Source: Gymnodinialimonas sp. 202GB13-11 (GTDB taxonomy: Bacteria > Pseudomonadota > Alphaproteobacteria > Rhodobacterales > Rhodobacteraceae). Taken from it: a DNA stretch of 64,000 nucleotides. Shown piece after piece: positions 1 through 64,000 of the stretch; within the stretch, counting starts at the first letter, position 1, and every line of letters begins with the position of its first letter. Under the pieces are notes generated by a model. The model saw only the letters and a list, made by a program, of their open reading frames with translations. It was not told where the DNA came from and did no database searches. The stretch is from NCBI RefSeq assembly GCF_040932485.1, contig NZ_JBFRBH010000001.1, forward strand, positions 2,356,001 to 2,420,000, given 5' to 3'. The position numbers were made by a program, and so were the translations under genes.

Positions 1-1
1 C

Positions 2-448
2 CGCTGGATCGGCTTCCAGACCCGCCGGGCCGTTGGCGCTGCGGCGCCCGTGCGTATCACCGAAGGTACGCTCAACACCTCTCGCGATTTGCGTTTGTCG
101 CCGCAGCACCGCTTGTTCATCTGGCAGCGCAACGACGAACTCGGCACAGGCCGTGCCGAGGTCATGGTAAAGGCAGAGTTGCTCGTGAACGGCGACACGG
201 TCGTACGCGAGGCCGGGGGCCATGTGGACAGCTACCAGATCGTCTTTGACGGGCATGAGATCATCTACGCCGAAGGCATAGCCGTGGAATCGCTTCTGGT
301 GACGGGCCAAACCCGCACCCTTTTGCCAGAAGATCTGGCCATCGAGGCCGGGACCGCGGCCGCAGCGTCCGCCGCGGCCTTGGAGATCAATGAAGAGGCC
401 AGTGACATGGTTGAACGCCTGTCGCGCGCCTCGAAGGGGAAACTCTAG
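2..448 (+). CDS. Hint-domain (Hedgehog/intein-like) protein, C-terminal part
   Basis: The frame is open from the first bases of the window, so the 5' end is missing. The visible 148 codons match the Hint_2-type domain common in Rhodobacteraceae secreted proteins: a segment with SPQHRLFI (the SxQH block), a VKAELL strand region, and FDGHEIIYAEGIAVESLL, which corresponds to the conserved H-x-[LV]-[FL]-[DE]-x-HE region near the end of these domains. An acidic/alanine-rich tail follows. A GTG at 50 exists, but it lies inside the domain and is unlikely to be the start. These domains probably self-process or anchor exported repeat proteins; the substrate part lies outside the window. The stop overlaps the convergent gene by 4 nt. 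Confidence 0.75.
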   Translation, partial: RWIGFQTRRAVGAAAPVRITEGTLNTSRDLRLSPQHRLFIWQRNDELGTGRAEVMVKAELLVNGDTVVREAGGHVDSYQIVFDGHEIIYAEGIAVESLLVTGQTRTLLPEDLAIEAGTAAAASAAALEINEEASDMVERLSRASKGKL

Positions 449-813
449 GCGGTTCCGTAAAACTCTTCCCGAACGATCTTGCCGTCGGCGACGTGGTAGA
501 TTGCAACCTCGCTCATCTGCGAGCGTTCACCCGATGCCTTCTTGGTGACATCCATGGAAAAGATCACCGCGAACCGGTCATCGCCATGCAGGAACGGCCC
601 CTGCACATCGCCGCCATGGACCTCAAAATTGCTGACCCACCACTCGTGTTTGCCTTTGATGCCGTCCACGCCCTTGGTTTCACGTCCCATGCCTGAGAAA
701 TCAGCCGCTTCGACGGAGACCGCGTCGGGGTGGTAGTGGTTTTCGAGCAGCGAGGCCTCGTTCTGGGTGCGGCAGGCCTCCACCAAGGTATTGGCAATAT
801 CAGATAGACTCAT
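445..813 (-). CDS. SnoaL/NTF2-like protein
   Basis: 122 residues, the usual size for a single NTF2-like cone-shaped domain. The N-terminal helix, the segment with NHYHPDAVSVEA and the strand pairs HEWWVSNFEVHGG, DRFAVIFSMDVT and VAIYHVADGKIVREEFYG follow the SnoaL-like pattern, in which the last strand typically reads F.V.DGKI.R..FY. Such folds serve as small-molecule isomerases, hydrolases or binding proteins. No catalytic assignment can be made here. It stands alone and is convergent with the Hint-domain gene (4-nt overlap of stops). Its promoter lies in the 814-1002 intergenic region, which also serves the divergent secreted-protein gene at 1003. Confidence 0.7.
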   Translation of the reverse strand: MSLSDIANTLVEACRTQNEASLLENHYHPDAVSVEAADFSGMGRETKGVDGIKGKHEWWVSNFEVHGGDVQGPFLHGDDRFAVIFSMDVTKKASGERSQMSEVAIYHVADGKIVREEFYGTA

Positions 814-830
814 CTTCTCACTCCCTATTG

Positions 831-848
831 ATGTTCATGTAATGTTCA
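831..848. promoter_or_regulatory. Direct repeat ATGTTCA x2, possible operator
   Basis: ATGTTCA occurs at 831-837 and 842-848, a spacing of 11 bp (one helical turn), 18-35 bp upstream of the start codon of the NTF2-like gene on the minus strand. The position fits a site for a protein binding one DNA face. No regulator is known; this is an inference from repetition and position only. Confidence 0.3.
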
Positions 849-895
849 CATGATGCGCGATTTCCGGCCTTTTGTCATCAAGATCAAGACAGGCT

Positions 896-914
896 CCTGA
901 CAGACGATGTCAGG
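896..914. promoter_or_regulatory. Inverted repeat CCTGACA-N5-TGTCAGG
   Basis: A perfect 7-bp inverted repeat with a 5-base loop in the divergent intergenic region. The right arm contains the GTCAGGA string that is also found upstream of the gene at 1526, at the same distance from a second palindrome. It is not followed by a T tract, so it is more likely a protein site or transcript hairpin than a terminator. Confidence 0.35.
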
Positions 915-925
915 ATTTCCGTAGT

Positions 926-941
926 TTCACGGTTCTGTGAA
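926..941. promoter_or_regulatory. 16-bp palindrome TTCACGGTTCTGTGAA, copy 1
   Basis: TTCAC-N6-GTGAA, 61 bp before the TTG start of the secreted protein gene at 1003. A close copy (ATCACGGCCCCGTGAT) lies 64 bp before the start of the paralogous gene at 1526. In both places GTCAGGA begins exactly 18 bp before TCACGG. Conserved sequence and spacing suggest a shared operator or duplicated promoter. Confidence 0.5.
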
Positions 942-1002
942 CGCGCCTAAACACCGCCCTGCCAATTCATAGGCACGCATATCATTATAAAGGATAATTA
1001 CT

Positions 1003-1338
1003 TTGAAACTCGAGATTAAACCTACCAAAACCCTTATTGCCTTCGCCGCCGCTTTGACCATCGCGGCCCCTACTGCAGCGCTCGATATTCAGGCACCTGA
1101 CTTTGATCCCGGCCCACAATTCGATCTGCCGGGTGACATTGCTCCTCCGCAAAACGGCGGTGGCAATGGGGGCGGAAACAGCACAGGTCAGCCTGCCCAT
1201 GTAGGCGGCGACAATTTGATCGGAACGGCTTTTGTCGATCCGTGCCCGAACGGTGAGATGCAGGTTTCGTTCGAAATGGACGATGACAATCATCCGATCC
1301 CGACTTCTTTCTCGCGGGAATGTGTTGCCCTGCGGTAA
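1003..1338 (+). CDS. Small secreted Cys-module protein, family member 1
   Basis: 111 residues, unrecognised. A TTG start is preferred because AAGGA sits 8 nt upstream and the resulting N-terminus is a signal peptide: a basic stretch, a hydrophobic core (LIAFAAALTIAAP) and AxA near residue 26. A Pro/Gly/Asn-rich linker of about 45 residues follows, then a conserved C-terminal module bounded by two cysteines 26 positions apart. Inside it are an aromatic residue at module position 10, Glu at 11, Asp at 13 and Ile at 19. The next gene (1526) is a clear paralog with a near-identical module, and the two genes after it carry diverged copies. The protein is probably exported and disulfide-bonded. Function unknown. 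Confidence 0.75.
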   Translation: MKLEIKPTKTLIAFAAALTIAAPTAALDIQAPDFDPGPQFDLPGDIAPPQNGGGNGGGNSTGQPAHVGGDNLIGTAFVDPCPNGEMQVSFEMDDDNHPIPTSFSRECVALR

Positions 1339-1445
1339 GACACGGAAATGCTGAAATGGCCTGCTTCTTCGGGGCGGGCCAATCGCGCCAACCCGTCGAA
1401 ATGCCATTCGGCAAGTCCCTGCCGACCAGTCAGGAAACCCACCAT

Positions 1446-1461
1446 ATCACGGCCCCGTGAT
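1446..1461. promoter_or_regulatory. 16-bp palindrome ATCACGGCCCCGTGAT, copy 2
   Basis: A perfect palindrome with a 2-base centre, 64 bp before the ATG at 1526. It matches copy 1 (926-941) at the TCACGG..C.GTGA core and is likewise preceded by GTCAGGA 18 bp to the left (1429-1435). The block GACCAGTC[AG]GGAA..CCACCAT is repeated upstream of the gene at 2021 (from about 1924), so part of the promoter region appears duplicated three times. Confidence 0.5.
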
Positions 1462-1475
1462 TGCCCCGTATACCT

Positions 1476-1511
1476 AAGGTGCGAGTATTTTTTCGCAAAA
1501 ACACCTTTTTA
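1476..1511 (+). terminator. Intrinsic terminator or attenuator between the two paralogs
   Basis: AAGGTG (1476-1481) pairs with CACCTT (1502-1507), with a CGA/TCG pairing inside and a run of Ts at the end (1506-1510). It lies 15 nt before the start codon of the 1526 gene and downstream of palindrome copy 2. It could therefore end the transcript of the 1003 gene or attenuate the next gene. Confidence 0.5.
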
Positions 1512-1525
1512 TTCGGAGCATTTCA

Positions 1526-1861
1526 ATGACCAACCTCAAGACCTTTGCGTCGCATCTTCTGATCGCGTCCGCCGTCGTTTTCACGGCTGTCCCTGCCGTT
1601 GCCTTTGATGGCGCAACTGATTTCGCCCCCGGCGGCAATGGCCCCGACCCGTGGGAGCCCGGCGGTTTTGCCCCCAACCCGACCGGTGGTGGTGGTGGTG
1701 GCGGCGGCGGTGCCGTCAGCCATGGTGGTGGCGACGGTTACATCGCGAACACCGCGCCCGATCCATGTCCCAATGGCGAGCTGCGCGTGTCGTTTGAGAT
1801 GGACGCAGATGGCCATCCAATTCCCACGTCATTCTCGCGCGAATGCGTGGTCTTCCGCTGA
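1526..1861 (+). CDS. Small secreted Cys-module protein, family member 2
   Basis: 111 residues, the same length as the 1003 product and clearly its paralog. It has a signal peptide with a VFTAVPAVAF cleavage region, a linker with a run of nine glycines (encoded by GGT/GGC repeats around 1684-1710), then the 27-residue cysteine-framed module, which differs from member 1 at only a handful of positions. The module contains a D-A-D-G turn, which resembles calcium loops or tight beta-turns, but one such turn alone proves nothing. An intrinsic terminator follows at 1879, so the gene is probably its own transcript or ends one. Confidence 0.75.
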   Translation: MTNLKTFASHLLIASAVVFTAVPAVAFDGATDFAPGGNGPDPWEPGGFAPNPTGGGGGGGGGAVSHGGGDGYIANTAPDPCPNGELRVSFEMDADGHPIPTSFSRECVVFR

Positions 1862-1878
1862 TCGCTACGACCATTCCG

Positions 1879-1906
1879 GCCCGCCCTTAATCGGGCGGGC
1901 ATTTTC
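1879..1906 (+). terminator. Intrinsic terminator
   Basis: GCCCGCCC (1879-1886), a 6-nt loop and GGGCGGGC (1893-1900), followed by ATTTTCTT. It begins 18 nt after the stop of the 1526 gene. A strong, classical hairpin plus T tract. Confidence 0.85.
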
Positions 1907-1930
1907 TTGGCGGATCCTTGCTGACCAGTC

Positions 1931-1948
1931 GGGAATGCCACCATTCCC
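1931..1948. promoter_or_regulatory. Palindrome GGGAATGCCACCATTCCC upstream of family member 3
   Basis: Perfect 7-bp arms with a 4-base loop, ending 72 bp before the ATG at 2021. The surrounding block (GACCAGTCGGGAATGCCACC) aligns with the block that precedes palindrome copy 2 upstream of the 1526 gene. The promoter regions of members 2 and 3 thus share ancestry even though the palindromes differ. Confidence 0.35.
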
Positions 1949-2020
1949 AGTGTCGCCCCATGGTCACAAACTGGCCTCGGGAAACGGGATCATCGCCCTA
2001 ACACCTGAAGGAACCTTACG

Positions 2021-2305
2021 ATGACCCGCATCACGAAACTGACCCTGTGCGCCGTACTGGCGCTGACCCCTGCTCTGGCTTCGGCCCAAACCTTGCGCGT
2101 TCAACCCGCTGAACCCACCGTGCGTGGCCTGACCGCTGGCGCATTGCCGGATAGCCGCACCCAAGGCCCGCAAACGCCCACTGGCACAAGCGCCTGGGAT
2201 GTCATTTGTGGCGAGGCTGGATATCTCCAGTGGTGGGAAGAGGACGAAAACGGGAATGAAATTACCGGCACCATCCAGACCGAATGCCTGCCCGATGACG
2301 GGTAA
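2021..2305 (+). CDS. Small secreted Cys-module protein, family member 3
   Basis: 94 residues. A signal peptide (LCAVLALTPALASAQ, cleavage probably after ASA) is followed by a linker of about 35 residues with Pro, Thr and Arg. The C-terminus is a module of exactly 27 residues from Cys to Cys, the same spacing as in the two preceding products, with Trp at module position 10, Glu 11, Asp 13, Gly 16 and Ile 19. Overall identity to members 1 and 2 is low outside these positions. AAGGAA lies about 7 nt before the ATG. The stop overlaps the next gene's start region by 11 nt, so 2021 and 2295 are translationally coupled. Function unknown. Confidence 0.7.
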   Translation: MTRITKLTLCAVLALTPALASAQTLRVQPAEPTVRGLTAGALPDSRTQGPQTPTGTSAWDVICGEAGYLQWWEEDENGNEITGTIQTECLPDDG

Positions 2306-2603
2306 GGTAAATCGCCGGATTGGCGGGGTGATCGCGCTGGCCTGCGCGGTTACCTTGCCGATGGCCCCGACCTCTATCTCGGCACAGGCGCAGATCCGGG
2401 CCCTGCCCGATGCTCCGCTACCAGTTGCCCCCACATTGCGCGCCCCCGGAGAGCCGCGCGGAACAACGGCCAATCCACCCGTGTTCTGTGAAGATGATGA
2501 TTGGTTCTATTGGTACGAGGAAGACGCCAGCGGCAACGAAATCCCCGGCACCCGCCAATATGGCTGCGCCGACAGCGAGCCGTCCGATACCGGCATGGGC
2601 TAA
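2295..2603 (+). CDS. Small secreted Cys-module protein, family member 4
   Basis: 102 residues from the ATG at 2295. The open frame extends upstream to 2199, but the ATG gives a proper signal peptide (basic KVNRRIGG, then GVIALACAVTLPMAP, with a cleavage site near SAQA). A Pro-rich linker follows, then a 27-residue Cys-to-Cys module rich in Trp, Tyr, Asp and Glu: position 10 aromatic, 11-13 EED, 16-19 G-N-E-I, as in member 3. It overlaps the 2021 gene by 11 nt and ends 48 nt before prfC. A short tail of about 10 residues follows the second cysteine. Function unknown. Confidence 0.7.
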   Translation: MTGKVNRRIGGVIALACAVTLPMAPTSISAQAQIRALPDAPLPVAPTLRAPGEPRGTTANPPVFCEDDDWFYWYEEDASGNEIPGTRQYGCADSEPSDTGMG

Positions 2604-2651
2604 GGCACTTGGGCGTTGTCCCGACTGGCCGCTCTCAATATACGGGCGCTC

Positions 2652-4262
2652 ATGTTGGACAATCGCCCCACCCTTCCGCCCGAGATTGCGCGCCGCCGCA
2701 CCTTCGCGATCATCTCGCACCCAGATGCGGGCAAGACCACGCTGACCGAAAAGTTCCTGCTTTACGGTGGCGCCATCCAGATGGCCGGTCAGGTCCGCGC
2801 CAAAGGCGAGGCACGCCGCACTCGGTCGGACTTCATGCAGATGGAAAAAGACCGCGGCATCTCCGTCAGCGCCTCGGCCATGTCCTTCGACTTTGCCACA
2901 CCGGACGTGAACTACCGCTTCAATCTGGTCGACACGCCTGGCCACTCCGACTTCTCGGAAGATACCTATCGCACGCTCACCGCCGTGGACGCCGCGATCA
3001 TGGTGATCGACGGCGCCAAGGGCGTGGAGAGCCAGACCCAGAAACTGTTCGAGGTCTGCCGCCTGCGCGATCTGCCGATCCTGACCTTCTGTAACAAGAT
3101 GGACCGCGAAAGCCGGGATACGTTTGAGATCATTGACGAAATTCAGGAAAACCTGGCCATCGACGTCACGCCTGCAAGCTGGCCCATCGGCGTGGGCCGC
3201 GACTTCCTCGGCTGCTACGACTTGATCCACGATCGGCTCGAACTGATGGACCGCGCCGACCGCAACAAGGTGGCGGAGTCGGTTTCCATCAACGGCCTAG
3301 ATGATCCCGCGCTTGAGCAACACATCCCCGCAGACCTGCTCGCCAAGCTGCGCGAAGAGGTCGAGATGGCGCGGGAGCTTCTGCCCCCCATGGACGCGAC
3401 CGCCTTCAGCCAGGGCACATTGACGCCGATCTGGTTCGGCTCCGCGATCAACTCCTTCGGCGTGAAGGAACTGATGGACGGGATCGCCGAATATGGGCCG
3501 GAACCGCAGGTGCAAAACGCCGAGCCCCGGGAAGTCGCGCCCGAAGAAAAGAAGGTCGCCGGTTTCGTTTTCAAAGTGCAGGCCAATATGGACCCAAAGC
3601 ACCGCGACCGCGTCGCGTTCGTGCGCCTCGCCTCCGGCCATTTCAACCGCGGGATGAAACTGACCCATGTGCGGTCCAAGAAGCCGATGGCGATCTCCAA
3701 CCCCGTCATGTTCTTGGCGAGCGACCGCGAATTGGCGGAAGAGGCCTGGGCCGGGGACATCATCGGCATCCCGAATCATGGCCAGCTTCGCATCGGTGAC
3801 GCGCTGACCGAGGGTGAAGCGCTGCGCTTCACTGGCATCCCCTCCTTCGCACCTGAACTGCTTCAATCGGTCCGTGCGGGCGATCCGATGAAGGCCAAGC
3901 ACATGGAAAAGGCCCTGATGCAGTTTGCCGAGGAAGGCGCGGCCAAGGTCTTCAAACCGACCTTCGGCTCGGGCTTCATCGTTGGCGTCGTGGGCGCGCT
4001 GCAATTCGAAGTGCTCGCCAGCCGGATTGAGCTGGAATACGGCCTGCCCGTACGCTTCGAGGCGTCGCAATTCACCTCTGCCCGCTGGGTCCATGGCCCG
4101 AAAGAAGCGGTCGAGAAATTCGCCGCCGCCAACAAGCAGCACATCGCCGAGGATAATGACGGTGATCCAGTCTACCTGACACGCCTGCAATGGGACATCG
4201 ACCGGGTGGAACGCGATTACCCGGACGTGACCTTGTCAGCGACAAAGGAGCTGATGGTCTGA
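2652..4262 (+). CDS. prfC: Peptide chain release factor 3
   Basis: 536 residues (about 530 is usual). RF3 is a translational GTPase that removes RF1/RF2 from the ribosome after peptide release. GTPase motifs are visible: G1 HPDAGKTT at residues 23-30, the switch I region with RGIS at 68-71, G3 DTPGH at 94-98 and G4 NKMD at 148-151. EF-Tu domain-2-like and C-terminal RF3 domains follow. The ATG at 2652 was chosen over an in-frame TTG at 2616 because family members begin just before the PPEIARRRTFAIISHPDAGKT region. The 3' end overlaps the 4190 frame. Confidence 0.95.
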   Translation: MLDNRPTLPPEIARRRTFAIISHPDAGKTTLTEKFLLYGGAIQMAGQVRAKGEARRTRSDFMQMEKDRGISVSASAMSFDFATPDVNYRFNLVDTPGHSDFSEDTYRTLTAVDAAIMVIDGAKGVESQTQKLFEVCRLRDLPILTFCNKMDRESRDTFEIIDEIQENLAIDVTPASWPIGVGRDFLGCYDLIHDRLELMDRADRNKVAESVSINGLDDPALEQHIPADLLAKLREEVEMARELLPPMDATAFSQGTLTPIWFGSAINSFGVKELMDGIAEYGPEPQVQNAEPREVAPEEKKVAGFVFKVQANMDPKHRDRVAFVRLASGHFNRGMKLTHVRSKKPMAISNPVMFLASDRELAEEAWAGDIIGIPNHGQLRIGDALTEGEALRFTGIPSFAPELLQSVRAGDPMKAKHMEKALMQFAEEGAAKVFKPTFGSGFIVGVVGALQFEVLASRIELEYGLPVRFEASQFTSARWVHGPKEAVEKFAAANKQHIAEDNDGDPVYLTRLQWDIDRVERDYPDVTLSATKELMV

Positions 4263-5359
4263 CCGCCGGCCCGTCCATCCGCACCTGGCTGAAGCTGGAG
4301 GAGGAGGCGACCGCCCCCTTCACCGTGCTTGGTGACGCGGTCCCCGCCGCCGACTCCGATCTCGCAGCCCTTCTGCACGAAACGGTCCCTCCGGCCGATG
4401 GCCCCAAAGAACCCGCCCCCGCCAGCGATTTTGCCGCGAAATCGCACAACCTCGCCCGCGCCTTTGCCGGTCAGCCCGCGCTATTGCTGCTGAACGCCCG
4501 TCTGATCGCCCTCTTGCGCCGGCGCAATCCACCCGCGCACATCCCAGGCCTTTTCGCGCGACTTTGGGCCGCCCACGCCGATGACCTCGCCGATTTGCAC
4601 GATGCGCGCTGGCTGATTTCGTCCTGCCGGACCTTGGCCGAATATGGCCCGACCGAAGTGAGCCGGATCACCGGGGCAGAACTCGCCATGCTAGCCGACA
4701 TGATGAAGCTGTATGAATCCGAGCGCCTCTTCTCAGGCACCGCGCCCGAGGATTTGTTTGGCGGTAAACGCACGCCCGCGCGCCTGCCGCTTGATCTCGA
4801 CGCCTTTGCCGTCGGTTCCGGCGATCTGGATCGATCCGTCGCGACCCGCATCTGGAAACGCGCGTCCGGCGATCGTGTCGCCGAAGCATTGGTTAGCCGC
4901 CTGATCCCCGACATTCTCGGTGACCCACGCGGCGTTTTCCTTCGACTTCGCCGAATGCGCGACCGGCGGCGGCGGCGTCAAGCCTGGTGCATAACCCCAA
5001 AAGAAAAACCTGCCCGAGGGCGTGACCCCGGACAGGTATGTTTTCTCAAGTCTCTGATTACCGCCGACCGGCGCGACCTGTCGGATCAATGTAGTCCTTC
5101 GGGACCATACCCGGCGGCAATGTCACACCGCGCCCGGATCGGCTTCGCGCCCGGCGCGCGGAGCGTTCGCGGTCAGAACCAGCCCAAACCAGAAATGCGG
5201 CACAGCCCGCCAGCAGGATCAGGCCAGCTGTCATGGGATCAAGGTTGGCCAAATATGTGGGGATCTCATCAAGGCTGCGGGGGAACGAGACCTGCACATA
5301 AGCATGCCCCCCAAAATCACTCAAACTCCGTGTCACTTGTTACGTCCTTCTGCTCTTAG
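4190..5359 (+). CDS. Conserved hypothetical protein downstream of prfC; both ends uncertain
   Basis: Not assigned to a named family. Codons from about 4259 to 4985 give a coherent, helix-rich cytosolic protein of about 240 residues (DFAAKSHNLARAFAGQ, LFARLWAAHADDLADLHDARWLISS, LYESERLFSG, LFGGKRTPARLPLDLDAF). It ends in an Arg-rich stretch (RRMRDRRRRRQ). Beyond 4985 the frame stays open for another 125 codons, but these run through a minus-strand terminator and antisense to the 5058-5336 gene, so they are probably not native. The start is also unclear: the only ATG in frame before the conserved part is at 4190, 73 nt inside prfC, and a CTG at 4259 directly follows the prfC stop region. A lost stop or a small frameshift near 4985 would explain the long tail. 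Confidence 0.55.
   Translation: MGHRPGGTRLPGRDLVSDKGADGLTAGPSIRTWLKLEEEATAPFTVLGDAVPAADSDLAALLHETVPPADGPKEPAPASDFAAKSHNLARAFAGQPALLLLNARLIALLRRRNPPAHIPGLFARLWAAHADDLADLHDARWLISSCRTLAEYGPTEVSRITGAELAMLADMMKLYESERLFSGTAPEDLFGGKRTPARLPLDLDAFAVGSGDLDRSVATRIWKRASGDRVAEALVSRLIPDILGDPRGVFLRLRRMRDRRRRRQAWCITPKEKPARGRDPGQVCFLKSLITADRRDLSDQCSPSGPYPAAMSHRARIGFAPGARSVRGQNQPKPEMRHSPPAGSGQLSWDQGWPNMWGSHQGCGGTRPAHKHAPQNHSNSVSLVTSFCS
4997..5036 (-). terminator. Intrinsic terminator of the 5058 gene
   Basis: On the minus strand CCTGTCCGGGG pairs with the CCCTCGGGCAGG side (plus positions 5026-5036 and 5009-5020), followed by TTTTTCTTTT (plus 4999-5008). It lies 22 nt past the stop of the minus-strand gene. 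The plus-strand side also has a weaker TTTTC tract, so it may work in both directions. Confidence 0.75.
5058..5336 (-). CDS. Small single-span membrane protein
   Basis: 92 residues, unrecognised. A hydrophobic segment at about residues 35-52 (MTAGLILLAGCAAFLVWAG) is followed by a basic Arg/Ser stretch, which predicts N-out/C-in topology with a cytosolic tail ending in a Pro-rich and Arg-rich segment. The gene has its own downstream terminator at 4997-5036, which supports it as a real transcript over the antisense extension of the 4190 frame. It is divergent from the 5460 gene. Confidence 0.55.
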   Translation of the reverse strand: MTRSLSDFGGHAYVQVSFPRSLDEIPTYLANLDPMTAGLILLAGCAAFLVWAGSDRERSARRARSRSGRGVTLPPGMVPKDYIDPTGRAGRR

Positions 5360-5459
5360 TGTTTTGCGTATGGGAACATTCGCTGCCGAACGTGCCGATT
5401 GTTCGTTGAAATACGTCAAAAAGCGGGACAATTTCTGGGCCAGTGAAGGATTGTTTCCC

Positions 5460-6065
5460 ATGCCATTGCGTAACCGCGTTCTGCCCACGGGCCAGATTGT
5501 CGCCGACCCGGCCCGGGGAACCCTCACCGGCAATCGCGGCATTCTGGTGGATCGCGACGGTCGGATGACCAATCGCCAATGGGCGCTAAAGGCTTGGATT
5601 ACATGCGTTTTGGAGTTTCGAGGCCGCAGGCGCCCGGTCGCGCAACCTCGCACCTGGACCGAGCTGTTTTTCCTGGACGAGGCCGTGGCGTTTTCAGCCG
5701 GGCATCGCCCCTGCGCTTATTGCAGGCGAGCCGATTACAACCAGTTCAAGGCGCATTGGGGCGGCCTGAAAGCGGGCGAAATGGACCAGATATTGCACGG
5801 CGAACGGCTGAATGGGCGGGAAAAACGGCTGCATTCGGTGCGTTTGCAAGATATGCCGGATGGGGCGTTCGTGTTGCAGGATGAACGCCCCATGCTGGTG
5901 ATGGGAGATGCGCTGTTGCCCTACACGCCTAATGGCTACCGTCCCCCAAAACCGCGCATGGACGGCCCTGCGGAAGCCCTAACTCCGCCAAGTCTGATCG
6001 AGATCCTGCGACACGGCTATCGCCCAAAACTGCACCTGACAGCCGCGCCCGCCCCATTAGGTTAG
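5460..6065 (+). CDS. Conserved hypothetical protein with Ada-like GHRPCxxC knuckle
   Basis: 201 residues from the ATG at 5460, which has GAAGGA 9 nt upstream; the frame is open further up to 5304. The start region MPLRNRVLPTGQIV and the block FLDEAVAFSAGHRPCAYCRRADYNQF belong to a widespread uncharacterised bacterial family. The segment DEA-x4-AGHRPCAYCRR resembles the second zinc half-site of the Ada N-terminal domain (EA...GFRPCKRC), which is my only functional hint. A second basic block (LNGREKRLHSVRL) and a C-terminal TPPSLIEILRHGY block follow. No transmembrane segment. It stands alone between a divergent gene and a lipoprotein gene. Confidence 0.65.
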   Translation: MPLRNRVLPTGQIVADPARGTLTGNRGILVDRDGRMTNRQWALKAWITCVLEFRGRRRPVAQPRTWTELFFLDEAVAFSAGHRPCAYCRRADYNQFKAHWGGLKAGEMDQILHGERLNGREKRLHSVRLQDMPDGAFVLQDERPMLVMGDALLPYTPNGYRPPKPRMDGPAEALTPPSLIEILRHGYRPKLHLTAAPAPLG

Positions 6066-6099
6066 GCATCGGTTAACCAATTCAGGGCAGATTGCGGCT

Positions 6100-6561
6100 A
6101 TGCGTATTCTCGCCCTATTCCTGGTTCTCTTCTGTGCAGCTTGCACGCCGCAATCGGGCACGCTGAGCTCGCCCGCGCTTGGGGCACAGGGCGATTTCAC
6201 GGAACAGATCGCTATTTCCGACCATCCCCATCATGTTCTGATGGGCCACGTCATCGATTTCACTCAAAACGGCGCGCGCACCCGTGCCCTCGTGATCGGG
6301 CAACGCCGCGACGGCGTGCATCGCCTGCGCATGTCTGAGGCATGGAATGGCGGCACGGCCCTCCCATTCACAGCTACGCACCGGCGGCTGGATGGGTGCA
6401 CCCACGGCCATTGCCGCGACAATGCAGTGGGCATGATCCTGCTGTCCGATGCGCTGTTTCAGGAGGTGCGCGCGACGGGCCTGACCGCACGTCTGATCGG
6501 CACAAGCGACGCCATTAACATCCGGGTCCCTGCCACCCTGTTTCGCGCGTTGCCGGAATAG
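6100..6561 (+). CDS. Putative lipoprotein
   Basis: 153 residues. The N-terminus (MRILALFLVLFCAAC) is a lipoprotein-type signal with the acceptor Cys at residue 15. The -3 position is Cys rather than the usual Leu/Val, so lipidation is likely but not certain. The remainder is a soluble domain with two close cysteines (DGCTHGHC) and no family I can name. A His/Asp-rich patch (ISDHPHHVLMGHVIDF) is notable. It lies 34 nt after the 5460 gene and may share its transcript. Confidence 0.6.
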   Translation: MRILALFLVLFCAACTPQSGTLSSPALGAQGDFTEQIAISDHPHHVLMGHVIDFTQNGARTRALVIGQRRDGVHRLRMSEAWNGGTALPFTATHRRLDGCTHGHCRDNAVGMILLSDALFQEVRATGLTARLIGTSDAINIRVPATLFRALPE

Positions 6562-6693
6562 CGCGGCCCGGGCCAATCGGCGCTGCGCCTGTTTGACCTC
6601 TGCGCGCCAATGGCCTATGTGCCATTGAGCTTTGGCGGTCCGCGCCAGGCCCTTCGCGGAGCGCGACCAGGTATCATGCGCTCCATCACCCTT

Positions 6694-6709
6694 CCGACCC
6701 ATCGGTCGG
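6694..6709 (+). promoter_or_regulatory. Hairpin in helicase leader, CCGACC-N4-GGTCGG
   Basis: A perfect 6-bp stem ending 15 nt before the helicase ATG at 6725, next to a weak ribosome-binding site (TTGGA). RNA structure this close to the start could influence translation initiation of an RNA helicase, for example with temperature. This is inference. Confidence 0.3.
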
Positions 6710-6724
6710 TCAGATTGGACGCAT

Positions 6725-8515
6725 ATGACGACCTTTTCAGAGCTTCAGCTCAATCCCAAAGTGCAGAAAGCGATCGCCGAGGCGGGCTACGAAAACCCCA
6801 CACCTATTCAGGAAGGTGCCATCCCGCCCGCGCTCGAAGGGCGCGACGTTCTCGGGATCGCCCAAACCGGCACCGGCAAGACTGCCAGTTTTACGCTCCC
6901 GATGATCACGATGCTGGCCCGTGGCCGCGCCCGCGCGCGTATGCCACGGTCGCTGGTTCTGTGCCCGACGCGTGAACTCGCCGCGCAAGTCGCTGAAAAC
7001 TTTGACGTTTACGCCAAGCATGTGAAGCTGACCAAGGCGCTGTTGATCGGCGGCGTATCCTTCAAGGAGCAAGAGGCCGCAATCGATAAAGGCGTCGACG
7101 TTTTGATCGCCACGCCCGGCCGTCTGCTTGACCATTTCGAGCGCGGCAAACTGATCCTGAATGACGTGAAGGTGATGGTTGTCGACGAAGCGGACCGGAT
7201 GCTCGACATGGGATTCATCCCCGATATCGAGCGCATTTTTGGCCTTGTGCCGTTCACCCGGCAGACCCTGTTCTTCTCGGCCACCATGGCGCCGGAGATT
7301 GAGCGGATCACCAACACCTTCCTGTCGAACCCCGCCAAGATCGAAGTCGCGCGCCAATCGACAACGTCCGACACGATCGAACAGCGTCTGATCGAATTCA
7401 AACCGACCCGCCGTGACATGGCCGCCAAGCAAAAGCGCGACATGCTGCGTGCCTGCATCGAAAAAGAGGGCGAGGCGTTCAACAACGCGATCATCTTCTG
7501 CAACCGCAAGGTCGATGTGGATATCGTTGCGAAATCCTTGAAAAAGCACGGTCTTAACGCCGAACCGATCCACGGTGATCTCGACCAATCCCACCGGATG
7601 CGCACGCTTGATGGGTTCCGCGACGGCTCCATCACCTTACTGGTCGCCTCCGATGTGGCCGCGCGGGGCCTCGACATCCCGAACGTGAGCCATGTCATCA
7701 ATTATGACGTGCCGAGCCATGCCGAAGATTATGTGCACCGCATTGGCCGCACGGGCCGCGCCGGCAAGACCGGTGTTGCGATAACCCTTAGCGTTCCTGC
7801 TGACGAAAAGTATCTCGGCGCGATTGAGAACCTGATCGAACAGCCCATTCCGCGTAGTGTTCCGCCCATGGAAGTGCAAGACGCACGCCGGAAGCGTGAT
7901 GACGAAAAGACTGAAGACAAGCCACGCCGCAACCGCCGTGGTCGGGGCAACTCCGACGAGGAACAACGGTCTGAGGAAAAGCCAGCGCAGGAGGCCGAGG
8001 CACAGCCGGAAGCCAAATCCGACGACCGCCCCCGCCGCGAACGCGGTGGCCGTGGGCGCGGACGCGACAGGGATCGTGGGCCCAAGGTTGTCGGCATGGG
8101 CGAGCACACGCCGGACTTCATCTCGCTTAGTTTCGATGAACGTCGCGGCGGTCCCGCCCGTGACCTGACCGAGGAGCTGGAGGAAGAGGAGGCCGTTGAG
8201 GCACCGGTAACTGAGGCCGAAGAAACCCCGAAAGAAAAGCCCAAGCGTCGCCGGTCACGCAAGCCGAAGGCAGAGGAGGCCCCGGCTGAAGAAACGCCGG
8301 TTGAAGCCGAAACGCCGGAAGCCGAAGCGCCGGCCCCAGAGGAAAAGCCCAAGCGCCGTCGCCGCAAGAAGGTCGAGGAGCCTGCGGCCGAAGACGCGGC
8401 TGAACCCACGCCTGAGGAGGCTGAGAAACCCAAACGAAAGCGTGCGCCACGCAAGAAGAAGGCGGAGGCTGAAACGCCGGAGGCCGAAGCTCCGGCACCA
8501 AGCCCTGAGGATTGA
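6725..8515 (+). CDS. DEAD-box ATP-dependent RNA helicase (RhlE-like) with long charged tail
   Basis: 596 residues. Core motifs are in order: Q motif PTPIQ at 26-30, Walker A AQTGTGKT 46-53, PTREL 81-85, TPGR 130-133, DEAD 154-157, SAT 185-187, then RGLDIP and HRIGRTGR in the second RecA domain. The ATG at 6725 is chosen because it gives the normal short pre-Q-motif N-terminus; the upstream TTG/GTG codons add an implausible leader. After about residue 385 the protein is low-complexity, alternating basic (KPKRRRSRK, KPKRKRAPRKKK) and Glu/Ala/Pro-rich blocks. Such tails bind RNA nonspecifically and often drive condensation in related helicases. It probably acts in ribosome assembly or mRNA decay. 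It converges on rnj, with a shared terminator between them. Confidence 0.93.
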   Translation: MTTFSELQLNPKVQKAIAEAGYENPTPIQEGAIPPALEGRDVLGIAQTGTGKTASFTLPMITMLARGRARARMPRSLVLCPTRELAAQVAENFDVYAKHVKLTKALLIGGVSFKEQEAAIDKGVDVLIATPGRLLDHFERGKLILNDVKVMVVDEADRMLDMGFIPDIERIFGLVPFTRQTLFFSATMAPEIERITNTFLSNPAKIEVARQSTTSDTIEQRLIEFKPTRRDMAAKQKRDMLRACIEKEGEAFNNAIIFCNRKVDVDIVAKSLKKHGLNAEPIHGDLDQSHRMRTLDGFRDGSITLLVASDVAARGLDIPNVSHVINYDVPSHAEDYVHRIGRTGRAGKTGVAITLSVPADEKYLGAIENLIEQPIPRSVPPMEVQDARRKRDDEKTEDKPRRNRRGRGNSDEEQRSEEKPAQEAEAQPEAKSDDRPRRERGGRGRGRDRDRGPKVVGMGEHTPDFISLSFDERRGGPARDLTEELEEEEAVEAPVTEAEETPKEKPKRRRSRKPKAEEAPAEETPVEAETPEAEAPAPEEKPKRRRRKKVEEPAAEDAAEPTPEEAEKPKRKRAPRKKKAEAETPEAEAPAPSPED

Positions 8516-8516
8516 A

Positions 8517-8551
8517 CAAAAAAAGCGCCCCTGAATGTGGGGCGCTTTTTT
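8517..8551. terminator. Bidirectional terminator between the helicase gene and rnj
   Basis: GCGCCCC (8525-8531), a 7-nt loop and GGGGCGC (8539-8545), with an A run before it (8518-8524) and a T run after it (8546-8551). It ends both converging transcripts. Confidence 0.9.
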
Positions 8552-8570
8552 CGTTACGTGCGGTGCAGAC

Positions 8571-10247
8571 TCACTCAGCCATTAACCGGCTCACCAGAAG
8601 TGCAAGTTCGGGCTTTTTGCCGATCTCCTGATTGCAGGTCTGGCGCACGACCCGCTTGATCGACTCCTCCAGCTTGTCGTCATCCTCGATCACCTTCGCA
8701 TCCAGACGCGGAAGCAGCTTGGCGATGTCGTCTTCGATCAACTCCTGCAGCGGCGCGCCGGAGGAACCAACTTCGGGCAGGCCTTTCAGCTGCACCCAGG
8801 CATCTTCCAGCATTTCGTCGCCTTCATCGACTATCAAAGCCACGACGACCATGCCGTTCAGCGCCATCTTCATCCGCTCGCGGATCACGCCGTCGAACTG
8901 ACCGACAAAGGCCTCGCCATCCAGATAGGTGCGCCCTGTCTCGATATATTCCACGACACCCGGCGCGTTGCCCGACAGCTCCACCACCGAGCCGTTGGGC
9001 GCGACGATCCCCGCCATGCCCTTCGACGCCGCGAGCCGCGCATGTTCGCGGATATGGCGGAATTCTCCGTGGCAGGGGATCAGGATTTGGGGCTTCAGCA
9101 CATCGTGCATCACTTCCAGATCGGGCCGGTTGGCATGGCCCGAGACGTGGTAGAAGCCGCTGTTGTCATCGACAATCTCAACACCGATTTCAGCCAGTGC
9201 ATTCTGAATGTGCGCGACGGGCACTTCGTTGCCGGGTATGGTTTTGGACGAGAACAGGAACGTGTCGCCGTCCTTCAACTCATGGCCCAGGAACTTACCC
9301 CGGCTGAGGTTCGCTGACGCTGCGCGGCGTTCGCCCTGCGATCCGGTCACGATCAACATCAGGTTCTCACGCGGGACATCCAGCGCGTCTTCGGGCGATA
9401 AAGTCGACGGGAAATCGGTCAACACGCCTGATTCCACACCAGCCTTCACCATCCGTTGCATCGCCCGGCCCATCAGGCAGATCGAACGGCCTGCGGCTGC
9501 ACCAGCCTCAGCAAGCGTCTTCACGCGCGCGATGTTGGACGCGAATGTTGTTGCCACGACCATACCGCTGGCTTGTGCCACCAGTGCGTTGATATGCTCC
9601 GGCAACTGACTTTCCGAGCGACCCGGATTGCGGTTAAAGACATTTGTGGAGTCGCAGACATAAGCCAGCACACCCTGGGCGCCGATCTCCGCCCACATGT
9701 TTTCGTCGAACGCCTCACCAACCAAAGGATCACGGTCGATCTTGAAGTCACCGGAATGCACGACCCTGCCCGCGTCAGTGTCAATCACAAGGGCCGAGGC
9801 TTCGGGGATCGAATGCGACACCGGCGCGAAGGATACGCGGAAGGGGCCGGCCTCAACCACCTCAGGGTAGGCGCCGACGACCTTGACCATGGCGCTGTCA
9901 TGGCCCGCTTCCTCGATCTTGCGCGTGGCGTGGATCGCCGTGAAAGTCCGGCAGTAAACCGGCGCGCGCAGGCGGTTCCACAGGTGCCCAACCGCGCCCA
10001 CGTGGTCCTCGTGCGCGTGCGTAATGAAGATACCGTCAATGCGGTCACGCCGCTCTTCCAGCCAAGCGACATCGGGCAGGATCAGGTCTACACCCGGCTG
10101 TCCGTCCATATCGGGGAAGGCAACACCCACATCGGCCACGATGAACCGCTCTGCCCCTTCCGGCCCATAGCCATAGACATAGCAATTCATCCCAATCTCC
10201 CCCGCGCCACCGAGGGGGAGGTACATCAGCCGGTTCCGGTCTGTCAT
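8571..10247 (-). CDS. rnj: Ribonuclease J
   Basis: 558 residues, typical length. A metallo-beta-lactamase/beta-CASP RNase with 5'-exo- and endonuclease activity in mRNA decay and rRNA maturation. The zinc-binding motif HAHEDH is at residues 77-82. The N-terminal GGAGEIGMN motif, later HSGDFK-type motif (VVHSGDFKID) and the C-terminal HVSGHANRPDLEVMHDVLKP block with the third His are all present. Its start overlaps the coaX stop by 4 nt (ATGA), and birA-coaX-rnj are the last genes of the long minus-strand nuo transcript or a sub-transcript of it. Opposite it lies the RNA helicase gene; the pairing of a decay nuclease with a helicase across a shared terminator may be accidental. Confidence 0.95.
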   Translation of the reverse strand: MTDRNRLMYLPLGGAGEIGMNCYVYGYGPEGAERFIVADVGVAFPDMDGQPGVDLILPDVAWLEERRDRIDGIFITHAHEDHVGAVGHLWNRLRAPVYCRTFTAIHATRKIEEAGHDSAMVKVVGAYPEVVEAGPFRVSFAPVSHSIPEASALVIDTDAGRVVHSGDFKIDRDPLVGEAFDENMWAEIGAQGVLAYVCDSTNVFNRNPGRSESQLPEHINALVAQASGMVVATTFASNIARVKTLAEAGAAAGRSICLMGRAMQRMVKAGVESGVLTDFPSTLSPEDALDVPRENLMLIVTGSQGERRAASANLSRGKFLGHELKDGDTFLFSSKTIPGNEVPVAHIQNALAEIGVEIVDDNSGFYHVSGHANRPDLEVMHDVLKPQILIPCHGEFRHIREHARLAASKGMAGIVAPNGSVVELSGNAPGVVEYIETGRTYLDGEAFVGQFDGVIRERMKMALNGMVVVALIVDEGDEMLEDAWVQLKGLPEVGSSGAPLQELIEDDIAKLLPRLDAKVIEDDDKLEESIKRVVRQTCNQEIGKKPELALLVSRLMAE

Positions 10248-11023
10248 GAGGGGGTGTTTTCCTTGTTATATTTATGAATGACCGTCAGGCCGTACATGGT
10301 GAGGTCGTCTTCGATGGTGTCAAATAGCAGCTCCCCTTGGGCGAACAAGGGGGCGAGGCCGCCGGTGCCAATGACTTTCATCGGCTTGCCGTATTCGGCC
10401 TTGATCCGTGCCGTTATGCCTTCGATCAGGCCGATATAGCCCCAGAAAACGCCGGATTGAATGCAGCCGACCGTATTGGTGCCGATCACCTTTTCTGGTT
10501 TCGTGATGTCGACATGGGGAAGCGCGGCCGCGCCAAGGGCCAATGCCTCCAGCGACAGGTTCACACCCGGCGCGATCACGCCGCCCACATAGGCACCATC
10601 TTCAGCAACCACGTCGAAATTCGTGGCCGTTCCAAAATCCACCACGACACAATCGCCGCCGTGACGCGCGAATGCGCCGGCGGCGTTGGCCAAGCGGTCA
10701 GGCCCCACTCCCGTGCCGTAATCCACGCGTGGCTCGATGGGCAGGGCGCAGTCGGGTTTGCCAACCACCCACGGGCGCAAGCCATAGAAACGGTCGCAGA
10801 AGACGCGCAGGTTGAAGACCACGCGCGGCACGGTGGATGAGATAATGACGTCGTCAATCTTCGGGTCGATCCCATAGTGGCCAAGCAGCGTGGAGAACCA
10901 CGTGAAATAGGCATCCGCCGTCCGCGAATGATGGGTGGACGTGCGCAGCGTGCACAGCCAGCTTTCCCCATCCCAGATCGAGAAAACCGTGTTCGTGTTG
11001 CCGCAATCGATGCAAAGGAGCAT
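10244..11023 (-). CDS. coaX: Type III pantothenate kinase
   Basis: 259 residues. Catalyses ATP-dependent phosphorylation of pantothenate, the first step of coenzyme A synthesis. The ASKHA phosphate-binding motif DCGNTNT is at residues 6-12, with the conserved VGPDRLANAAGAF and VVDFGTATNFDVV blocks and the GGVIAPGVNLSLEAL motif. It sits between birA and rnj, an order often seen in Rhodobacteraceae after nuoN, with a 4-nt overlap with rnj and 12 nt from birA. Confidence 0.95.
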   Translation of the reverse strand: MLLCIDCGNTNTVFSIWDGESWLCTLRTSTHHSRTADAYFTWFSTLLGHYGIDPKIDDVIISSTVPRVVFNLRVFCDRFYGLRPWVVGKPDCALPIEPRVDYGTGVGPDRLANAAGAFARHGGDCVVVDFGTATNFDVVAEDGAYVGGVIAPGVNLSLEALALGAAALPHVDITKPEKVIGTNTVGCIQSGVFWGYIGLIEGITARIKAEYGKPMKVIGTGGLAPLFAQGELLFDTIEDDLTMYGLTVIHKYNKENTPS

Positions 11024-11035
11024 GGGCGCGTCCCC

Positions 11036-11785
11036 CTAGAAATAGATATCCGCCGCCGCAATTCGGCGCGGGCCTTTGGGTGTTTCAAGCACAAGGTTGC
11101 CGGTCTCGTCCACGTCCGTGAATGTGCCGGTGAACTCTTCGCCCGGCAGGCGGGCGGTGATGACCTCGCCGATCCGGGCCGCGTGGGCGAGCCATTCGGT
11201 GCGGGTCGGGCCAAAGCCGTAGGTCGCAAGGCTGGCCTCATGTCGGGCGAACGCAGGGGCAAGCGCAACGAGGAAGTCTTCGGGTGTGGTGGTAACGCCA
11301 ATCTCTCGCAGCGATACGGGGGCCACGGCATGCGGCTCCAAGGCGGCGGCTTCGGGGACAGCGGCCAGGTTCACGCCAACACCGATGATCAGGTGGCTGA
11401 CGCCGCCTTTCCCGTCACCCACACTCTCTAGCAGGATGCCAGCCAGCTTTCCGCCGTGAAGCAGCACGTCATTGGGCCATTTCAGCGACAAGGCGCCTTC
11501 CGGGCATCCGACGGTAATCAACGCGTCGCGCAGGGCCAGTGACGCCGTGAACGACCGCAATGCAATCTGATCAACCGGGCCGTCCGGGCGCATGGTCAGC
11601 GAGGCTGCGAAGTTTCCCGCAGGCATAGACCATGCCCGACCGCGCCTGCCCCGTCCCGAAGTCTGGTTCAGCGCCAGCACCCATTCCGGACCCGCCAAGG
11701 TCGGTGCAGCCCGAGCGGCCTCCGCCATTGTGCTGTCGGTCTCAGCCAGGACGCGACGGCCCACGCCGGTGGGCCAATCGGTCAT
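11036..11785 (-). CDS. birA: Biotin--[acetyl-CoA-carboxylase] ligase
   Basis: 249 residues, the short monofunctional type without the N-terminal helix-turn-helix, so it is not a repressor. It has the biotinyl-AMP loop GRGRRGRAW (residues 45-53), the KWPNDV motif, and GKLAGILLES and GVGVNL blocks. It attaches biotin to carboxylase carrier domains, including the EAMKMEH site of the mccA product encoded elsewhere in this window. It follows nuoN with a 1-nt gap and is therefore co-transcribed with complex I genes. Confidence 0.93.
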   Translation of the reverse strand: MTDWPTGVGRRVLAETDSTMAEAARAAPTLAGPEWVLALNQTSGRGRRGRAWSMPAGNFAASLTMRPDGPVDQIALRSFTASLALRDALITVGCPEGALSLKWPNDVLLHGGKLAGILLESVGDGKGGVSHLIIGVGVNLAAVPEAAALEPHAVAPVSLREIGVTTTPEDFLVALAPAFARHEASLATYGFGPTRTEWLAHAARIGEVITARLPGEEFTGTFTDVDETGNLVLETPKGPRRIAAADIYF

Positions 11786-11786
11786 A

Positions 11787-13232
11787 TCAGCGGGTCAGCA
11801 TCGCAGCGGCGAGTTCCGCCGGGCCTTCGATCCCGAACAGGTTGATCCCCGGAACCCAGCCCAGGCCGATGACCAAGGCCATCGCGATCAGGCCCGCATA
11901 GGTCGCAAGGCCCATCCGGCCATCGAGGCCCTCGCGCGCCTCGCCGAAATACATCAGGTAGACGATGCGAATATAGTAGAACGCGCCGATGACGGAGGCG
12001 ATCACGCCAGCAATCGCCAGCCAGACCATCCCGGCCTCAACCGCTGCGGCAAGCACCGCGTATTTGCCGAAGAAGCCCAAAAGCGGCGGGACACCGGCAA
12101 GGCTGAACATCAGGACCAACAGAGCCATCGCCTTGCCCGGCTCTTTCGAGGCAAAGGCGCTGAGCGAGGAAATGTCGGTCACATGCCGCCCGTCGCGTTC
12201 CATCGTCAGGATGAAGGCAAAAGTGCCGATATTCATCGCCACATAGATCGCCATGTAGATCAGCATCGCCTCAACACCGACAGCCGTGCCAGCAGCCAAA
12301 CCCATCAGGGCAAAGCCCATATGGGAGATTGAGGAATAGGCCATTAGGCGCTTGATATCCGTTTGGCCAATCGCGGCGATTGCGCCGAGAAACATGGAGA
12401 TCACAGCGAGGAAGGCCACAACTTGCTGCCAATCGCCAACAACACCACCGAACGCGTCATGCACAACACGGGCAAACAAAGCCATTGCTGCGACTTTGGG
12501 TGCGGTAGCGAACAAGGCAGTGACGGGCGTGGGCGAGCCTTCATACACATCGGGCGTCCACATGTGGAAGGGCGCAGCGGAGACCTTGAAGGCCAGACCG
12601 GCGAGGATGAAGACGAGGCCGAACAGAAGGCCAAGCGACAACTCACCGTTCGCCGCTTCGATGATGCCTTCGAATTGAGTCGTACCCGCAAAGCCGTAGG
12701 TCAGCGAGACGCCATAGAGCAGCAAGCCCGAAGACAGTGCGCCGAGGACGAAGTATTTCAGGCCCGCTTCCGTCGAGCGGACGCTGTCGCGGCGCAGGGA
12801 GGCAACCACGTAAAGCGCGAGCGACTGAAGCTCCAACCCCATGTAAAGCGCTAGCATGTCGCCTGCGGAAACCATGATCATCATGCCGACCACGGCCAGC
12901 ACGATCAGCATCGGGAATTCGAAGCGAAGCAGGTTTGTCTTGCTCATGTAATCCTGGCTGATGGCAAGGATGCCTGCCGCCGCCAGAAGGATCGTGACCT
13001 TGGCGAAGCGGCTGAACGCGTCATCGACAAACATGCCGTCAAAGGCCGTGCGTGCGCCTTCGCCGGTGACGCCGATATAGAACGCCATGATCACAAACAG
13101 CAGCGCCGTGCCCCAAGTGAGCGCAGGCGCAAGGCCGTCTTTCGACGTGTAGACCGCCGCCATCAACCCGCCCATCGCGAACAGCGACAGGACGATTTCC
13201 GGCGTCAGAATGGCAAGGTCAGCTCCGATCAT
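11787..13232 (-). CDS. nuoN: NADH-quinone oxidoreductase subunit N
   Basis: 481 residues, an all-membrane antiporter-like subunit of complex I with about 14 predicted segments. The Mrp-type core is visible ([22 protein letters not shown]), containing the lysine and the kinked-helix region used in proton translocation, and the [24 protein letters not shown] block. It is the most distal pumping subunit gene, as usual for alphaproteobacterial nuo operons, 12 nt after nuoM and 1 nt before birA. Confidence 0.97.
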
Positions 13233-13244
13233 ATCAGGCGTCCT

Positions 13245-14789
13245 CTAGTGGTTCGCGGCGACATGGGTGTGTGGCTCAAACGCCGCCACCGCCACATCGT
13301 AGTTTTCAACAAGGGCACCGACCGAGGGGCCGATCACATCGGTCACAAGGCTGGGGTAGACGCCCAAAAGGATGGTCATCACGATCAGCGGCGCAAAGAT
13401 CGCACGCTCACGCGGGGTGATGTCCTGAATGGTCTTGAGGCTTTCCTTGATCAGATCGCCGAACACGACCCGACGGTAGAGCCACAACGCGTAGCAAGCG
13501 CTCAGGATAACACCGGTCGCGGCGAAGACGCCGACCCATGTGTTGACCTGGAAGACCCCGATCAGAGTCAGGAATTCACCCACGAAGCCGGAGGTGCCGG
13601 GCAGGCCCACATTGGCCATGGTGAACAGCATAAAGATCAGCGCATAGGCCGGCATCCGCACGACCAACCCGCCATAGGCGTCGATGTCGCGCGTGTGCAT
13701 CCGGTCGTAGATCACGCCGACACACAGGAAGAGCGCGCCGGAGATGAAGCCGTGGCTGATCATCTGGAAGATCGCGCCGTCAACGCCGTTCTGGTTCGCG
13801 GCGAAAATACCCATGGTCACGAAGCCCATGTGTGCGACGGACGAATAGGCGATCAGCTTCTTCATATCCTCCTGCACCATCGCCACAAGCGAGGTATAGA
13901 CGATGGCAATCACGCTCATCCAAAGGACCAGCGGTGCCAGCAGGTCAGAGGCGACCGGGAACATGGGCAGGCTGAACCGCAGGAAGCCGTAGCCTCCCAT
14001 CTTCAGCAGAACCGCCGCCAGAATGACGGAGCCTGCCGTAGGGGCCTGAACGTGCGCGTCGGGCAGCCATGTGTGCACCGGCCACATCGGCATCTTCACC
14101 GCGAAGCTGGCGAAGAAGGCGAGGAACAGCATCGTCTGCAACCCGCCGATGACCTGAATGCCCAACACGTTGAACGTTTCCGTCGCGAAGTTGTGCGTCA
14201 GAAGTTGCGTGATGTCGGTTGTGCCCGCATCCACATACATCGCGATCATGGCGACCAGCATCAGGACCGAGCCGAGGAAGGTGTAGAGGAAGAACTTGAA
14301 GCTCGCGTAAATGCGGTTCTTGCCCCCCCAGATGCCGATGATCAGGAACATCGGGATCAGGCCCGCTTCGAAGAACAGGTAGAAAAGCACCAGATCGAGG
14401 GCCACGAAGACGCCGATCATCAGCGTCTCAAGCACCAGCATCGCGATCATGTATTCCTTCACGCGATGCGTCACGCCCCAGCAGGACGCAATGGTGATCG
14501 GCATCAGGAAGGTCGTCAGCATCACGAAAAGGATCGAGATGCCGTCCACGCCGACGCGATATTGGAGGCCGAAGAGCCATTCGCTCTCTTCAACCATCTG
14601 GAAGCCAGTGTTCGTGGCGTCGAACTGGACCAACAGGAACAGCGACACGAGGAAGGTGGCAGCGGTGGCCGCCAGCGCCAGCCGCTTGGCATTCAGTTGC
14701 GCCGCTTCGTCATCGCCACGCAGGAACACGGCCATGATGATGGCCGCAACCGCAGGCAGGAAGGTGACGATGGAGATCAGGTTATCCAT
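13245..14789 (-). CDS. nuoM: NADH-quinone oxidoreductase subunit M
   Basis: 514 residues, about 14 membrane segments. Family signatures are the transmembrane-5 glutamate region ([12 protein letters not shown]), [32 protein letters not shown] and the [21 protein letters not shown] block. It forms one of three antiporter-like proton channels in the membrane arm. It lies 6 nt from nuoL and 12 nt from nuoN. Confidence 0.97.
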
Positions 14790-14795
14790 GATTTC

Positions 14796-16961
14796 TTATC
14801 CTGCGCTCAGCGTCATCCAGGTGACGAGGATCACGATCCCGAGCACCATGGCGAAGGCGTAGTGGAAGATGTAGCCGGATTGCAGCCGGTTAAGCGTGCG
14901 CGTGAAGAACGGCACTATGCCCATGGCCAGCCCGTTGATCCCGCCGTCGATCACAGCCCCATCGCCGCCTTTCCACAGGAACCGGCCAAGCCATTTCGCG
15001 GGCCGCACGAAAAGGAAATCGTAGGCTTCGTCAAAGTACCACTTGTTCAGCAGGAAGTTGTATAGCGGGCGCTGCTGCGCCGCGAGGCGTCCGGGAAGCG
15101 ACGGGTTCACAATGTAGAAGACATAGGCCGTCACGAAACCCAACAGCATCGCGAAGAAGGGCGCAAGCTTGACCCAGGTCGGCACAGCATGGGCATCATT
15201 CAGGACATGGTTGTCGGGCGCATGGTGAATGGCCCCCTCACCGGGAGCGCCAGTGAAGACGTAATGCGTCTCACCCGCATGATCGCCTGCATCGGCGTGT
15301 TCTTCATCTGCATGTTCATCGCCATGGCCCTCATCGCCATGCTCTTCTTCACCATGGCCCGCATCCGCATGCTCTTCGCCATGATGCTCTTCCGCCGCAT
15401 AAGGCACGCCGAAGAACTGGGCGACATAGTTGGTTTTGCCGAAGAAGCTGCCGTACCAGACCATGCCCGCGAACACCGCCCCGACGGCCAGCGCGCCAAG
15501 CGGAACTAGCATGGTCATGGGGCTCTCGTGTGCATGATCGTGGGTGTGCTTGTCGCCCCGCGGCTCGCCGTAGAACGTCAGGAACATCAGGCGCCACGAA
15601 TAGAAGCTGGTGAAAAGCGCACCGACGACCAGCATCCAGAACGCGAATTCACCAAGGCCCGGACCAAACGCATAGGCGCTTTCGATCACGGCATCCTTCG
15701 ACACAAAGCCTGCAAAGCCGACCGGAAAGCCGAAATACAGAAGCGGGATACCGACACCAGTGATCGCCAGCGTACCAAGCATCATCGCCCAGAACGTGTA
15801 AGGGATTTTCTTTCGCAGCCCGCCGTAATTCCGCATGTCCTGCTCATGGTGCATCGCGTGGATGACCGAGCCCGCGCCAAGAAACAGCATCGCCTTGAAG
15901 AAGGCGTGGGTCAGTAGATGGAACATGGCGACGGAGTAGACGCCCACGCCCGCGGCCACGAACATGTAGCCAAGCTGCGACATGGTCGAATAGGCGATCA
16001 CACGCTTGATGTCGTTCTGCACGAGACCAATCGTGGCCGCCACAAAGGCCGACAGTGCGCCGACGATGATGATGAAGTTACCAGCTAGGGGCGCGTATTC
16101 GATCAACGGCGACATGCGGCAGACAAGGAAGACCCCCGCCGTCACCATGGTCGCCGCGTGGATCAGCGCCGACACAGGCGTCGGACCCTCCATCGCGTCC
16201 GGCAGCCAGACATGCAGCAGAAGCTGCGCGGACTTGCCCATCGCCCCGATGAAGAGGAAGAAGGCGATCATCTCAGCCGCGTTCAATTCCATGCCAAGGA
16301 AGGTGATCGACATCGTAGCGATCTCCGCACCCATCGGCAGGATCACATCGAACTGGATCGAGTCCGTCATCCAGAAGATCGCGAAGATGCCGATCAGGAA
16401 GCCGAAATCACCGACACGGTTGGCAATAAACGCCTTCATCGCCGCCGCACCGGCAGAGGGTTTGCGATAGTAGAACCCGATCAAAAGATAGGATGCGACC
16501 CCCACCCCTTCCCAGCCGAAGAACAGCTGCAGCAGGTTATCTGCCGTGACAAGCATGAGCATCGCAAAGGTGAAGAACGACAGGTAGGCGAAGAACCGGG
16601 GGCGGTAGCTTTCACCCTCCTTGAAGTTCTCGTCATGGGCCATGTAGCCGAACGAATACAGGTGGACCAACGCCGAAACGCTGGTGATCACGATCAGCAT
16701 GACCGCCGTCAGACGGTCGATCCGGATCGCCCAATCGGTGAAGAGCGTGCCGCTCTCAATCCAGGTCAGAACACTCTCGGTGTAATAGCCGTTGTCATGG
16801 GCGCTCGGGTCGAAGGTCAGGAAGATGACCCAGCTGAGCAGACATGACAGCGCCAACATCAGCGTGGCCACGACACACGCCGCCTGCTCGCCGATCAACC
16901 GCCAGGAAAACCCGCAGATCAGCGCGCCAACGATGGGGGCGAAGAGAAGGATTTGTTCCAT
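14796..16961 (-). CDS. nuoL: NADH-quinone oxidoreductase subunit L with His/Glu/Asp-rich insertion
   Basis: 721 residues, longer than E. coli NuoL (613). Antiporter core: [31 protein letters not shown] and [21 protein letters not shown]. Extra length includes a soluble loop at about residues 518-566 (plus-strand 15265-15410) with at least ten histidines among Glu/Asp/Gly, plus a shorter KHTHDHAHE run some 60 residues earlier. The C-terminal part carries the lateral helix that clamps the membrane arm. The loop composition is unusual and could bind metal ions; see findings. It is 4 nt after nuoK. Confidence 0.96.
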
Positions 16962-16965
16962 GGTC

Positions 16966-17274
16966 TCAGCCCTTCAGATTGTCGACGGCTTCCACGTCGA
17001 CCGTGCCGCGGTTGCGGAAGAAACAGACAAGGATGGCAAGGCCGATGGCGGCCTCAGCCGCCGCAACCGTCAGGATGAACAGGGTGAAGACCTGCCCCGT
17101 CAGATCGCCCAAGAACGAAGAGAACGCGACCATGTTGATGTTCACGCTCAGCAGCATCAATTCCAGTGACATCAGGATGATGATGACATTCTTCCGGTTC
17201 AGGAAGATGCCGAAAATCCCAATGACAAACAGCGCCGCAGCGACCGTCAGGTAATGTTCGAGACCTATGGTCAT
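16966..17274 (-). CDS. nuoK: NADH-quinone oxidoreductase subunit K
   Basis: 102 residues, three membrane segments, with the conserved glutamates in [10 protein letters not shown] and [12 protein letters not shown] that belong to the proton path near the quinone end of the membrane arm. The gene has a GGAGG ribosome-binding site, and a short hairpin (17286-17300) lies directly before it. Confidence 0.97.
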
Positions 17275-17285
17275 GTCTGTCCCTC

Positions 17286-17300
17286 CGGGGATATTCCCCG
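17286..17300 (-). promoter_or_regulatory. Small hairpin abutting nuoK ribosome-binding site
   Basis: CGGGGA-TAT-TCCCCG (6-bp arms, 3-base loop) lies in the 52-bp gap between nuoJ and nuoK, immediately before GGAGG. It may tune nuoK translation or protect an mRNA end. No T tract follows, so it is not a terminator. Confidence 0.35.
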
Positions 17301-17326
17301 ATTAGTCGTTCTTGCGATGCAGTGCC

Positions 17327-17941
17327 TTAAAGGCCCTGCCCCGGCTTCACATCCTTCAGTTCCATCGCCTGTGCCGGATCGCGCATCATCTGGGCGACCG
17401 GGCTCTGGCGCTTGACGTCCACGCGGTGGCGCAGCGTCAGCACAATGGCACCGACCATCGCGACCAGCAGGATCAGGCCCGAAATCTGGAAAAGCAGGAA
17501 GTAATCGTCGTAAAGGATCAGGCCGAGGGCCTGCGTGTTGTGCGCCACATCTAAGGGCGGCGCGGGGTTGCCGAGGCGCTGGTCAATGCCTTCCGAGAAC
17601 TCCCACGAGCCATAGGCCAGCGTCAGCTGCATCAACAAAACAACGCCGATCAGCCCTGCGACCGGCACGTATTTCGCCATCTCGGCCTTCAACTCGGCAA
17701 AATCCACGTCGAGCATCATGACCACGAACAGGAACAGCACCGCGACCGCGCCCACATAGACGATGATCAGCAGCATCGCGACGAACTCTGCGCCGAGCAG
17801 CACGAACAGGCCCGCCGCGCTCAGGAAAGCCAGGATCAGCCACAGCACCGAATGCACCGGGTTCTTGGAGGCAACCGTGAACAGCCCGCCCGTGATCACC
17901 GACAGCGCGAACAGATAGAAGGTAAAATCAGCTACGGTCAT
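17327..17941 (-). CDS. nuoJ: NADH-quinone oxidoreductase subunit J
   Basis: 204 residues, five predicted membrane segments. The conserved pattern [39 protein letters not shown] in transmembrane segments 2-3 includes the pi-bulge helix region of this subunit. The start overlaps the stop of the carboxymuconolactone decarboxylase-like gene by 4 nt, so the two are coupled. The C-terminal segment is a soluble tail with basic residues. Confidence 0.96.
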
Positions 17942-18345
17942 GCCTCGTCCCCCTGGATCGCTTCTTGCGCCAGTTCCATGGCCTTCGTCATCGCGGGCAC
18001 CCCGCCAAACATCGCAGCCACACCAATGGTTTCCGCAATCTCCTGCTGCGTGGCACCCGCCTCAATCGCGTGGCGCACCGTCAGCCGGATCTGCGCCTCG
18101 GCCACGGCGCCCTGCACCGTCAACCCCAGAAGCGTCAGCAACAGCCGCGTCTTCGCATCCAACCCGCCGGGGTTGAACTGCTTGCCCATGAACGCCTCCA
18201 GCATCTCTGCCGGAACGGTGGGCCACATCTTATCCATCGAGGTCGGCGTGAACGACGCCATCGCCGGATTGACCGCTTTCAGCCATTCCTGCGTCATGTC
18301 CTGCGTCTGCTTGAACAGCGCCTCGAAGGGGTTCTGATCGCTCAT
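17938..18345 (-). CDS. Carboxymuconolactone decarboxylase-family protein inside nuo operon
   Basis: 135 residues. The AhpD/CMD-like helix pair is visible in the C-terminal half ([58 protein letters not shown]), lacking the CxxC of AhpD. The N-terminal 40 residues resemble a phasin-like amphipathic helix region ([20 protein letters not shown]), which I could not place. The gene is coupled on both sides by 4-nt overlaps (nuoI upstream, nuoJ downstream). Unidentified frames in this position have been reported in the Rhodobacter nuo operon; the role is unknown and a CMD enzyme activity is doubtful without the cysteines. Confidence 0.8.
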
Positions 18346-18836
18346 CGGTAGGGCGCGTCCAATTCAAGGTTTTTGGCAATCGCCGCTTCCCAACGTTCAC
18401 CGTTATCAAGCAGCTTTTCCTTGTCGTAGAACAGCTCCTCCCGGGTCTCCGTCGCAAACTCGAAGTTCGGCCCTTCCACGATGGCATCGACCGGGCAGGC
18501 CTCCTGACAGAAGCCGCAATAGATGCACTTCGTCATGTCGATGTCGTAGCGGGTGGTGCGACGCGATCCATCTTCGCGCGGCTCGGCATCAATCGTGATC
18601 GCCTGCGCGGGGCACACGGCCTCGCACAGTTTGCACGCGATGCAGCGCTCCTCGCCATTTGGATAGCGGCGCAGCGCATGTTCACCCCGGAATCGTGGGG
18701 ACAGAGGCCCCTTTTCGTGCGGGTAGTTCACCGTGACCTTGGGCGAGAAGAAGTATTTCATCCCCAACCCAAAGGCTTTGAAGAAGTCGGTGAACAGAAA
18801 GTATTTCGCAGCGCGGGTATAGTCGATCTGGGTCAT
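18342..18836 (-). CDS. nuoI: NADH-quinone oxidoreductase subunit I (2x 4Fe-4S)
   Basis: 164 residues. Two ferredoxin-type motifs hold clusters N6a and N6b: Cys 65, 68, 71, 75 and Cys 104, 107, 110, 114. It transfers electrons from NuoG to the N2 cluster in NuoB. The N-terminal amphipathic helix ([12 protein letters not shown]) docks on the membrane arm. It is 3 nt after nuoH and overlaps the following CMD-like gene by 4 nt. Confidence 0.97.
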
Positions 18837-18839
18837 TGA

Positions 18840-19874
18840 TCAGCCTCCGATCGCAAAGCGGGCGTAGAACCCGCCGAACACTTCGAACTTCGCCATGAAG
18901 GCCACGAACACCACCCAGAAGAGCGAGAACGGCAGGAACACTTTCCAGCCCAGACGCATCAGCTGATCGTAGCGGTAGCGCGGCACAATCGCCTTCACCA
19001 TCGAGATGGCAAAGAATACCAACAGCATCTTGCCCACCATCCACAGCGCGCCATCAGGCAGGCCGGGAATGGGCGACAGCCAGCCGCCGAAGAACAGCAA
19101 CGTCATCAACGCGCACATCAGGAAGATGGCGATATATTCGCCCGCCATGAACAGAAGGAACGGCGTGGCGGAGTATTCGACCTGATAGCCCGCGACCAGC
19201 TCCGACTCAGCCTCCGGTAGATCGAAGGGCGGACGGTTGGTTTCGGCCAGGGCGCTCACAAAGAACAGCATCACCATCGGCAGATGCGGCAGCCAGTACC
19301 AGCCAAGTAGGCCGTACCCGGTGTCCTGCGCAGCAACGATATTGCCGAAGTTCATCGAACCGGTGGAGATGATCACACCGATGATGATCAAGCCGATGGA
19401 GACCTCATAGGAAATCATCTGCGCGGCGGAGCGTAGGGAGCCCAAGAACGGGTATTTCGAGTTACTCGCCCATCCGCCCATGATCACGCCGTAAACCTCA
19501 AGCGAGGACATGGCGAAGACATAGAGGATGGCGACGTTTAGATCGGCCAAAACCCAAGTATCATTGAACGGAATGACCGCCCAGGCGATGATTGCCAGCA
19601 CGAAAGACGTCAGCGGCGCGATGAAGAACACCGGCCTGTCCGCGCCCGCCGGCACCACAACTTCCTTGATGATGTATTTGAACGCGTCCGCCACGGCCTG
19701 CAGCAAACCGAAGGCGCCCACAACGTTCGGGCCACGGCGCATCATTACGGCGGCCCAGATCTTGCGGTCGCCGTAGACGAGCATCAACAGCGAGATCATC
19801 ACGAACGCGATCACCAACAGGCATTGCGCCGCGATGATCAGGATGATCCCGAGGGTGGTATCGAAAAATTCCAT
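18840..19874 (-). CDS. nuoH: NADH-quinone oxidoreductase subunit H
   Basis: 344 residues, eight predicted membrane segments. It forms the quinone-access channel with NuoB and NuoD. The hallmark loops are present: [37 protein letters not shown] (acidic loop facing the quinone cavity) and the conserved C-terminal [14 protein letters not shown] lipoprotein gene lies between it and nuoG. Confidence 0.97.
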
Positions 19875-19916
19875 CGGTCGTTCGTCCCTTGGCTCGGGCC
19901 CTTGTCGATCTTCTTA

Positions 19917-20327
19917 TCAGACCGACGGTATCCCTTGCTCCGCGCAATCTGCCGCAACCACCTGAGCCTCGAGCGTCTGCAACCCGCGCGGGAGTTCCGG
20001 CGAGATGGTGTAAACCGCATCTGCGACCCAAACGCCACCCTCTTCCGTGATACTTGTGCGCACATGTCGCGCAAAAGTATAACCGCGGATCAGCGTGTAT
20101 TGCGCGGCAGCGCAGCGGGTATAGGCATCAAGGTCGGCACGAGTGGCGACACCTGTCATTTGCGCGCGAAAATTCACCAGATCATCGTCCAGCAAACGCG
20201 TTTCGATTCCGTCGTAAGTGGCCGGTGGCGCCTGTTCGAGTGTCGGCCCCTCGGTCTCAGGCACACATCCCGCGATCAAAGCAGCTGCGCAGACACCCGT
20301 CAGGGTGGATAAGGGGCTGCGCAGCAT
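19917..20327 (-). CDS. Putative lipoprotein between nuoG and nuoH
   Basis: 136 residues. A clear lipobox, LIAGC, gives the lipidated Cys at residue 21. The mature domain contains two further cysteines (YTRCAAAQ and VVAADCAEQ) and a strand-rich middle (YTLIRGYTFARHVRTSITEEGGVWVADAVYTIS). Family not recognised. It is embedded in the nuo operon (5 nt after nuoG, 42 nt before nuoH). Together with the other exported products in this cluster it may act in the periplasm on complex I assembly, though only the context suggests this. Confidence 0.7.
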   Translation of the reverse strand: MLRSPLSTLTGVCAAALIAGCVPETEGPTLEQAPPATYDGIETRLLDDDLVNFRAQMTGVATRADLDAYTRCAAAQYTLIRGYTFARHVRTSITEEGGVWVADAVYTISPELPRGLQTLEAQVVAADCAEQGIPSV

Positions 20328-20332
20328 GGGCT

Positions 20333-22351
20333 TTATTCCGCCGCCATCGGCGCGTCTCGCCGCGCTTTGGCATTGGCGCTGAGCTCCGCCATCAGGCTGG
20401 AGGCCCGCGTGATCGGGTTGGTCAGGTAATGATCCGCGATGGGAGAGGCGAAATCACCCGAGCCAAGCGCGCCAAGCGGCAGCGCGTCGCCCTCATTCTC
20501 GGCCACATCGTCGATCATCGCCAGATGCGGGGCGTCTTTCACCATCTCAGCCCGCAGCGCGCCAATCGTGTCGAACGGCAGCGTCGCGCCAACTTCAGCC
20601 GACAAGGCCCGCAGGATCGCCCAGTTCTCGCGCGCATCGCCGGGCGGGAAGCCCGCGCGCATCGCCAGCTGGGGCCGCCCTTCGGTGTTCACGAAGAGGC
20701 CCTGCTCTTCCGTGTAGGCCGCACCCGGTAGGATCACATCGGCCCGGTGCGCGCCGCGATCCCCGTGGGAGCCTTGGTAGATCACAAACGGACCAGCCGC
20801 GATCTCAACCTCATCGGCACCCATGTTGTAGACAACAGCAGCATCTTGGACCGCCGCCATTGCATCGGGGTTCGTTGCCCCCACATCCATCGCACCGACG
20901 CGGCCTGCCGCCGTGTGAAGCACCAACAGCTTTGAATTCATCGCAGCGGCTGCAGCCTGTGCATGGGCCAAGACTGCCTCGCCATCTTCGCCCTGCAAAG
21001 CACCCTGTCCGATGACCACTATGGAATTCTTCTCCTTCACATCGCCGAATTTGTGCTCCGTCAGCTTTTTCAGTGCCGCGCGATCCGTGCCCATGTGGAC
21101 ATATTCATATGTCAGATCAACGGGTTCGCCGATAAGCGCCACATTGGCACCCTTGCTCCATGCTTTGCGAATACGCGCGTTCAGAACCGGTGCTTCAACA
21201 CGCGGGTTCGTCCCGATCAGCATGATGTACTCTGCATCGTCGAGATCTTCGACAGAAGCCGTGCCGACGTAAGCCGCGCGGTTGCCCGAGGGCAGCTTCG
21301 CGCCATCGGTGCGGCATTCGACAACACCGCCCTGCCCTTCAACCAAAGCCTTCAGCGCAAACGCCGCTTCGGTCGAGGCCAGATCACCGACCAGACCGGC
21401 CAGCTTGGACGCGCCTTTGATCTTCTCAGCGGCCAGACCCATCGCCTCGCCCCAGCTTGCCGGGCGCAGCTTGCCGTTCTCGCGGATGTATGGCTTGTCG
21501 AGCCGCTGGCGGCGCAACCCGTCCCAGACATAGCGCGACTTGTCGGACAGCCATTCCTCGTTCACGCCGTCATGGTTGCGCGGCAGGATACGCATGACCT
21601 CACGGCCCTTCGTGTCAACGCGAATGTTCGACCCCAACGCATCCATCACGTCGATGCTTTCGGTCTTGGTCAGTTCCCATGGGCGCGCAGTAAAGCTGTA
21701 AGGCTTCGACGTGAGCGCACCGACCGGACAGAGATCGACGATATTGCCCTGCATCTCTGACTCGAGCGTCTGACCCAGATAGGAGGTGATCTCCGAATCC
21801 TCACCCCGACCCGTCTGCCCCATCTCGGGCATACCGGCGACTTCGGTGATAAACCGCACGCAGCGGGTGCAGGAAATGCAGCGCGTCATCGCGGTGCCGA
21901 CCAATGGCCCCAGCTCCAGCTCGGTCGCGGCGCGCTTGGGCTCGCGGTAACGCGAGAAGTCCACGCCGTACGCCATGGCCTGATCCTGCAGGTCACATTC
22001 GCCGCCCTGATCGCAGATCGGGCAATCGAGCGGGTGGTTGATGAGTAGAAACTCCATCACCCCTTCGCGGGCCTTCTTCACCATGGGGGAATTCGTCTTG
22101 ATCACCGGCGGCTGGCCCTCAGGCCCGGGGCGCAAGTCTTTCACCTGCATCGCACAGGAGGCGGCGGGTTTCGGCGGGCCGCCCACAACTTCCACAAGGC
22201 ACATCCGGCAATTGCCCGCGATGGACAGACGCTCGTGATAGCAGAAACGTGGAATTTCGATCCCGGCCTGCTCACAGGCCTGGATCAGGGTCATGGCTGG
22301 ATCAACTTCGATCTCGTTCTCATCGATGATGATCTTGCGCAAATCGCTCAT
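20333..22351 (-). CDS. nuoG: NADH-quinone oxidoreductase subunit G
   Basis: 672 residues. The N-terminal ferredoxin domain binds [2Fe-2S] N1b through Cys 37, 48, 51 and 66. Next comes the His-Cys3 motif [14 protein letters not shown] for N5 and a [10 protein letters not shown] motif with a distant Cys for N4. A molybdopterin-oxidoreductase-like domain without the cofactor fills the rest. Length matches the alphaproteobacterial/mitochondrial NuoG (about 670-690) rather than the 900-residue E. coli form. It is followed by a lipoprotein gene and nuoH. Confidence 0.97.
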
Positions 22352-22408
22352 GGGGACCGGTCCTTTCCCTGAACGCGCCCGCGCGCGCTCTCATGTCTGG
22401 ACCGTCTT

Positions 22409-22840
22409 CTAACCCCCGCGGAGCAATCTGCCAATCTGGGAACCGGCGGTAATTTCGTCGCGCCCCACGCGACACACGGCTGCCGCGTCCCCAGCATCCA
22501 CACCGCGCGCGGCAAACCAGTCGCGCATGATGGCGCGGTAGCGCTCCTGCTCGGTGCGGTCATCAATGAACGCGTCCACATCGCGACGTTCCACACCCAG
22601 ATCCTGCGCCCGGTCCACCAGACCTTCTGCAAAGGCCCAGGCCCGCACCATGCGGGGGCGAATATCATCGCACACGTTCTGGATATGACGTCCGACAGAA
22701 ATCGTCGTCAGTCCGGCGTGAATTTCCGGATCATCGCGCAAGACCTGCCAGCTTGCGTTCTGCGCATGGCCGATCGTCGTGAACAGCCCGGTCACCAGCA
22801 GCACACCTGCAGCGGCTGCGATACGGAAGGGGGTAAGCAT
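22409..22840 (-). CDS. Secreted DUF5333-like protein in nuo operon (copy 1)
   Basis: 143 residues from the ATG at 22840, preceded by AAAGGGA. The longer frame to 22984 adds no plausible signal. The chosen start gives a signal peptide (FRIAAAAGVLLVTGLFTTIGHAQ). The mature part has two Cys (NVCDDIRP, AAVCRVGRDE), a helix-rich centre and a terminal block GDAAAVCRVGRDEITAGSQIGRLLR. This block is shared with the lipoprotein gene at 24331 ([25 protein letters not shown]), so the two are paralogs. I recall this family as DUF5333, restricted to Rhodobacteraceae and found in nuo operons. The function is unknown. Confidence 0.75.
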   Translation of the reverse strand: MLTPFRIAAAAGVLLVTGLFTTIGHAQNASWQVLRDDPEIHAGLTTISVGRHIQNVCDDIRPRMVRAWAFAEGLVDRAQDLGVERRDVDAFIDDRTEQERYRAIMRDWFAARGVDAGDAAAVCRVGRDEITAGSQIGRLLRGG

Positions 22841-22944
22841 TTTTATTGTCCCTTTGAATAGGTTGGCCCGTTTCCAGAGACGGACATGGGGACAAGGCCC
22901 CATGTTATTCAATGTCACGAATGAGTCATCACGCCTTTCGGCAT

Positions 22945-23301
22945 CTATTCGCCAACCGGCACGTCGCATCCTGCCGCGGACCAAAGGCTTTCCTCACCCA
23001 CGGCGCGCCAGCCAAAGAACAGCGGCACAGTCTCAAGGTCATAATCAAGGCAATGGGCCTGCATCGCCTCCAGGGCGGCTTCACGCGCCTCAAACGGGAC
23101 CGCCCGGCCATTCAGCGTACGCACAACCAATCCACCTTGAATCGGGATCGGCTCGATCTCAGAGCCGTCGGGCAAAGCGACGGGGTTGAAGATGATTACG
23201 GCTGGATCCGCCTGAACCTGCAATGGTCCGATGGAGGTGACATAGACCTGCGGCGTCACGCAGGCCGCAAGGGCCAGCGGCAACGCAGGCCAAAGCCTCA
23301 T
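22945..23301 (-). CDS. Putative lipoprotein in nuo operon
   Basis: 118 residues. The lipobox ALAAC gives the lipidated Cys at residue 14. The mature part looks beta-rich (VYVTSIGPLQVQADPAVIIFNP, IEPIPIQGGLVVRTLNG) and ends with two cysteines. Family not recognised. Its start overlaps the stop of the 23298 membrane-protein gene by 4 nt, so the two are translated together, and it lies between nuoF and nuoG. Confidence 0.6.
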   Translation of the reverse strand: MRLWPALPLALAACVTPQVYVTSIGPLQVQADPAVIIFNPVALPDGSEIEPIPIQGGLVVRTLNGRAVPFEAREAALEAMQAHCLDYDLETVPLFFGWRAVGEESLWSAAGCDVPVGE

Positions 23302-23555
23302 ATCCGCACGCCCCAGAAAGTGATGATCAGCCAGACCAGCAAGGTCAGGAAAAGGATGGCCAGAATGATGTAGATCGCCGCTTCCATCCGCTCAGGTGTA
23401 TTCAGCACGATTGCGATGCCCGAGGCTACCATGCCACCCATCACCGCACCCAGAATGCCGCCGCCGACGCCCCATAGCTGATAGCACAGGCCTGCACCCG
23501 CGACGGCGCAGACCAGATAAATGATCGCCAGAGAATACCAGTATACGCGAACCAT
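23298..23555 (-). CDS. Small membrane protein in nuo operon
   Basis: 85 residues with three predicted hydrophobic segments (SLAIIYLVCAVAGAGLCYQLW, GAVMGGMVASGIAIVL, AAIYIILAILFLTLLVWLIITFW). Glycine-zipper-like spacing (GVGGGILGAVMGGM) is seen in the middle segment. Unrecognised family. It is coupled to the lipoprotein gene at 22945 by an ATGA overlap. No gene is seen in the 136 bp upstream, so a promoter could lie there. Confidence 0.6.
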   Translation of the reverse strand: MVRVYWYSLAIIYLVCAVAGAGLCYQLWGVGGGILGAVMGGMVASGIAIVLNTPERMEAAIYIILAILFLTLLVWLIITFWGVRI

Positions 23556-23691
23556 ACGAGCTGCCCTCTTGCCCTCAGGATGCCGCCGCGATGCATAGCG
23601 CTCGCGCGGTCATTTTGCGGCGAGGATAGGAAAATCACCTGAATCCAGCAAGATCACGCGCTGCGGCTGTCAAACGGGTGAGTCCTCACGG

Positions 23692-24141
23692 TCACAGCCC
23701 GTCAGGTGCGTCTCCCGGGCAAAGGCCGAAGAAGTGCCAAGCGCCAAACTCGGGATCATCAACGCCAACAAAGTTCGCCCGCACGGCGATGGTTGTGTTT
23801 TCTGGGCATCTGACCGATCGCGCAAAAGCGGCCACCTCCGCGCGCTGATCCGTGCCGAACTCGAACGGTTCTGCCCCGTCCAGCACGAAAACCTCTGTCA
23901 TGGTTTCCCGTTCATCGCGTGGGGCGCACGGGACGGACGGATGGCAGGGACCCAGCCCCTGATCGACGTTCAAAAAGGTCCGAATGACATAATGTGCGCC
24001 CTCGACGTCGACCACGCTTCGAGTTTCAGGCGGCTGGATCGATGCATAGGAACGCGGATGATCGGACGCATCGGGGGCGCAAGCGCAAAGCGCGATGATG
24101 GGAGCGGCGATTGTGGGTCTAACCCGCAACAAGCAGTCCAA
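23692..24141 (-). CDS. Possible lipoprotein in nuo operon
   Basis: 149 residues with a TTG start; TTG codons slightly downstream are alternatives. The N-terminus contains a short hydrophobic run ending in CACA (PIIALCACAPDAS), which would serve as a weak lipobox. The mature domain has a pair of Cys (LGPCHPSVPCAPRDE) and ends AWHFFGLCPGDAPDG. Family not recognised. Its start overlaps the end of the small 24119 frame by 23 nt, which suggests coupling. Codon usage looks typical of the region. Confidence 0.5.
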   Translation of the reverse strand: MDCLLRVRPTIAAPIIALCACAPDASDHPRSYASIQPPETRSVVDVEGAHYVIRTFLNVDQGLGPCHPSVPCAPRDERETMTEVFVLDGAEPFEFGTDQRAEVAAFARSVRCPENTTIAVRANFVGVDDPEFGAWHFFGLCPGDAPDGL

Positions 24142-24319
24142 GGCGTGCCAAAGGCCCTGCCCGCATACGCGCCCAAAGCCCGCGAAACCCTCCGATCAGC
24201 TCTGGCGGCATCGCTTGGGGTTCACATTCAGGTGCAAGGTTGCCGACTGTGTGCGCAGCGCGCAATCGATCCTGCACTTCTCGCTCTAGCACTTTCACAT
24301 TCACATGTCCGTAACACAT
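24119..24319 (-). CDS. Possible 66-residue small protein
   Basis: ATG at 24319 has GGGAG 7 nt upstream and starts 11 nt after the stop of the 24331 gene, so the spacing fits an operon. The product is soluble and basic (VKVLEREVQDRLRAAHTVG, FRGLWARMRAGPLARLGLLVAG) with no recognisable domain. Its 3' end overlaps the next gene. It could be a chance frame; the good ribosome-binding site and position are the only support. Confidence 0.35.
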   Translation of the reverse strand: MCYGHVNVKVLEREVQDRLRAAHTVGNLAPECEPQAMPPELIGGFRGLWARMRAGPLARLGLLVAG

Positions 24320-24330
24320 GAGCGTCTCCC

Positions 24331-24708
24331 TCAGCGCAGGAAGCGGCCAATCTGGCTGCCCGCGGCAACTTCACGTTCCGCATAGGCACAAAGGGCAGCA
24401 GCATCACCCGGTGTCACGCCCTGGCGGCCCATCTCGGAAATCACATCTTCGATAATGCGATCTTCGGGTGTGTTCTGGATGGCCTGCAAGACATCCAATT
24501 CCGAATATCCTGACGCCAACATCTGATCGACAAACCCCTCAGTTAGCTGCTCGATGGAATTGCGCATCTGATATTGCGGGCAAATCCCGGCCATTATGTC
24601 AGCGGTCGCGGCATTTCCCGCAAACGCTTCGAATTGCGCCTGCACGCCAGTGGGCTGCGAAACGCACCCTGCAAGCGCGATCAAGGCAACAGCAGCAAAC
24701 GCCCTCAT
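24331..24708 (-). CDS. DUF5333-like lipoprotein in nuo operon (copy 2)
   Basis: 125 residues. The lipobox ALAGC gives the lipidated Cys at residue 15. The mature protein is helix-rich, and its end [25 protein letters not shown] matches the secreted product of 22409, including the Cys and the SQIGR[FL]LR terminus. It overlaps the nuoF stop by 4 nt and is thus coupled to nuoF. Two diverged copies flanking nuoF and nuoG, one lipidated and one apparently free, suggest related roles at the membrane and in the periplasm. Function unknown. Confidence 0.75.
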
Positions 24709-26000
24709 TCCGCAGCCACCTGTACGGTGCCGTCGCGGCGCACCTTAATGCGGTCTTCGATCTCGTCACGGAAGTTGCGGATCAGGCCCTGAATCGGCCA
24801 TGCGGCTGCGTCACCAAGGGCACAGATCGTGTGACCTTCGACCTGCTTGGTCACATCCCACAGCATGTCGATCTCTTCGACATTTGCCTCGCCCTTCACG
24901 AGACGCTCCATCACCCGCATCATCCAGCCGGTGCCTTCGCGGCAGGGCGTGCACTGGCCGCAGGATTCGTGCTTGTAGAAGCACGCCAAACGCCAGATCG
25001 CCTTGATGATATCGGTCTGCTTGTCCATCACGATCACCGCCGCCGTGCCAAGGCCAGACCCCAGCTCGTTGCGCAGGTAGTCGAAATCCATGATGGCGTC
25101 TTTCATGTTCTCTCCGCGCACGCAGGGAACGGACGAGCCGCCGGGGATCACCGCCTTGAGGTTGTCCCAACCGCCGCGGATACCGCCGCAATGCGTCTCG
25201 ATCAGCTCCTCGAATGTGATCGACATCGCCTCTTCGACGACGCAGGGCTGATTCACGTGGCCGGAAATGGCGAACAGCTTGGTGCCCGCATTGTTCGGGC
25301 GACCAAAACCAGCAAACCATTCCGCACCGCGACGCAGGATTGTCGGCACAACGGCAATCGATTCGACGTTGTTCACGGTCGTCGGGCAGCCGTAAAGGCC
25401 CGCGCCCGCCGGGAAGGGCGGCTTCATGCGGGGCATGCCCTTGCGACCTTCCAGCGATTCCAGAAGCGCAGTTTCTTCGCCGCAGATATAGGCCCCTGCC
25501 CCGTGGTGCAGGTAAAGGTCGAAATCCCAGCCGGATTTGGCGGCGTTCTTGCCCAATAGGCCCGCATCGTAAGCCCCATCAATCGCAGCCTGCAGCGCCT
25601 CGCGCTCGCGGATATATTCGCCGCGGATGTAGATGTAGCAGGCGTTGGCGTTCATCGCGAAAGACGCGATCAGGCAGCCTTCAATCAGCGTGTGGGGATC
25701 ATTGCGCATAATCTCCCGGTCCTTGCAGGTGCCAGGCTCGGATTCGTCCGCATTCACCACCAGATAGGCCGGGCGTCCGTCCGATTCCTTGGGCATGAAC
25801 GACCATTTCAGACCCGTCGGGAAGCCCGCGCCACCGCGTCCACGCAGTCCGGAGGCCTTCATGATCTCCACGATCTTGTCGCGCCCCAAGCCGATCAAGT
25901 CCTTCGTCCCATCCCAATGGCCACGCGCCTTTGCGCCCGCCAGGGTACGGTCATGCATCCCGTAGATGTTGGTGAAGATCCGGTCTTTGTCCTGCAACAT
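24705..26000 (-). CDS. nuoF: NADH-quinone oxidoreductase subunit F
   Basis: 431 residues. It binds FMN and NADH and carries the N3 [4Fe-4S] cluster. The Gly-rich NADH/FMN site ([19 protein letters not shown], residues 50-68) is followed by [19 protein letters not shown] and [17 protein letters not shown]. Near the C-terminus is the cluster motif [15 protein letters not shown] with a distant Cys in [13 protein letters not shown]. The stop overlaps the DUF5333-like lipoprotein gene; 42 nt separate it from the upstream DUF5337-like gene. Confidence 0.97.
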
Positions 26001-26042
26001 TGGCTAAATCCTTGATCGCTCGCGCGGGGTCTGGTCGCGCGT

Positions 26043-26276
26043 CTAGCTTTGTCTGCGCTCTTTCCACACCCAATACGTCACCACAAGCGCCCAGACCAGT
26101 GCCCCAATCGCCGCAAGGTCAAAGAGGAACACCACGCGCGTGGGCCAGCCCATTTGCCCGCCCACAAACTGCGCGCCCATCCACAGCACCATGGTGGCGG
26201 CCATCACGACAGCCGCACGGCGGATCTGGCGCACGCGGCGTTGTTCTTCGGGCGATACAGGCTTTTTCTCAGGCAT
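26043..26276 (-). CDS. DUF5337-like small membrane protein in nuo operon
   Basis: 77 residues from the second in-frame ATG (26276). The first ATG at 26288 would begin inside the terminator stem region. Two hydrophobic segments (AAVVMAATMVLWMGAQFVGG and VVFLFDLAAIGALVWALVVTYWVW) follow a charged N-terminus (PEEQRRVRQIRR), and a charged tail WKERRQS follows. I recall this as the DUF5337 family of Rhodobacteraceae, always near nuoF. An intrinsic terminator sits just upstream, so expression may depend on read-through or on its own promoter. Confidence 0.7.
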   Translation of the reverse strand: MPEKKPVSPEEQRRVRQIRRAAVVMAATMVLWMGAQFVGGQMGWPTRVVFLFDLAAIGALVWALVVTYWVWKERRQS

Positions 26277-26285
26277 CAGTGGCCC

Positions 26286-26318
26286 CAAAAAGAAAGCTGC
26301 GCGACCGGGCCGCGCAGC
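26286..26318 (-). terminator. Intrinsic terminator inside nuo cluster, before DUF5337/nuoF
   Basis: On the minus strand GCTGCGCG, a 7-nt loop and CGCGCAGC (plus 26296-26318) are followed by TTTCTTTTT (plus 26287-26295). It lies 56 nt past the stop of the 26374 gene and 10 nt before the DUF5337-like start codon. Confidence 0.8.
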
Positions 26319-26373
26319 GTGATGATGTCGTCAGGTTGCATATCTCACCTAATGAAGGGCTGCGGCCCAAGGT

Positions 26374-27141
26374 TTAATATACATCTCCGTCATCGACTTT
26401 CTTGGAAAACTCGGTCTCACCGCCTGCGGCCAAAAGGCTCGCCTGTTCGACCCAGTTGTCACGGCTGACGCGGCCTTTGAACCCTTTGAGGTTCTGGTCA
26501 ACCCAAGCCACCTCTTCTGCGTTCCAGGCCGCGATCTGATCGAAATGGTAGAAACCAAGCTCGTTGCAAAGGGTTTCCATCTTCGGCCCAACACCCTTGA
26601 TCCGCTTCAGGTCATCGGCTTGCCCGCCGCGCGGGCCGTCGAGGGCCTCAGGTCGCGTGCCAGGGCCGGGGTCAGCAGCTGGCGCAGCAGCGGCGGCACT
26701 TGCGGCAGCAGCAGCTTCGGCTTCGGCGGCGCGGGCCGCTTCGGCCTCAGCGGCGGCATTGGCCTCAGCTTCGGCGGCCGCAGCAGCGCGGGCAGCTTCG
26801 GCTTCAGCGGCGGCTGCGGCTTCCGCCTCACGTGCGGCGTCCGCAGCGCTGGTATCAGCCGCAGCGGCGGCCGGGGCGGTTGCGGCGGCCGTCTTAGCCG
26901 CGGTCGATGACCCGCCTGCGCTTGCCTGCCCAGACCCCGCGTTATGCGGCGTCGCGGGCGCGCGGCACATCGTGATCGTCAGAATGGCGCCCAGAATAAG
27001 CAGCACAAGCACGCCCATGAACGCGCCCTGCATAAAGCTCCAACCGCCCAAAACCCAAAGTGCTGCCGCCGTGAAGACGCCAACCAAAGCGGCAATCCCC
27101 CAGGTCCAGGCCAGGCATTCCACTCCACCGGATTTGTTCAT
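26374..27141 (-). CDS. Membrane protein with Ala/Glu-rich stalk and C-terminal HhH-like domain
   Basis: 255 residues from the ATG at 27141, which has a GGGGGG stretch upstream; an ATG at 27159 is the alternative. Two membrane segments (about residues 10-30 and 36-56) lead into roughly 100 residues of Ala/Glu/Thr low complexity with AEAEAARAAAA-type repeats, likely a long helix or flexible stalk. The last ~88 residues contain DDLKRIKGVGPKMETL, a helix-hairpin-helix-like motif, and [10 protein letters not shown], then KGRVSRDNW. The same domain forms the C-terminus of NuoE, encoded just upstream. The domain also occurs as a C-terminal extension of other alphaproteobacterial proteins (for example some L21). 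Possibly a membrane-tethered partner of the NADH-dehydrogenase module; this is inference. Confidence 0.8.
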   Translation of the reverse strand: MNKSGGVECLAWTWGIAALVGVFTAAALWVLGGWSFMQGAFMGVLVLLILGAILTITMCRAPATPHNAGSGQASAGGSSTAAKTAAATAPAAAAADTSAADAAREAEAAAAAEAEAARAAAAAEAEANAAAEAEAARAAEAEAAAAASAAAAAPAADPGPGTRPEALDGPRGGQADDLKRIKGVGPKMETLCNELGFYHFDQIAAWNAEEVAWVDQNLKGFKGRVSRDNWVEQASLLAAGGETEFSKKVDDGDVY

Positions 27142-27277
27142 TGTAAGACCCCCCGTCATTCAACGTTTTTATCGTGTCGCTGGGAGTCTTAGCGCAGGAT
27201 TCGGCCCCTGTCTTCCGCAACATTGACAGATTGCCGCAGCTTTGCAGCGGGGCCACACATTTTCCCCGCCTGAAAGG

Positions 27278-28381
27278 TCAGCTTTCGTTGGCGAATTCGG
27301 TCGCCTGTGCGATCCAGTTGTCCCGCTCAATCCGGCCTTTGAACTTCAGGCGCGCATCAACCCAAGCGACTTCCGCAGGGCCCCAGGCCGCGATCTGATC
27401 GAAATGGTAAAAGCCCATCTCGTTCAGCACGCCTTCCAGCTTAGGGCCAACACCACTGATCCGCTTGAGGTCATCTGCACCGCCATCGCGCGGCCCGCTC
27501 AACTGCTCAGGGGCTTGCTCTTCGACCGCCTCCACCGGTTCCGCTTTCGACGGCGGCTTGGCTTTGGACACGGCCTTCGCCTGTGCCTTGGTCACACCGG
27601 TTTTGTCTGCAGGTGCCTTGGCGCGGTTGGCGGGCTTCGGCCGCGCGGGCTCTGCCGGAACACCGTCACCCGATTTTTTGCCCCATGGGGCCAGCATTGG
27701 CACTTCCGTCCCGTCGATGCGCTTGATCGTGTCGCCAATATCAGCCGCCAGACGAGCCGAGGCATTCAGCCCATCCTTGCCCGCCTCATGCTCTTTCAAC
27801 GAGGTCAGGCCACCCGCAGGCTCAGACGCATAGCGCCCGTTCTGTGGCCCTGGCGTGGGAACCTCCCCCGCCGCCATCTTGTCAATCAGCGCACCAAAGC
27901 TCTCCGCCGTTAGATCTTCGTAGTAATCCTTACCGATCTGGGCCATCGGAGCATTCGCACAGGCGCCTAGACACTCGACTTCTTCCCAGCTGAACTTGCC
28001 ATCAGCGCTCAACTCATGGGCGCGTGGCGCGATCTTGTCCTTGGCCACGGCGACCAGATCTTCGGCCCCGCAGATCATGCACGAGGTCGTGCCACAAATC
28101 TGGATATGCGCGACCGAGCCCACGGGCTGCAGCTGGAACATGAAATAGAAAGTCGCGACCTCAAGCGCGCGGATATGCGCCAGACCCAGCATATCGGCCA
28201 CCGCCTCAATCGCCGGACGGGTCAGCCACCCCTCCTGCTCCTGCGCGCGCCACAGCAGCGGAATGATCGCGCTGGCCGCACGGCCTTCGGGGTATTTGGT
28301 GATCTGCGCTTCGGCCCATTCCTGGTTGGCGGGCGTGAAAGCGAAACTGTCCGGTTGCTCGGGGTGCAGGCGTCGCAGCAT
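27278..28381 (-). CDS. nuoE: NADH-quinone oxidoreductase subunit E with C-terminal HhH-like extension
   Basis: 367 residues, whereas the NuoE family is usually 160-240. The N-terminal 200 residues form the thioredoxin-like [2Fe-2S] N1a domain with ligands Cys 96, 101, 137 and 141 (CGTTSC and CLGAC). A Pro/Lys/Ala-rich linker (about 240-290) leads to a helix-hairpin-helix-like domain at about 294-367, with [14 protein letters not shown] and [10 protein letters not shown], nearly the same as in the neighbouring 26374 product. N1a faces NuoF; the extension has no known role in complex I. It lies after a strong terminator and the 28467 gene in transcription order. Confidence 0.95.
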
Positions 28382-28466
28382 GTAGGTCGTCCCTGGCGGT
28401 CGTTCGTTGGGCCACGGTTTCGCGCAAATGAAACGGGATGTCCATGCGCGCTATGGCGCAGGCTAG

Positions 28467-28973
28467 CTATTGGATGGCGTAGGGGGACAGGGCGAACAAC
28501 GTGCCGTTCGGTGTGCAGTCTTCAACCTCGAACAAACCCTGCACCATCCGCAACCGCCCGCTGCGCATGTCGGCTGCAACGCGGCCCTCCAACGCGCGCG
28601 CCACGGCCAGAACGGCGCGCGCCTCCGGGTGGCGGATTGTGGTGCTGCGCAACCGGAGGGCAAAGAATCCTTCCCGTGCGACGTCGGCTCCAACCGGTTC
28701 TCCCAAGGCGATCATGGCCTGATCGACAAGGTAGACCTCAAACACCGTCACAAGATCGCTCGGCAAGGCACAGCCGATCGCGGCATAAGCCTCGTCCATG
28801 ATGGCTTCCACAGCAGGGCCGTCCAGCGCCTCCGCTTGCTCCAAGACGGAGCCTCGCGGCACCTCAAGCTGAACCGAAACCACGGGATCATGTTGCCCTT
28901 GAGCGCCGAAGACAGGCGCAGCAAGGCAGGTCAGGGCCGATGCGAGACAGATTATCAGGTGCTTGTGCGACAT
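28467..28973 (-). CDS. Secreted hypothetical protein upstream of nuoE
   Basis: 168 residues. The signal peptide is LIICLASALTCLAAPVFGAQ (cleavage after FGA). The mature part is helix- and strand-mixed with three cysteines (IGCALPSD, EDCTPNG region) and no known domain. The gene is 85 nt before nuoE in transcription order and begins 70 nt after the terminator at 29043-29087, so a promoter probably lies between them and it would lead the nuoE-F-G-... transcript. Confidence 0.6.
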   Translation of the reverse strand: MSHKHLIICLASALTCLAAPVFGAQGQHDPVVSVQLEVPRGSVLEQAEALDGPAVEAIMDEAYAAIGCALPSDLVTVFEVYLVDQAMIALGEPVGADVAREGFFALRLRSTTIRHPEARAVLAVARALEGRVAADMRSGRLRMVQGLFEVEDCTPNGTLFALSPYAIQ

Positions 28974-29042
28974 CAGGCCAGCGTGGCAGCCAGCCTCGAT
29001 CCTGTCCAGTCCGCAGCCATCGGACCTCGGACTGGGGGCAAC

Positions 29043-29087
29043 AAAAAAGTAGGGCGCCTTTCCTGCACGATGTCAGGAAAAGCGCCC
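29043..29087 (-). terminator. Strong intrinsic terminator inside nuo cluster
   Basis: On the minus strand a 14-bp stem with one mismatch (GGGCGCTTTTCCTG and CAGGAAAGGCGCCC; plus 29074-29087 and 29052-29065) around an 8-nt loop is followed by TACTTTTTTG. It separates the nuoB-C-D part and its trailing small genes from the 28467-nuoE part. Confidence 0.9.
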
Positions 29088-29133
29088 TCGCCCGGGCCGG
29101 ACCCCTTCTTTCCGCCGGGCTAAGCGGTAGCGT

Positions 29134-29289
29134 TCAGCGCCAGGGGGATTGCGCGGGACGCCAATTCGTCGGGTTCGAGACAGTGCGACCCCCTGCTTGC
29201 ATCCGGGCGATCACTTTGGAGGCGCGGGCAATACAGGGATCATCGAGGGTTTTTTCAGCGATGGGCGCGTGTGGCAGCAGCGGGCGCAT
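29134..29289 (-). CDS. Possible 51-residue protein before terminator
   Basis: ATG at 29289 has AAGGA 8 nt upstream, and the frame closes 47 nt before the strong terminator at 29043-29087, which fits a last gene of a transcript. The product is basic, with APIAEKTLDDPCIARASKVIARM followed by a Pro/Trp-rich end, and has no recognisable family. A GTG at 29319 is an alternative start. It could be a chance frame. Confidence 0.4.
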   Translation of the reverse strand: MRPLLPHAPIAEKTLDDPCIARASKVIARMQAGGRTVSNPTNWRPAQSPWR

Positions 29290-29379
29290 GGGGCAGGTCC
29301 TTCGTGTCAGGGGTGTCACGTGTTCGTGAACCCAACCTGCCCCTCGCGGCCCGTTCCCACAACGGAGGGAATCCGTAGC

Positions 29380-29739
29380 TTACTCCGTCTCGGTTTCGCT
29401 TTCGTCCGGCGTGGCCTCGGCCTCTTCTCCGGCCTGGGCTGGCACGTCGCCCGTGCAAAGGCCCCAATTCACAAGGGTCAGCGTCCCATTGCCGGACGAC
29501 CGCAGAAATCCCGTCTGCATCAGGGGCACCGCCATCTGCGGAAACATCGCGCTTTCCACGCCGATGCTGTCCATCACCGCGTTCACATCGTCCTGATGCA
29601 AAACGCAGCCCTGCGCGGCAATGGCTTGGGCCAACGGATAGCCCGGATGATCCTCCGGCGTCGCCGCCTGCCCATGAGCCATGGACGCTGCGAGGAGGGC
29701 CGCAGGCCCGAGGAGGAGTGGAATTCTGAAAATGCGCAT
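29380..29739 (-). CDS. Small secreted protein after nuoD
   Basis: 119 residues. A signal peptide with LLLGPAALLAASMAHGQA is followed by a short domain with two cysteines (AAQGCVLHQDD, NWGLCTGD), a Met/Phe-rich region, and an acidic Glu/Thr tail (EEAEATPDESETETE). AAGGAC precedes the ATG. It lies 100 nt beyond nuoD, after a terminator. Family not recognised. Confidence 0.6.
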   Translation of the reverse strand: MRIFRIPLLLGPAALLAASMAHGQAATPEDHPGYPLAQAIAAQGCVLHQDDVNAVMDSIGVESAMFPQMAVPLMQTGFLRSSGNGTLTLVNWGLCTGDVPAQAGEEAEATPDESETETE

Positions 29740-29779
29740 GGGAAAGGGTCCTTCGAATAAGTCACGCGACCTCTAACAC

Positions 29780-29806
29780 AAAGAAAAAGCCCACCAAATG
29801 GCGGGC
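29780..29806 (-). terminator. Intrinsic terminator after nuoD
   Basis: On the minus strand GCCCGCC-ATTT-GGTGGGC (plus 29789-29806) is followed by TTTTTCTTTG (plus 29779-29788). It starts 33 nt past the nuoD stop. It would limit transcription beyond nuoA-B-C-D. Confidence 0.85.
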
Positions 29807-29838
29807 TTCCCTGACCTTACGAGGTTGTGAACGCAGCG

Positions 29839-31083
29839 CTAGCGGTCCACTTCCCCGAACACGATATCAAGCGAGCCCAAAATCGCCGACACATCCGCCA
29901 GCTGGTGGCCTTTGCACAGGTAATCCATCGCCTGAAGATGCGGGAATCCGGGCGCACGCAGCTTGGCGCGGTAGGGTTTGTTCGTCCCATCGGCCACCAG
30001 ATACACGCCGAACTCACCCTTGGGCGCCTCGACGGCGGCGTAAATCTCACCCTCAGGCACGTGGAAGCCTTCGGTATAGAGCTTGAAGTGATGGATCAGC
30101 GCTTCCATCGACGTCTTCATGTCGCCGCGCTTGGGCGGAGTCATCTTGCCCCGCGCCATGATATCCCCCTGGTTCTCCGGCATCCGCAGCTTTTCGCAGG
30201 CCTGCTTGATGATCTTCTGGCTCTCGCGCATCTCCGCCATCCGGCAGAGGTAGCGGTCATAGCAATCGCCGTTCTTGCCCACGGGGATTTGGAACTCGAA
30301 CTCGTCGTAACACTCGTAAGGCTGTGACCGGCGCAAATCCCACGCAAAGCCCGATCCGCGCACCATCACGCCCGAGAACGCCCAGTTCTGGATGTCTTCT
30401 TCGGTTACGATGCCAATATCCGCGTTCCGTTGCTTGAAGATGCGGTTCTCCGTCAGCAGCGTGTCGATGTCATCGAGCGCCTTGGGGAACGCGTCCGCCC
30501 AGGCATCAATGTCCTCCACCAACTCCGGCGGCAGGTCCTGATGCACGCCACCGGGCCGGAAATAGGCCGCATGAAGGCGCGCGCCGGAGGCCCGCTCGTA
30601 GAAGATCATCAGCTTCTCGCGCTCTTCAAAGCCCCAAAGCGGCGGCGTCAGCGCGCCCACGTCCAGCGCCTGCGTCGTGACGTTCAGAAGGTGGTTCAGG
30701 ATGCGCCCGATCTCGCAATAAAGCACCCGGATCAACTGCGCGCGGCGTGGCACTTCCGTGCCCGTCATCCGCTCAATCGCCAGACACCAGGCATGCTCCT
30801 GGTTCATTGTGCCCACGTAATCCAGCCGGTCAAAATACGGCAGGTTTTGCAGATACGTCCGGCTTTCCATGAGCTTCTCGGTGCCACGGTGCAGCAGCCC
30901 GATATGCGGATCACAGCGTTCGCAAATCTCACCGTCCAGCTCCAGCACCAGACGCAACACGCCGTGCGCTGCGGGGTGCTGCGGGCCGAAGTTCAGGTTG
31001 AAGTTGCGGATCTTCTGCTCACCGGTCTCGAAATCGGTGGAGCCATCGTCATAGGTGTTCGTGCGGATATCGCCGTCCATCAT
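29839..31083 (-). CDS. nuoD: NADH-quinone oxidoreductase subunit D
   Basis: 414 residues from the first of two adjacent ATG codons (31083; 31080 gives one residue less). It forms the quinone-binding cavity with NuoB; family signature [24 protein letters not shown] holds the His-Pro-x-x-His loop, with [10 protein letters not shown] and the C-terminal DIVFGEVDR. It overlaps the nuoC stop (ATGATG) by 4 nt. Confidence 0.97.
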
Positions 31084-31697
31084 GCCTTCTCCTCCGCATC
31101 CGCCTTCTCATCGCCGGGCAGCACGTATTCCGCACCTTCCCACGGGCTCATGAAATCGAACTGGCGGTATTCCTGCACCAGCTTCACCGGCTCATACACA
31201 ACGCGCTTGAGCTCTTCGTCGTAGCGAACTTCGGTGTAACCCGTCGTCGGGAAATCCTTGCGCAGTGGATGGCCTCGGAACCCGTAATCCGTCAACAAGC
31301 GGCGCAAGTCGTCGTGGCCCGTAAACAGGATCCCGAACATGTCGTAGACTTCGCGCTCATACCAACCGGCACTGGCATGGACCGAGGTGATCGAGGCCAA
31401 AGTCTCATCCTCGCGCAACGCCACCCGCACGCGAACACGGTGGTTCTGGTACATGCTCAGGAAATGGTACACGACATCGAACCGGCGATCCCGGCTAGGG
31501 TAATCCACCGCCGTAATGTCGATCAGGGTCGAGAACTGGCAGGACCGGTCCGTCTTCAGAAACTCAACGAACTCCACCAGCTGCGCCGGGGCGACGTCCA
31601 CCGACAGCTCACCAACCGCGTTCACATCCGTTGACAAAACCGCGTCCGAACGCTTCTCGCTCAGATAGGTCGCCAGCTCTTGCAGGGCTTGGGTCAT
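31080..31697 (-). CDS. nuoC: NADH-quinone oxidoreductase subunit C
   Basis: 205 residues, the 30-kDa subunit that forms part of the connecting arm with NuoD. The signature ERE-YDMFGI-F-GH-LRR-L is visible ([29 protein letters not shown]), followed by [15 protein letters not shown]. It is separate from nuoD (not fused as in E. coli). It is 12 nt after nuoB and overlaps nuoD. Confidence 0.97.
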
Positions 31698-31709
31698 TCT
31701 AAAAATCCC

Positions 31710-32900
<1,191 letters not shown>

Positions 32901-33851
32901 CTAAGGGACAATGTCCATGGCCGGTGCCAGCGGGCCCGCCGTGTAACAGAACGTCCGCCCCACGTCCGGGCACCGCTCCCGGCCCCGCAGGCTATCGGTC
33001 AGAACACCCCAGATCATCGGCTGCCCCCCCTCAGACCAGCCAATCATCGGGGAGCCTGAGGCCCCGCTCCCGCTGTCGCAGTCGTAACGCGCAACTTCAA
33101 AGGTATCGCGCGGCTCGGCCAGCCGCCCCACGACCTCCCCATTTTCATCAAGGTCCGACGTCGTCGGCGGCACCCCGCGATACTGACATATCTGGGCAAG
33201 AAAGCCGTCCGTTCGGTAGGTGTCGTTCCCACCTGTCACGTTCAGGATCGGGTGCCCTTCTTCCAAGGTGAGGTCTGCTTCCGCAGCAATTGGCAAAGGC
33301 CGCGCCCCTTGCGGCACACGGCTCAGCCGAACCACCGCCCAATCGGTGCGCGTTATGGGAACAGACAGGTGGGTTATCAGTGCTTCGGGCACCCGAAACG
33401 GTCCGGCCTTCAATCCGGCCGTGTCCAGCAGCACCACATCGCCGCCGGTGTGAACCGCCACGCAATCTGGGTTGCGCCCACGCTGGCTACCATCCTCGTT
33501 TAGAAACACATGCGCCGCTGTCAGCATCCGGTCGCCGTCACCGATCAGGACGCCACCGCCGGTCATCCCGCCCCTGCAGGAGATTCGGACCACGGCGGCA
33601 ATCGCATCCTCCCAACCGGGGAACAGGCTCGGATCCTCCGGTACGAAATCGGCCAGCGGCACACGGCTTTCGCCGCCGATCACTCCGGAAGGCGGCGGCG
33701 TTTCGCGTTTGGTGATAAGAGGAGGGCTATACTCAGACGACGAAGCGTTCAGCGCGATCCACCCGCCACATCCAATCACCAAGCAGACGAACGCCCCTTT
33801 CCAAGGAGACGGTTTTCGGGTGACAGGCTGATAGGGTTCAGGCGACGCCAT
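32901..33851 (-). CDS. Membrane-anchored trypsin-like serine protease
   Basis: 316 residues. A single hydrophobic segment at about 19-36 (GAFVCLVIGCGGWIALNA) after a basic N-terminus predicts type II anchoring with the protease domain in the periplasm. The catalytic triad is visible: His 114 (LTAAHV), Asp 170 (RTDWAVVRL) and Ser 265 (GSGASGSPM). Cys pairs (CRGGMTG..., CDSGSG, CPDVGRTFC) suggest disulfides. No PDZ domain, so it is not DegP-like. It sits between nuoA and nuoB on the same strand, 92 bp after nuoA. Whether it acts on complex I or is a passenger is unknown. Confidence 0.85.
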   Translation of the reverse strand: MASPEPYQPVTRKPSPWKGAFVCLVIGCGGWIALNASSSEYSPPLITKRETPPPSGVIGGESRVPLADFVPEDPSLFPGWEDAIAAVVRISCRGGMTGGGVLIGDGDRMLTAAHVFLNEDGSQRGRNPDCVAVHTGGDVVLLDTAGLKAGPFRVPEALITHLSVPITRTDWAVVRLSRVPQGARPLPIAAEADLTLEEGHPILNVTGGNDTYRTDGFLAQICQYRGVPPTTSDLDENGEVVGRLAEPRDTFEVARYDCDSGSGASGSPMIGWSEGGQPMIWGVLTDSLRGRERCPDVGRTFCYTAGPLAPAMDIVP

Positions 33852-33943
33852 GGCCGCAAGAATAGGTTAACCGAAGGTAAACGAAAATACGTTCCTCGAT
33901 ATATTTCAATGGCATGACCCGCTTGCTCACGCGTGAGCAATGG

Positions 33944-34309
33944 TCACTCCCACTCAAGCGCGCCCTTCTTCCACTCATAGGCGAAGCCGATGGTCAGGAC
34001 CGCAAGGAACACCATCATCGACCAGAACGCCGTGTCACTGAGGTCCGGGAAGGCCGTGGCCCAAGGGAATAGGAACGCGATTTCGAGATCGAAAATGATG
34101 AACAGGATCGAGACGAGGTAGAACCGCACGTCAAACTTCATCCGTGCATCGTCAAATGCGTTGAAACCGCACTCATAGGCGCTGACCTTTTCCGGGTCCG
34201 GGTTGCGCACCGCCAGAACGACCGCCGACAGCATCAGCACAAGGCCAAGCCCGATAGCAATCGCCAAGAAAATCAGGATCGGGGCGTAGTTAGACAGAAG
34301 CTCGGTCAT
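33944..34309 (-). CDS. nuoA: NADH-quinone oxidoreductase subunit A
   Basis: 121 residues, three membrane segments. The long first loop with [36 protein letters not shown] holds the conserved Cys of the quinone-side loop (ECGF) and the FDLE motif. It is the first gene of the nuo block in transcription order; the promoter must be in the 132-bp divergent region 34310-34441. It is separated from nuoB by the protease gene. Confidence 0.97.
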
Positions 34310-34441
34310 CTCGGTCTCATTTGGTCCGGTCGAATGTCGGTTTACGGTGCGCGGGCAAAAGGGTCAACGCACGGTTCGTGCGGCAAAGAGTTCCGGGCCT
34401 GCCATCTTTCCTCCGACCTCCTAATGTGGAAAAGCCTCTCC

Positions 34442-34918
34442 ATGACCAAACGCTTCCTTTCCGCCGTTCTGCGCGCGCTTCTTCTTTCCGCTTGCCAGAC
34501 CGCGACGGACCCCTCCACGCTTTCGGACGATCAGCTGACTTGCACAACCGCGCAATTCATCGCCCATCCGGGAGATGAAGATGATCCGTTCCTTCGGGGC
34601 AATGAGGGCCGGCGTTTCGTGATCGACCTGTCGACAGACGGCGTGATCGACCTTTTCGTCCCGGATGCGGGCAATTGGCCAAGCGATTTCCAATTCCGGA
34701 TCACCGGATCGCCGGGCGGCGTTCTTACGGCGCGACACCAGGGCTTCAACCGCTTCACTGGTGAGACGAACCCGGACCTCGCCTACGAGCTTCGCCTGTC
34801 ACCCATCTCGACACCGGGCTTCCGCACAGGTGAGCTCCGCTCGATCTCAACCTTTGGTGGCACAGCCCGGACAAACCGTTGGCTCCTGTCTTGCGAGAAT
34901 AGCGGCTCCCCGCTCTGA
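34442..34918 (+). CDS. Putative lipoprotein
   Basis: 158 residues from the ATG at 34442; the frame extends upstream but without a signal. The lipobox LLSAC gives the lipidated Cys at residue 18. The mature domain is strand-rich (RRFVIDLSTDGVIDLFVPD, FQFRITGSPGGVLTARHQGFNRFTG) and ends with a Cys (WLLSCENSG). Family not recognised. Divergent from nuoA and convergent with the acyl-CoA synthetase gene (8-nt gap). Confidence 0.6.
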   Translation: MTKRFLSAVLRALLLSACQTATDPSTLSDDQLTCTTAQFIAHPGDEDDPFLRGNEGRRFVIDLSTDGVIDLFVPDAGNWPSDFQFRITGSPGGVLTARHQGFNRFTGETNPDLAYELRLSPISTPGFRTGELRSISTFGGTARTNRWLLSCENSGSPL

Positions 34919-34925
34919 CAGCGCC

Positions 34926-36479
34926 CTAACCGACGGCTAAAGCATCCCGTAACTCGCGGCGCAGAATCTTGCCACTGGCCGATTTCGGCACGCTCTCTAC
35001 AAACCGATACTCCTCCGGCCGCTTGTAACTGGCCAGACACCCCTCGCAATAGGCCCGGATCGCGTCTTCCTCGACCGTGCCATTGGTCACGACAAAAGCA
35101 ATCGGCACCTCGCCCGCTTCCGGGTCGGCCTTGCCGATCACGGCGGCATCCGTCACGCCCTCCATCGCGCACAACGCGGCCTCAACCTCAGCGGGCGCGA
35201 CCTGGAAGCCCTTGTATTTGATCAACTCCTTCAACCGATCGCGGATGTACATGAAGCCGTCCTCGTCGATCTCGGCCAGATCACCCGTGCGCAACCAGCC
35301 GCCCTCGGCCATCGTCTCAGCCGTGGCGTCGGGATTGTTCAGATAGCCCTTCATCACCTGTGGTCCCCGGATCCACAACTCGCCTTCCATGCCGGTTGGC
35401 TGATCTTCCAACGTCTCCGGATCGATGATCCGGCATTCCGTCGAGGGCACCGCCTGCCCGCTTGATCCATGACGGATATTGCCGAAAACCGTCATATGGC
35501 TGATCGGGCTCAGCTCGGTCATGCCGTAACCCTGAACCGAGCTTGCCCCAAAACGCTCCCCCACAGCCGCTTCAATCTCGGCCCCCAAGGGAGCAGCGCC
35601 TGAGAAGATCTCCGACACGGACGAGACATCATACTCATCCACCATGGGATGTTTTGCCAAGGCGAGCGCGACCGGCGGCACGATATAAAGCCGCGTCGCG
35701 CGGTGCTCCTGTATGAGCTTCAGATACAGCTCCAGATCGAAACGCGGCAGCGTCACGATCTTGGCCCGCTGGTTGAGGAACAGGTTCATCAGAACCGTCA
35801 TCCCATAGATGTGGAAGAACGGCAGGAAGGCGATTGTCACATCATCGGGCTTGATCTGCGCAACGGCCGCCGATTGCGTGACGTTGGCCACCAGATTGCG
35901 ATGGGTCAGCATCACGCCCTTGGGTCGCCCCGTCGTGCCGCTGGAATAGGGCAGCACAACCACATGTTCCGCCACATCCACCGGGGCCTGTTCAGGCATT
36001 TCCGCACCCATCACATCGGCCAGCGACAGCGCGCCATTTGCCCCGTCGATCACAACCAATTCGCGGCAGGCTGTGCCTTCCATGGCCGCCCGCGCCACAT
36101 CAGCAAACATCGAGATCGTCACCAGCATCTCAGCGCCCGCATCCTCAAGCTGGTGCTTGATTTCAGGTGCCGTGTAGGTCGGGTTGATCGTGGTCACCGT
36201 GCCACCGCCCCAGGCCACGCCATGGAACACGATCGGGTATTCCGGCAGGTTCGGCGCCAGAAGCGCAACGGTGCCACCCGGCAGCACACCGCGTTCGGTC
36301 AATCCGCCGGCCAACGCCTTGATCTGCGCGATCATCTGGCCCGCCGTCACCTCGCGCCCGGTCGGGCCATCCACCATGGCCACATCATCTGCGCGCCCCT
36401 CAAACCCCTCGAACAGCTTTTGCGTGACCGAGATGTTCGGAACCTCGACCGTGCCATGCCGACTTTCGAAAATTGCCAT
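34926..36479 (-). CDS. Acyl-CoA synthetase (4-coumarate-CoA ligase-like, AMP-binding)
   Basis: 517 residues from the ATG at 36479. The frame runs on upstream to 36590, but that part contains an intergenic repeat. ANL-superfamily motifs: YSSGTTGRPKGVML (P-loop A3), YGMTELSPI (A5), GWLRTGDLAEIDEDGFMYIRDRLKELIKYKGFQV (A7-A8) and PKSASGKILRRELR with the catalytic Lys (A10). It makes an acyl-adenylate and then acyl-CoA; the substrate is not readable from sequence, though 4CL-like enzymes use aromatic or medium-chain acids. It is the last gene of the leucine-degradation strand run, separated from it by the 36620 gene and about 140 bp. Confidence 0.85.
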   Translation of the reverse strand: MAIFESRHGTVEVPNISVTQKLFEGFEGRADDVAMVDGPTGREVTAGQMIAQIKALAGGLTERGVLPGGTVALLAPNLPEYPIVFHGVAWGGGTVTTINPTYTAPEIKHQLEDAGAEMLVTISMFADVARAAMEGTACRELVVIDGANGALSLADVMGAEMPEQAPVDVAEHVVVLPYSSGTTGRPKGVMLTHRNLVANVTQSAAVAQIKPDDVTIAFLPFFHIYGMTVLMNLFLNQRAKIVTLPRFDLELYLKLIQEHRATRLYIVPPVALALAKHPMVDEYDVSSVSEIFSGAAPLGAEIEAAVGERFGASSVQGYGMTELSPISHMTVFGNIRHGSSGQAVPSTECRIIDPETLEDQPTGMEGELWIRGPQVMKGYLNNPDATAETMAEGGWLRTGDLAEIDEDGFMYIRDRLKELIKYKGFQVAPAEVEAALCAMEGVTDAAVIGKADPEAGEVPIAFVVTNGTVEEDAIRAYCEGCLASYKRPEEYRFVESVPKSASGKILRRELRDALAVG

Positions 36480-36562
36480 GATGTCCTCCCAGACCCGGCC
36501 TCTGGATCGGGCCGTGTGCGGCAAGGATTGCGGAGGACGCACGCCTCTGTCCAGAGCCAATG

Positions 36563-36609
36563 ACGGGACGGCGGGTGGGGCGAGGCCCATGGGCGAGCGT
36601 CACCCGACG
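36563..36609. repeat. Intergenic hairpin repeat, copy A
   Basis: 47 bp, begins ACGGGACGGCGGG. It aligns without gaps to 53097-53143: 20 of the first 21 bases agree and CGAGCGTC-x-CCC recurs. The outer arms GGGTG...CACCC here become GGGAG...CTCCC in the other copy, a compensated base pair, with an inner stem (GGCCC/GGGC versus GGC/GCC). It sits 84 bp before the acyl-CoA synthetase start codon. Confidence 0.6.
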
Positions 36610-36619
36610 TCCCTATGCC

Positions 36620-37333
36620 TCAGTCAGCAGCAAGTACAGCCAGACGCCCCAACCCCAACTCAACCCCATCAAAGGTTCTCGGATCGACGCAGGTCTCTGC
36701 CGCAAGGATCAGCGGCATCGCTTCATTTGGGAACGCCCCCTCCCCCTCCGCCTGAGCATACAACGCCTCTGAAAACGACTCCTCGGACTGCCCGCGTTCA
36801 AACGGCAATCCCAGCGCCCTCTCCTCCGCCAAGGGCTCGCCCGTCAAAACCTGAACCTGCCCTTCGACCGTTGCAAAGGCCCGTGTGATCCGCCCGCCAT
36901 CGGCAAAGGCCCAGGCTACATAGTCCACAACGCGGTAGGAGCCGAAATAGGCGACGCGCCCGAACCGCTTCGACAAGGCCTCCAACCGGGCAAACATATC
37001 GGCGATGGGCTCGTCATATTCCATCGCCCCCTGTAGCCCGAGCACCAGACACACATGCCCATTCTTGGCGGGCGTCGCGAAGACTTGCGTGACCGGCCCA
37101 AGTTCCGCCTGAACAGCGGCCATGCCGCGCCGCCAGGTGCAGGGCACGATGTTCTCGGCCCCCAAGGCGGCCAAAACCGAGTCCGGGTCCTCCGAAGGCA
37201 CCGTGATCCATCCGGTCTTGTACCCAAAGCCAAGGCCTGCATCCGCCTCGGTATCGGCAAGCGGCGGGGGCGGTGCTTCAGGCTTTTTCGCGAAGAGTCG
37301 TCCGAACAAGGTTTTCAACACTACCCCGCCCAA
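36620..37333 (-). CDS. Conserved hypothetical protein between acyl-CoA synthetase and enoyl-CoA hydratase genes
   Basis: 237 residues, soluble, unrecognised. The N-terminal segment is hydrophobic/basic (VVLKTLFGRLFAKKPEAPPPP). The body looks like a single alpha/beta domain with VFATPAKNGHVCLVLGLQG, RFGRVAYFGSYRVVDYVAWAFADGGRITRAFATVEG. ATG at 37333 overlaps the hydratase stop by 13 nt; GTG at 37321 is the alternative start. Operon position suggests co-expression with leucine catabolism but gives no function. Confidence 0.6.
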   Translation of the reverse strand: MGGVVLKTLFGRLFAKKPEAPPPPLADTEADAGLGFGYKTGWITVPSEDPDSVLAALGAENIVPCTWRRGMAAVQAELGPVTQVFATPAKNGHVCLVLGLQGAMEYDEPIADMFARLEALSKRFGRVAYFGSYRVVDYVAWAFADGGRITRAFATVEGQVQVLTGEPLAEERALGLPFERGQSEESFSEALYAQAEGEGAFPNEAMPLILAAETCVDPRTFDGVELGLGRLAVLAAD

Positions 37334-38100
37334 CCCGGTTTGCGTTTGTCGAAGAACGCACCGATCCCTTCCGCTGCCTCATCGCTTTCCCATCGCGCAA
37401 CAAGCGCATCGATTGTGACGCTGACCTGCCGCTCGTCCGGCGCGCCGCCAAGTTGTGCAACCAGCGCCTTGCCAGCGGCCACGGCACCCGGCGCGGCGCT
37501 CAGGTACGGCGCGATCTCGGCCTCAATGGCTTCATCCAACTCAGCCTCTGGTACCGCATTGGCTAGCAAACCCAAGGCGACGGCCTCCTCCGCCCCGAAC
37601 CTGCGGCCGGAGAAGAACACCCGCCGCGCGCGTGCCGCGCCCATGCGCGCTACAACATAGGGCCCAATCGTCGCCGGGATTAGCCCGAGGCGGACTTCTG
37701 TCAGCCCGAATGTCGCGTGATCTGCCCCAACCGCCACGTCACACACAGACATCAACCCGACACCGCCGCCGAAGGCCTGCCCCTGAACGCGCCCGATCAA
37801 TGGCTTGGGCATCGCATCCAGCGCGCCCAACATCTCGGCCAGCGCCCGCGCCTCCCGGGCCCGGGTCTCGGCATCAGCACCCATCTGCGCCTTCATCCAG
37901 CCAAGATCGCCGCCCGCACAGAAGCTTTTACCTTCTCCCGTCAGCACCACGACCCGCACCGCCGGATCGCGTCCTAACCGGCCCGCTGCCAGAGTCAGCT
38001 CGGCGATCATCGCAGCGTCCATGGAATTGTGCACCTCGGGCCGGTTCAAGCGCAGCCACGCAACGCCACGATCATCGACGTTCAACTCAACCACCGCCAT
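37321..38100 (-). CDS. Enoyl-CoA hydratase/isomerase, likely 3-methylglutaconyl-CoA hydratase
   Basis: 259 residues, the crotonase family. Oxyanion-hole segments FCAGGDLGWMKAQ (residues 62-74) and AFGGGVGLMSVCDVAVGADHATFGLTEVRLGLIPATIGPY are visible, with Glu residues in the TEVRLGLIP region for water addition. In the context of ivd, mccA, mccB and HMG-CoA lyase it most likely hydrates 3-methylglutaconyl-CoA to HMG-CoA. It overlaps the HMG-CoA lyase stop by 14 nt. Confidence 0.85.
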   Translation of the reverse strand: MAVVELNVDDRGVAWLRLNRPEVHNSMDAAMIAELTLAAGRLGRDPAVRVVVLTGEGKSFCAGGDLGWMKAQMGADAETRAREARALAEMLGALDAMPKPLIGRVQGQAFGGGVGLMSVCDVAVGADHATFGLTEVRLGLIPATIGPYVVARMGAARARRVFFSGRRFGAEEAVALGLLANAVPEAELDEAIEAEIAPYLSAAPGAVAAGKALVAQLGGAPDERQVSVTIDALVARWESDEAAEGIGAFFDKRKPGWAG

Positions 38101-38947
38101 TACGCATCTCCTTTGCCATCCGCCCGGCCTTTGCCACGAAATGACGCTGCAAGCCGGTATGATAACCGCGCGTCACAAGGTGCGCGTCCAGTTTTTCAGT
38201 TGCGAGATTGCCCGCCGCACCCGGGGCATAGGGGCATCCGCCAAGCCCGCCCACGGCGCTGTCGAAGATCCGCAGACCCCGCTCCAGCGCGACGTCCACG
38301 TTCTCCAACGCCAGCCCGCTCGTGTCGTGAAAGTGTCCGGCGAGCATATCCATCTCGGCCACTTGCAGGACCGCCGCAAGCATTGCGTCTACCGCATCGG
38401 GCGTGCCGCGTCCGATGGTGTCACCAAGGGATATCTCGTCGCATCCCATCGCCAAAAGCGCCGCGCTGACCTTCGCCACCTCTGTGGGCGCCACCGCCCC
38501 GTCAAACGGACAGTCTGTCACGCAAGAGACATAGCCGCGAACGGAAAGCCCATCGGCTTTCGCCGTCCTAACAACCTCTTCGAACCGCTCCAGACTTTCG
38601 GGGATCGAAGCATTCAAATTTGCTTTGGAAAACCCTTCCGAGGCACTGGCAAAAACGGCGACCTGATCCACACCCGCCGCCTTCGCCCCGTCATACCCGC
38701 GCATGTTCGGCGTCAGCGCCATGTAGCGCACACCATCCCACCGCTGAATACCTGACAGGACCTCCGCCCCGTCCGCCATTTGCGGCACCCATTTCGGTGA
38801 GACGAACGACGCAACCTCAATCCGGCGGAACCCGGCGCACGACAGCAGATCGACCAAAGCGATCTTCTCTTCCGTCGGAATCAACCGCGCCTCATTCTGC
38901 AGCCCGTCCCGTGGGCCGACCTCGACGATTTCGGCTGTCTCAGGCAA
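38087..38947 (-). CDS. hmgL: Hydroxymethylglutaryl-CoA lyase
   Basis: 286 residues. Cleaves HMG-CoA to acetoacetate and acetyl-CoA, the last step of leucine breakdown. Motifs: VEVGPRDGLQNE (metal-binding Asp and catalytic Arg), SVRGYVSCVTDCPFDG, and GCDEISLGDTIGRG and AGHFHDTSG (metal-binding His), with the signature GGLGGCPYAPGAAGN holding the active-site Cys. The start is probably TTG at 38947, overlapping the GST stop by 8 nt. An ATG at 38995 would add 16 non-conserved residues. It overlaps the hydratase start by 14 nt. Confidence 0.9.
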   Translation of the reverse strand: MPETAEIVEVGPRDGLQNEARLIPTEEKIALVDLLSCAGFRRIEVASFVSPKWVPQMADGAEVLSGIQRWDGVRYMALTPNMRGYDGAKAAGVDQVAVFASASEGFSKANLNASIPESLERFEEVVRTAKADGLSVRGYVSCVTDCPFDGAVAPTEVAKVSAALLAMGCDEISLGDTIGRGTPDAVDAMLAAVLQVAEMDMLAGHFHDTSGLALENVDVALERGLRIFDSAVGGLGGCPYAPGAAGNLATEKLDAHLVTRGYHTGLQRHFVAKAGRMAKEMRNGGG

Positions 38948-39596
38948 CGGGCACCTCGTAGAAATCCTTGGCGTAAAACGTCTGCGGCCCTTCAATCTCC
39001 GCCGCCGCCTGAAACGCGGGTCGCGCTCGCAGCCGCGCCCAGTAGGCCTGCAAGCCCGGCCATGGGTCCAGCTTCACGTAAAAAGGCGCCGCGAACAGAT
39101 TGAACCCCAACATCGCATCCGCCGCCGAGAAGCCCGAAGGCAGCAAATAGTCGCCCGCAACCATCCCGTTGAGCGCATCCAGCGTACCCTTCAGCCGCAG
39201 CGTATTCAACTTCACCACCGCCGGCGACGGCTTGGCCGGGGGCCGCAGGAACAGATGGTTCAGGTTCAACTGCTCGATCAGTGAGGCTTGGGTTTCCGCA
39301 AATCCCATCGCCTCCAGATATGCCACGCGGTCCGGATGGCCCGGTTCCCGCCCAAACCCGAACTCGGGCCGGGTCTCGCACAGATATTGCAGGATCGCGG
39401 AGCTTTCGAAAATCGTGCGCTCGTCAATCTCCAAAGCCGGGATGCGCCCGGCGGGAGAGTGATCTTTCAGAACAGGCTCCTGCATCTTGCGCGTGCCGAT
39501 CTCGTAGAGCTCCAATTCAGGCGTCAGGCCCATTTCCTGCAACAGCCATAGCACCCGAAACGACCGCCCCCAAGGCACGTGATGCAACCGGATCAC
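38940..39596 (-). CDS. Glutathione S-transferase family protein
   Basis: 218 residues. Thioredoxin-like N-terminal domain (LHHVPWGRSFRVLWLLQEMGL, then SPAGRIPALEIDERTIFESSAILQYLCE with the Pro-cis and Ser of the glutathione site), followed by the all-helical C-domain (GFSAADAMLGFNLFAA). It lies between mccA and hmgL with 4-nt and 8-nt overlaps, so its synthesis is coupled to them. GST genes at this place are recurrent in Rhodobacteraceae leucine clusters; the substrate is unknown. Confidence 0.9.
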   Translation of the reverse strand: MIRLHHVPWGRSFRVLWLLQEMGLTPELELYEIGTRKMQEPVLKDHSPAGRIPALEIDERTIFESSAILQYLCETRPEFGFGREPGHPDRVAYLEAMGFAETQASLIEQLNLNHLFLRPPAKPSPAVVKLNTLRLKGTLDALNGMVAGDYLLPSGFSAADAMLGFNLFAAPFYVKLDPWPGLQAYWARLRARPAFQAAAEIEGPQTFYAKDFYEVPVA

Positions 39597-41512
39597 GCTT
39601 CATCCTCCAGCACGATCAGCGGCGCGCCCGCTTCCACCTGCGCACCAGCCTCAGCCAACACCTCTGCCACAACGCCGTCGCGGCCCGCCGTCAGCACGTG
39701 CTCCATCTTCATCGCCTCCAGCACGGCCAACCGGTCGCCAGCCGAAACCGCAGCACCTGCCTCGACGAACACGGCTTTCACCAAACCAGGCATCGGGGCT
39801 TCGATACGGCCCCCACCTGCCGCTTCCGCCTCAACATCCAGCGGGTCCGGCACCTCAAAATGGTAGTTATTGCCCCAGAACACGCTCAAGCCTGCCGCAT
39901 GCTGAACAACCTCCGCCGCAATCGCCGCACCGTCGACGGTCCAACCCGTGCCGCGCCTCACCTCGTGTTCGGCCCCGTCCAGCGAAACGCGGTAATCCCC
40001 TTCGGCCAGCGTCGTGACCCGCGCGATCTCAGCCTCGCCGTCCTGTGCGATGACAACGCTCTGCGGCACCGGGTCCCACAAGGTGAACCCCTCCAGCGAT
40101 CCACCACGCGCGGCGGCTCCAACAGCCGCCAAGGCGCGCGTACGAGAACATGGCACCGGGGCGCGCGCCAAATCCTCAACCTCACGATCGATCAGCCCGG
40201 TATCCACTTTCCCGCGCCCAAACCCGCCATGCGTCGTCAGCGCCCGCAGGAACGCGAGGTTCGTCACCGAGCCCGCCACTTGCGTGCCTGCCAAGGCACG
40301 TTCCAGCTTGGCCAGAGCGATTTCCCGCGTAGCCCCGTGAACGATCAGCTTGGCAATCATCGGGTCGTACCACGGGCTGATATCGTCGCCCTTGCGCACG
40401 CCGGTATCGGCCCGCGCCCCGTCAGGGAACTTCAAGTGCGAAAGCGTCCCGGTTGCAGGCAGGAACCCCTTCGGCACATCCTCCGCATAAAGCCGCGCCT
40501 CAAAGGCATGGCCGTCAATCGCCAGATCCTCCTGCGCCATTGGCAGAGGCTCCCCGGCCGCAACCCGCAACTGCCATTCCACCAGGTCAACACCCGTGAT
40601 CGCCTCCGTCACAGGGTGTTCAACCTGCAAGCGCGTGTTCATCTCCATGAAATAGAACCGGTCCGCCCGCAGCCCGTCGGAGGCATCGACGATGAACTCC
40701 ACCGTGCCCGCGCCCTTGTAGCCAATCGCCTCCGCCGCGCGGACTGCCGCCTGCCCCATGGCGGCCCGCATCTCAGCCGTCATGCCCGGCGCGGGGGCTT
40801 CTTCGATTACCTTCTGATGGCGCCGTTGCAGCGAGCAATCGCGCTCGAACAGATGCACCGCTTTCTCGCCATCGCCGAATACTTGCACCTCGATGTGGCG
40901 CGGCGTGGCGACGAATTTTTCTATAAGAACGGCGTCGTTGCCAAAGGCCGTCGCGGCCTCCCCCTGCGCGCTGGCCAGCGCATCGGCAAAATCCTCCGCC
41001 CGGTCTACCCGGCGCATCCCCTTGCCGCCGCCACCTGCCACTGCCTTGATCAGCACCGGATACCCAATCTCCGCCGCACGCTCGGCCAGCCCCTCCTGCG
41101 ACGCGCCGTGGTAGCCCGGCACGACCGGCACGCCCGCCTTTTCCATCAACGCCTTTGCCGCATCTTTCAGCCCCATGGCCCGGATCGCATCGGCGCTCGG
41201 CCCGATGAAGACCAACCCTGCCGCCTCGCAGGCCTCCACAAACTCGGGGTTTTCCGACAGAAACCCATAGCCCGGATGCACCGCCTCCGCCCCTGCCGCC
41301 TTGGCAGCCTCAATGATCACGTCGCCTCGCAGATACGATTCCACTGGCTTCGACCCGCCAATATGCACCGCCGCATCGGCCATCTCGACATGGCGCGCAC
41401 CCGCATCGGCGTCCGAGAAGACGGCCACCGTGCGCACCCCCATGGCTCGCGCTGTTTCAATCACGCGGCAAGCAATTTCTCCCCGGTTCGCAATCAGGAT
41501 TTTACGAAACAT
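39593..41512 (-). CDS. mccA: Methylcrotonyl-CoA carboxylase, biotin-carboxylase (alpha) subunit
   Basis: 639 residues from the ATG at 41512. Biotin carboxylase begins FRKILIANRGEIACRVIETA, with ATP-grasp loop GGGGKGMRRV, ERDCSLQRRHQKVIEEAPAP and EMNTRLQVEHPVTE. After a linker domain the biotinyl domain carries EAMKMEH, with the biotinylated Lys at about residue 602. It partners with the mccB product to carboxylate 3-methylcrotonyl-CoA. It overlaps GST by 4 nt downstream and the membrane-protein gene by 11 nt upstream. The propionyl-CoA type is excluded by context and length. Confidence 0.93.
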   Translation of the reverse strand: MFRKILIANRGEIACRVIETARAMGVRTVAVFSDADAGARHVEMADAAVHIGGSKPVESYLRGDVIIEAAKAAGAEAVHPGYGFLSENPEFVEACEAAGLVFIGPSADAIRAMGLKDAAKALMEKAGVPVVPGYHGASQEGLAERAAEIGYPVLIKAVAGGGGKGMRRVDRAEDFADALASAQGEAATAFGNDAVLIEKFVATPRHIEVQVFGDGEKAVHLFERDCSLQRRHQKVIEEAPAPGMTAEMRAAMGQAAVRAAEAIGYKGAGTVEFIVDASDGLRADRFYFMEMNTRLQVEHPVTEAITGVDLVEWQLRVAAGEPLPMAQEDLAIDGHAFEARLYAEDVPKGFLPATGTLSHLKFPDGARADTGVRKGDDISPWYDPMIAKLIVHGATREIALAKLERALAGTQVAGSVTNLAFLRALTTHGGFGRGKVDTGLIDREVEDLARAPVPCSRTRALAAVGAAARGGSLEGFTLWDPVPQSVVIAQDGEAEIARVTTLAEGDYRVSLDGAEHEVRRGTGWTVDGAAIAAEVVQHAAGLSVFWGNNYHFEVPDPLDVEAEAAGGGRIEAPMPGLVKAVFVEAGAAVSAGDRLAVLEAMKMEHVLTAGRDGVVAEVLAEAGAQVEAGAPLIVLEDEA

Positions 41513-42230
41513 CAGGACCTCCCGGCGGCAACATCCGCTCAAAGCGATGGCGATAAATCAGGTTCGGGCGCACGCCGTCGACCCAGTAGACGAGCACCGG
41601 CGCCATCAGCGCCATAAGGACGGGCGACAGCGTCAACACAGCGGCGATGAACGCGCCAATCACCATCGGATATGCCACCGGCTGACGCGCCAGGATTGGC
41701 CAGATAGGCAGCACGAAGACCAGCACCAACGCCCATTCCCACCAGGCGGCCAAGCCCATTGCCAGGTCGAAGAGAACCAAAGCCGCTGCAACGACAAAAG
41801 CCACCACGCTCAACCAAAGCCCGAGACTCAATCGGTTCAGCGGATGCTCCGTCACGTAATCCGCGCCTGTGAACACCCATTCGCATTCCCGAATGCCGCG
41901 CCCCGCCGCAGCCAGACGGCGATAGCGCGCGTGGCCCCAGTTGCCCCCCATCCGCACAGCGGCAAAACTGGCAAGCCAGACGGCAAGCACCGCGCCAATA
42001 GCTACCGGCCATGACGAAAGCGTCACGATCACCACAAGCCCGGCGATCATCCAGACCAGCCACATACTCACCAACGCGGGCCATTTCCCGACACGGCCCA
42101 ACAAGATCAACAAAGCCAGCACCGCACCGATTGAGGCAATTCCAAAACGGCCATCCCAGTCCGTGCCCAAAGCCAGAAGCGCGACGAACCCCGGCAGGCA
42201 GAAATAAAGGCGCAAGGCCATCACCACCAC
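41502..42230 (-). CDS. Polytopic membrane protein between mccA and mccB
   Basis: 242 residues with about 8 hydrophobic segments, Trp- and Val-rich, unrecognised. A soluble stretch in the middle (GGNWGHARYRRLAAAGRGIRECEWVFTGADYVTEHPLNR) is the only distinct feature. The stop overlaps mccA by 11 nt and the start overlaps the 42221 gene by 10 nt, so it is tightly coupled. Function unknown. Confidence 0.65.
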   Translation of the reverse strand: MVVMALRLYFCLPGFVALLALGTDWDGRFGIASIGAVLALLILLGRVGKWPALVSMWLVWMIAGLVVIVTLSSWPVAIGAVLAVWLASFAAVRMGGNWGHARYRRLAAAGRGIRECEWVFTGADYVTEHPLNRLSLGLWLSVVAFVVAAALVLFDLAMGLAAWWEWALVLVFVLPIWPILARQPVAYPMVIGAFIAAVLTLSPVLMALMAPVLVYWVDGVRPNLIYRHRFERMLPPGGPDVS

Positions 42231-42916
42231 GACCCACTCTCCCCATCCCGCAGATGGGCCCTAACGTACTCCGGCAAAGGCCAGGCATCCCGGTCGAGAT
42301 CGGCCCGCTTCTGCGTTTCACCAACTCGCTCCGCGTGCTCCAGCAATTCCGGGTGGAGGCTTACGTCCAACGCCGCCAAAGCCGTTTCCACCTTGCTCTT
42401 TGTGCTTTCGATCTCATCGGCCAGCTTTGCTTCAGCCGACCGGCGTCCGAGCCAATTTCTTCGGCTGAGGCTACCCTGTCCTTTTGACGTGGCACTTTTG
42501 ACCGGCACTCGGTCACCGCCAGCAAGTGGAAGCCAACCTGTACCTAACGCAATCGCAAGAATGAAAATTCCGGCTACTCCTGCAGCCAAAGTACTCATGC
42601 CCCATGAAAGCCAGCCACGACGGTTTGCCTTTTCCTCGATTTCCGCCCTTAGACGATCAAACTCAGCAGAAAAAACCTCGCGAAAACGGCGCGCAAAAAA
42701 CGTTCGACTGAAGTCATCCCGTCCGGCAAAAACACGCAGCACCGGGCGTACGAACAAACCACCCTTGGACCGATCCACAAACTCCTCGAAATCGAACAGG
42801 AAAAAGTAATCCTCCGCATCCCCCGAATTGTGGATCAGGTAGACAGCGATCTCCGCCTCACGGCCAAGCGTCGGCATCTCGGGCAGATAGCCTCCCAGCC
42901 TCTCAGTCCACGACAT
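42221..42916 (-). CDS. Single-span membrane protein with long cytosolic or periplasmic flanks
   Basis: 231 residues from the ATG at 42916, chosen because it overlaps the ASCH stop by 14 nt and the ATG at 42940 adds no recognised residues. The N-terminal domain (EAEIAVYLIHNSGDAEDYFFLFDFEEFVDRS, VLRVFAGRDDFSRTFFARRFREVFSAEF) precedes a membrane segment at about 103-125. A coiled-coil-prone charged region (AEAKLADEIESTKSKVETALAAL) lies at about 163-190. Not recognised; coupled to both neighbours. Confidence 0.6.
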   Translation of the reverse strand: MSWTERLGGYLPEMPTLGREAEIAVYLIHNSGDAEDYFFLFDFEEFVDRSKGGLFVRPVLRVFAGRDDFSRTFFARRFREVFSAEFDRLRAEIEEKANRRGWLSWGMSTLAAGVAGIFILAIALGTGWLPLAGGDRVPVKSATSKGQGSLSRRNWLGRRSAEAKLADEIESTKSKVETALAALDVSLHPELLEHAERVGETQKRADLDRDAWPLPEYVRAHLRDGESGSWW

Positions 42917-43331
42917 CGACCGCCCCCAAATTCTCGACAACCTCGAACCGCTCCCAGATCAGTTCCATGTCTGGCGCAAATATCCCCTGCCGCCGGTAGT
43001 AGCGCTCATGGTTTTCGCGCCAGCCCGCCAACGTCTCATCCTCGCCCTCCGCCAGCGCCAATTCCTCCGGCATGTCGCAAAACCGCACGAGCCGCAGCTC
43101 CACGGTCCGGTTCACCAGCGCGGGTCGCCCGTCAAACGTCGTCGCAATATCGCAGCGCCCGATGGTCGGCAGCGCCTCGCGCCCCGCCGCCACGTCCGCC
43201 ATCGCCGTGCAGGTCGCCCGCTTGGCACCTGATCGGACAAGTCCCAGCAACAAAGCGGACAATCGGGCCGAATCCCCGAAAACGTAGGTTTCCGCGCCGG
43301 GATAGCGTGACAGCAGCGTCTCTAAGTCCAA
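42903..43331 (-). CDS. ASCH-domain protein
   Basis: 142 residues with a TTG start preceded by AAAGGG. Family pattern: GAKRATCTAM near residue 35-44, VNRTVELRLVRFCDMP, then LAEGEDETLAGWRENHERYYRRQG and DMELIWERFEVVE at the end. ASCH domains are beta-barrels related to PUA that bind RNA or modified nucleotides; some act as N4-acetylcytidine amidohydrolases. Which applies here cannot be told. It is the first of a set of small genes between mccB and mccA. Confidence 0.85.
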   Translation of the reverse strand: MDLETLLSRYPGAETYVFGDSARLSALLLGLVRSGAKRATCTAMADVAAGREALPTIGRCDIATTFDGRPALVNRTVELRLVRFCDMPEELALAEGEDETLAGWRENHERYYRRQGIFAPDMELIWERFEVVENLGAVDVVD

Positions 43332-43338
43332 CGCCCCA

Positions 43339-43359
43339 CCCTTTCATCTTGCCAAGAAA
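43339..43359. repeat. Intergenic repeat CCCTTTCRTCTTGCCAARAAA, copy 1
   Basis: A 21-bp string that differs at only two positions from 60915-60935. It lies in the 50-bp gap between mccB and the ASCH gene and includes the complement of the ASCH ribosome-binding site. Confidence 0.5.
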
Positions 43360-43381
43360 AATCAAAACCCATTGGCCCACC

Positions 43382-44977
43382 TTACATCCGGAAAATGCCG
43401 AATTTCGTGTCCTCAACCGGCGCATTCAGGCTTGCTGCCAAGCTCAGCGCCAAAACCTCCCGCGATTTGCGCGGGTCCACCACCCCGTCATCCCAAAGCC
43501 GCGCAGAGGCATACAGCGGATGCGACTGTTCCTCGAACATATCAATCGTCGGCTGCTTGAACGCGGCCTCTTCCGCCTCCGACCAGGCCTCACCCTTCTT
43601 CTCCATCGCCGCACGCTTCACGGTCGCCAAAACACCCGCCGCCTGCGCACCGCCCATCACGGAAATCCGTGAATTCGGCCACGACCACAGGAAACGGGGG
43701 CTATAGGCACGCCCGGCCATCCCGTAGTTCCCGGCCCCAAATGATCCCCCCACCAGCATCGTCACCTTCGGCACAGCCGTTGTCGCCACCGCCGTGACCA
43801 TCTTGGCCCCGTGCCGTGCGATGCCCTCATTCTCGTATTTCCGGCCCACCATGAAGCCGGTGATGTTCTGCAAAAACACCAGCGGGATCTTGCGTTGAGA
43901 GCACAACTCCACGAAATGCGCCGCCTTCTGCGCGGCCTCGGAAAACAGCACGCCATTGTTGGCGATGATACCCACTTGAAGCCCCATCACCTCGGCAAAG
44001 CCGCAGACGACCGTCTCACCAAACCGCGCCTTGAATTCATCGAAGTAGCTGTCGTCGACGACCCGCGCGATCACCTCGCGGATGTCGTAAGGAGTGGTCA
44101 GGGCCGCAGGCACCACGCCCAACAACTCCTCCGGATCATAGGCCGGATCGCGCCCGCCCAACACGGTGCCAGTCGCAGGCCCGAGGTTCGCCATCGCCCG
44201 CCGCGCCAAAGCCAGCGCGTGGGCATCGTCCTCCGCCAGGTAATCCGCCACACCCGACAGGCGCGTGTGCACGTCCCCGCCACCCAGATCTTCGGCTGAG
44301 ACCACCTCTCCCGTCGCCGCCTGCACCAGCGGCGGTCCGGCCAGAAAGATCGTTCCCTGTTCCTTCACGATGATCGACACATCGCTCATCGCAGGCACGT
44401 AAGCGCCCCCGGCGGTGCAGGAGCCCATGACGACCGCAATCTGCGCGATGCCCTTGGCGCTCATCTGCGCCTGATTGTAGAAAATCCGCCCGAAATGATC
44501 GCGGTCCGGGAACACCTCGTCTTGGTTCGGCAAGTTCGCGCCCCCGCTATCAACCAGATAGATGCACGGCAGATGGCATTCCTCGGCGATCTCCTGCGCC
44601 CGCAGATGCTTCTTCACGGTGATCGGATAGTACGTCCCGCCCTTCACGGTCGCGTCGTTGCACACAACCATCACATCGCGCCCGTGCACACGGCCCACCC
44701 CGGCCACAACACCCCCACACGGGGCGGCGCCATCATACATCCCATGCCCGGCGGTCGCACCGACCTCCAGAAACGGAGAGCCCGGGTCGAGCAAATTCGC
44801 CACCCGCTCCCGCGGCAACATCTTGCCCCGCGACACGTGCCGCTCGCGGCTCCGCGCGCCACCGCCCGCCGCCGCCATCTCAGCCGCCTCGCGCACAACG
44901 GCCAACGCCTCCAGATGCGCCGCTCGGTTCGCCTTGGCCTCGTCAGAGCCCGCGATGAAAGAGGATTTGAGTTTCAT
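43382..44977 (-). CDS. mccB: Methylcrotonyl-CoA carboxylase, carboxyltransferase (beta) subunit
   Basis: 531 residues, the acyl-CoA carboxyltransferase family. Crotonase-fold signatures: [66 protein letters not shown] and [19 protein letters not shown] in the N-half. In the C-half, [37 protein letters not shown] and [40 protein letters not shown] are typical of MCC beta. It overlaps the 44974 gene by 4 nt and is followed by the ASCH gene. Confidence 0.94.
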
Positions 44978-45342
44978 GCTTTTCCCAACTTAAGTGCGAC
45001 ACGGGCGGTCAATGGGTCGGCAAAGAGGTATCCGAACGCCCAGATCACGAATGTCGTCCAAGGCTGGGGTGGTACGCCCGGATATAGCATATACGCAACC
45101 ATCGAAAGGATCGCGGAAAGCCCAAGGACGATCGCCGCAGAAGGCCCCATAGTGCTCAACAGCATTTGTCCGCAGGTTTGACAGGTGGGATATCCGTTCT
45201 TTGCACTCTCAACGACCGGCCAGAAGAACATCAACACCGCAGGACCGGTTGTAAAACGGACCGGAAACCGAATATCGCCCGAGCCGCAATTCGGGCACCG
45301 CAGGCCAGCCAATCGTCGGCGAAAAGCACCAATCAATTCCAC
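44974..45342 (-). CDS. Small membrane protein with two CxxC zinc-ribbon pairs (DUF983-like)
   Basis: 122 residues. Two CxxC pairs ([10 protein letters not shown] at about 15-24 and PTCQTCGQ at about 52-59) form a likely zinc ribbon flanking a hydrophobic stretch. Two further membrane segments follow ([35 protein letters not shown]). The layout resembles DUF983 family proteins, though I am not certain of it. It overlaps mccB by 4 nt. Confidence 0.6.
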
Positions 45343-45373
45343 GCCTCACCTCTCGCTAACATCCGTGCCACCA

Positions 45374-45931
45374 TCACTCCAACCCGCTCATCTCGGCCCA
45401 ATCCAGCGGCCCCATCACCCCGCTCAACCGCGCCACCTGCCAGGCCCAAACGGCCTCCTCGAATTTCAGGACCGACTGAAACGACGCGCACCAAAGCTGC
45501 CGCCGATACGTCTCCCCGGCGCAATCGTCACCCGCGTTGATCCCGTGGGCCACGGCCCAGACATTCCCGTAGAGCGGCGCGAGCGGCAAACCCTCCAAGG
45601 CCTCCGGCTCCGGCAACAATTCTCGCATTGCCTCCGCACGCCCCTCAAACGCCGCCCGCAGCCGCCGCTGGCACATCAGCGAATTCGACGAGACCTCGCA
45701 AATCCCCATCGCCAGATAGCCGCAATGCTGCACCCAATGGACGTTGAACGCATCCATCGGCGTGGTCACGCCATAACCCGGCAGGGCCAGCAGCCGCGCC
45801 TCGAAGGCCTCCATCTGCTCGGGCAGGCATTGCTCGAAGCGTGGCACATGCCCCGCCCCGTCACCCCAACTTTGCGCCTGCACCGGCCCCGCCAGCACCG
45901 CAAGCAGACACGCCAGAACCCTCAACGCCAT
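45374..45931 (-). CDS. Secreted hypothetical protein, pair member 1 (between ivd and mccB)
   Basis: 185 residues from the ATG at 45931. The signal peptide is LRVLACLLAVLAGPVQAQS. The mature domain has Cys in FEQCLPEQMEAFEARL, WVQHCGYLAMGICEV, CQRRLRAAFEGRAE, and DDCAGETYRRQLWCASF. It ends with EEAVWAWQVARLSGVMG. The gene directly upstream (45922) has the same layout, including the terminal WQVAR-x-x-GV motif, so they are diverged tandem paralogs (10-nt overlap). Lysozyme-inhibitor (LprI)-like proteins have similar Cys-helix patterns, but I cannot support that name. Confidence 0.65.
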   Translation of the reverse strand: MALRVLACLLAVLAGPVQAQSWGDGAGHVPRFEQCLPEQMEAFEARLLALPGYGVTTPMDAFNVHWVQHCGYLAMGICEVSSNSLMCQRRLRAAFEGRAEAMRELLPEPEALEGLPLAPLYGNVWAVAHGINAGDDCAGETYRRQLWCASFQSVLKFEEAVWAWQVARLSGVMGPLDWAEMSGLE

Positions 45932-46374
45932 GAACCCGCCTCCACAACACCCACAACACGGGCAACCTGCCACAAAGCAGCCGCCTCACCCAGATGCTCA
46001 AGCGCGGCGTCCGGCCCGCACGCGCCACACCCAGAATCAACCGTCGCCCAAAGCTGCGGATAAAGCCCGTCCGACCATGGCGGATTGCGGCCCGAAACGG
46101 CCTCGGGCATAGGCACTTCCGCGAACCGCTCCGCGCGCGCGAGCATAAGGTCCGTCGCGGCCTCCCGGCAGGCTGCATCACCTCCACATTGCAGTAGGGC
46201 AATTCCCCCACAATCGGCCACAAACCGCCCCCGCACGAGGTCGAAGTTCGGCGCGGCCTGTTCGTTCAGAGCCGCCGTCAAACGCCCTTCAAACGCGTCC
46301 ATCGCGTCGGACACGCACGCCTCGAACGCAGCAGCGGGGGCCGCCCATAGGAACAGCATCACGGCCAGCCTCAC
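45922..46374 (-). CDS. Secreted hypothetical protein, pair member 2
   Basis: 150 residues. Signal peptide AVMLFLWAAPAAAF, then FEACVSDAMDAFEGRL, FVADCGGIALLQCGGDAACREAATDLMLARAERFAE and GCGACGPDA, ending EAAALWQVARVVGVVEAGSW. Shared features with the 45374 product: F-E-x-C-x5-M-x-AFE-x-RL near the start, paired cysteines in the middle and WQVAR-x-x-GV at the end. Overlaps both neighbours (10 nt and 4 nt), so 46371-45922-45374 are coupled. Unknown function. Confidence 0.65.
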   Translation of the reverse strand: MRLAVMLFLWAAPAAAFEACVSDAMDAFEGRLTAALNEQAAPNFDLVRGRFVADCGGIALLQCGGDAACREAATDLMLARAERFAEVPMPEAVSGRNPPWSDGLYPQLWATVDSGCGACGPDAALEHLGEAAALWQVARVVGVVEAGSWR

Positions 46375-46670
46375 GTCCCGTCCTCCGGCACCGACACATC
46401 CTCAACGACCTGCCCCCACTCATCGGTAGCGGCGTACCACGCCTCTCCACTCTCAGGCTCGCAGATCACGATCAACCGCACGCCTTCGACGCCCGAGGGC
46501 ACCGCATAGCAATCCACCAGATCGCCCCCCGTTTCCGCCACATACCGCGCGGCGTGGACGTTGATGATCTCCGTCTCCGTCGGCGGCGCGGCGGCCAGCC
46601 CCAGCCACAGACCCAAGGCGCCCGCAACGGCCAGCAATCCAGCCAGCGGAAGAGCGATCCGGCGCATCAT
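46371..46670 (-). CDS. Small anchored or secreted protein
   Basis: 99 residues. An N-terminal hydrophobic segment (LPLAGLLAVAGALGLWLGLAA) without a clear cleavage site suggests a membrane anchor or uncleaved signal. The periplasmic part has two Cys (LVDCYAVPSG, IVICEPESGEAWYAA) and an acidic end. Two adjacent ATG codons are possible starts. It overlaps the 45922 gene by 4 nt. Unrecognised. Confidence 0.55.
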   Translation of the reverse strand: MMRRIALPLAGLLAVAGALGLWLGLAAAPPTETEIINVHAARYVAETGGDLVDCYAVPSGVEGVRLIVICEPESGEAWYAATDEWGQVVEDVSVPEDGT

Positions 46671-46704
46671 GGTACCGCCTCCCCCAAGCCACGGCGCCCC
46701 GCGC

Positions 46705-47121
46705 TCACTCGTCTTCGTCCGTCAAGCCGGTCGCGAGAATGGCTAAACGACGCGCGTTTGACGCCTGACAAAGCACCTCTGCAACCGCCCGGTCTGCGGC
46801 AGGTACGGTCGCATAAAACGCATTGCAGGACTGCTCACGTTCCGCCATCACCGCCGCGATTTCAGCCCGCCCTTCCGCGTCCAACTCCGCGAAAGACCTT
46901 GCGAAATAGGTGTCCGAAATTGCCCGTTCCTCCGTGAAGCAGGCAAGCCCTTCCGCCGAGCCCGTATCGGTCCAATCGTAGTCGTAGGCACATCCCAGAA
47001 CGATGTCCGAACAAGCCTCGCCACTTGGCCCAATCACACACGTTCGAAAGGTGTCGTAATCCTGCGCGTGGCTTTGCGAGGCCATTGCCGTCAGGGCCAA
47101 CGCCACAACCCCTACGCGCAT
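46705..47121 (-). CDS. Secreted Cys-rich hypothetical protein, weakly LprI-like
   Basis: 138 residues from the ATG at 47121, which gives a signal peptide (VGVVALALTAMASQSHAQ). An ATG at 47127 and an overlapping longer frame to 47181 exist. The mature part has six cysteines (TCVIGPSGEACSDIVLGC, ACFTEERAISDTYFARSF, EQSCNAFYA, LCQASNARRLAIL). The arrangement CF-x2-E...C...C...R...L recalls lysozyme-inhibitor LprI N-terminal domains, but weakly. It is the first gene after ivd in transcription order. Confidence 0.55.
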   Translation of the reverse strand: MRVGVVALALTAMASQSHAQDYDTFRTCVIGPSGEACSDIVLGCAYDYDWTDTGSAEGLACFTEERAISDTYFARSFAELDAEGRAEIAAVMAEREQSCNAFYATVPAADRAVAEVLCQASNARRLAILATGLTDEDE

Positions 47122-47177
47122 CGGCATCCCTCTCCGTTTCGGCAAACTCTGTTCCTGCGTAGTCCAACCCATATCGC

Positions 47178-48338
47178 TCACATCATCCCCATCAATTCGC
47201 GCCCGACCAGCATGCGCCGGATCTCAGACGTGCCCGCGCCGATCTCCATCAGCTTGGCATCGCGGAACATCCTCGACACTGCGCTGTCGTTCATGAACCC
47301 CGCGCCGCCCATGGCCTGCACCGCCTGATGCGCGACCTTCATCCCCTCTTCCGAGGCATACAAAACACAGGCCGCCGCATCCTGCCGCGTAACCGCGCCC
47401 CGGTCGCAGGCCTTCGCGACTTCATAGGCATAGGCCCGCGCCGAATTCATCGCCGTATACATGTCAGCGATCTTGCCCTGCATCAGCTGGAAGTCCCCGA
47501 TAGGCCGCCCGAATTGCTTGCGCTCTTTCAGGTACGGCATGACCTCATCCAGACAGCCCGCCATGATCCCGATATTCACACCGCTCAGCACCACACGCTC
47601 GTAATCCAGCCCGCTCATCAAAACGGCCACCCCGCGCCCCTCTTCGCCGAGCACATTCTCGAACGGCACCTCGACATCCTCGAAGATCAGTTCCGCCGTG
47701 TTCGACCCGCGCATGCCCATCTTGTCGAAATGCGGCGAGGTGCTGAAACCGACCATCTCTTTCTCGATCAGAAATGCTGTGATCCCCTTGCTGCCCGCAT
47801 CCGGGTCGGTCTTGGCATAGACCACCAAAGTGTCCGCATCCGGCCCGTTGGTGATCCAGTATTTTGTCCCGTTAAGCACGTAGCGGTCATTGCGCTTCTC
47901 GGCGCGCAGGCTCATCCCAACAACGTCCGACCCCGCGCCCGCCTCAGACATCGCCAAGGCGCCCACATGCTCCCCCGACACCAAGCGAGGCAGGTATTTC
48001 GCCTTCTGCTCCGGTGTTCCGTTCAGCTTGATCTGGTTCACGCACAGGTTTGAGTGCGCGCCGTAGGACAGTCCAATCGACGCCGACACGCGGCTGATTT
48101 CCTCTACCGCCACCGTGTGCGCGAGGTATCCCATGCCTGCGCCGCCAAATTCTTCCTCAACGGTGATGCCCAGAAGTCCAAGCTCCCCCATCTCGGGCCA
48201 CAGCTCATTCGGGAACGCATTCTCCTGATCGGTCTTCGCGGCCAGCGGCTTGACCCGCTCCTGCGCCCAGGAATGCACCATATCGCGCAGGGCGGCGACA
48301 TCCTCGCCAAGATCAAAGTTCATCGAGCCCAGAAACAT
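47178..48338 (-). CDS. ivd: Isovaleryl-CoA dehydrogenase
   Basis: 386 residues. FAD enzyme oxidising isovaleryl-CoA to 3-methylcrotonyl-CoA, passing electrons to ETF. Family blocks: GGAGMGYLAHTVAVEE, YGAHSNLCVNQI, ALAMSEAGAGSDVVGM, YWITNGPDADTLVVYAKT, and FDKMGMRGSNTAELIF. The catalytic Glu is E247 in SGLDYERVVL, the placement used by isovaleryl-CoA (and long-chain) dehydrogenases rather than the short-chain type. A candidate operator at 48358-48371 lies 20 bp before the start codon. It is the first gene of the leucine-catabolism run. Confidence 0.94.
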   Translation of the reverse strand: MFLGSMNFDLGEDVAALRDMVHSWAQERVKPLAAKTDQENAFPNELWPEMGELGLLGITVEEEFGGAGMGYLAHTVAVEEISRVSASIGLSYGAHSNLCVNQIKLNGTPEQKAKYLPRLVSGEHVGALAMSEAGAGSDVVGMSLRAEKRNDRYVLNGTKYWITNGPDADTLVVYAKTDPDAGSKGITAFLIEKEMVGFSTSPHFDKMGMRGSNTAELIFEDVEVPFENVLGEEGRGVAVLMSGLDYERVVLSGVNIGIMAGCLDEVMPYLKERKQFGRPIGDFQLMQGKIADMYTAMNSARAYAYEVAKACDRGAVTRQDAAACVLYASEEGMKVAHQAVQAMGGAGFMNDSAVSRMFRDAKLMEIGAGTSEIRRMLVGRELMGMM

Positions 48339-48357
48339 CGCAGCGCCTCCCAGTAAT

Positions 48358-48371
48358 TGAACGCTTGTTCA
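48358..48371. promoter_or_regulatory. Palindrome TGAACGCTTGTTCA, candidate repressor site before ivd
   Basis: TGAAC-N4-GTTCA, extending to a 7-of-8 match (AATTGAAC...GTTCATTT), 20 bp upstream of the ivd start codon in the divergent ivd/48505 intergenic region. Palindromes of this shape are typical of TetR-family regulators of acyl-CoA metabolism. No regulator gene is in the window. Confidence 0.5.
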
Positions 48372-48504
48372 TTTAATCGAACCGCAGCGCTTGTGTCAAA
48401 GCCCTTGATGGCCCGCATCCGCCCCGAAATTCTGCAACTCCCGCCACAGGATCGCCGAAATCGGCCCTATTTTGAGCACGGAACACGATACGAGATAGGT
48501 CCCG

Positions 48505-49194
48505 ATGACGAAACCGACCAAGTACTTCCTGGCCCATACAAGTGTTTCGATCATGAACCTCAAGCCGATCTGGCCACTTTCCGCGCACCCAAACCAAATC
48601 CAGGCCCTGTCCGAGGCAGATGCCGCACAACGACGGGCAGGTCACAAGGCGCAGCGGTCCGCACTTCAATCAGGTCAGCCGCTGGAGGCCATCGAGGACC
48701 AGTTTGCGCTGATTCCCTTTCGGCGCCGCCCAAAATCTCCGGCTCCGTTCATGAATTTCGGCAATGACGCAATGGTCGTGACGCAGCCCGTCCGCGACCT
48801 GCTGGCACCGCTTGCCCCGCACAGTCTTCGTTTCTTCCCGATCACCGTCCTCAATGAAACCTGCAAAGCCCCGCTTTGGGAGGGGCCTGCCCTCTATGTC
48901 ATGCAAGTCACCGAAGTGCGTCACGCCTGCAATCTCGCGCAAAGCACAGCTGTTTGCACGCAACAGATCACCTTGCCGGATGGCATCGCAACCACGCTCA
49001 GCACCATCGGCAACCCCGACGCGACATACACGATCGCCCTCGACACACCCGTAGACGATGCCGCCGACATCTGGATCGATGACAGGTTGCAGGGCGCGAT
49101 CTTCCTCTCGGGTCATCTTGCGAAAGCCCTGAAATCCGCAGGGCTCGCCCGGGGGTGGGGTCTAACGGAATGCGTTTTGCTGCCACGCGCTTGA
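48505..49194 (+). CDS. Hypothetical protein, possibly Imm11-like
   Basis: 229 residues, soluble, no signal. The pattern of an N-terminal FALIPFRRRPKSPAPFMNFGNDAMVVTQPVRDLLAPL region and a C-terminal TYTIALDTPVDDAADIWIDDRLQGAIFLSGHLAKALKSAGLARGWGL recalls the Imm11 (MXAN_0049-type) fold, where I..S..L..AL....GL is the closing helix. I hold this with low confidence; no toxin gene is nearby. Divergent from ivd. Confidence 0.55.
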   Translation: MTKPTKYFLAHTSVSIMNLKPIWPLSAHPNQIQALSEADAAQRRAGHKAQRSALQSGQPLEAIEDQFALIPFRRRPKSPAPFMNFGNDAMVVTQPVRDLLAPLAPHSLRFFPITVLNETCKAPLWEGPALYVMQVTEVRHACNLAQSTAVCTQQITLPDGIATTLSTIGNPDATYTIALDTPVDDAADIWIDDRLQGAIFLSGHLAKALKSAGLARGWGLTECVLLPRA

Positions 49195-49339
49195 CGCGCC
49201 AACCTTGCATAACAGCAAACCAACCCACACGCTCGCAACAGGCCCAGCGCGCCCGCCATCCCCGTTCTCGACAATATTCCAATCATCGCTAGTGACGACG
49301 CCATCGCCATGCGCCGCAGACGATCTGTTCGGCTCTGCG

Positions 49340-49698
49340 CCCTTCAGGGATTTCGGATGCCTCATCCTTCCGGCTTAAGACGATGTGGGGGCCTGCAAGT
49401 ATAGACACCTGACGGCGATCGGATTGACACACCGCTCCTCGAGCGTGCCTTTATCGCAAAGGTCGGCGACATGCTGCACCGCCTTTCCAACGGCCGCCTC
49501 CTCTCCACCCCACATCGCGTCATCAACTCCAGCGGGCGCGAACGCTATTCTGTCCCCTTCTTCTTCGACCCCCACGTCTCAACAACAATCGCCCCACTTG
49601 TCGGCCAGCCAAAGTTCGAGCCCATCCACTTCGGCGACTTCCTCCGCCATGAACTCGAAGCCTCCTACGACGCTCACAATCCCGACAGCCCCGATTGA
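49340..49698 (+). pseudogene. Decayed 2-oxoglutarate/Fe(II) oxygenase (isopenicillin N synthase-like) fragment
   Basis: Codons from about 49340 read RDFGCLILPA in frame 2, then a TAA at 49376, then DDVG. Only after a shift to frame 1 does it continue GGLQV, stop (TAG at 49402), TPDGDRIDTP, KVGDML, and then an intact block through 49698 with GRLLSTPHRVINSSGRERYSVPFFFDP. Family members read H[TS]DFGCLT-L--DD-VGGLQV-T-DG-W--P--------GDML-R-SNG--LSTPHRV. So the remnant has two stops, one frameshift and an Arg where the iron-binding His of HxD should be. The N-terminal half of the enzyme is gone. The second metal His survives in STPHRV. Confidence 0.75.
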
Positions 49699-49730
49699 CG
49701 CGCGACACCCATGCAGGCTCAATACCCCGC

Positions 49731-50843
49731 ATGGCTGACAAACCCTTCCGCTTCTTCGACAACCGCCTGAAATACCTCACCTTCGTGAACACCACGAACG
49801 AGAAATGGCGCATTTCCGAGCGTGTCTCACAGGAAATCACCCACCTCACCCCGCGCCCACCGGCCTTCCGTATCTTCGACGCAGGCATGGGCGACGGCAC
49901 CGTCCTCGCCAACACATTGCGCGCGCTGCACCAGCGCCACCCAACGATCCCGATCCATGCGGTCGGAAAGGAAATCAGCCTCGAAGACATCCGCCTGAGC
50001 CTCGCCAACATGCCCGACCGGCTTGTCGAACACCCCGCCACCGTGGTGACGATGACGAACCTGTTCTATGCGGAGGCACCCTGGCTGACGCCCGCAAAAC
50101 GCAAAGATGTAACGTGGAAATTCGTGGCGCTCGACGGCGCCTCCTCCATCGGCTTTCAGGAACAACTCCGCGACCTCGACCCGTTCCTCGTTGAGAATTG
50201 GCAGGTCAAATCCTCCCCCAAAACCGGCAATCCGCTTTACGTCACGCCCACCGTTCTGGTCGTCTACCGCGCCGACCATGCCTTCCTACTCGACAATGTG
50301 ATCCCCCGCGAAGGCGCGACGGAGGCCAACTACGACCTCATCCTCGCCTCCCAACCCTGGCGCGCCCGCACGCCTGCGCCACTGAAAGCAAAGTCCATCC
50401 TCGCCCCCCTCGCCCGCGCCCTCGCGCCCGGCGGCCGGATGCTCACCGTGCAAAGCGCAGGCGGCGACCCGGCGGAGGAGATCGTGAACGCAATCTGGCC
50501 CGACATCGACCTCTTCCCCGTCAACCGCTACGACCTCATCGCCGCCCTGAAGGAAGAGCTCGGCCCCGAGACCGCGCACTACGACCTCACCATCCCATCG
50601 GGCGGCGACGCGCTCCTGTCCTACCGGATGCACACCCTGCCGGAGGAGGTCGGCCCTTCCATCGGCACTTCCACCCTTTCCGCCGCATGGAACGCCGCCA
50701 CCTACGTGGCCCAGATCGACGACCAACTTCTGGAGGAGGTCCAAGGCACCACCCGCCACTTCGACATCACTGCCGACGTTCTGCACAAATACGGCGGCCT
50801 GTGGTTCAATGATGAGGCGTTCACAGTGACGCGGCTCAAGTAG
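49731..50843 (+). CDS. SAM-dependent methyltransferase-like protein
   Basis: 370 residues. The class I SAM-binding motif I FDAGMGDGTVL is at about 49-59, with acidic KEISLEDIRLS and a later LAPLARALAPGGRMLTVQS (motif post-III) at about 220-240. The N-terminal block FFDNRLKYLTFVNTTNEKWRISERV is a distinctive family element I cannot name. It has two apparent halves and is longer than typical small methyltransferases. The ATG at 49731 was chosen; the frame extends to 49695. No obvious partner genes are beside it, so the substrate is unknown. Confidence 0.7.
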   Translation: MADKPFRFFDNRLKYLTFVNTTNEKWRISERVSQEITHLTPRPPAFRIFDAGMGDGTVLANTLRALHQRHPTIPIHAVGKEISLEDIRLSLANMPDRLVEHPATVVTMTNLFYAEAPWLTPAKRKDVTWKFVALDGASSIGFQEQLRDLDPFLVENWQVKSSPKTGNPLYVTPTVLVVYRADHAFLLDNVIPREGATEANYDLILASQPWRARTPAPLKAKSILAPLARALAPGGRMLTVQSAGGDPAEEIVNAIWPDIDLFPVNRYDLIAALKEELGPETAHYDLTIPSGGDALLSYRMHTLPEEVGPSIGTSTLSAAWNAATYVAQIDDQLLEEVQGTTRHFDITADVLHKYGGLWFNDEAFTVTRLK

Positions 50844-50849
50844 CCAAAA

Positions 50850-51221
50850 CTAAGCCGCCGTCGGCCCCAGCTGCTCGCCCACCAGCATCCAGCGGTCCCC
50901 GAACCGGCGCAGCACAGTCGTCCCGCGCCCAGCCCCCGACGCGCTGCGCCCGTCAATGATCCCGGCCCAATGAAACTCGAACATATAGGCCGCGCTGTCC
51001 TCAGTCTGCATCAGCCAGCATACGTCCTCGATGCGAAAGTCCTCGTTCTCGATCATCGCGAAATTGCGCTCATATGCGGCACGAACAGCGTCCTTGCCGT
51101 CAAGCAGCACACCATTCGAAAAGATAACCGTGGCCTTCTCCGCAATCAGCGGTGCAACCTGTGCCCAATCCTGCGTTCCAAGAGCGGCCTCGTATTGGTT
51201 CACGAATTCCTGTGGTGTCAT
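50850..51221 (-). CDS. SnoaL/DUF4440-like protein
   Basis: 123 residues, a single NTF2-like domain: WAQVAPLIAEKATVIFSNGVLLDGKDAVRAAYERNFAMIENEDFRIEDV with the early helix and strands, and a final GRGTTVLRRFGDRWMLVGEQLG typical of YybH/DUF4440 proteins. Convergent with the 49731 gene (6-nt gap). Enzyme activity cannot be inferred. Confidence 0.75.
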   Translation of the reverse strand: MTPQEFVNQYEAALGTQDWAQVAPLIAEKATVIFSNGVLLDGKDAVRAAYERNFAMIENEDFRIEDVCWLMQTEDSAAYMFEFHWAGIIDGRSASGAGRGTTVLRRFGDRWMLVGEQLGPTAA

Positions 51222-51646
51222 TTCCGTTTTCCAAGCGTGGCGCGTGTTAATGTCAATCTATCGCACCACCCCACCGTACGCACCCCACCCAATTCTCCAC
51301 AAAATCTTAACCTACCGCCGTATAATCAGACCCCAGATGATCATCCGCCTAACCCGCGCCTCACCAAAGGCGCGCAAGGGCACGTAACGACGGACACGAC
51401 CCGCCAGCAGCCCACCGAAAGGGTTAACGGCCAAGGCGGGCGGTCACGCGCAAACAGACCCCACCGGCCCAACCGGTGGCACACGTCCCGTCGCCCTGAG
51501 CGGCGCCGCTCTTCCCAACCACCCGGAACAGCACCCTAACATCCGAGATCACACCGCCTGACTGCCCCCATCACGCATCGTCATGCCCCTCCCCCTTGCG
51601 CCCCCGCGCCAAGGGCCGCAACCTCACACGCAAACCGGAGGGTCCC
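51222..51646. other. 425-bp divergent intergenic region, no gene recognised
   Basis: Contains the promoters of the 50850 gene (minus) and PhzF (plus). A perfect hairpin CCACCGG-CCCAA-CCGGTGG lies at 51461-51479 without a T tract. Frames in it (for example 51031-51387) are antisense to the 50850 gene or lack a ribosome-binding site, and their composition is Pro/Arg-rich as expected of chance frames. Confidence 0.5.
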
Positions 51647-52504
51647 ATGCTTGATTTCCACATCTACGACGTCTTCACCGACACCCCTTTTACCGGAAAT
51701 CCGCTCGCCATCGTCGAAGGCGCGGACGGGCTAACCACGGCGCAAATGCAAACCATCGCCCGCCAGTTCAATCTGTCGGAGACGATCTTCGTCCAAACCC
51801 CCGACGATCCTGCCCACACCGCCAAGGTCCGCATCTTCTTCCCCACCGCCGAGATCCCCTTTGCAGGCCACCCCACGATAGGCTGCGCACTCCACCTCGC
51901 GAATGGCACGCCCGAAGTCACTCTCGAAGAGGTCGCGGGCCTCGTCCCCGTTACCATCGCAGAGGGCATCGCCGAATTCACCGCTCCCAAGCTGCCCACG
52001 GCTCGTCCCGCCCCCGACCGCGCCACCACTGCCGCTGCCATGGGCCTGACCGAAGCAGACCTCACAGACACCCAAATCGGCCATTTCGAAGGTGGGCCAT
52101 CTTTCGTCTATGCGGAGCTCAAAGACCTCGAAACGCTCGCCCGCGCCTGGCCGCAAGAACCCGCCTTCAGCCAAATGTCCCAAGCCGCAGACGGCACCGG
52201 CGGCCTCTGCGCCTATGTCCGCACGGGACACGACAGCGCCCAGTCCCGCATGTTCGACCCACCCGCAGGCATCATGGAAGACCCCGCCACCGGCTCCGCC
52301 ACGGCGATCTTCGCGGCCCAACTCAGTGCCACCGGCCACCTGTCCCAATCCGGCACCACCACCTTCCATCTCAAACAGGGCGTCGAAATGGGCCGCCCCT
52401 CCGCCCTGCGCCTGACCATCGACACCGACCAGGGCCGGCCCAGCGCCATTCGCGTCGCGGGCCAGGCGGTCAAGATCGCCCATGGCCAGATCCGCATCCC
52501 CTGA
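51647..52504 (+). CDS. PhzF-family isomerase-like protein
   Basis: 285 residues from the ATG at 51647; a frame to 51596 is open but has no homologous sequence. PhzF signature: HIYDVFTDTPFTGNPLAIVE at the start, NLSETIFV, FFPTAEIPFAGHPTIGCALHLA, and the C-terminal MEDPATGSATAIFAAQLSA block that mirrors the N-half. The acid residue (Glu) in LSETIF corresponds to the catalytic site of PhzF. Family members act as isomerases or epimerases on various carboxylic acids; the substrate is unknown. Confidence 0.9.
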   Translation: MLDFHIYDVFTDTPFTGNPLAIVEGADGLTTAQMQTIARQFNLSETIFVQTPDDPAHTAKVRIFFPTAEIPFAGHPTIGCALHLANGTPEVTLEEVAGLVPVTIAEGIAEFTAPKLPTARPAPDRATTAAAMGLTEADLTDTQIGHFEGGPSFVYAELKDLETLARAWPQEPAFSQMSQAADGTGGLCAYVRTGHDSAQSRMFDPPAGIMEDPATGSATAIFAAQLSATGHLSQSGTTTFHLKQGVEMGRPSALRLTIDTDQGRPSAIRVAGQAVKIAHGQIRIP

Positions 52505-52551
52505 CCCATCCCTTCCACTGGTCCGAAATACTTCGGGGGAGTCCGCAGGAC

Positions 52552-52566
52552 GGGGGCAGCGCCCCC
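52552..52566. other. Hairpin GGGGGC-AGC-GCCCCC
   Basis: A perfect 6-bp stem, 48 bp past the PhzF stop, followed by AAAAG rather than a T tract. The flanking text (AAATACTTCGGGGGAGTCCGC) resembles intergenic elements recurrent in Rhodobacterales. On the minus strand it would be followed by C-rich sequence, so terminator function is doubtful. Confidence 0.4.
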
Positions 52567-52641
52567 AAAAGTAAGGCTTCCCCCACTCGCGGCCTGATTC
52601 ACGAAAGCCCATAATCCCCCCATTCATTAAGGAGATTTCAG

Positions 52642-53091
52642 ATGGGCCTTTCGCTCGGATTTGCCGTGGCGATCGTGATCGCCGTCGGAGCCGCACTTGC
52701 CATGCAAGCCCCGATCAACGCCGTCCTCGCCCGCGAAGTGGGCGATCCTACAGCTGCAGCCGCGATTTCCTTCGCCGTGGGATTCCTCGTACTGGCCGCG
52801 ATGGCCTGGTACAAAGGCACCACTGCCTCATCCCTCGCGGCGCTCACTTCCGTGCCATGGTGGGCACTCATGGGCGGTGTGCTTGGCGCCATCTGGGTCT
52901 GGGCCGCGATCTGGTCGGTGCCTCGTCTTGGTGTCGTCACCATGTTCGGTGCGATGATCCTGGGCCAACTTCTCGCCGCCATCATCCTCGACGCGCGCGG
53001 TGCCTTCGGGATGGAAGCGCGCCCGGTCGACCTTACCCGTATTATGGCCATCGCCATGGTCGCAGGCGGCGTGGTCCTCTCCAAAGCGTAA
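52642..53091 (+). CDS. DMT-type YdcZ/DUF606 membrane protein
   Basis: 149 residues with about five hydrophobic segments. The YdcZ family block GAALAMQAPINAVLAREVGDPTAAAAISFAVGFL contains the conserved Gln-x-x-x-Asn, followed by WWALMGGVLGAIWVWAAIWSVPRLGVVTMFGAMILGQLLAA. This family consists of short drug/metabolite-transporter-like units that probably dimerise. AAGGAG lies about 7 nt before the ATG. No partner gene is adjacent. Confidence 0.85.
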   Translation: MGLSLGFAVAIVIAVGAALAMQAPINAVLAREVGDPTAAAAISFAVGFLVLAAMAWYKGTTASSLAALTSVPWWALMGGVLGAIWVWAAIWSVPRLGVVTMFGAMILGQLLAAIILDARGAFGMEARPVDLTRIMAIAMVAGGVVLSKA

Positions 53092-53096
53092 ACCTC

Positions 53097-53143
53097 ACGG
53101 GACGGCGGGAGGGGCGAAGGCGTCAGCCGAGCGTCTCCCACCG
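53097..53143. repeat. Intergenic hairpin repeat, copy B
   Basis: 47 bp, starting six bases after the YdcZ-like stop. Matches copy A (36563-36609) in the ACGGGACGGCGGG start and the CGAGCGTC segment, with the outer stem covarying (GGGAG/CTCCC here, GGGTG/CACCC there). Confidence 0.6.
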
Positions 53144-53181
53144 GCCTTTCCATCCCGCCGAACGCCCCATATATCCGTCAT

Positions 53182-53622
53182 ATGTTCGCAGATCTGCTAA
53201 AGCGCCTCACGGCCCCCGAACCCGAAGCCCTGCCCTTTGACGATGCCCGCCTCGCGCTCGCCGCTCTCCTTGTGCGTCTCGCACGCGCCGATGGCGAATA
53301 TGCGCAGATCGAGGCCGAATACATCGAACACATTCTCAAGCACCGCTACGCCATGTCCGACGTGGAAACCGCCGCCGTCCGGCAAGAGGCCGAAGCGCTG
53401 GAGGCCGAGGCGCCGGACACCGTCCGCTTCACCCGCGCCATAAAGGATGCCGTGCCTTACGACGACCGCGTCGGCGTGGTTGAGGCGCTTTGGGCCGTGG
53501 TTCTCGCCGACGGCGTCCGCGACGAGGAAGAAGACGCGCTGATCCGTATGGTCGCGCCGATGCTCGGCATCAACGACCGCGACAGCAACCTTGCCCGGAA
53601 GCGGGTTGAAGCGCAGGGATGA
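53182..53622 (+). CDS. TerB-like protein
   Basis: 146 residues, all helical. The TerB/DnaJ-associated pattern is clear: ARLALAALLVRLARADGEYAQIEAEYIEHILKHRYAMS and VVEALWAVVLADGVRDEEEDALIRMVAPMLGI, two ADG(E/V)..EEE.-type acidic sites symmetric to each other. These are divalent-metal-binding candidates in tellurite-resistance relatives. It overlaps the PhnD-like gene by 4 nt, so they are co-expressed. Its role is not tellurite resistance unless the other Ter proteins are present, which they are not. Confidence 0.85.
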   Translation: MFADLLKRLTAPEPEALPFDDARLALAALLVRLARADGEYAQIEAEYIEHILKHRYAMSDVETAAVRQEAEALEAEAPDTVRFTRAIKDAVPYDDRVGVVEALWAVVLADGVRDEEEDALIRMVAPMLGINDRDSNLARKRVEAQG

Positions 53623-54371
53623 TCGCATCCCTGCCGATGTATGCGACGCCGCGCACAGCCGCTGCGGATGCGCGCCTGTGGTCGGCTATCGCCACCAACC
53701 TCAGCCATGCGGGCCATCCCGCGCCCCAAGTGCTCACCCTCGCACCGGGCGATCTGCTGGCCCATTGGACCGACCCCGCCCTTGTTCTGTCGCAAACCTG
53801 CGGGCGGCCCTACAAGGATCACCTGCACGGGCGCGTTCATCTGGTAGGCACTGCGGATTACGGCGTGCCGGGCTGCCCGCCCGGCTACTACCGCAGCCTC
53901 GTGATCGCGCGGGCGGACGACCCGCGCAGCGACATCGCTGAATTTACCGGGGCGATTTTCGCGTTCAACGAACCCGGATCGCAATCAGGTTGGGCCGCGC
54001 TTGCCGCTGAGCGGCCCGAAATCCTCACTGGCCCGCGCCTGCAAACAGGAAGCCACCGCGCCTCAACATTGGCCGTTCGCGAAGGTCGCGCAGATTTCGC
54101 GGCGATTGATGCCGTCACCCTTCGGCATCTGACGGCCGCCTCCGAAGCAACCGGCGTGAAAGTCATCCACGGCACCGAACCGCGCCCCGGCCTGCCCTTC
54201 ATCACGGCTCTGTCGCAAGATGCCGCCGCAATCGCCCAAGCCGTATCCGACGCCATCGCGTCGCTGGAAAAAGCCGACAGGGCAACACTCGGCCTCAGAT
54301 CACTGGTCGACATTCCGGCAGAAGACTATCTCGCACTGCCTGATCCGACCATCATGCCGCCCCGGCCCTAA
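53619..54371 (+). CDS. PhnD-like periplasmic-binding-fold protein without signal peptide
   Basis: 250 residues. The fold pattern of phosphate/phosphonate ABC binding proteins is visible: ASLPMYATPRTAAADARLWSAIA, LAPGDLLAHWTDPALVLSQTCGRPYKDHL, and later ETG/GSHRASTLAVREGRADFAAIDAVTLRHL. No signal peptide precedes it, the ATG starts the domain, and GATGA overlap with the TerB-like gene fixes the start. It is therefore probably cytosolic and not a transport component. It sits just ahead of an amino-acid-type ABC cassette (66 nt). Confidence 0.8.
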   Translation: MIASLPMYATPRTAAADARLWSAIATNLSHAGHPAPQVLTLAPGDLLAHWTDPALVLSQTCGRPYKDHLHGRVHLVGTADYGVPGCPPGYYRSLVIARADDPRSDIAEFTGAIFAFNEPGSQSGWAALAAERPEILTGPRLQTGSHRASTLAVREGRADFAAIDAVTLRHLTAASEATGVKVIHGTEPRPGLPFITALSQDAAAIAQAVSDAIASLEKADRATLGLRSLVDIPAEDYLALPDPTIMPPRP

Positions 54372-54437
54372 GCGCGGCCATTGCATTTCCAAGGCCCTTC
54401 GGTCCAAATCACGCAACCCTACGAACGGACCGCAAAA

Positions 54438-55214
54438 ATGACCGACACCCCCGTCATCGACATCCAAGGCCTGCACAAAAGTTTCGGTGCGCTCGACGTG
54501 CTGAAAGGCGTGGATCTGACGGCCAATGCGGGCGACGTGGTCTCTCTGATCGGCTCCTCCGGCTCCGGTAAATCCACGCTGCTGCGCTGCGCCAACCTTT
54601 TGGAAGACAGCCAACAGGGCAAAATCCTGTTCGAAGGTGAGCCGGTGAAATGGAAGGGTGCAGGCCCCAATAGACGCCCCGCCGATCCCGAGCAGGTCCG
54701 CCGCATACGCACGAACCTGTCGATGGTGTTTCAAAGCTTCAATCTCTGGTCCCATCTCACCATCCTGCAAAACGTGATGGAGGCCCCCGTCACTGTATTG
54801 GGCGAAGACAAAGCCGAGGTCGAAGACCGCGCACGCCAGATCCTTGACAAGGTGGGCATCGGGGCGAAATGCGATGCCTGGCCGTCAGAACTCAGCGGCG
54901 GCCAGCAGCAACGCGCCGCCATCGCCCGCGCACTCTGCATGCAGCCCCGCGCGCTTCTGTTCGATGAACCAACCTCCGCCCTCGACCCCGAACTGGAACA
55001 AGAGGTCATCCGCGTGATCCGAGGTCTGGCCGAGGAAGGCCGCACCATGATCCTTGTTACCCACGACATGCGCATGGCCCGCGATCTGTCCAGCCACGTT
55101 GTCTTCCTCCATCAAGGCCTGATCGAAGAACAAGGCGCCCCGTCTGCCTTGTTCGGCAACAACGCGCAATCGGAGCGCTTGCGCCAATTCCTCAGCCATT
55201 CCGATGCGGCTTAA
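54438..55214 (+). CDS. Polar amino-acid-type ABC transporter ATPase
   Basis: 258 residues from the ATG at 54438. Walker A GSSGSGKST at 39-47, Q-loop FQSFNLWSHLT near 98-108, signature LSGGQQQRAAIARAL at 152-166, Walker B LLFDEP at 173-178 and the switch His in VTHDMRMARDLS. It most resembles HisP/GlnQ/AotP-type subunits that energise uptake of basic or polar amino acids and opines. It overlaps the first binding-protein gene by 11 nt. Confidence 0.93.
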   Translation: MTDTPVIDIQGLHKSFGALDVLKGVDLTANAGDVVSLIGSSGSGKSTLLRCANLLEDSQQGKILFEGEPVKWKGAGPNRRPADPEQVRRIRTNLSMVFQSFNLWSHLTILQNVMEAPVTVLGEDKAEVEDRARQILDKVGIGAKCDAWPSELSGGQQQRAAIARALCMQPRALLFDEPTSALDPELEQEVIRVIRGLAEEGRTMILVTHDMRMARDLSSHVVFLHQGLIEEQGAPSALFGNNAQSERLRQFLSHSDAA

Positions 55215-55959
55215 GACGCTCATCCTCACTGCCTGTCTCGCAAGCCCTGCCGCCGCTCAAGACATCACCATCGGCACAGCCTTCCCCTACGATCCGTTCA
55301 TTTCCCGCGATGAAACTGGCACGCTCAAGGGCGCTGAGCCTGAGATACTGGCCGCGATCTGCGCGCGCGCCGGATGGACCTGTTCCTGGACCGAAATGCC
55401 GTTCGAAGATCTCATCCCTGCCCTACAGGATGGCCGTATCGACATTGCCGCAAACGGCCTTGGCCATACAATCGAACGCGCGGCTGAGGTGCACATGGCC
55501 TGCCCCTACTATCCCGTTTTGGGCGATCCGCCCTCCGGCACGTTCTTCACAACCGACCCCGATCACGACCCGCGCTCCGGCCCGGTTGGCGTTACCGCAG
55601 GTTCGATCTTTGAGGCCACGCTGCTCCGCGAAGGCTACGTCCCCGTCCCGTTTGAGGATGAGACGGTCGCCCTCCAAGCCCTGCAAGACGGCCTCGTCCA
55701 AGCCCATTTCGGCAGTCGCACATATCCGGCTCAGATCCACGTGGACGGCGATTTGCACGAAGCGGGTGAGATCGAGACCGGCGCGATTGGCTTTGCCTTT
55801 GCACTGAACCCAACCAACCCGGAGATGATTGAGATTTTCGAAACCGTTCAGGCCGACATATCCTCCGACGGTACGCTCGCTGGCATCGCCGAAACACATC
55901 TGGGCTTCAGCCATCCTGACCCGATCTCGCTCTGCGACCGCACAAATCCAATCAGTTGA
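55204..55959 (+). CDS. ABC transporter substrate-binding protein, family 3 (first of two)
   Basis: 251 residues. Signal peptide LILTACLASPAAAQ. Type 3 (HisJ/GlnH-like) layout: ITIGTAFPYDPFISRDETGTLKGAEPEILAAICARAGWTCSW, MPFEDLIPALQDGRIDIAANGLGHTIERAAEV, and a C-terminal GSRTYPAQIHVDG. It lacks the canonical Asp/Arg substrate clamp positions I can place with certainty, so specificity is open. A second binding-protein gene follows after 111 bp, so the importer may serve two ligands. Confidence 0.85.
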   Translation: MRLKTLILTACLASPAAAQDITIGTAFPYDPFISRDETGTLKGAEPEILAAICARAGWTCSWTEMPFEDLIPALQDGRIDIAANGLGHTIERAAEVHMACPYYPVLGDPPSGTFFTTDPDHDPRSGPVGVTAGSIFEATLLREGYVPVPFEDETVALQALQDGLVQAHFGSRTYPAQIHVDGDLHEAGEIETGAIGFAFALNPTNPEMIEIFETVQADISSDGTLAGIAETHLGFSHPDPISLCDRTNPIS

Positions 55960-56070
55960 CGCAAAGGCAGCACGGACCACACGGCTTGCCCCTGCGCGCG
56001 AATTCTCTATCAATCAACGCATAACAGGCGTGGCCGCCCAAAAGGACTGCGCCCCAACTCGGAGACCAAT

Positions 56071-56799
56071 ATGAAAAAACTGATCCTCGCCACCACGGCG
56101 CTGACCCTGACCGCCGGAATGGCGTTCGCCGATGGCCATTCCGTTGTCCGCATGGGCACCGAAGGCGCCTACCCTCCCTACAACTTCATCAATGACGACG
56201 GCGAAGTCGATGGCCTTGAGCGTGCCTTGGGTGATGAACTCTGCGCCCGGGCCGAGCTGACCTGCGAATGGGTCACCAACGAGTGGGATTCGATCATCCC
56301 CAACCTGACGTCGGGCAACTACGACACGATCATCGCCGGCATGTCGATCACCGATGAGCGCGACGAAGTGATCGACTTCACCCAAGCCTACGTGCCGCCA
56401 GCCCCCTCGCTCTACATGGGCATGGATGAGGGCCTTGAGCTCGACGGCGCCGTTGTCGCAGCACAAACAGGCACGATTCAGGCGGGCTACCTGGCCGAGC
56501 AAGACGGCGTTACGCTGATCGAATTCGCCACGCCCGACGAAACCGTCGCCGCCGTTCGCAATGGCGAGGCCGACGCGGTTCTGGCCGATAACGATTTCCT
56601 TCTGCAGATCGCCGAAGAAGACCCCGATCTCTCCATCATCCTCGACCCCGTCTCCCTCGGCGGCGGTGTCGGCATGGGCCTGCGCGAAGGCGATGAGCTG
56701 ATCGCTGTCTTCGATGCGGCCATCACCGAGATGAAGGAAGACGGCTCGCTGAACGCACTGCTGATCGAATGGTTCGGCGACGACACCCAGACCTGGTAA
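56071..56799 (+). CDS. ABC transporter substrate-binding protein, family 3 (second of two)
   Basis: 242 residues. Signal peptide LILATTALTLTAGMAFADG. Typical start MGTEGAYPPYNFINDDGEVDGLERALGDELCARAELTCEWV, then WDSIIPNLTSGNYDTIIAGMSITDERDEVIDFTQAYVPP with the expected SIT-x-ER motif, and a DAVLADNDFLLQ block. Strongly like lysine/arginine/ornithine or opine binding proteins. The gap upstream and a good start site suggest higher expression than the first binding protein. Confidence 0.92.
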   Translation: MKKLILATTALTLTAGMAFADGHSVVRMGTEGAYPPYNFINDDGEVDGLERALGDELCARAELTCEWVTNEWDSIIPNLTSGNYDTIIAGMSITDERDEVIDFTQAYVPPAPSLYMGMDEGLELDGAVVAAQTGTIQAGYLAEQDGVTLIEFATPDETVAAVRNGEADAVLADNDFLLQIAEEDPDLSIILDPVSLGGGVGMGLREGDELIAVFDAAITEMKEDGSLNALLIEWFGDDTQTW

Positions 56800-57054
56800 G
56801 TGTCTGACACGTCGACAAATTGGAAGCGCGGGCTGCTGAAAGCATGGCTCGCGCTTTCGCTTATCTGGGCGCTTGTGCTGTTCATCTGGGTGTTCTGGGT
56901 CATGGAAGGGTTCTCAGGGGGGCTGGATACAATCAGCCTGCTGATCGTGGCGATATTCTTCTACGTCTTGCCACTTGGCGTCTTGCCCTGCCTGCTGGTG
57001 TTGTTGATCGGATGGATCGTCGTATCCATCATCGACCGCAGAAGCAGGGTTTAG
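56800..57054 (+). CDS. Small two-span membrane protein
   Basis: 84 residues, starts GTG one base after the preceding stop. Two hydrophobic segments (LLKAWLALSLIWALVLFIWVFWVM and TISLLIVAIFFYVLPLGVLPCLLVLLIGWIVVSII) with basic ends (DRRSRV). Not recognised, though small membrane genes of this kind are found in amino-acid importer operons. One base separates it from the hydrolase gene. Confidence 0.6.
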   Translation: MSDTSTNWKRGLLKAWLALSLIWALVLFIWVFWVMEGFSGGLDTISLLIVAIFFYVLPLGVLPCLLVLLIGWIVVSIIDRRSRV

Positions 57055-57055
57055 C

Positions 57056-57874
57056 ATGCACTGGCCCCTCCCCGACCGCATCCAAACCTCCGCAGGCCGT
57101 ATCGCCGCCACCCGCATCGGGTCAGGCCCGCCGCTGGTTCTGGCCCATGGCTGGCCATGGTCCTCCTACAGCTGGTCGCGCGTGGTCCCGCGCCTGAGCC
57201 AGCGCTTTACCTGCCACCTTTACGACATGCCCGGCTTCGGCCAATCCGACAAAACCGGACCGCGCCCCATGTCGCTCGACACGCAAGGCGAGGTCTTTGC
57301 CGAGATGCTCGACCATTGGGGCCTGTCCGAACCTGCCGTGATCGCCCATGATTTCGGCGGGGCGGTCACCCTGCGCGCCCATATCCTGCACGGGTGCCGT
57401 TATTCCGCATGGGTTCTGATGAATGTCGTCGCCATGCGCCCATGGGGCAGCGGGTTCTTCGACCATGTGGGCCGCCATACCGACGCCTTCCATGGCACCC
57501 CGCCGCACATCCACGAAGCCATCGTGCGCGCCTATATCAACGGCGCTCTGATCCGCGATCTGCCATCCGAGGACATCGAAGCCCTCGTCACTCCATGGCT
57601 CGGCGCACAGGGGCAATCCGCTTTCTACGCGCAATTCGCCCTCGCTGATGAGCGATTCACGGCAGAGGTCGAGCCGAGCTTCCCTGCCCTCACTCCCAAA
57701 CCCGCGATCCTCTGGGGCGCGGAGGATCCATGGATCCCCCTGGACCGGGGCCGCGCCCTGGCGGAACTGATAGGTGCGCCGTTGACAGAATTGGTCGGAT
57801 TGGGCCACTTGCCTCAACTCGAAGACCCGGACAGGGTTGCTTCGGCACTTTTGTCCGACCTCAAGGCCCACTGA
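57056..57874 (+). CDS. Alpha/beta hydrolase with Asp nucleophile (dehalogenase/epoxide-hydrolase-like)
   Basis: 272 residues. Oxyanion HGWPWSS at 31-37, nucleophile elbow AHDFGGAV with Asp 99 in the place of Ser, acid Asp 224 (WGAEDPW) and His 251 (GLGHLPQLEDP). The Asp nucleophile marks the haloalkane/haloacid dehalogenase and epoxide hydrolase branch; it is not an esterase. It lies within an importer operon, overlapping the permease start by 3 bases, which suggests processing of the imported compound or a related one. Confidence 0.85.
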   Translation: MHWPLPDRIQTSAGRIAATRIGSGPPLVLAHGWPWSSYSWSRVVPRLSQRFTCHLYDMPGFGQSDKTGPRPMSLDTQGEVFAEMLDHWGLSEPAVIAHDFGGAVTLRAHILHGCRYSAWVLMNVVAMRPWGSGFFDHVGRHTDAFHGTPPHIHEAIVRAYINGALIRDLPSEDIEALVTPWLGAQGQSAFYAQFALADERFTAEVEPSFPALTPKPAILWGAEDPWIPLDRGRALAELIGAPLTELVGLGHLPQLEDPDRVASALLSDLKAH

Positions 57875-58740
57875 TGTTCAGCTTTTGCGAAGACCCTTCC
57901 GTTCTCGAGACCTTCCAATGGTTCTCCTGCTATCTGACGAACGGCGTGCACATGCTGTTCTACCAGAGCTTCTTGGTCGTCTTCGCGCTTCTCGCCATCG
58001 CAGCGCCCCTGTCGCTCGCCTTCGGCTTTCTCGCCGCCACCGCCTCCCGCGCGCGCATCGCGCCGCTCCGCTGGGTCGGCAAGGGCTACACATCTATGGT
58101 GCGCGGCATCCCAGACATCGTCTTCTTCCTGTTCTTCGTCCTCGTCCTCGATCAGGGCATCGAATATATCCGTCACCTGATCACCTGCCCCGATTGGGAT
58201 GAGCCGATCCGGCAAGGCGCGAACTTCCTCGTCTGCGATCAGGCGCGCACCCCGCAAGGCAATGCGCCACAATGGGTGCACGAGACTTACAATTTCAGCC
58301 TCGCCGTCTTCACCTACGCGCTCGTCTTCGGCGCCTTCTGCGGCAATGTCCTGTTCGGCGCGATGAAGGCCGTGCCACGCCCGCAGCTTGAGACCGCGGC
58401 AGCCTACGGCCTGAGCCAGCGCCAGATCTTTTGGCGCATTCTCGTGCCCCAAATGTGGATCTACGCCCTACCCGGCCTGAGCAATATCTGGATGATCCTC
58501 ATCAAGGCCACGCCATTGCTGTTCCTTTTGGGCATCGAAGATGTCGTCTATTGGGCACGCGAACTGGGCGGCTCCCGCAACTCCCGCTTCGCCTATCCGC
58601 ACCCCGATTGGCGCTTCTGGTATTTCCTGGCACTTCTGGTCTTCTACCTGGGCTTCACCAAAGTCTCGGAAGTGGTTCTCAATCGCGTCACTCGCCGCTT
58701 GTCGCGCGGGCAAGCCACCGCCGCAGGGGCCGCCGCATGA
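57874..58740 (+). CDS. ABC transporter permease, polar amino-acid type (first)
   Basis: 288 residues from the ATG at 57874, which overlaps the hydrolase stop. About five to six hydrophobic segments, and the EAA loop ETAAAYGLSQRQIFWRILVPQ at about 170-190 that docks on the ATPase. An added hydrophilic stretch (CPDWDEPIRQGANFLVCDQARTPQGNAPQW) with two Cys between membrane segments is unusual for HisQ/HisM-sized permeases. It overlaps the second permease gene by 4 nt. Confidence 0.9.
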   Translation: MFSFCEDPSVLETFQWFSCYLTNGVHMLFYQSFLVVFALLAIAAPLSLAFGFLAATASRARIAPLRWVGKGYTSMVRGIPDIVFFLFFVLVLDQGIEYIRHLITCPDWDEPIRQGANFLVCDQARTPQGNAPQWVHETYNFSLAVFTYALVFGAFCGNVLFGAMKAVPRPQLETAAAYGLSQRQIFWRILVPQMWIYALPGLSNIWMILIKATPLLFLLGIEDVVYWARELGGSRNSRFAYPHPDWRFWYFLALLVFYLGFTKVSEVVLNRVTRRLSRGQATAAGAAA

Positions 58741-59576
58741 CCTGCGCCGAGGCCCTCTCCGCCTATGCATTCCGCGCCCTTGGCTTCGGCGAACGGGCCT
58801 TGCCGCAAGGCGAAATCACGATCTGCGAGCAGGTCGTGCTGATCGGTTCGGGCATGTTGTGGAACGTTTACCTCGGCACGCTGGCCCTGCTGTTTGGCTT
58901 CTTCTTCGCCGTCACGCTTGCCGTGGCGAAAGCGTCGAAATCGCCGCTCACCCGCAAACCGGCGGAATGGTTCATCTTCCTGTTCCGCGGCTCACCGCTC
59001 TTCATTCAGTTCTTTATGGCCTATGAGGCCTTCGTGATGTTGCCTCGAGTAGGTGTCGAATTCGAACTATTCGGCATTGCCATCGAGGCCGAAACCCGCT
59101 GGTTCGCGCGCGCCTGGCTAGGTGGCTTGATCGTACTGTTCCTCAACACCTCCGCCTATGCCGCCGAGATTTTCTACGGCGCGCTCCGCTCCGTCCCGCG
59201 TGGTGATCTGGAGGCGGCGGATGCCTATGGCCTGTCCGGTTGGAAGAAGTTTCGCCGCATCACCTTCCCCACCACGATGCGCCTCGCTTGGCCTGCCTAC
59301 ACGAATGAGGCGATCTTTCTGTTCCAGTCCACGGCGCTGATCTTTTTTAGCAGTTTTCCTGCCTTTCAACAGCGCGGGGATGCGCTTTACTATGCAAATT
59401 ACTTTGCGGAACGAACATTCAATCCGTTTATCCCCTACCCCATCGTGGGGGCGTATTTCATCCTCTTGATCCTGTTGGTCATCGGCTTTTTCGGCTTAAT
59501 AAACCGCCGCTTGAACCGCCATCTGCCGCAGGACCGGCGGCAAAAACTGCGCATCCGCCCGAACCTGATCCGATGA
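58737..59576 (+). CDS. ABC transporter permease, polar amino-acid type (second)
   Basis: 279 residues from the ATG at 58737. The pattern GSGMLWNVYLGTLALLFGFFFAVTLAVAKASKS opens the domain, followed by FLFRGSPLFIQFFMAYE and the EAA loop EAADAYGLSGWKKFRRITFPT. It forms a heterodimer with the first permease. It overlaps it and the glutamine-synthetase-like gene by 4 nt each, so transporter and ligase are translated in one run. Confidence 0.92.
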   Translation: MTCAEALSAYAFRALGFGERALPQGEITICEQVVLIGSGMLWNVYLGTLALLFGFFFAVTLAVAKASKSPLTRKPAEWFIFLFRGSPLFIQFFMAYEAFVMLPRVGVEFELFGIAIEAETRWFARAWLGGLIVLFLNTSAYAAEIFYGALRSVPRGDLEAADAYGLSGWKKFRRITFPTTMRLAWPAYTNEAIFLFQSTALIFFSSFPAFQQRGDALYYANYFAERTFNPFIPYPIVGAYFILLILLVIGFFGLINRRLNRHLPQDRRQKLRIRPNLIR

Positions 59577-60907
59577 GCGATTTCCTTCTCGAAAACCCGC
59601 AGATCAAGTCGATCCGTATGGTTGCCGCAGACCTCAACGGGCAAGCACGCGGCAAGCGCATCGCGCGGCGTTATGCGGGCAAGGCGCTCAGCGAAGGCAC
59701 GCGGTTTCCCTATTCGGTCATGAACCTCGACATCTGGGGCGAGGATATAGATGACAGCCCCCTGGTGTTTGAGGCAGGTGATCCGGACGGCATCCTGAAA
59801 CCCACCGAGCGCGGCTTCGTCCCAGTCCCTTGGTTGGAGACGCCAACGGCCCTCCTCCCGATCTGGATGTTCCACGAGGATGGCACGCCCTTCGACGGCG
59901 ATCCGCGCCACGCACTGGCCCGTGTGATCGACCGCTACACCGCGCGCGGCCTGACGCCTGTCGTTGCAACCGAGCTGGAATTCTACATCATCGACGACCG
60001 GGGAAAGGAGCTGCGCGTGCCGCCCTCCCCCCGTTCCGGTATCCGGCGGCAACAGGCGGAAATCCTCGCTTTGCGCCAATTGGATGCGTTCGATGGTTTC
60101 CTAACGGCGCTCTATGATGCGTGTGAGGCCATGGACATTCCTGCCGACACGATGATCTCAGAGGCCGGTCCGGGCCAGTTCGAGATCAACTTCATGCACC
60201 AGCCCGACGCGATGAAGGCGGCCGACGATGCCTGGCTGTTCAAAATCCTGACGCGTGGGCTTGCGCGCAGCTACGGGTTCGCGGCCAGCTTTATGGCCAA
60301 GCCCTATCCCGACTATGCGGGCAACGGGCTGCACACGCATTTCAGCGTGCTGGACACGGAGGGGCGCAATGTGTTTGACGACGGAACCGGCGAAGGCTCT
60401 GCCATCCTCCGCCACGCCGTCGCCGGGTGCCTCGCGGCGATGCCGGGATCTATGCTGATCTTCGGCCCTCACGCCTCCAGCTACGACCGCTACGTGCCTG
60501 AGGCGCACGCGCCAACCAAGGTGGCTTGGGCCTATGAGAACCGCACGACAGCACTCCGCATCCCCTCCGGCCCCGGTGCCGCGCGGCGCATCGAGCACCG
60601 CGTGGCTGGCGGTGATATCAACCCCTACCTCTTCCTCGCCGCCGTCTTGGGGGCCGCTTTGGACGGGATCGAGCGCGCAGAAGAACCGCCCGCCGCGATA
60701 ACGGGCAGCGCCTATGCGCAAGACCTTCCGCTTCTGCCCACCACATGGACCGACGCCATCGACGCCTTCGGCAAAAGCCCCGAGATCGCCCGCATTTTCA
60801 CGGAAGAACTCCGCGCCAACTTCCTCGCCACCAAACGACAGGAACTGCACTACATGGCCGAGCTTTCGCCGGAAGAGCAGCAGGAGCTTTATCTCGACAC
60901 GGTTTAG
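59573..60907 (+). CDS. Glutamine-synthetase-family ligase (first), gamma-glutamylation candidate
   Basis: 444 residues, the size of PuuA-type enzymes. ATP- and metal-site residues survive: ATELEFYIID, ISEAGPGQFEINF, NGLHTHFSVLD (metal His) and AYENRTTALRIPSGPGAARRIEHRVAGGDINPYLFLAAVLGA (Arg and Glu of the active site). It lacks the adenylylation-loop region of GlnA. By analogy with PuuA it should link glutamate to an amine as gamma-glutamyl amide, with ammonia possible. It follows the permease genes with ATGA overlap. Confidence 0.88.
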   Translation: MSDFLLENPQIKSIRMVAADLNGQARGKRIARRYAGKALSEGTRFPYSVMNLDIWGEDIDDSPLVFEAGDPDGILKPTERGFVPVPWLETPTALLPIWMFHEDGTPFDGDPRHALARVIDRYTARGLTPVVATELEFYIIDDRGKELRVPPSPRSGIRRQQAEILALRQLDAFDGFLTALYDACEAMDIPADTMISEAGPGQFEINFMHQPDAMKAADDAWLFKILTRGLARSYGFAASFMAKPYPDYAGNGLHTHFSVLDTEGRNVFDDGTGEGSAILRHAVAGCLAAMPGSMLIFGPHASSYDRYVPEAHAPTKVAWAYENRTTALRIPSGPGAARRIEHRVAGGDINPYLFLAAVLGAALDGIERAEEPPAAITGSAYAQDLPLLPTTWTDAIDAFGKSPEIARIFTEELRANFLATKRQELHYMAELSPEEQQELYLDTV

Positions 60908-60914
60908 GGCGCGG

Positions 60915-60962
60915 CCCTTTCGTCTTGCCAAAAAACCTAGGGGGTTTGGGGGCTGGCCCCAA
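60915..60962. repeat. Intergenic repeat CCCTTTCGTCTTGCCAAAAAA plus hairpin, copy 2
   Basis: The first 21 bases match copy 1 at 43339-43359 with two changes. A GC-rich hairpin follows (TTGGGG-N5-CCCCAA, 60946-60962). It sits 8 bp past the stop of the first GS-like gene and may shape the transcript between it and the amidotransferase gene. Confidence 0.5.
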
Positions 60963-61027
60963 TCCATCCCTTGCCGCCCTGCCTTACGGCCCATACCTTC
61001 ATCCCACGCAACCAAAACGAGCCATTC

Positions 61028-61726
61028 ATGCACCTCGGCATCCTGCAATGCGGCCATGTCCCCGACGAAGTCGCCGCCAAAGACGGCCCCTACGAGACCC
61101 TGTTTCACGACCTCTTCGCCCATCGCGGGTTCACCCAGACGTTGTGGTCGGTTGTGGATATGGACTTCCCCGAAGGTCCAGAGGCAGCCGACGCCTGGCT
61201 TGTCACCGGCTCCAAACATGGTGCGTATGAAGATCACGCCTTCATACCGCCGTTGGAGGACTTGATCCGCGCGATCCGTGACAGCGGCAAGCCGCTCGTC
61301 GGCTCGTGCTTCGGCCACCAGATTATCGCCCAGGCGCTGGGTGGAACGGTCGTGAAATGGCCAAACGGCTGGTCCGCTGGAAGGACGGAGTATCGGCTTG
61401 GCAACTGCACGCTGACACTCAACGCGTGGCATCAGGATCAGGTGACGGACCTGCCCGAGGGCGCAACCATCCACGCAAGTTCCGATTTCTGCGCCAATGC
61501 CATCATGGCCATCGGTCCGCGCATTCTGACGGTCCAGCCCCACCCGGAATTTGAGGACAGCGTGGTCGAAACCCTGATCGAGACACGCGGCAAAGCCTTG
61601 CCGCCCGAAATCACAGGTGCCGCGCAGGCAAATCTTGGCCATGCCAACGACAACCGCTTCATCGCCGATTGGCTGGCCGATGTTCTGGAAGGGGCCGACG
61701 CAACCGCCCCCCGCGTGAAATCATGA
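61028..61726 (+). CDS. Class I glutamine amidotransferase-like gamma-glutamyl hydrolase candidate
   Basis: 232 residues from the ATG at 61028. Catalytic Cys 94 in VGSCFGHQII, His 172 and Glu 174 in VQPHPEF. The N-terminal LTGSKHGAYEDHAFIPPLEDLIRAIRDSGKPLVGSCFG pattern is that of stand-alone GMP-synthase-like amidotransferases. Placed between two GS-like ligase genes, it is more likely to hydrolyse a gamma-glutamyl bond (as PuuD does) than to supply ammonia to a synthase. It overlaps the next gene by 4 nt. Confidence 0.88.
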   Translation: MHLGILQCGHVPDEVAAKDGPYETLFHDLFAHRGFTQTLWSVVDMDFPEGPEAADAWLVTGSKHGAYEDHAFIPPLEDLIRAIRDSGKPLVGSCFGHQIIAQALGGTVVKWPNGWSAGRTEYRLGNCTLTLNAWHQDQVTDLPEGATIHASSDFCANAIMAIGPRILTVQPHPEFEDSVVETLIETRGKALPPEITGAAQANLGHANDNRFIADWLADVLEGADATAPRVKS

Positions 61727-63069
61727 TGGAAAAGCTGCCCGACGTGGCGCGCACATACCTCGATGGCCGCGTGCTGGATGAGGTCGAGTGCATCGTCGCG
61801 GACCTTGCCGGCGTAGCCCGCGGCAAGGCGATGCCCGGCGCGAAATTCGCGCGACAAAGCCAGTTCTACCTGCCCAATTCGATCTTCTTCCAGACGATCA
61901 CTGGCGATTGGGCGGATGATGTCGCAGATGGCTTTACTGAGCCCGACATGATCCTGACCCCCGACTGGGACACGGCCATTCCCGCGCCGTGGACCGCCGA
62001 TTGGACGCTTCAGGTGATCCACAACATCGACGATCAGCAGGGCAATCCGGTTCCCTTCGCTCCACGCAATGTGCTCAAGCGGGTCTGCGACCTTTACGCC
62101 GCGCGGGGCTGGCAGCCGATCGTGGCACCCGAGATGGAATTCTACCTCGTCGCCCCCAACACCGATCCCGCGCGCGAGATCGAGCCGCCGATGGGCCGCT
62201 CGGGCCGCCGCGCCGCAGCCCGGCAGGCCTATTCCATGAGTGCCGTGGACGAATACGGGCAGGTCATCGATGACATTTACGATTTCGCCGAAGCCATGGG
62301 GCTTGAGATCGACGGCATCCTGCAAGAAGGCGGCGCGGGCCAGATCGAATTGAACCTGCGCCACGGCGATCCGGTGCGGCTGGCGGATGAGATGTTCTAC
62401 TTCAAACGCATGATCCGTGAGGCAGCGTTGCGCCACGATTGCTACGCGACGTTCATGGCCAAACCCATCGCCGGAGAGCCCGGAAGCGCCATGCACATCC
62501 ATCACTCGGTGGTCGATGCCGCAACGGGGCAGAACATCTTCAGCAGTGCGGATGGCGGTGAGACGCCCGCCTTTGCGCATTTCATTGGCGGCATGCAGAA
62601 GAACCTGCCCGCCGTGATCGCCCTACTTGCACCTTACGTGAACAGTTATCGCCGCTACGTCCCCGACTTCGCCGCGCCGATTAACCTCGAATGGGGCCGC
62701 GATAACCGCACCACGGGCATTCGCGTTCCCGTCTCAGGTCCCGACGCACGGCGTGTCGAGAACCGCCTGCCGGGGATGGACTGCAACCCGTATCTGGGCA
62801 TCGCGGCCAGCCTCGCGTGCGGCTATATCGGGCTGGTGGACGAGAGCACTCCGTCTGATGAATTCAGCGGAGACGCCTATGCAAGCGAGTCCGGCGTGCC
62901 GCGCGGGCTCGGCGATGCCCTTGGCCTGCTGGAATCCAATCCAGCCGTGCAACAGGTCCTCGGCGAGGAGTTCTGCCGGGTCTACGCCGCCGTTAAGCAG
63001 TTGGAATACAGCGAATTCCTGCACGTCATCTCACCGTGGGAGCGGGAGCATCTGCTCCTGAACGTGTAG
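61723..63069 (+). CDS. Glutamine-synthetase-family ligase (second), gamma-glutamylation candidate
   Basis: 448 residues from the first of two adjacent ATGs (61723; 61726 gives 447). Active-site blocks: APEMEFYLV, LQEGGAGQIELNL, KPIAGEPGSAMHIHHSVVDA (metal His) and NLEWGRDNRTTGIRVPVSGPDARRVENRLPGMDCNPYLGIAASLACGYIG. Only about a third identical by eye to the first GS-like enzyme, and it has a longer N-terminal beta-grasp with VADLAGVARGKAMPGAKFA. Two different ligases suggest two amine substrates or two steps. Confidence 0.88.
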   Translation: MMEKLPDVARTYLDGRVLDEVECIVADLAGVARGKAMPGAKFARQSQFYLPNSIFFQTITGDWADDVADGFTEPDMILTPDWDTAIPAPWTADWTLQVIHNIDDQQGNPVPFAPRNVLKRVCDLYAARGWQPIVAPEMEFYLVAPNTDPAREIEPPMGRSGRRAAARQAYSMSAVDEYGQVIDDIYDFAEAMGLEIDGILQEGGAGQIELNLRHGDPVRLADEMFYFKRMIREAALRHDCYATFMAKPIAGEPGSAMHIHHSVVDAATGQNIFSSADGGETPAFAHFIGGMQKNLPAVIALLAPYVNSYRRYVPDFAAPINLEWGRDNRTTGIRVPVSGPDARRVENRLPGMDCNPYLGIAASLACGYIGLVDESTPSDEFSGDAYASESGVPRGLGDALGLLESNPAVQQVLGEEFCRVYAAVKQLEYSEFLHVISPWEREHLLLNV

Positions 63070-64000
63070 TGCCGGTCTGGCTGAAAGTGGCGCTCATCAC
63101 GCTCGGCACGTTGGCGGTGCTGATGGCCTTGGCCATCTACATTTTCGCCCGGATGATTGGCGGGATCTTCGACGGATTTGTCGAAGGGTTCACCAACCCC
63201 ACAGGGTCTGCCCCCGCAGCGGAAACCGGCCCGCAAGAAGTGCGCTTTCTTCAAACGGAGGGGTTTGATCCCACAGCCCCCGGGGCCGCCATTATACTGC
63301 ATCCAGCCTTTACCGGCCTTGCCAATCCGGTCGCCGTCACCGACCCGGCCCTTCTTGCAGAAGCCGCGGATACGGCCTTCTTCACCGACAACCGAAGCGC
63401 GGAGACCAGAATGGTCCTGCTATCGATCCTGTTCCTCAGCCCGCCCGGCAATGGCACGCGCTCCGCGATGGTCAGCCTGTTTCAGGATGGGCGTGAAGTG
63501 GGGACGCTGACCTGTTTCACGGGCCAATGCCCAAGGGGCGGCCCGCCGACCGCGCCCTACGATCTTGCGGGGCTGGAGGCGTCCGCGCAGCCCGTGACGC
63601 TGGAGGACGAGACCGTCATGGGCCTTCCCGCCGCCCGCGCGTTTCAGGCCGAACTGCTTGAGCAACCGGGCACGCTACTGACCAACGATGTGCAAGACCT
63701 GCCAGAGGCCGCGACGCGCTTCGACGGATATATGCGCGTGCGCCTGCCCTCTACCTTCGGCCCGTGGGAGGAATTCTCATCTTACCGGGGGGATGCCGAA
63801 CAGGCCGCGTTCGAAACAGGGTTGCGCCAGATCGGGCAAGGCACAGAGATCCCGTTTGAGATCACATACTCATTCTCGCGTACGTCGTGGACGCAATACG
63901 TGATCCATGATGCTGCGACGGAGCGAGCCGTGGTCGATGCAAATGGCTATGAGATTGTGGATGGGTGGCTGCCCCACATCATCCCGCAGGCCGATCTTTG
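63069..64000 (+). CDS. Membrane-anchored hypothetical protein, truncated by window end
   Basis: The GTG at 63069 overlaps the stop of the preceding gene by one base (TAGTG), and the frame stays open to the window end (about 310 codons). The N-terminus is a membrane segment (WLKVALITLGTLAVLMALAIYIFARMIGG) followed by a large soluble domain with Cys in LTCFTGQCPRGG and YSFSRTSWTQYVIHDAATERAVVDANGYEIVDGWLPHIIPQ near the visible end. Not recognised. It is the last visible gene of the importer/ligase operon. Confidence 0.7.
   Translation, partial: MPVWLKVALITLGTLAVLMALAIYIFARMIGGIFDGFVEGFTNPTGSAPAAETGPQEVRFLQTEGFDPTAPGAAIILHPAFTGLANPVAVTDPALLAEAADTAFFTDNRSAETRMVLLSILFLSPPGNGTRSAMVSLFQDGREVGTLTCFTGQCPRGGPPTAPYDLAGLEASAQPVTLEDETVMGLPAARAFQAELLEQPGTLLTNDVQDLPEAATRFDGYMRVRLPSTFGPWEEFSSYRGDAEQAAFETGLRQIGQGTEIPFEITYSFSRTSWTQYVIHDAATERAVVDANGYEIVDGWLPHIIPQADL

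Follow-up and report, generated by a model that had tools for sequence, protein, structure and literature searches.

A 27-residue two-cysteine module in a narrow family of small, putatively exported proteins encoded before prfC in Gymnodinialimonas

Lineage-specific (orphan) small secreted proteins with few cysteines exist as a kind in bacteria. Two further systems, which are defined by their sequence patterns, can be compared with the proteins described here. The first one is the family of DxDxDG calcium loops, to which we presume that the residues E11, D13, [DN]15 and G16 of the module introduced below can be likened. The second one is the thyroglobulin type-1 repeat, which has a layout of six cysteines. 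One published description names CWCV as the signature at the core of the thyroglobulin type-1 fold (PMC7863939).

The window, a stretch of 64,000 nucleotides from the genome of Gymnodinialimonas sp. 202GB13-11 (4.0 Mb, labelled G000), contains between a SnoaL-like gene and prfC four small genes on the plus strand, named P1 to P4 (Table 1). Relatives are labelled G001 to G180, and the prfC loci carry L numbers. The TTG start of P1 recurs, together with its context, in G004. For P4, the ATG at 2295 is usable as a start, and the mechanical list of open reading frames gave 2199; when translated from 2295, the gene shares its first 11 nt with the end of P3 and stops 48 nt before the start of prfC. 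Of five neighbouring genes tested, one encodes a Hint_2 fragment, one a SnoaL-like protein and one is prfC; the other two have no Pfam match at E ≤ 0.001. Downstream of prfC, two genes (5424-6062 and 6100-6558) are conserved at those loci of the genus that were inspected, with identities of 65-84% and 53-80%, respectively; neither has a Pfam match at E ≤ 0.001, and the second has, by eye, a lipoprotein-like beginning.

Table 1. Features of the four-gene block and its flanks, with coordinates in the window.
Feature	Position	Strand	Description
SnoaL-like gene	448-813	minus	upstream flank of the four-gene block
P1	1003-1338	+	ORF, TTG start, 111 aa, signal-peptide-like start, F-type module at 1243-1323
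Upstream element GCCGACCAGTCAGGAAACCC	1421-1440	+	105 bp before P2
P2	1526-1861	+	ORF, 111 aa, Gly9 linker, F-type module at 1766-1846
Intrinsic-terminator-like hairpin	1879-1900	+	after P2
Upstream element GCTGACCAGTCGGGAATGCC	1920-1939	+	101 bp before P3
Leader element GGGAAACGGGATCATCGC	1979-1996	+	18 nt, before P3 and several relatives
P3	2021-2305	+	ORF, 94 aa, W-type module at 2207-2287
P4	2295-2603	+	ORF, 102 aa, W-type module at 2487-2567
prfC (peptide chain release factor 3)	2652-4262	+	Pfam RF3_C and GTP_EFTU; synteny

By eye, the starts of all four proteins resemble Sec signal peptides, and the cleavage sites of P1 to P4 were placed, likewise by eye, at TAA/LDI, AVA/FDG, ASA/QTL, and AQA/QIR. 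The linkers comprise 54, 54, 40, and 32 residues, respectively. If cleaved at these sites, the mature chains contain exactly two cysteines each; their content of proline plus glycine is 21-38%, and their net charge ranges from -8 to -11. Each protein carries a C-terminal module, which in all four cases measures 27 residues from Cys to Cys. A sequence-only reading of this DNA had listed six fixed positions within the module, and these hold in P1 to P4: position 10 is F/F/W/Y, position 11 is E, position 13 is D, position 16 is N/G/G/G, position 19 is I, and position 22 is S/S/T/T. Positions 10, 11, 13 and 19 were found to vary in the larger set, which consists of 15 modules of 27 residues from 10 genomes (G009 and G010 being identical). 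Here, Cys1, Cys27 and S/T22 occur in 15/15 modules; D13, G16 and an aromatic residue at position 10 in 14/15 each; E11 and I19 in 13/15 each. In none of the 15 does a cysteine occur at any position other than 1 and 27. P1 and P2 had been called near-identical; the identity of their modules is 85%, that of the whole proteins only 55%.

Based on their sequences, the modules fall into two sub-types, the F-type (CPNGE..FExD; P1, P2 and relatives) and the W-type (..YWYEEDANGNEIPGTRQYGC; P3, P4 and relatives). The combination of E/D/Q11, D/N13 and S/T22 with the 27-residue spacing is found in the 15 modules, which correspond to 15 of the 17 locus genes bearing two C-terminal cysteines. The alignment of the F-type and the W-type profile gave a probability of 94.8% and an hhalign score of 32.55; the mean scores of shuffled profiles (n = 150 for each scheme) were 7.8-7.9, and the highest score was 13.8 when all columns were permuted and 14.1 when the Cys columns stayed in place. 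Judged by these profiles, F-type and W-type modules are homologous beyond chance. Bridging sequences are known from G004, which carries CGNGEMFYWYEEDANGNEVPGTRQYGC alongside CPNGEMQVSFEMDADGHPIPTSFSREC, and from a genome of another genus, G180, which contains CGDGNWFVFWQNDAEGHWIPGSFDFGC. The G180 module reached 33.8 bits under a model built without G180, and the best of 904 reported shuffles scored 8.2. For the diverged module of G006 the score was 4.7 bits; this value was equalled by two of 1000 shuffles, the best of which gave 7.1, and the putative membership of this module has moderate support only.

The sequence-only reading had named no described family with this layout, and the model searches agree: P1 to P4 have no match at E ≤ 10 among the models of Pfam and NCBIfam, and none at E ≤ 1 among those of PHROGs and PADLOC. 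The module family was also not met in a literature search, part of which was too loose to weigh. It is a real but narrow family, for which these four collections hold no model. In a comparison with the PDB (177,635 sequences), the closest resemblance was to the hairpin of thyroglobulin type-1 repeats. For the mixed and the W-type profile, thyroglobulin was the sole match below E = 1; the match falls on the core of several repeats, near CVDxxGxEIPGTR, and is lost when the W-type profile is reversed. A secreted protease inhibitor, acting in the manner of the hairpin portion of thyropins (thyroglobulin type-1 domains), would be in line with this result. However, the E-values of 1e-10 and 9e-08 are that low because they were summed over repeats which are mutual copies; no single repeat scored higher than 12.8 or 10.8 bits (i-Evalues of 0.7 and 2.8), and the reversed W-type control reached 12.2 bits with an unrelated chain. 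The F-type profile did not find thyroglobulin, its matches being other PDB chains with E-values from 0.37 upwards, and a search with the whole P4 protein gave two unrelated enzymes at E = 1.3-1.4, again not thyroglobulin. The domain model PF00086 has no match in P1 to P4 (hmmscan, E ≤ 10); over the 13 genomes of the genus it gave zero matches above the cut-off, and none of the 15 places listed is at this locus. In addition, the CWCV core is missing from the modules. Membership in the thyroglobulin type-1 domain family was rejected, as the CWCV cysteines are lacking and PF00086 is silent at the locus, and we consider an inhibitor of this kind highly improbable. The turn as such may work like the hairpin of the type-1 domain.

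A profile search of the own genome detected four modules, all of them at this locus. Within the genus, the 27-residue module is present in nine of 13 genomes: G000 has four genes, G004 has three, and G001, G002, G005, G006, G007, G009 and G010 have one each. The genus was covered by single-protein searches (P2, P3) and by inspection of the stretch before prfC, such that additional copies elsewhere are possible. P3 matched at E ≤ 0.001 in six other genomes of the genus. Wherever prfC shares their contig, the module genes stand before it, both in the genus and in G180, whose gene is placed directly before prfC at a distance of 62 nt; in G007, whose contig stops short of prfC, the gene adjoins the SnoaL-like gene.

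A profile search across the bacterial family, of the kind that had been suggested as a check, was carried out with 295 genomes and returned only G000 and, as one of the 294 others, G180 from a different genus. A second genome of the genus of G180 gave no match at E ≤ 0.1. Among 385 genomes of the class, the profile matched besides G000 only G048 (E = 0.0045 over 17 positions), and this match was judged to be due to chance after the frames had been read. Among 398 genomes of the phylum, G000 and G006 were the only matches at E ≤ 0.001; note that the G006 module is itself part of the profile. The family, class and phylum sets are samples that were searched with a loose first pass, and distant members can be missed in this way. 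A scan of genome contigs resulted in 64 pattern stretches and one confirmed locus, which is the same as G004:C5; candidates were confirmed against the first profile row only, a procedure that may overlook relatives of the W-type. From a set of 84 prfC loci, which includes those of the genus and, twice, that of G180, the stretch before prfC was parsed in 82 (all except L027 and L077), and a signal-peptide scan of the prfC loci covered those up to L090. Frames of the type C-x25-C outside the genus and G180 were seen in five loci (L043, L048, L062, L064, L107) and appear chance-like by eye.

Mobile elements were searched as well. By means of tblastn, neither P3 nor P2 matched any of 72,556 plasmid records, and P3, the only query used in this case, matched none of 50,697 phage records; two scans of viral contigs gave 43 and 107 pattern stretches without a confirmed relative. 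In view of these searches, a mobile or phage origin was rejected. The same results argue against a secreted peptide whose antibacterial or signalling activity resides in the C-terminal module. Such a function would fit proteins that are small, fast-evolving, duplicated and variable between species and that possess signal-peptide-like starts, but the mature chains are acidic rather than cationic, and the five neighbours (two of which lack a Pfam match) include no recognisable immunity, transport or processing gene. We therefore regard a peptide system of this kind as very unlikely.

Identical spacing, as claimed by the sequence-only reading, is true of the module family and of P1 to P4, but not of every gene at the locus. 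In G008 (L035), a gene 50 nt before prfC encodes a pair of cysteines 31 residues apart, CPPGSSLHWSINTDPTEPGPPLGANGYVLGC; in G003 (L037), the corresponding gene is located 49 nt before prfC, and the cysteines are 30 residues apart, CPPGGSLHWEIVAPPEPGQAWHPSGYLLSC. Both proteins have signal-peptide-like starts, their signal-peptide region is similar to that of the module family, and their C-termini follow the pattern CPPG[SG]SLHW...GY.L.C. Other Cys spacings in homologs had been named as an argument against a shared module, and the two genes are in part such a case, though their modules are not statistically alignable with those of 27 residues: in the two comparisons, two of 100 and seven of 100 shuffles score equally well. 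Because a BLASTP comparison of the G008 protein with the G002 protein is not significant (E = 43), the kinship of these genes rests on the locus, the signal-peptide region and the upstream element. Possibly, they result from a head swap or from fast divergence. A two-row profile of the 30/31-residue variants gave weak matches in six of 290 genomes (E = 0.001-0.0075), which were judged to be chance matches on reading the frames. In G011 (L036), the gene before prfC keeps the W-type signal-peptide and linker part and ends without a module; in G012, no gene was seen before prfC. As G012 lacks the gene and G011 lacks the module, the function is dispensable.

The regulatory environment of the genes was analysed by means of pattern searches. 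The pattern GCYGACCAGTCNGGAANNCC occurs without mismatch at two sites of the genome, both of them in this block (window positions 1421 and 1920), and the next best sites carry two mismatches. With up to three mismatches, 31 sites were found versus 37 for a backward control; therefore, only the exact sites stand out. The related search with GCYGACCAGTCNGGAAANCC located, within five mismatches, a site upstream of 12 of 17 genes at a distance of 95-105 bp from the start codon, among them those of G003 (five mismatches), G008 (four) and G011 (three); since a part of these sites had entered the pattern, the numbers of matches are circular to some degree, and the fixed distance is less so. The five genes without such a site are both P1 genes and those of G006, G007 and G180. 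In 68 control regions (67 from other genera plus a short stretch of G007), the lowest number of mismatches was five, which occurred once, followed by six; thus, the G003 site is no better than the best control. Six genes, which are P3 and the genes adjoining prfC in G004, G002, G008, G005 and G001, are preceded by the leader element at a distance of 36-42 bp from the start codon, with two mismatches or fewer; the lowest value of the 68 controls was five.

An inverted repeat, TCGGCA-N6-TGCCGA (1408-1425), overlaps the -100 element of P2 and was, by eye, also seen in some relatives; it could be a regulator site. A stable hairpin is located 3' of P1. Given the hairpins after P1 and P2, the genes P1, P2 and P3-P4 may be separate units. 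The number of terminator-like sites between 800 and 2800 (two found versus 1.9 expected) is weak by itself. Rfam gave two sub-threshold matches at 1833-1908, over the terminator-like hairpin.

Selection on the genes of the family is purifying. In seven ortholog pairs, dN/dS values of the whole genes ranged from 0.026 to 0.19: P1 gave 0.111 and P2 gave 0.118 (both window versus G004), the other two P2 pairs gave 0.132 and 0.19, and the W-type pairs gave 0.142 (G004-G002), 0.157 (G001-G005) and 0.026 (G009-G010). These ratios indicate that the frames are real and constrained, with a constraint far below that on prfC (0.023-0.040 in three pairs). Values for pairs of doubtful orthology, in which P3 or P4 was set against the only W-type gene present in G004 or G002, were 0.296 (P3-G004), 0.365 (P4-G004) and 0.477 (P4-G002); the paralogs gave 0.244 (P3-P4) and 0.182 (P1-P2). 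Altogether 12 pairs were compared, five of which yielded no ratio for the module. For the seven computable pairs, the dN/dS value of the module was lower than that of the rest in six cases, for example P1 (0.049 versus 0.135), G001-G005 (0.042 versus 0.259) and G004-G002 (0.046 versus 0.193), and there was one tie (P2-G007, both 0.107). The P2 pair of window and G004, for which no module ratio was obtained, runs opposite, as the module is 81.5% identical and the rest 91%.

These values also bear on the question of whether the genes are merely young orphans of little function, which are translated by happenstance and spread by local duplication. Such an origin would account for a family that was found in only one genus and one genome of another, for its absence in G012 and the module-less gene of G011, and for some whole-gene dN/dS values of 0.3-0.5. 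On the other hand, the orthologs are under purifying selection, the upstream element is kept at a fixed distance, and the cysteines are retained in 15/15 modules, which makes this explanation unlikely.

The reading that we prefer, and to which we assign about an even chance of being correct, is that of lineage-specific exported proteins presenting a disulfide-clamped binding hairpin on a flexible stalk. The putative Sec signal peptide, as recognised by eye, would direct the proteins to the periplasm or to the outside, and the Pro/Gly-rich linker of about 32-54 residues would form a disordered stalk. The sole two cysteines left after the presumed cleavage could then form one disulfide, which clamps a two-stranded hairpin: strand 1 would cover about positions 6-12, positions 13-16 would form the turn (D-x-[DN]-G), and strand 2 would contain I19, P20 and S/T22. 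The pattern of conservation fits the beta-hairpin that the sequence-only reading had suggested, which would be closed by a disulfide and turn at D-x-[DNS]-[GN]. Most likely, the conserved clamped hairpin would be the head of the protein and bind a partner located outside the cytoplasm. The copies would stem from duplications at a single locus in front of prfC and may subsequently have diverged into F-type and W-type heads, and the position of the common element, about 100 bp upstream of the start codon, suggests that many copies are controlled via this element.

The acidic residues around the turn allow for a different assignment, in which E11-x-D13-x-[DN]15-G16 constitutes a DxDxDG-like loop that would bind Ca2+ and stiffen the turn of a Ca2+-responsive exported hairpin. 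An acidic residue at position 11 occurs in 14/15 modules, D13 in 14, D/N15 in 13, and G16 in 14, and the net charge of the mature chains (-8 to -11) is consistent with this idea. However, the first ligand would be Glu and not Asp in 13/15 modules, and the 30/31-residue variants do not show the acidic loop pattern. In the EF-hand pattern, a hydrophobic residue is found one place off the module's position 19; moreover, such turns occur in plain hairpins too. A response to calcium is for these reasons quite unlikely.

The genes before prfC clearly exemplify a young family of small, putatively exported proteins, with one locus and traceable duplication, which combines a conserved two-Cys frame, divergent stalks and a common upstream element. 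Should the clamped hairpin of the preferred reading have a defined binding partner, it would represent a very small binding unit closed by a single disulfide and would illustrate in a simple way the diversification of secreted heads. A comparison with the described systems shows likeness as well as difference in each case. Like the thyroglobulin type-1 repeat, the W-type has D-x-x-G-x-E-[IV]-P-G-T-R-Q around the turn and a cysteine on either side, at single-repeat scores on the level of noise; in contrast to this domain (PF00086), the modules possess neither the CWCV cysteines nor the N-terminal part, and have two instead of six cysteines. With DxDxDG or EF-hand-like loops, they have in common, as a sequence pattern only, alternating acids followed by glycine (positions 11, 13, 15, 16), whereas Glu comes first and the hydrophobic anchor is shifted by one. 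Finally, the family resembles orphan small secreted proteins by its signal-peptide-like start, low-complexity linker, two cysteines, rapid divergence and the lack of a model; it differs from these in that the locus, the upstream element and the set of paralogs define one traceable family.
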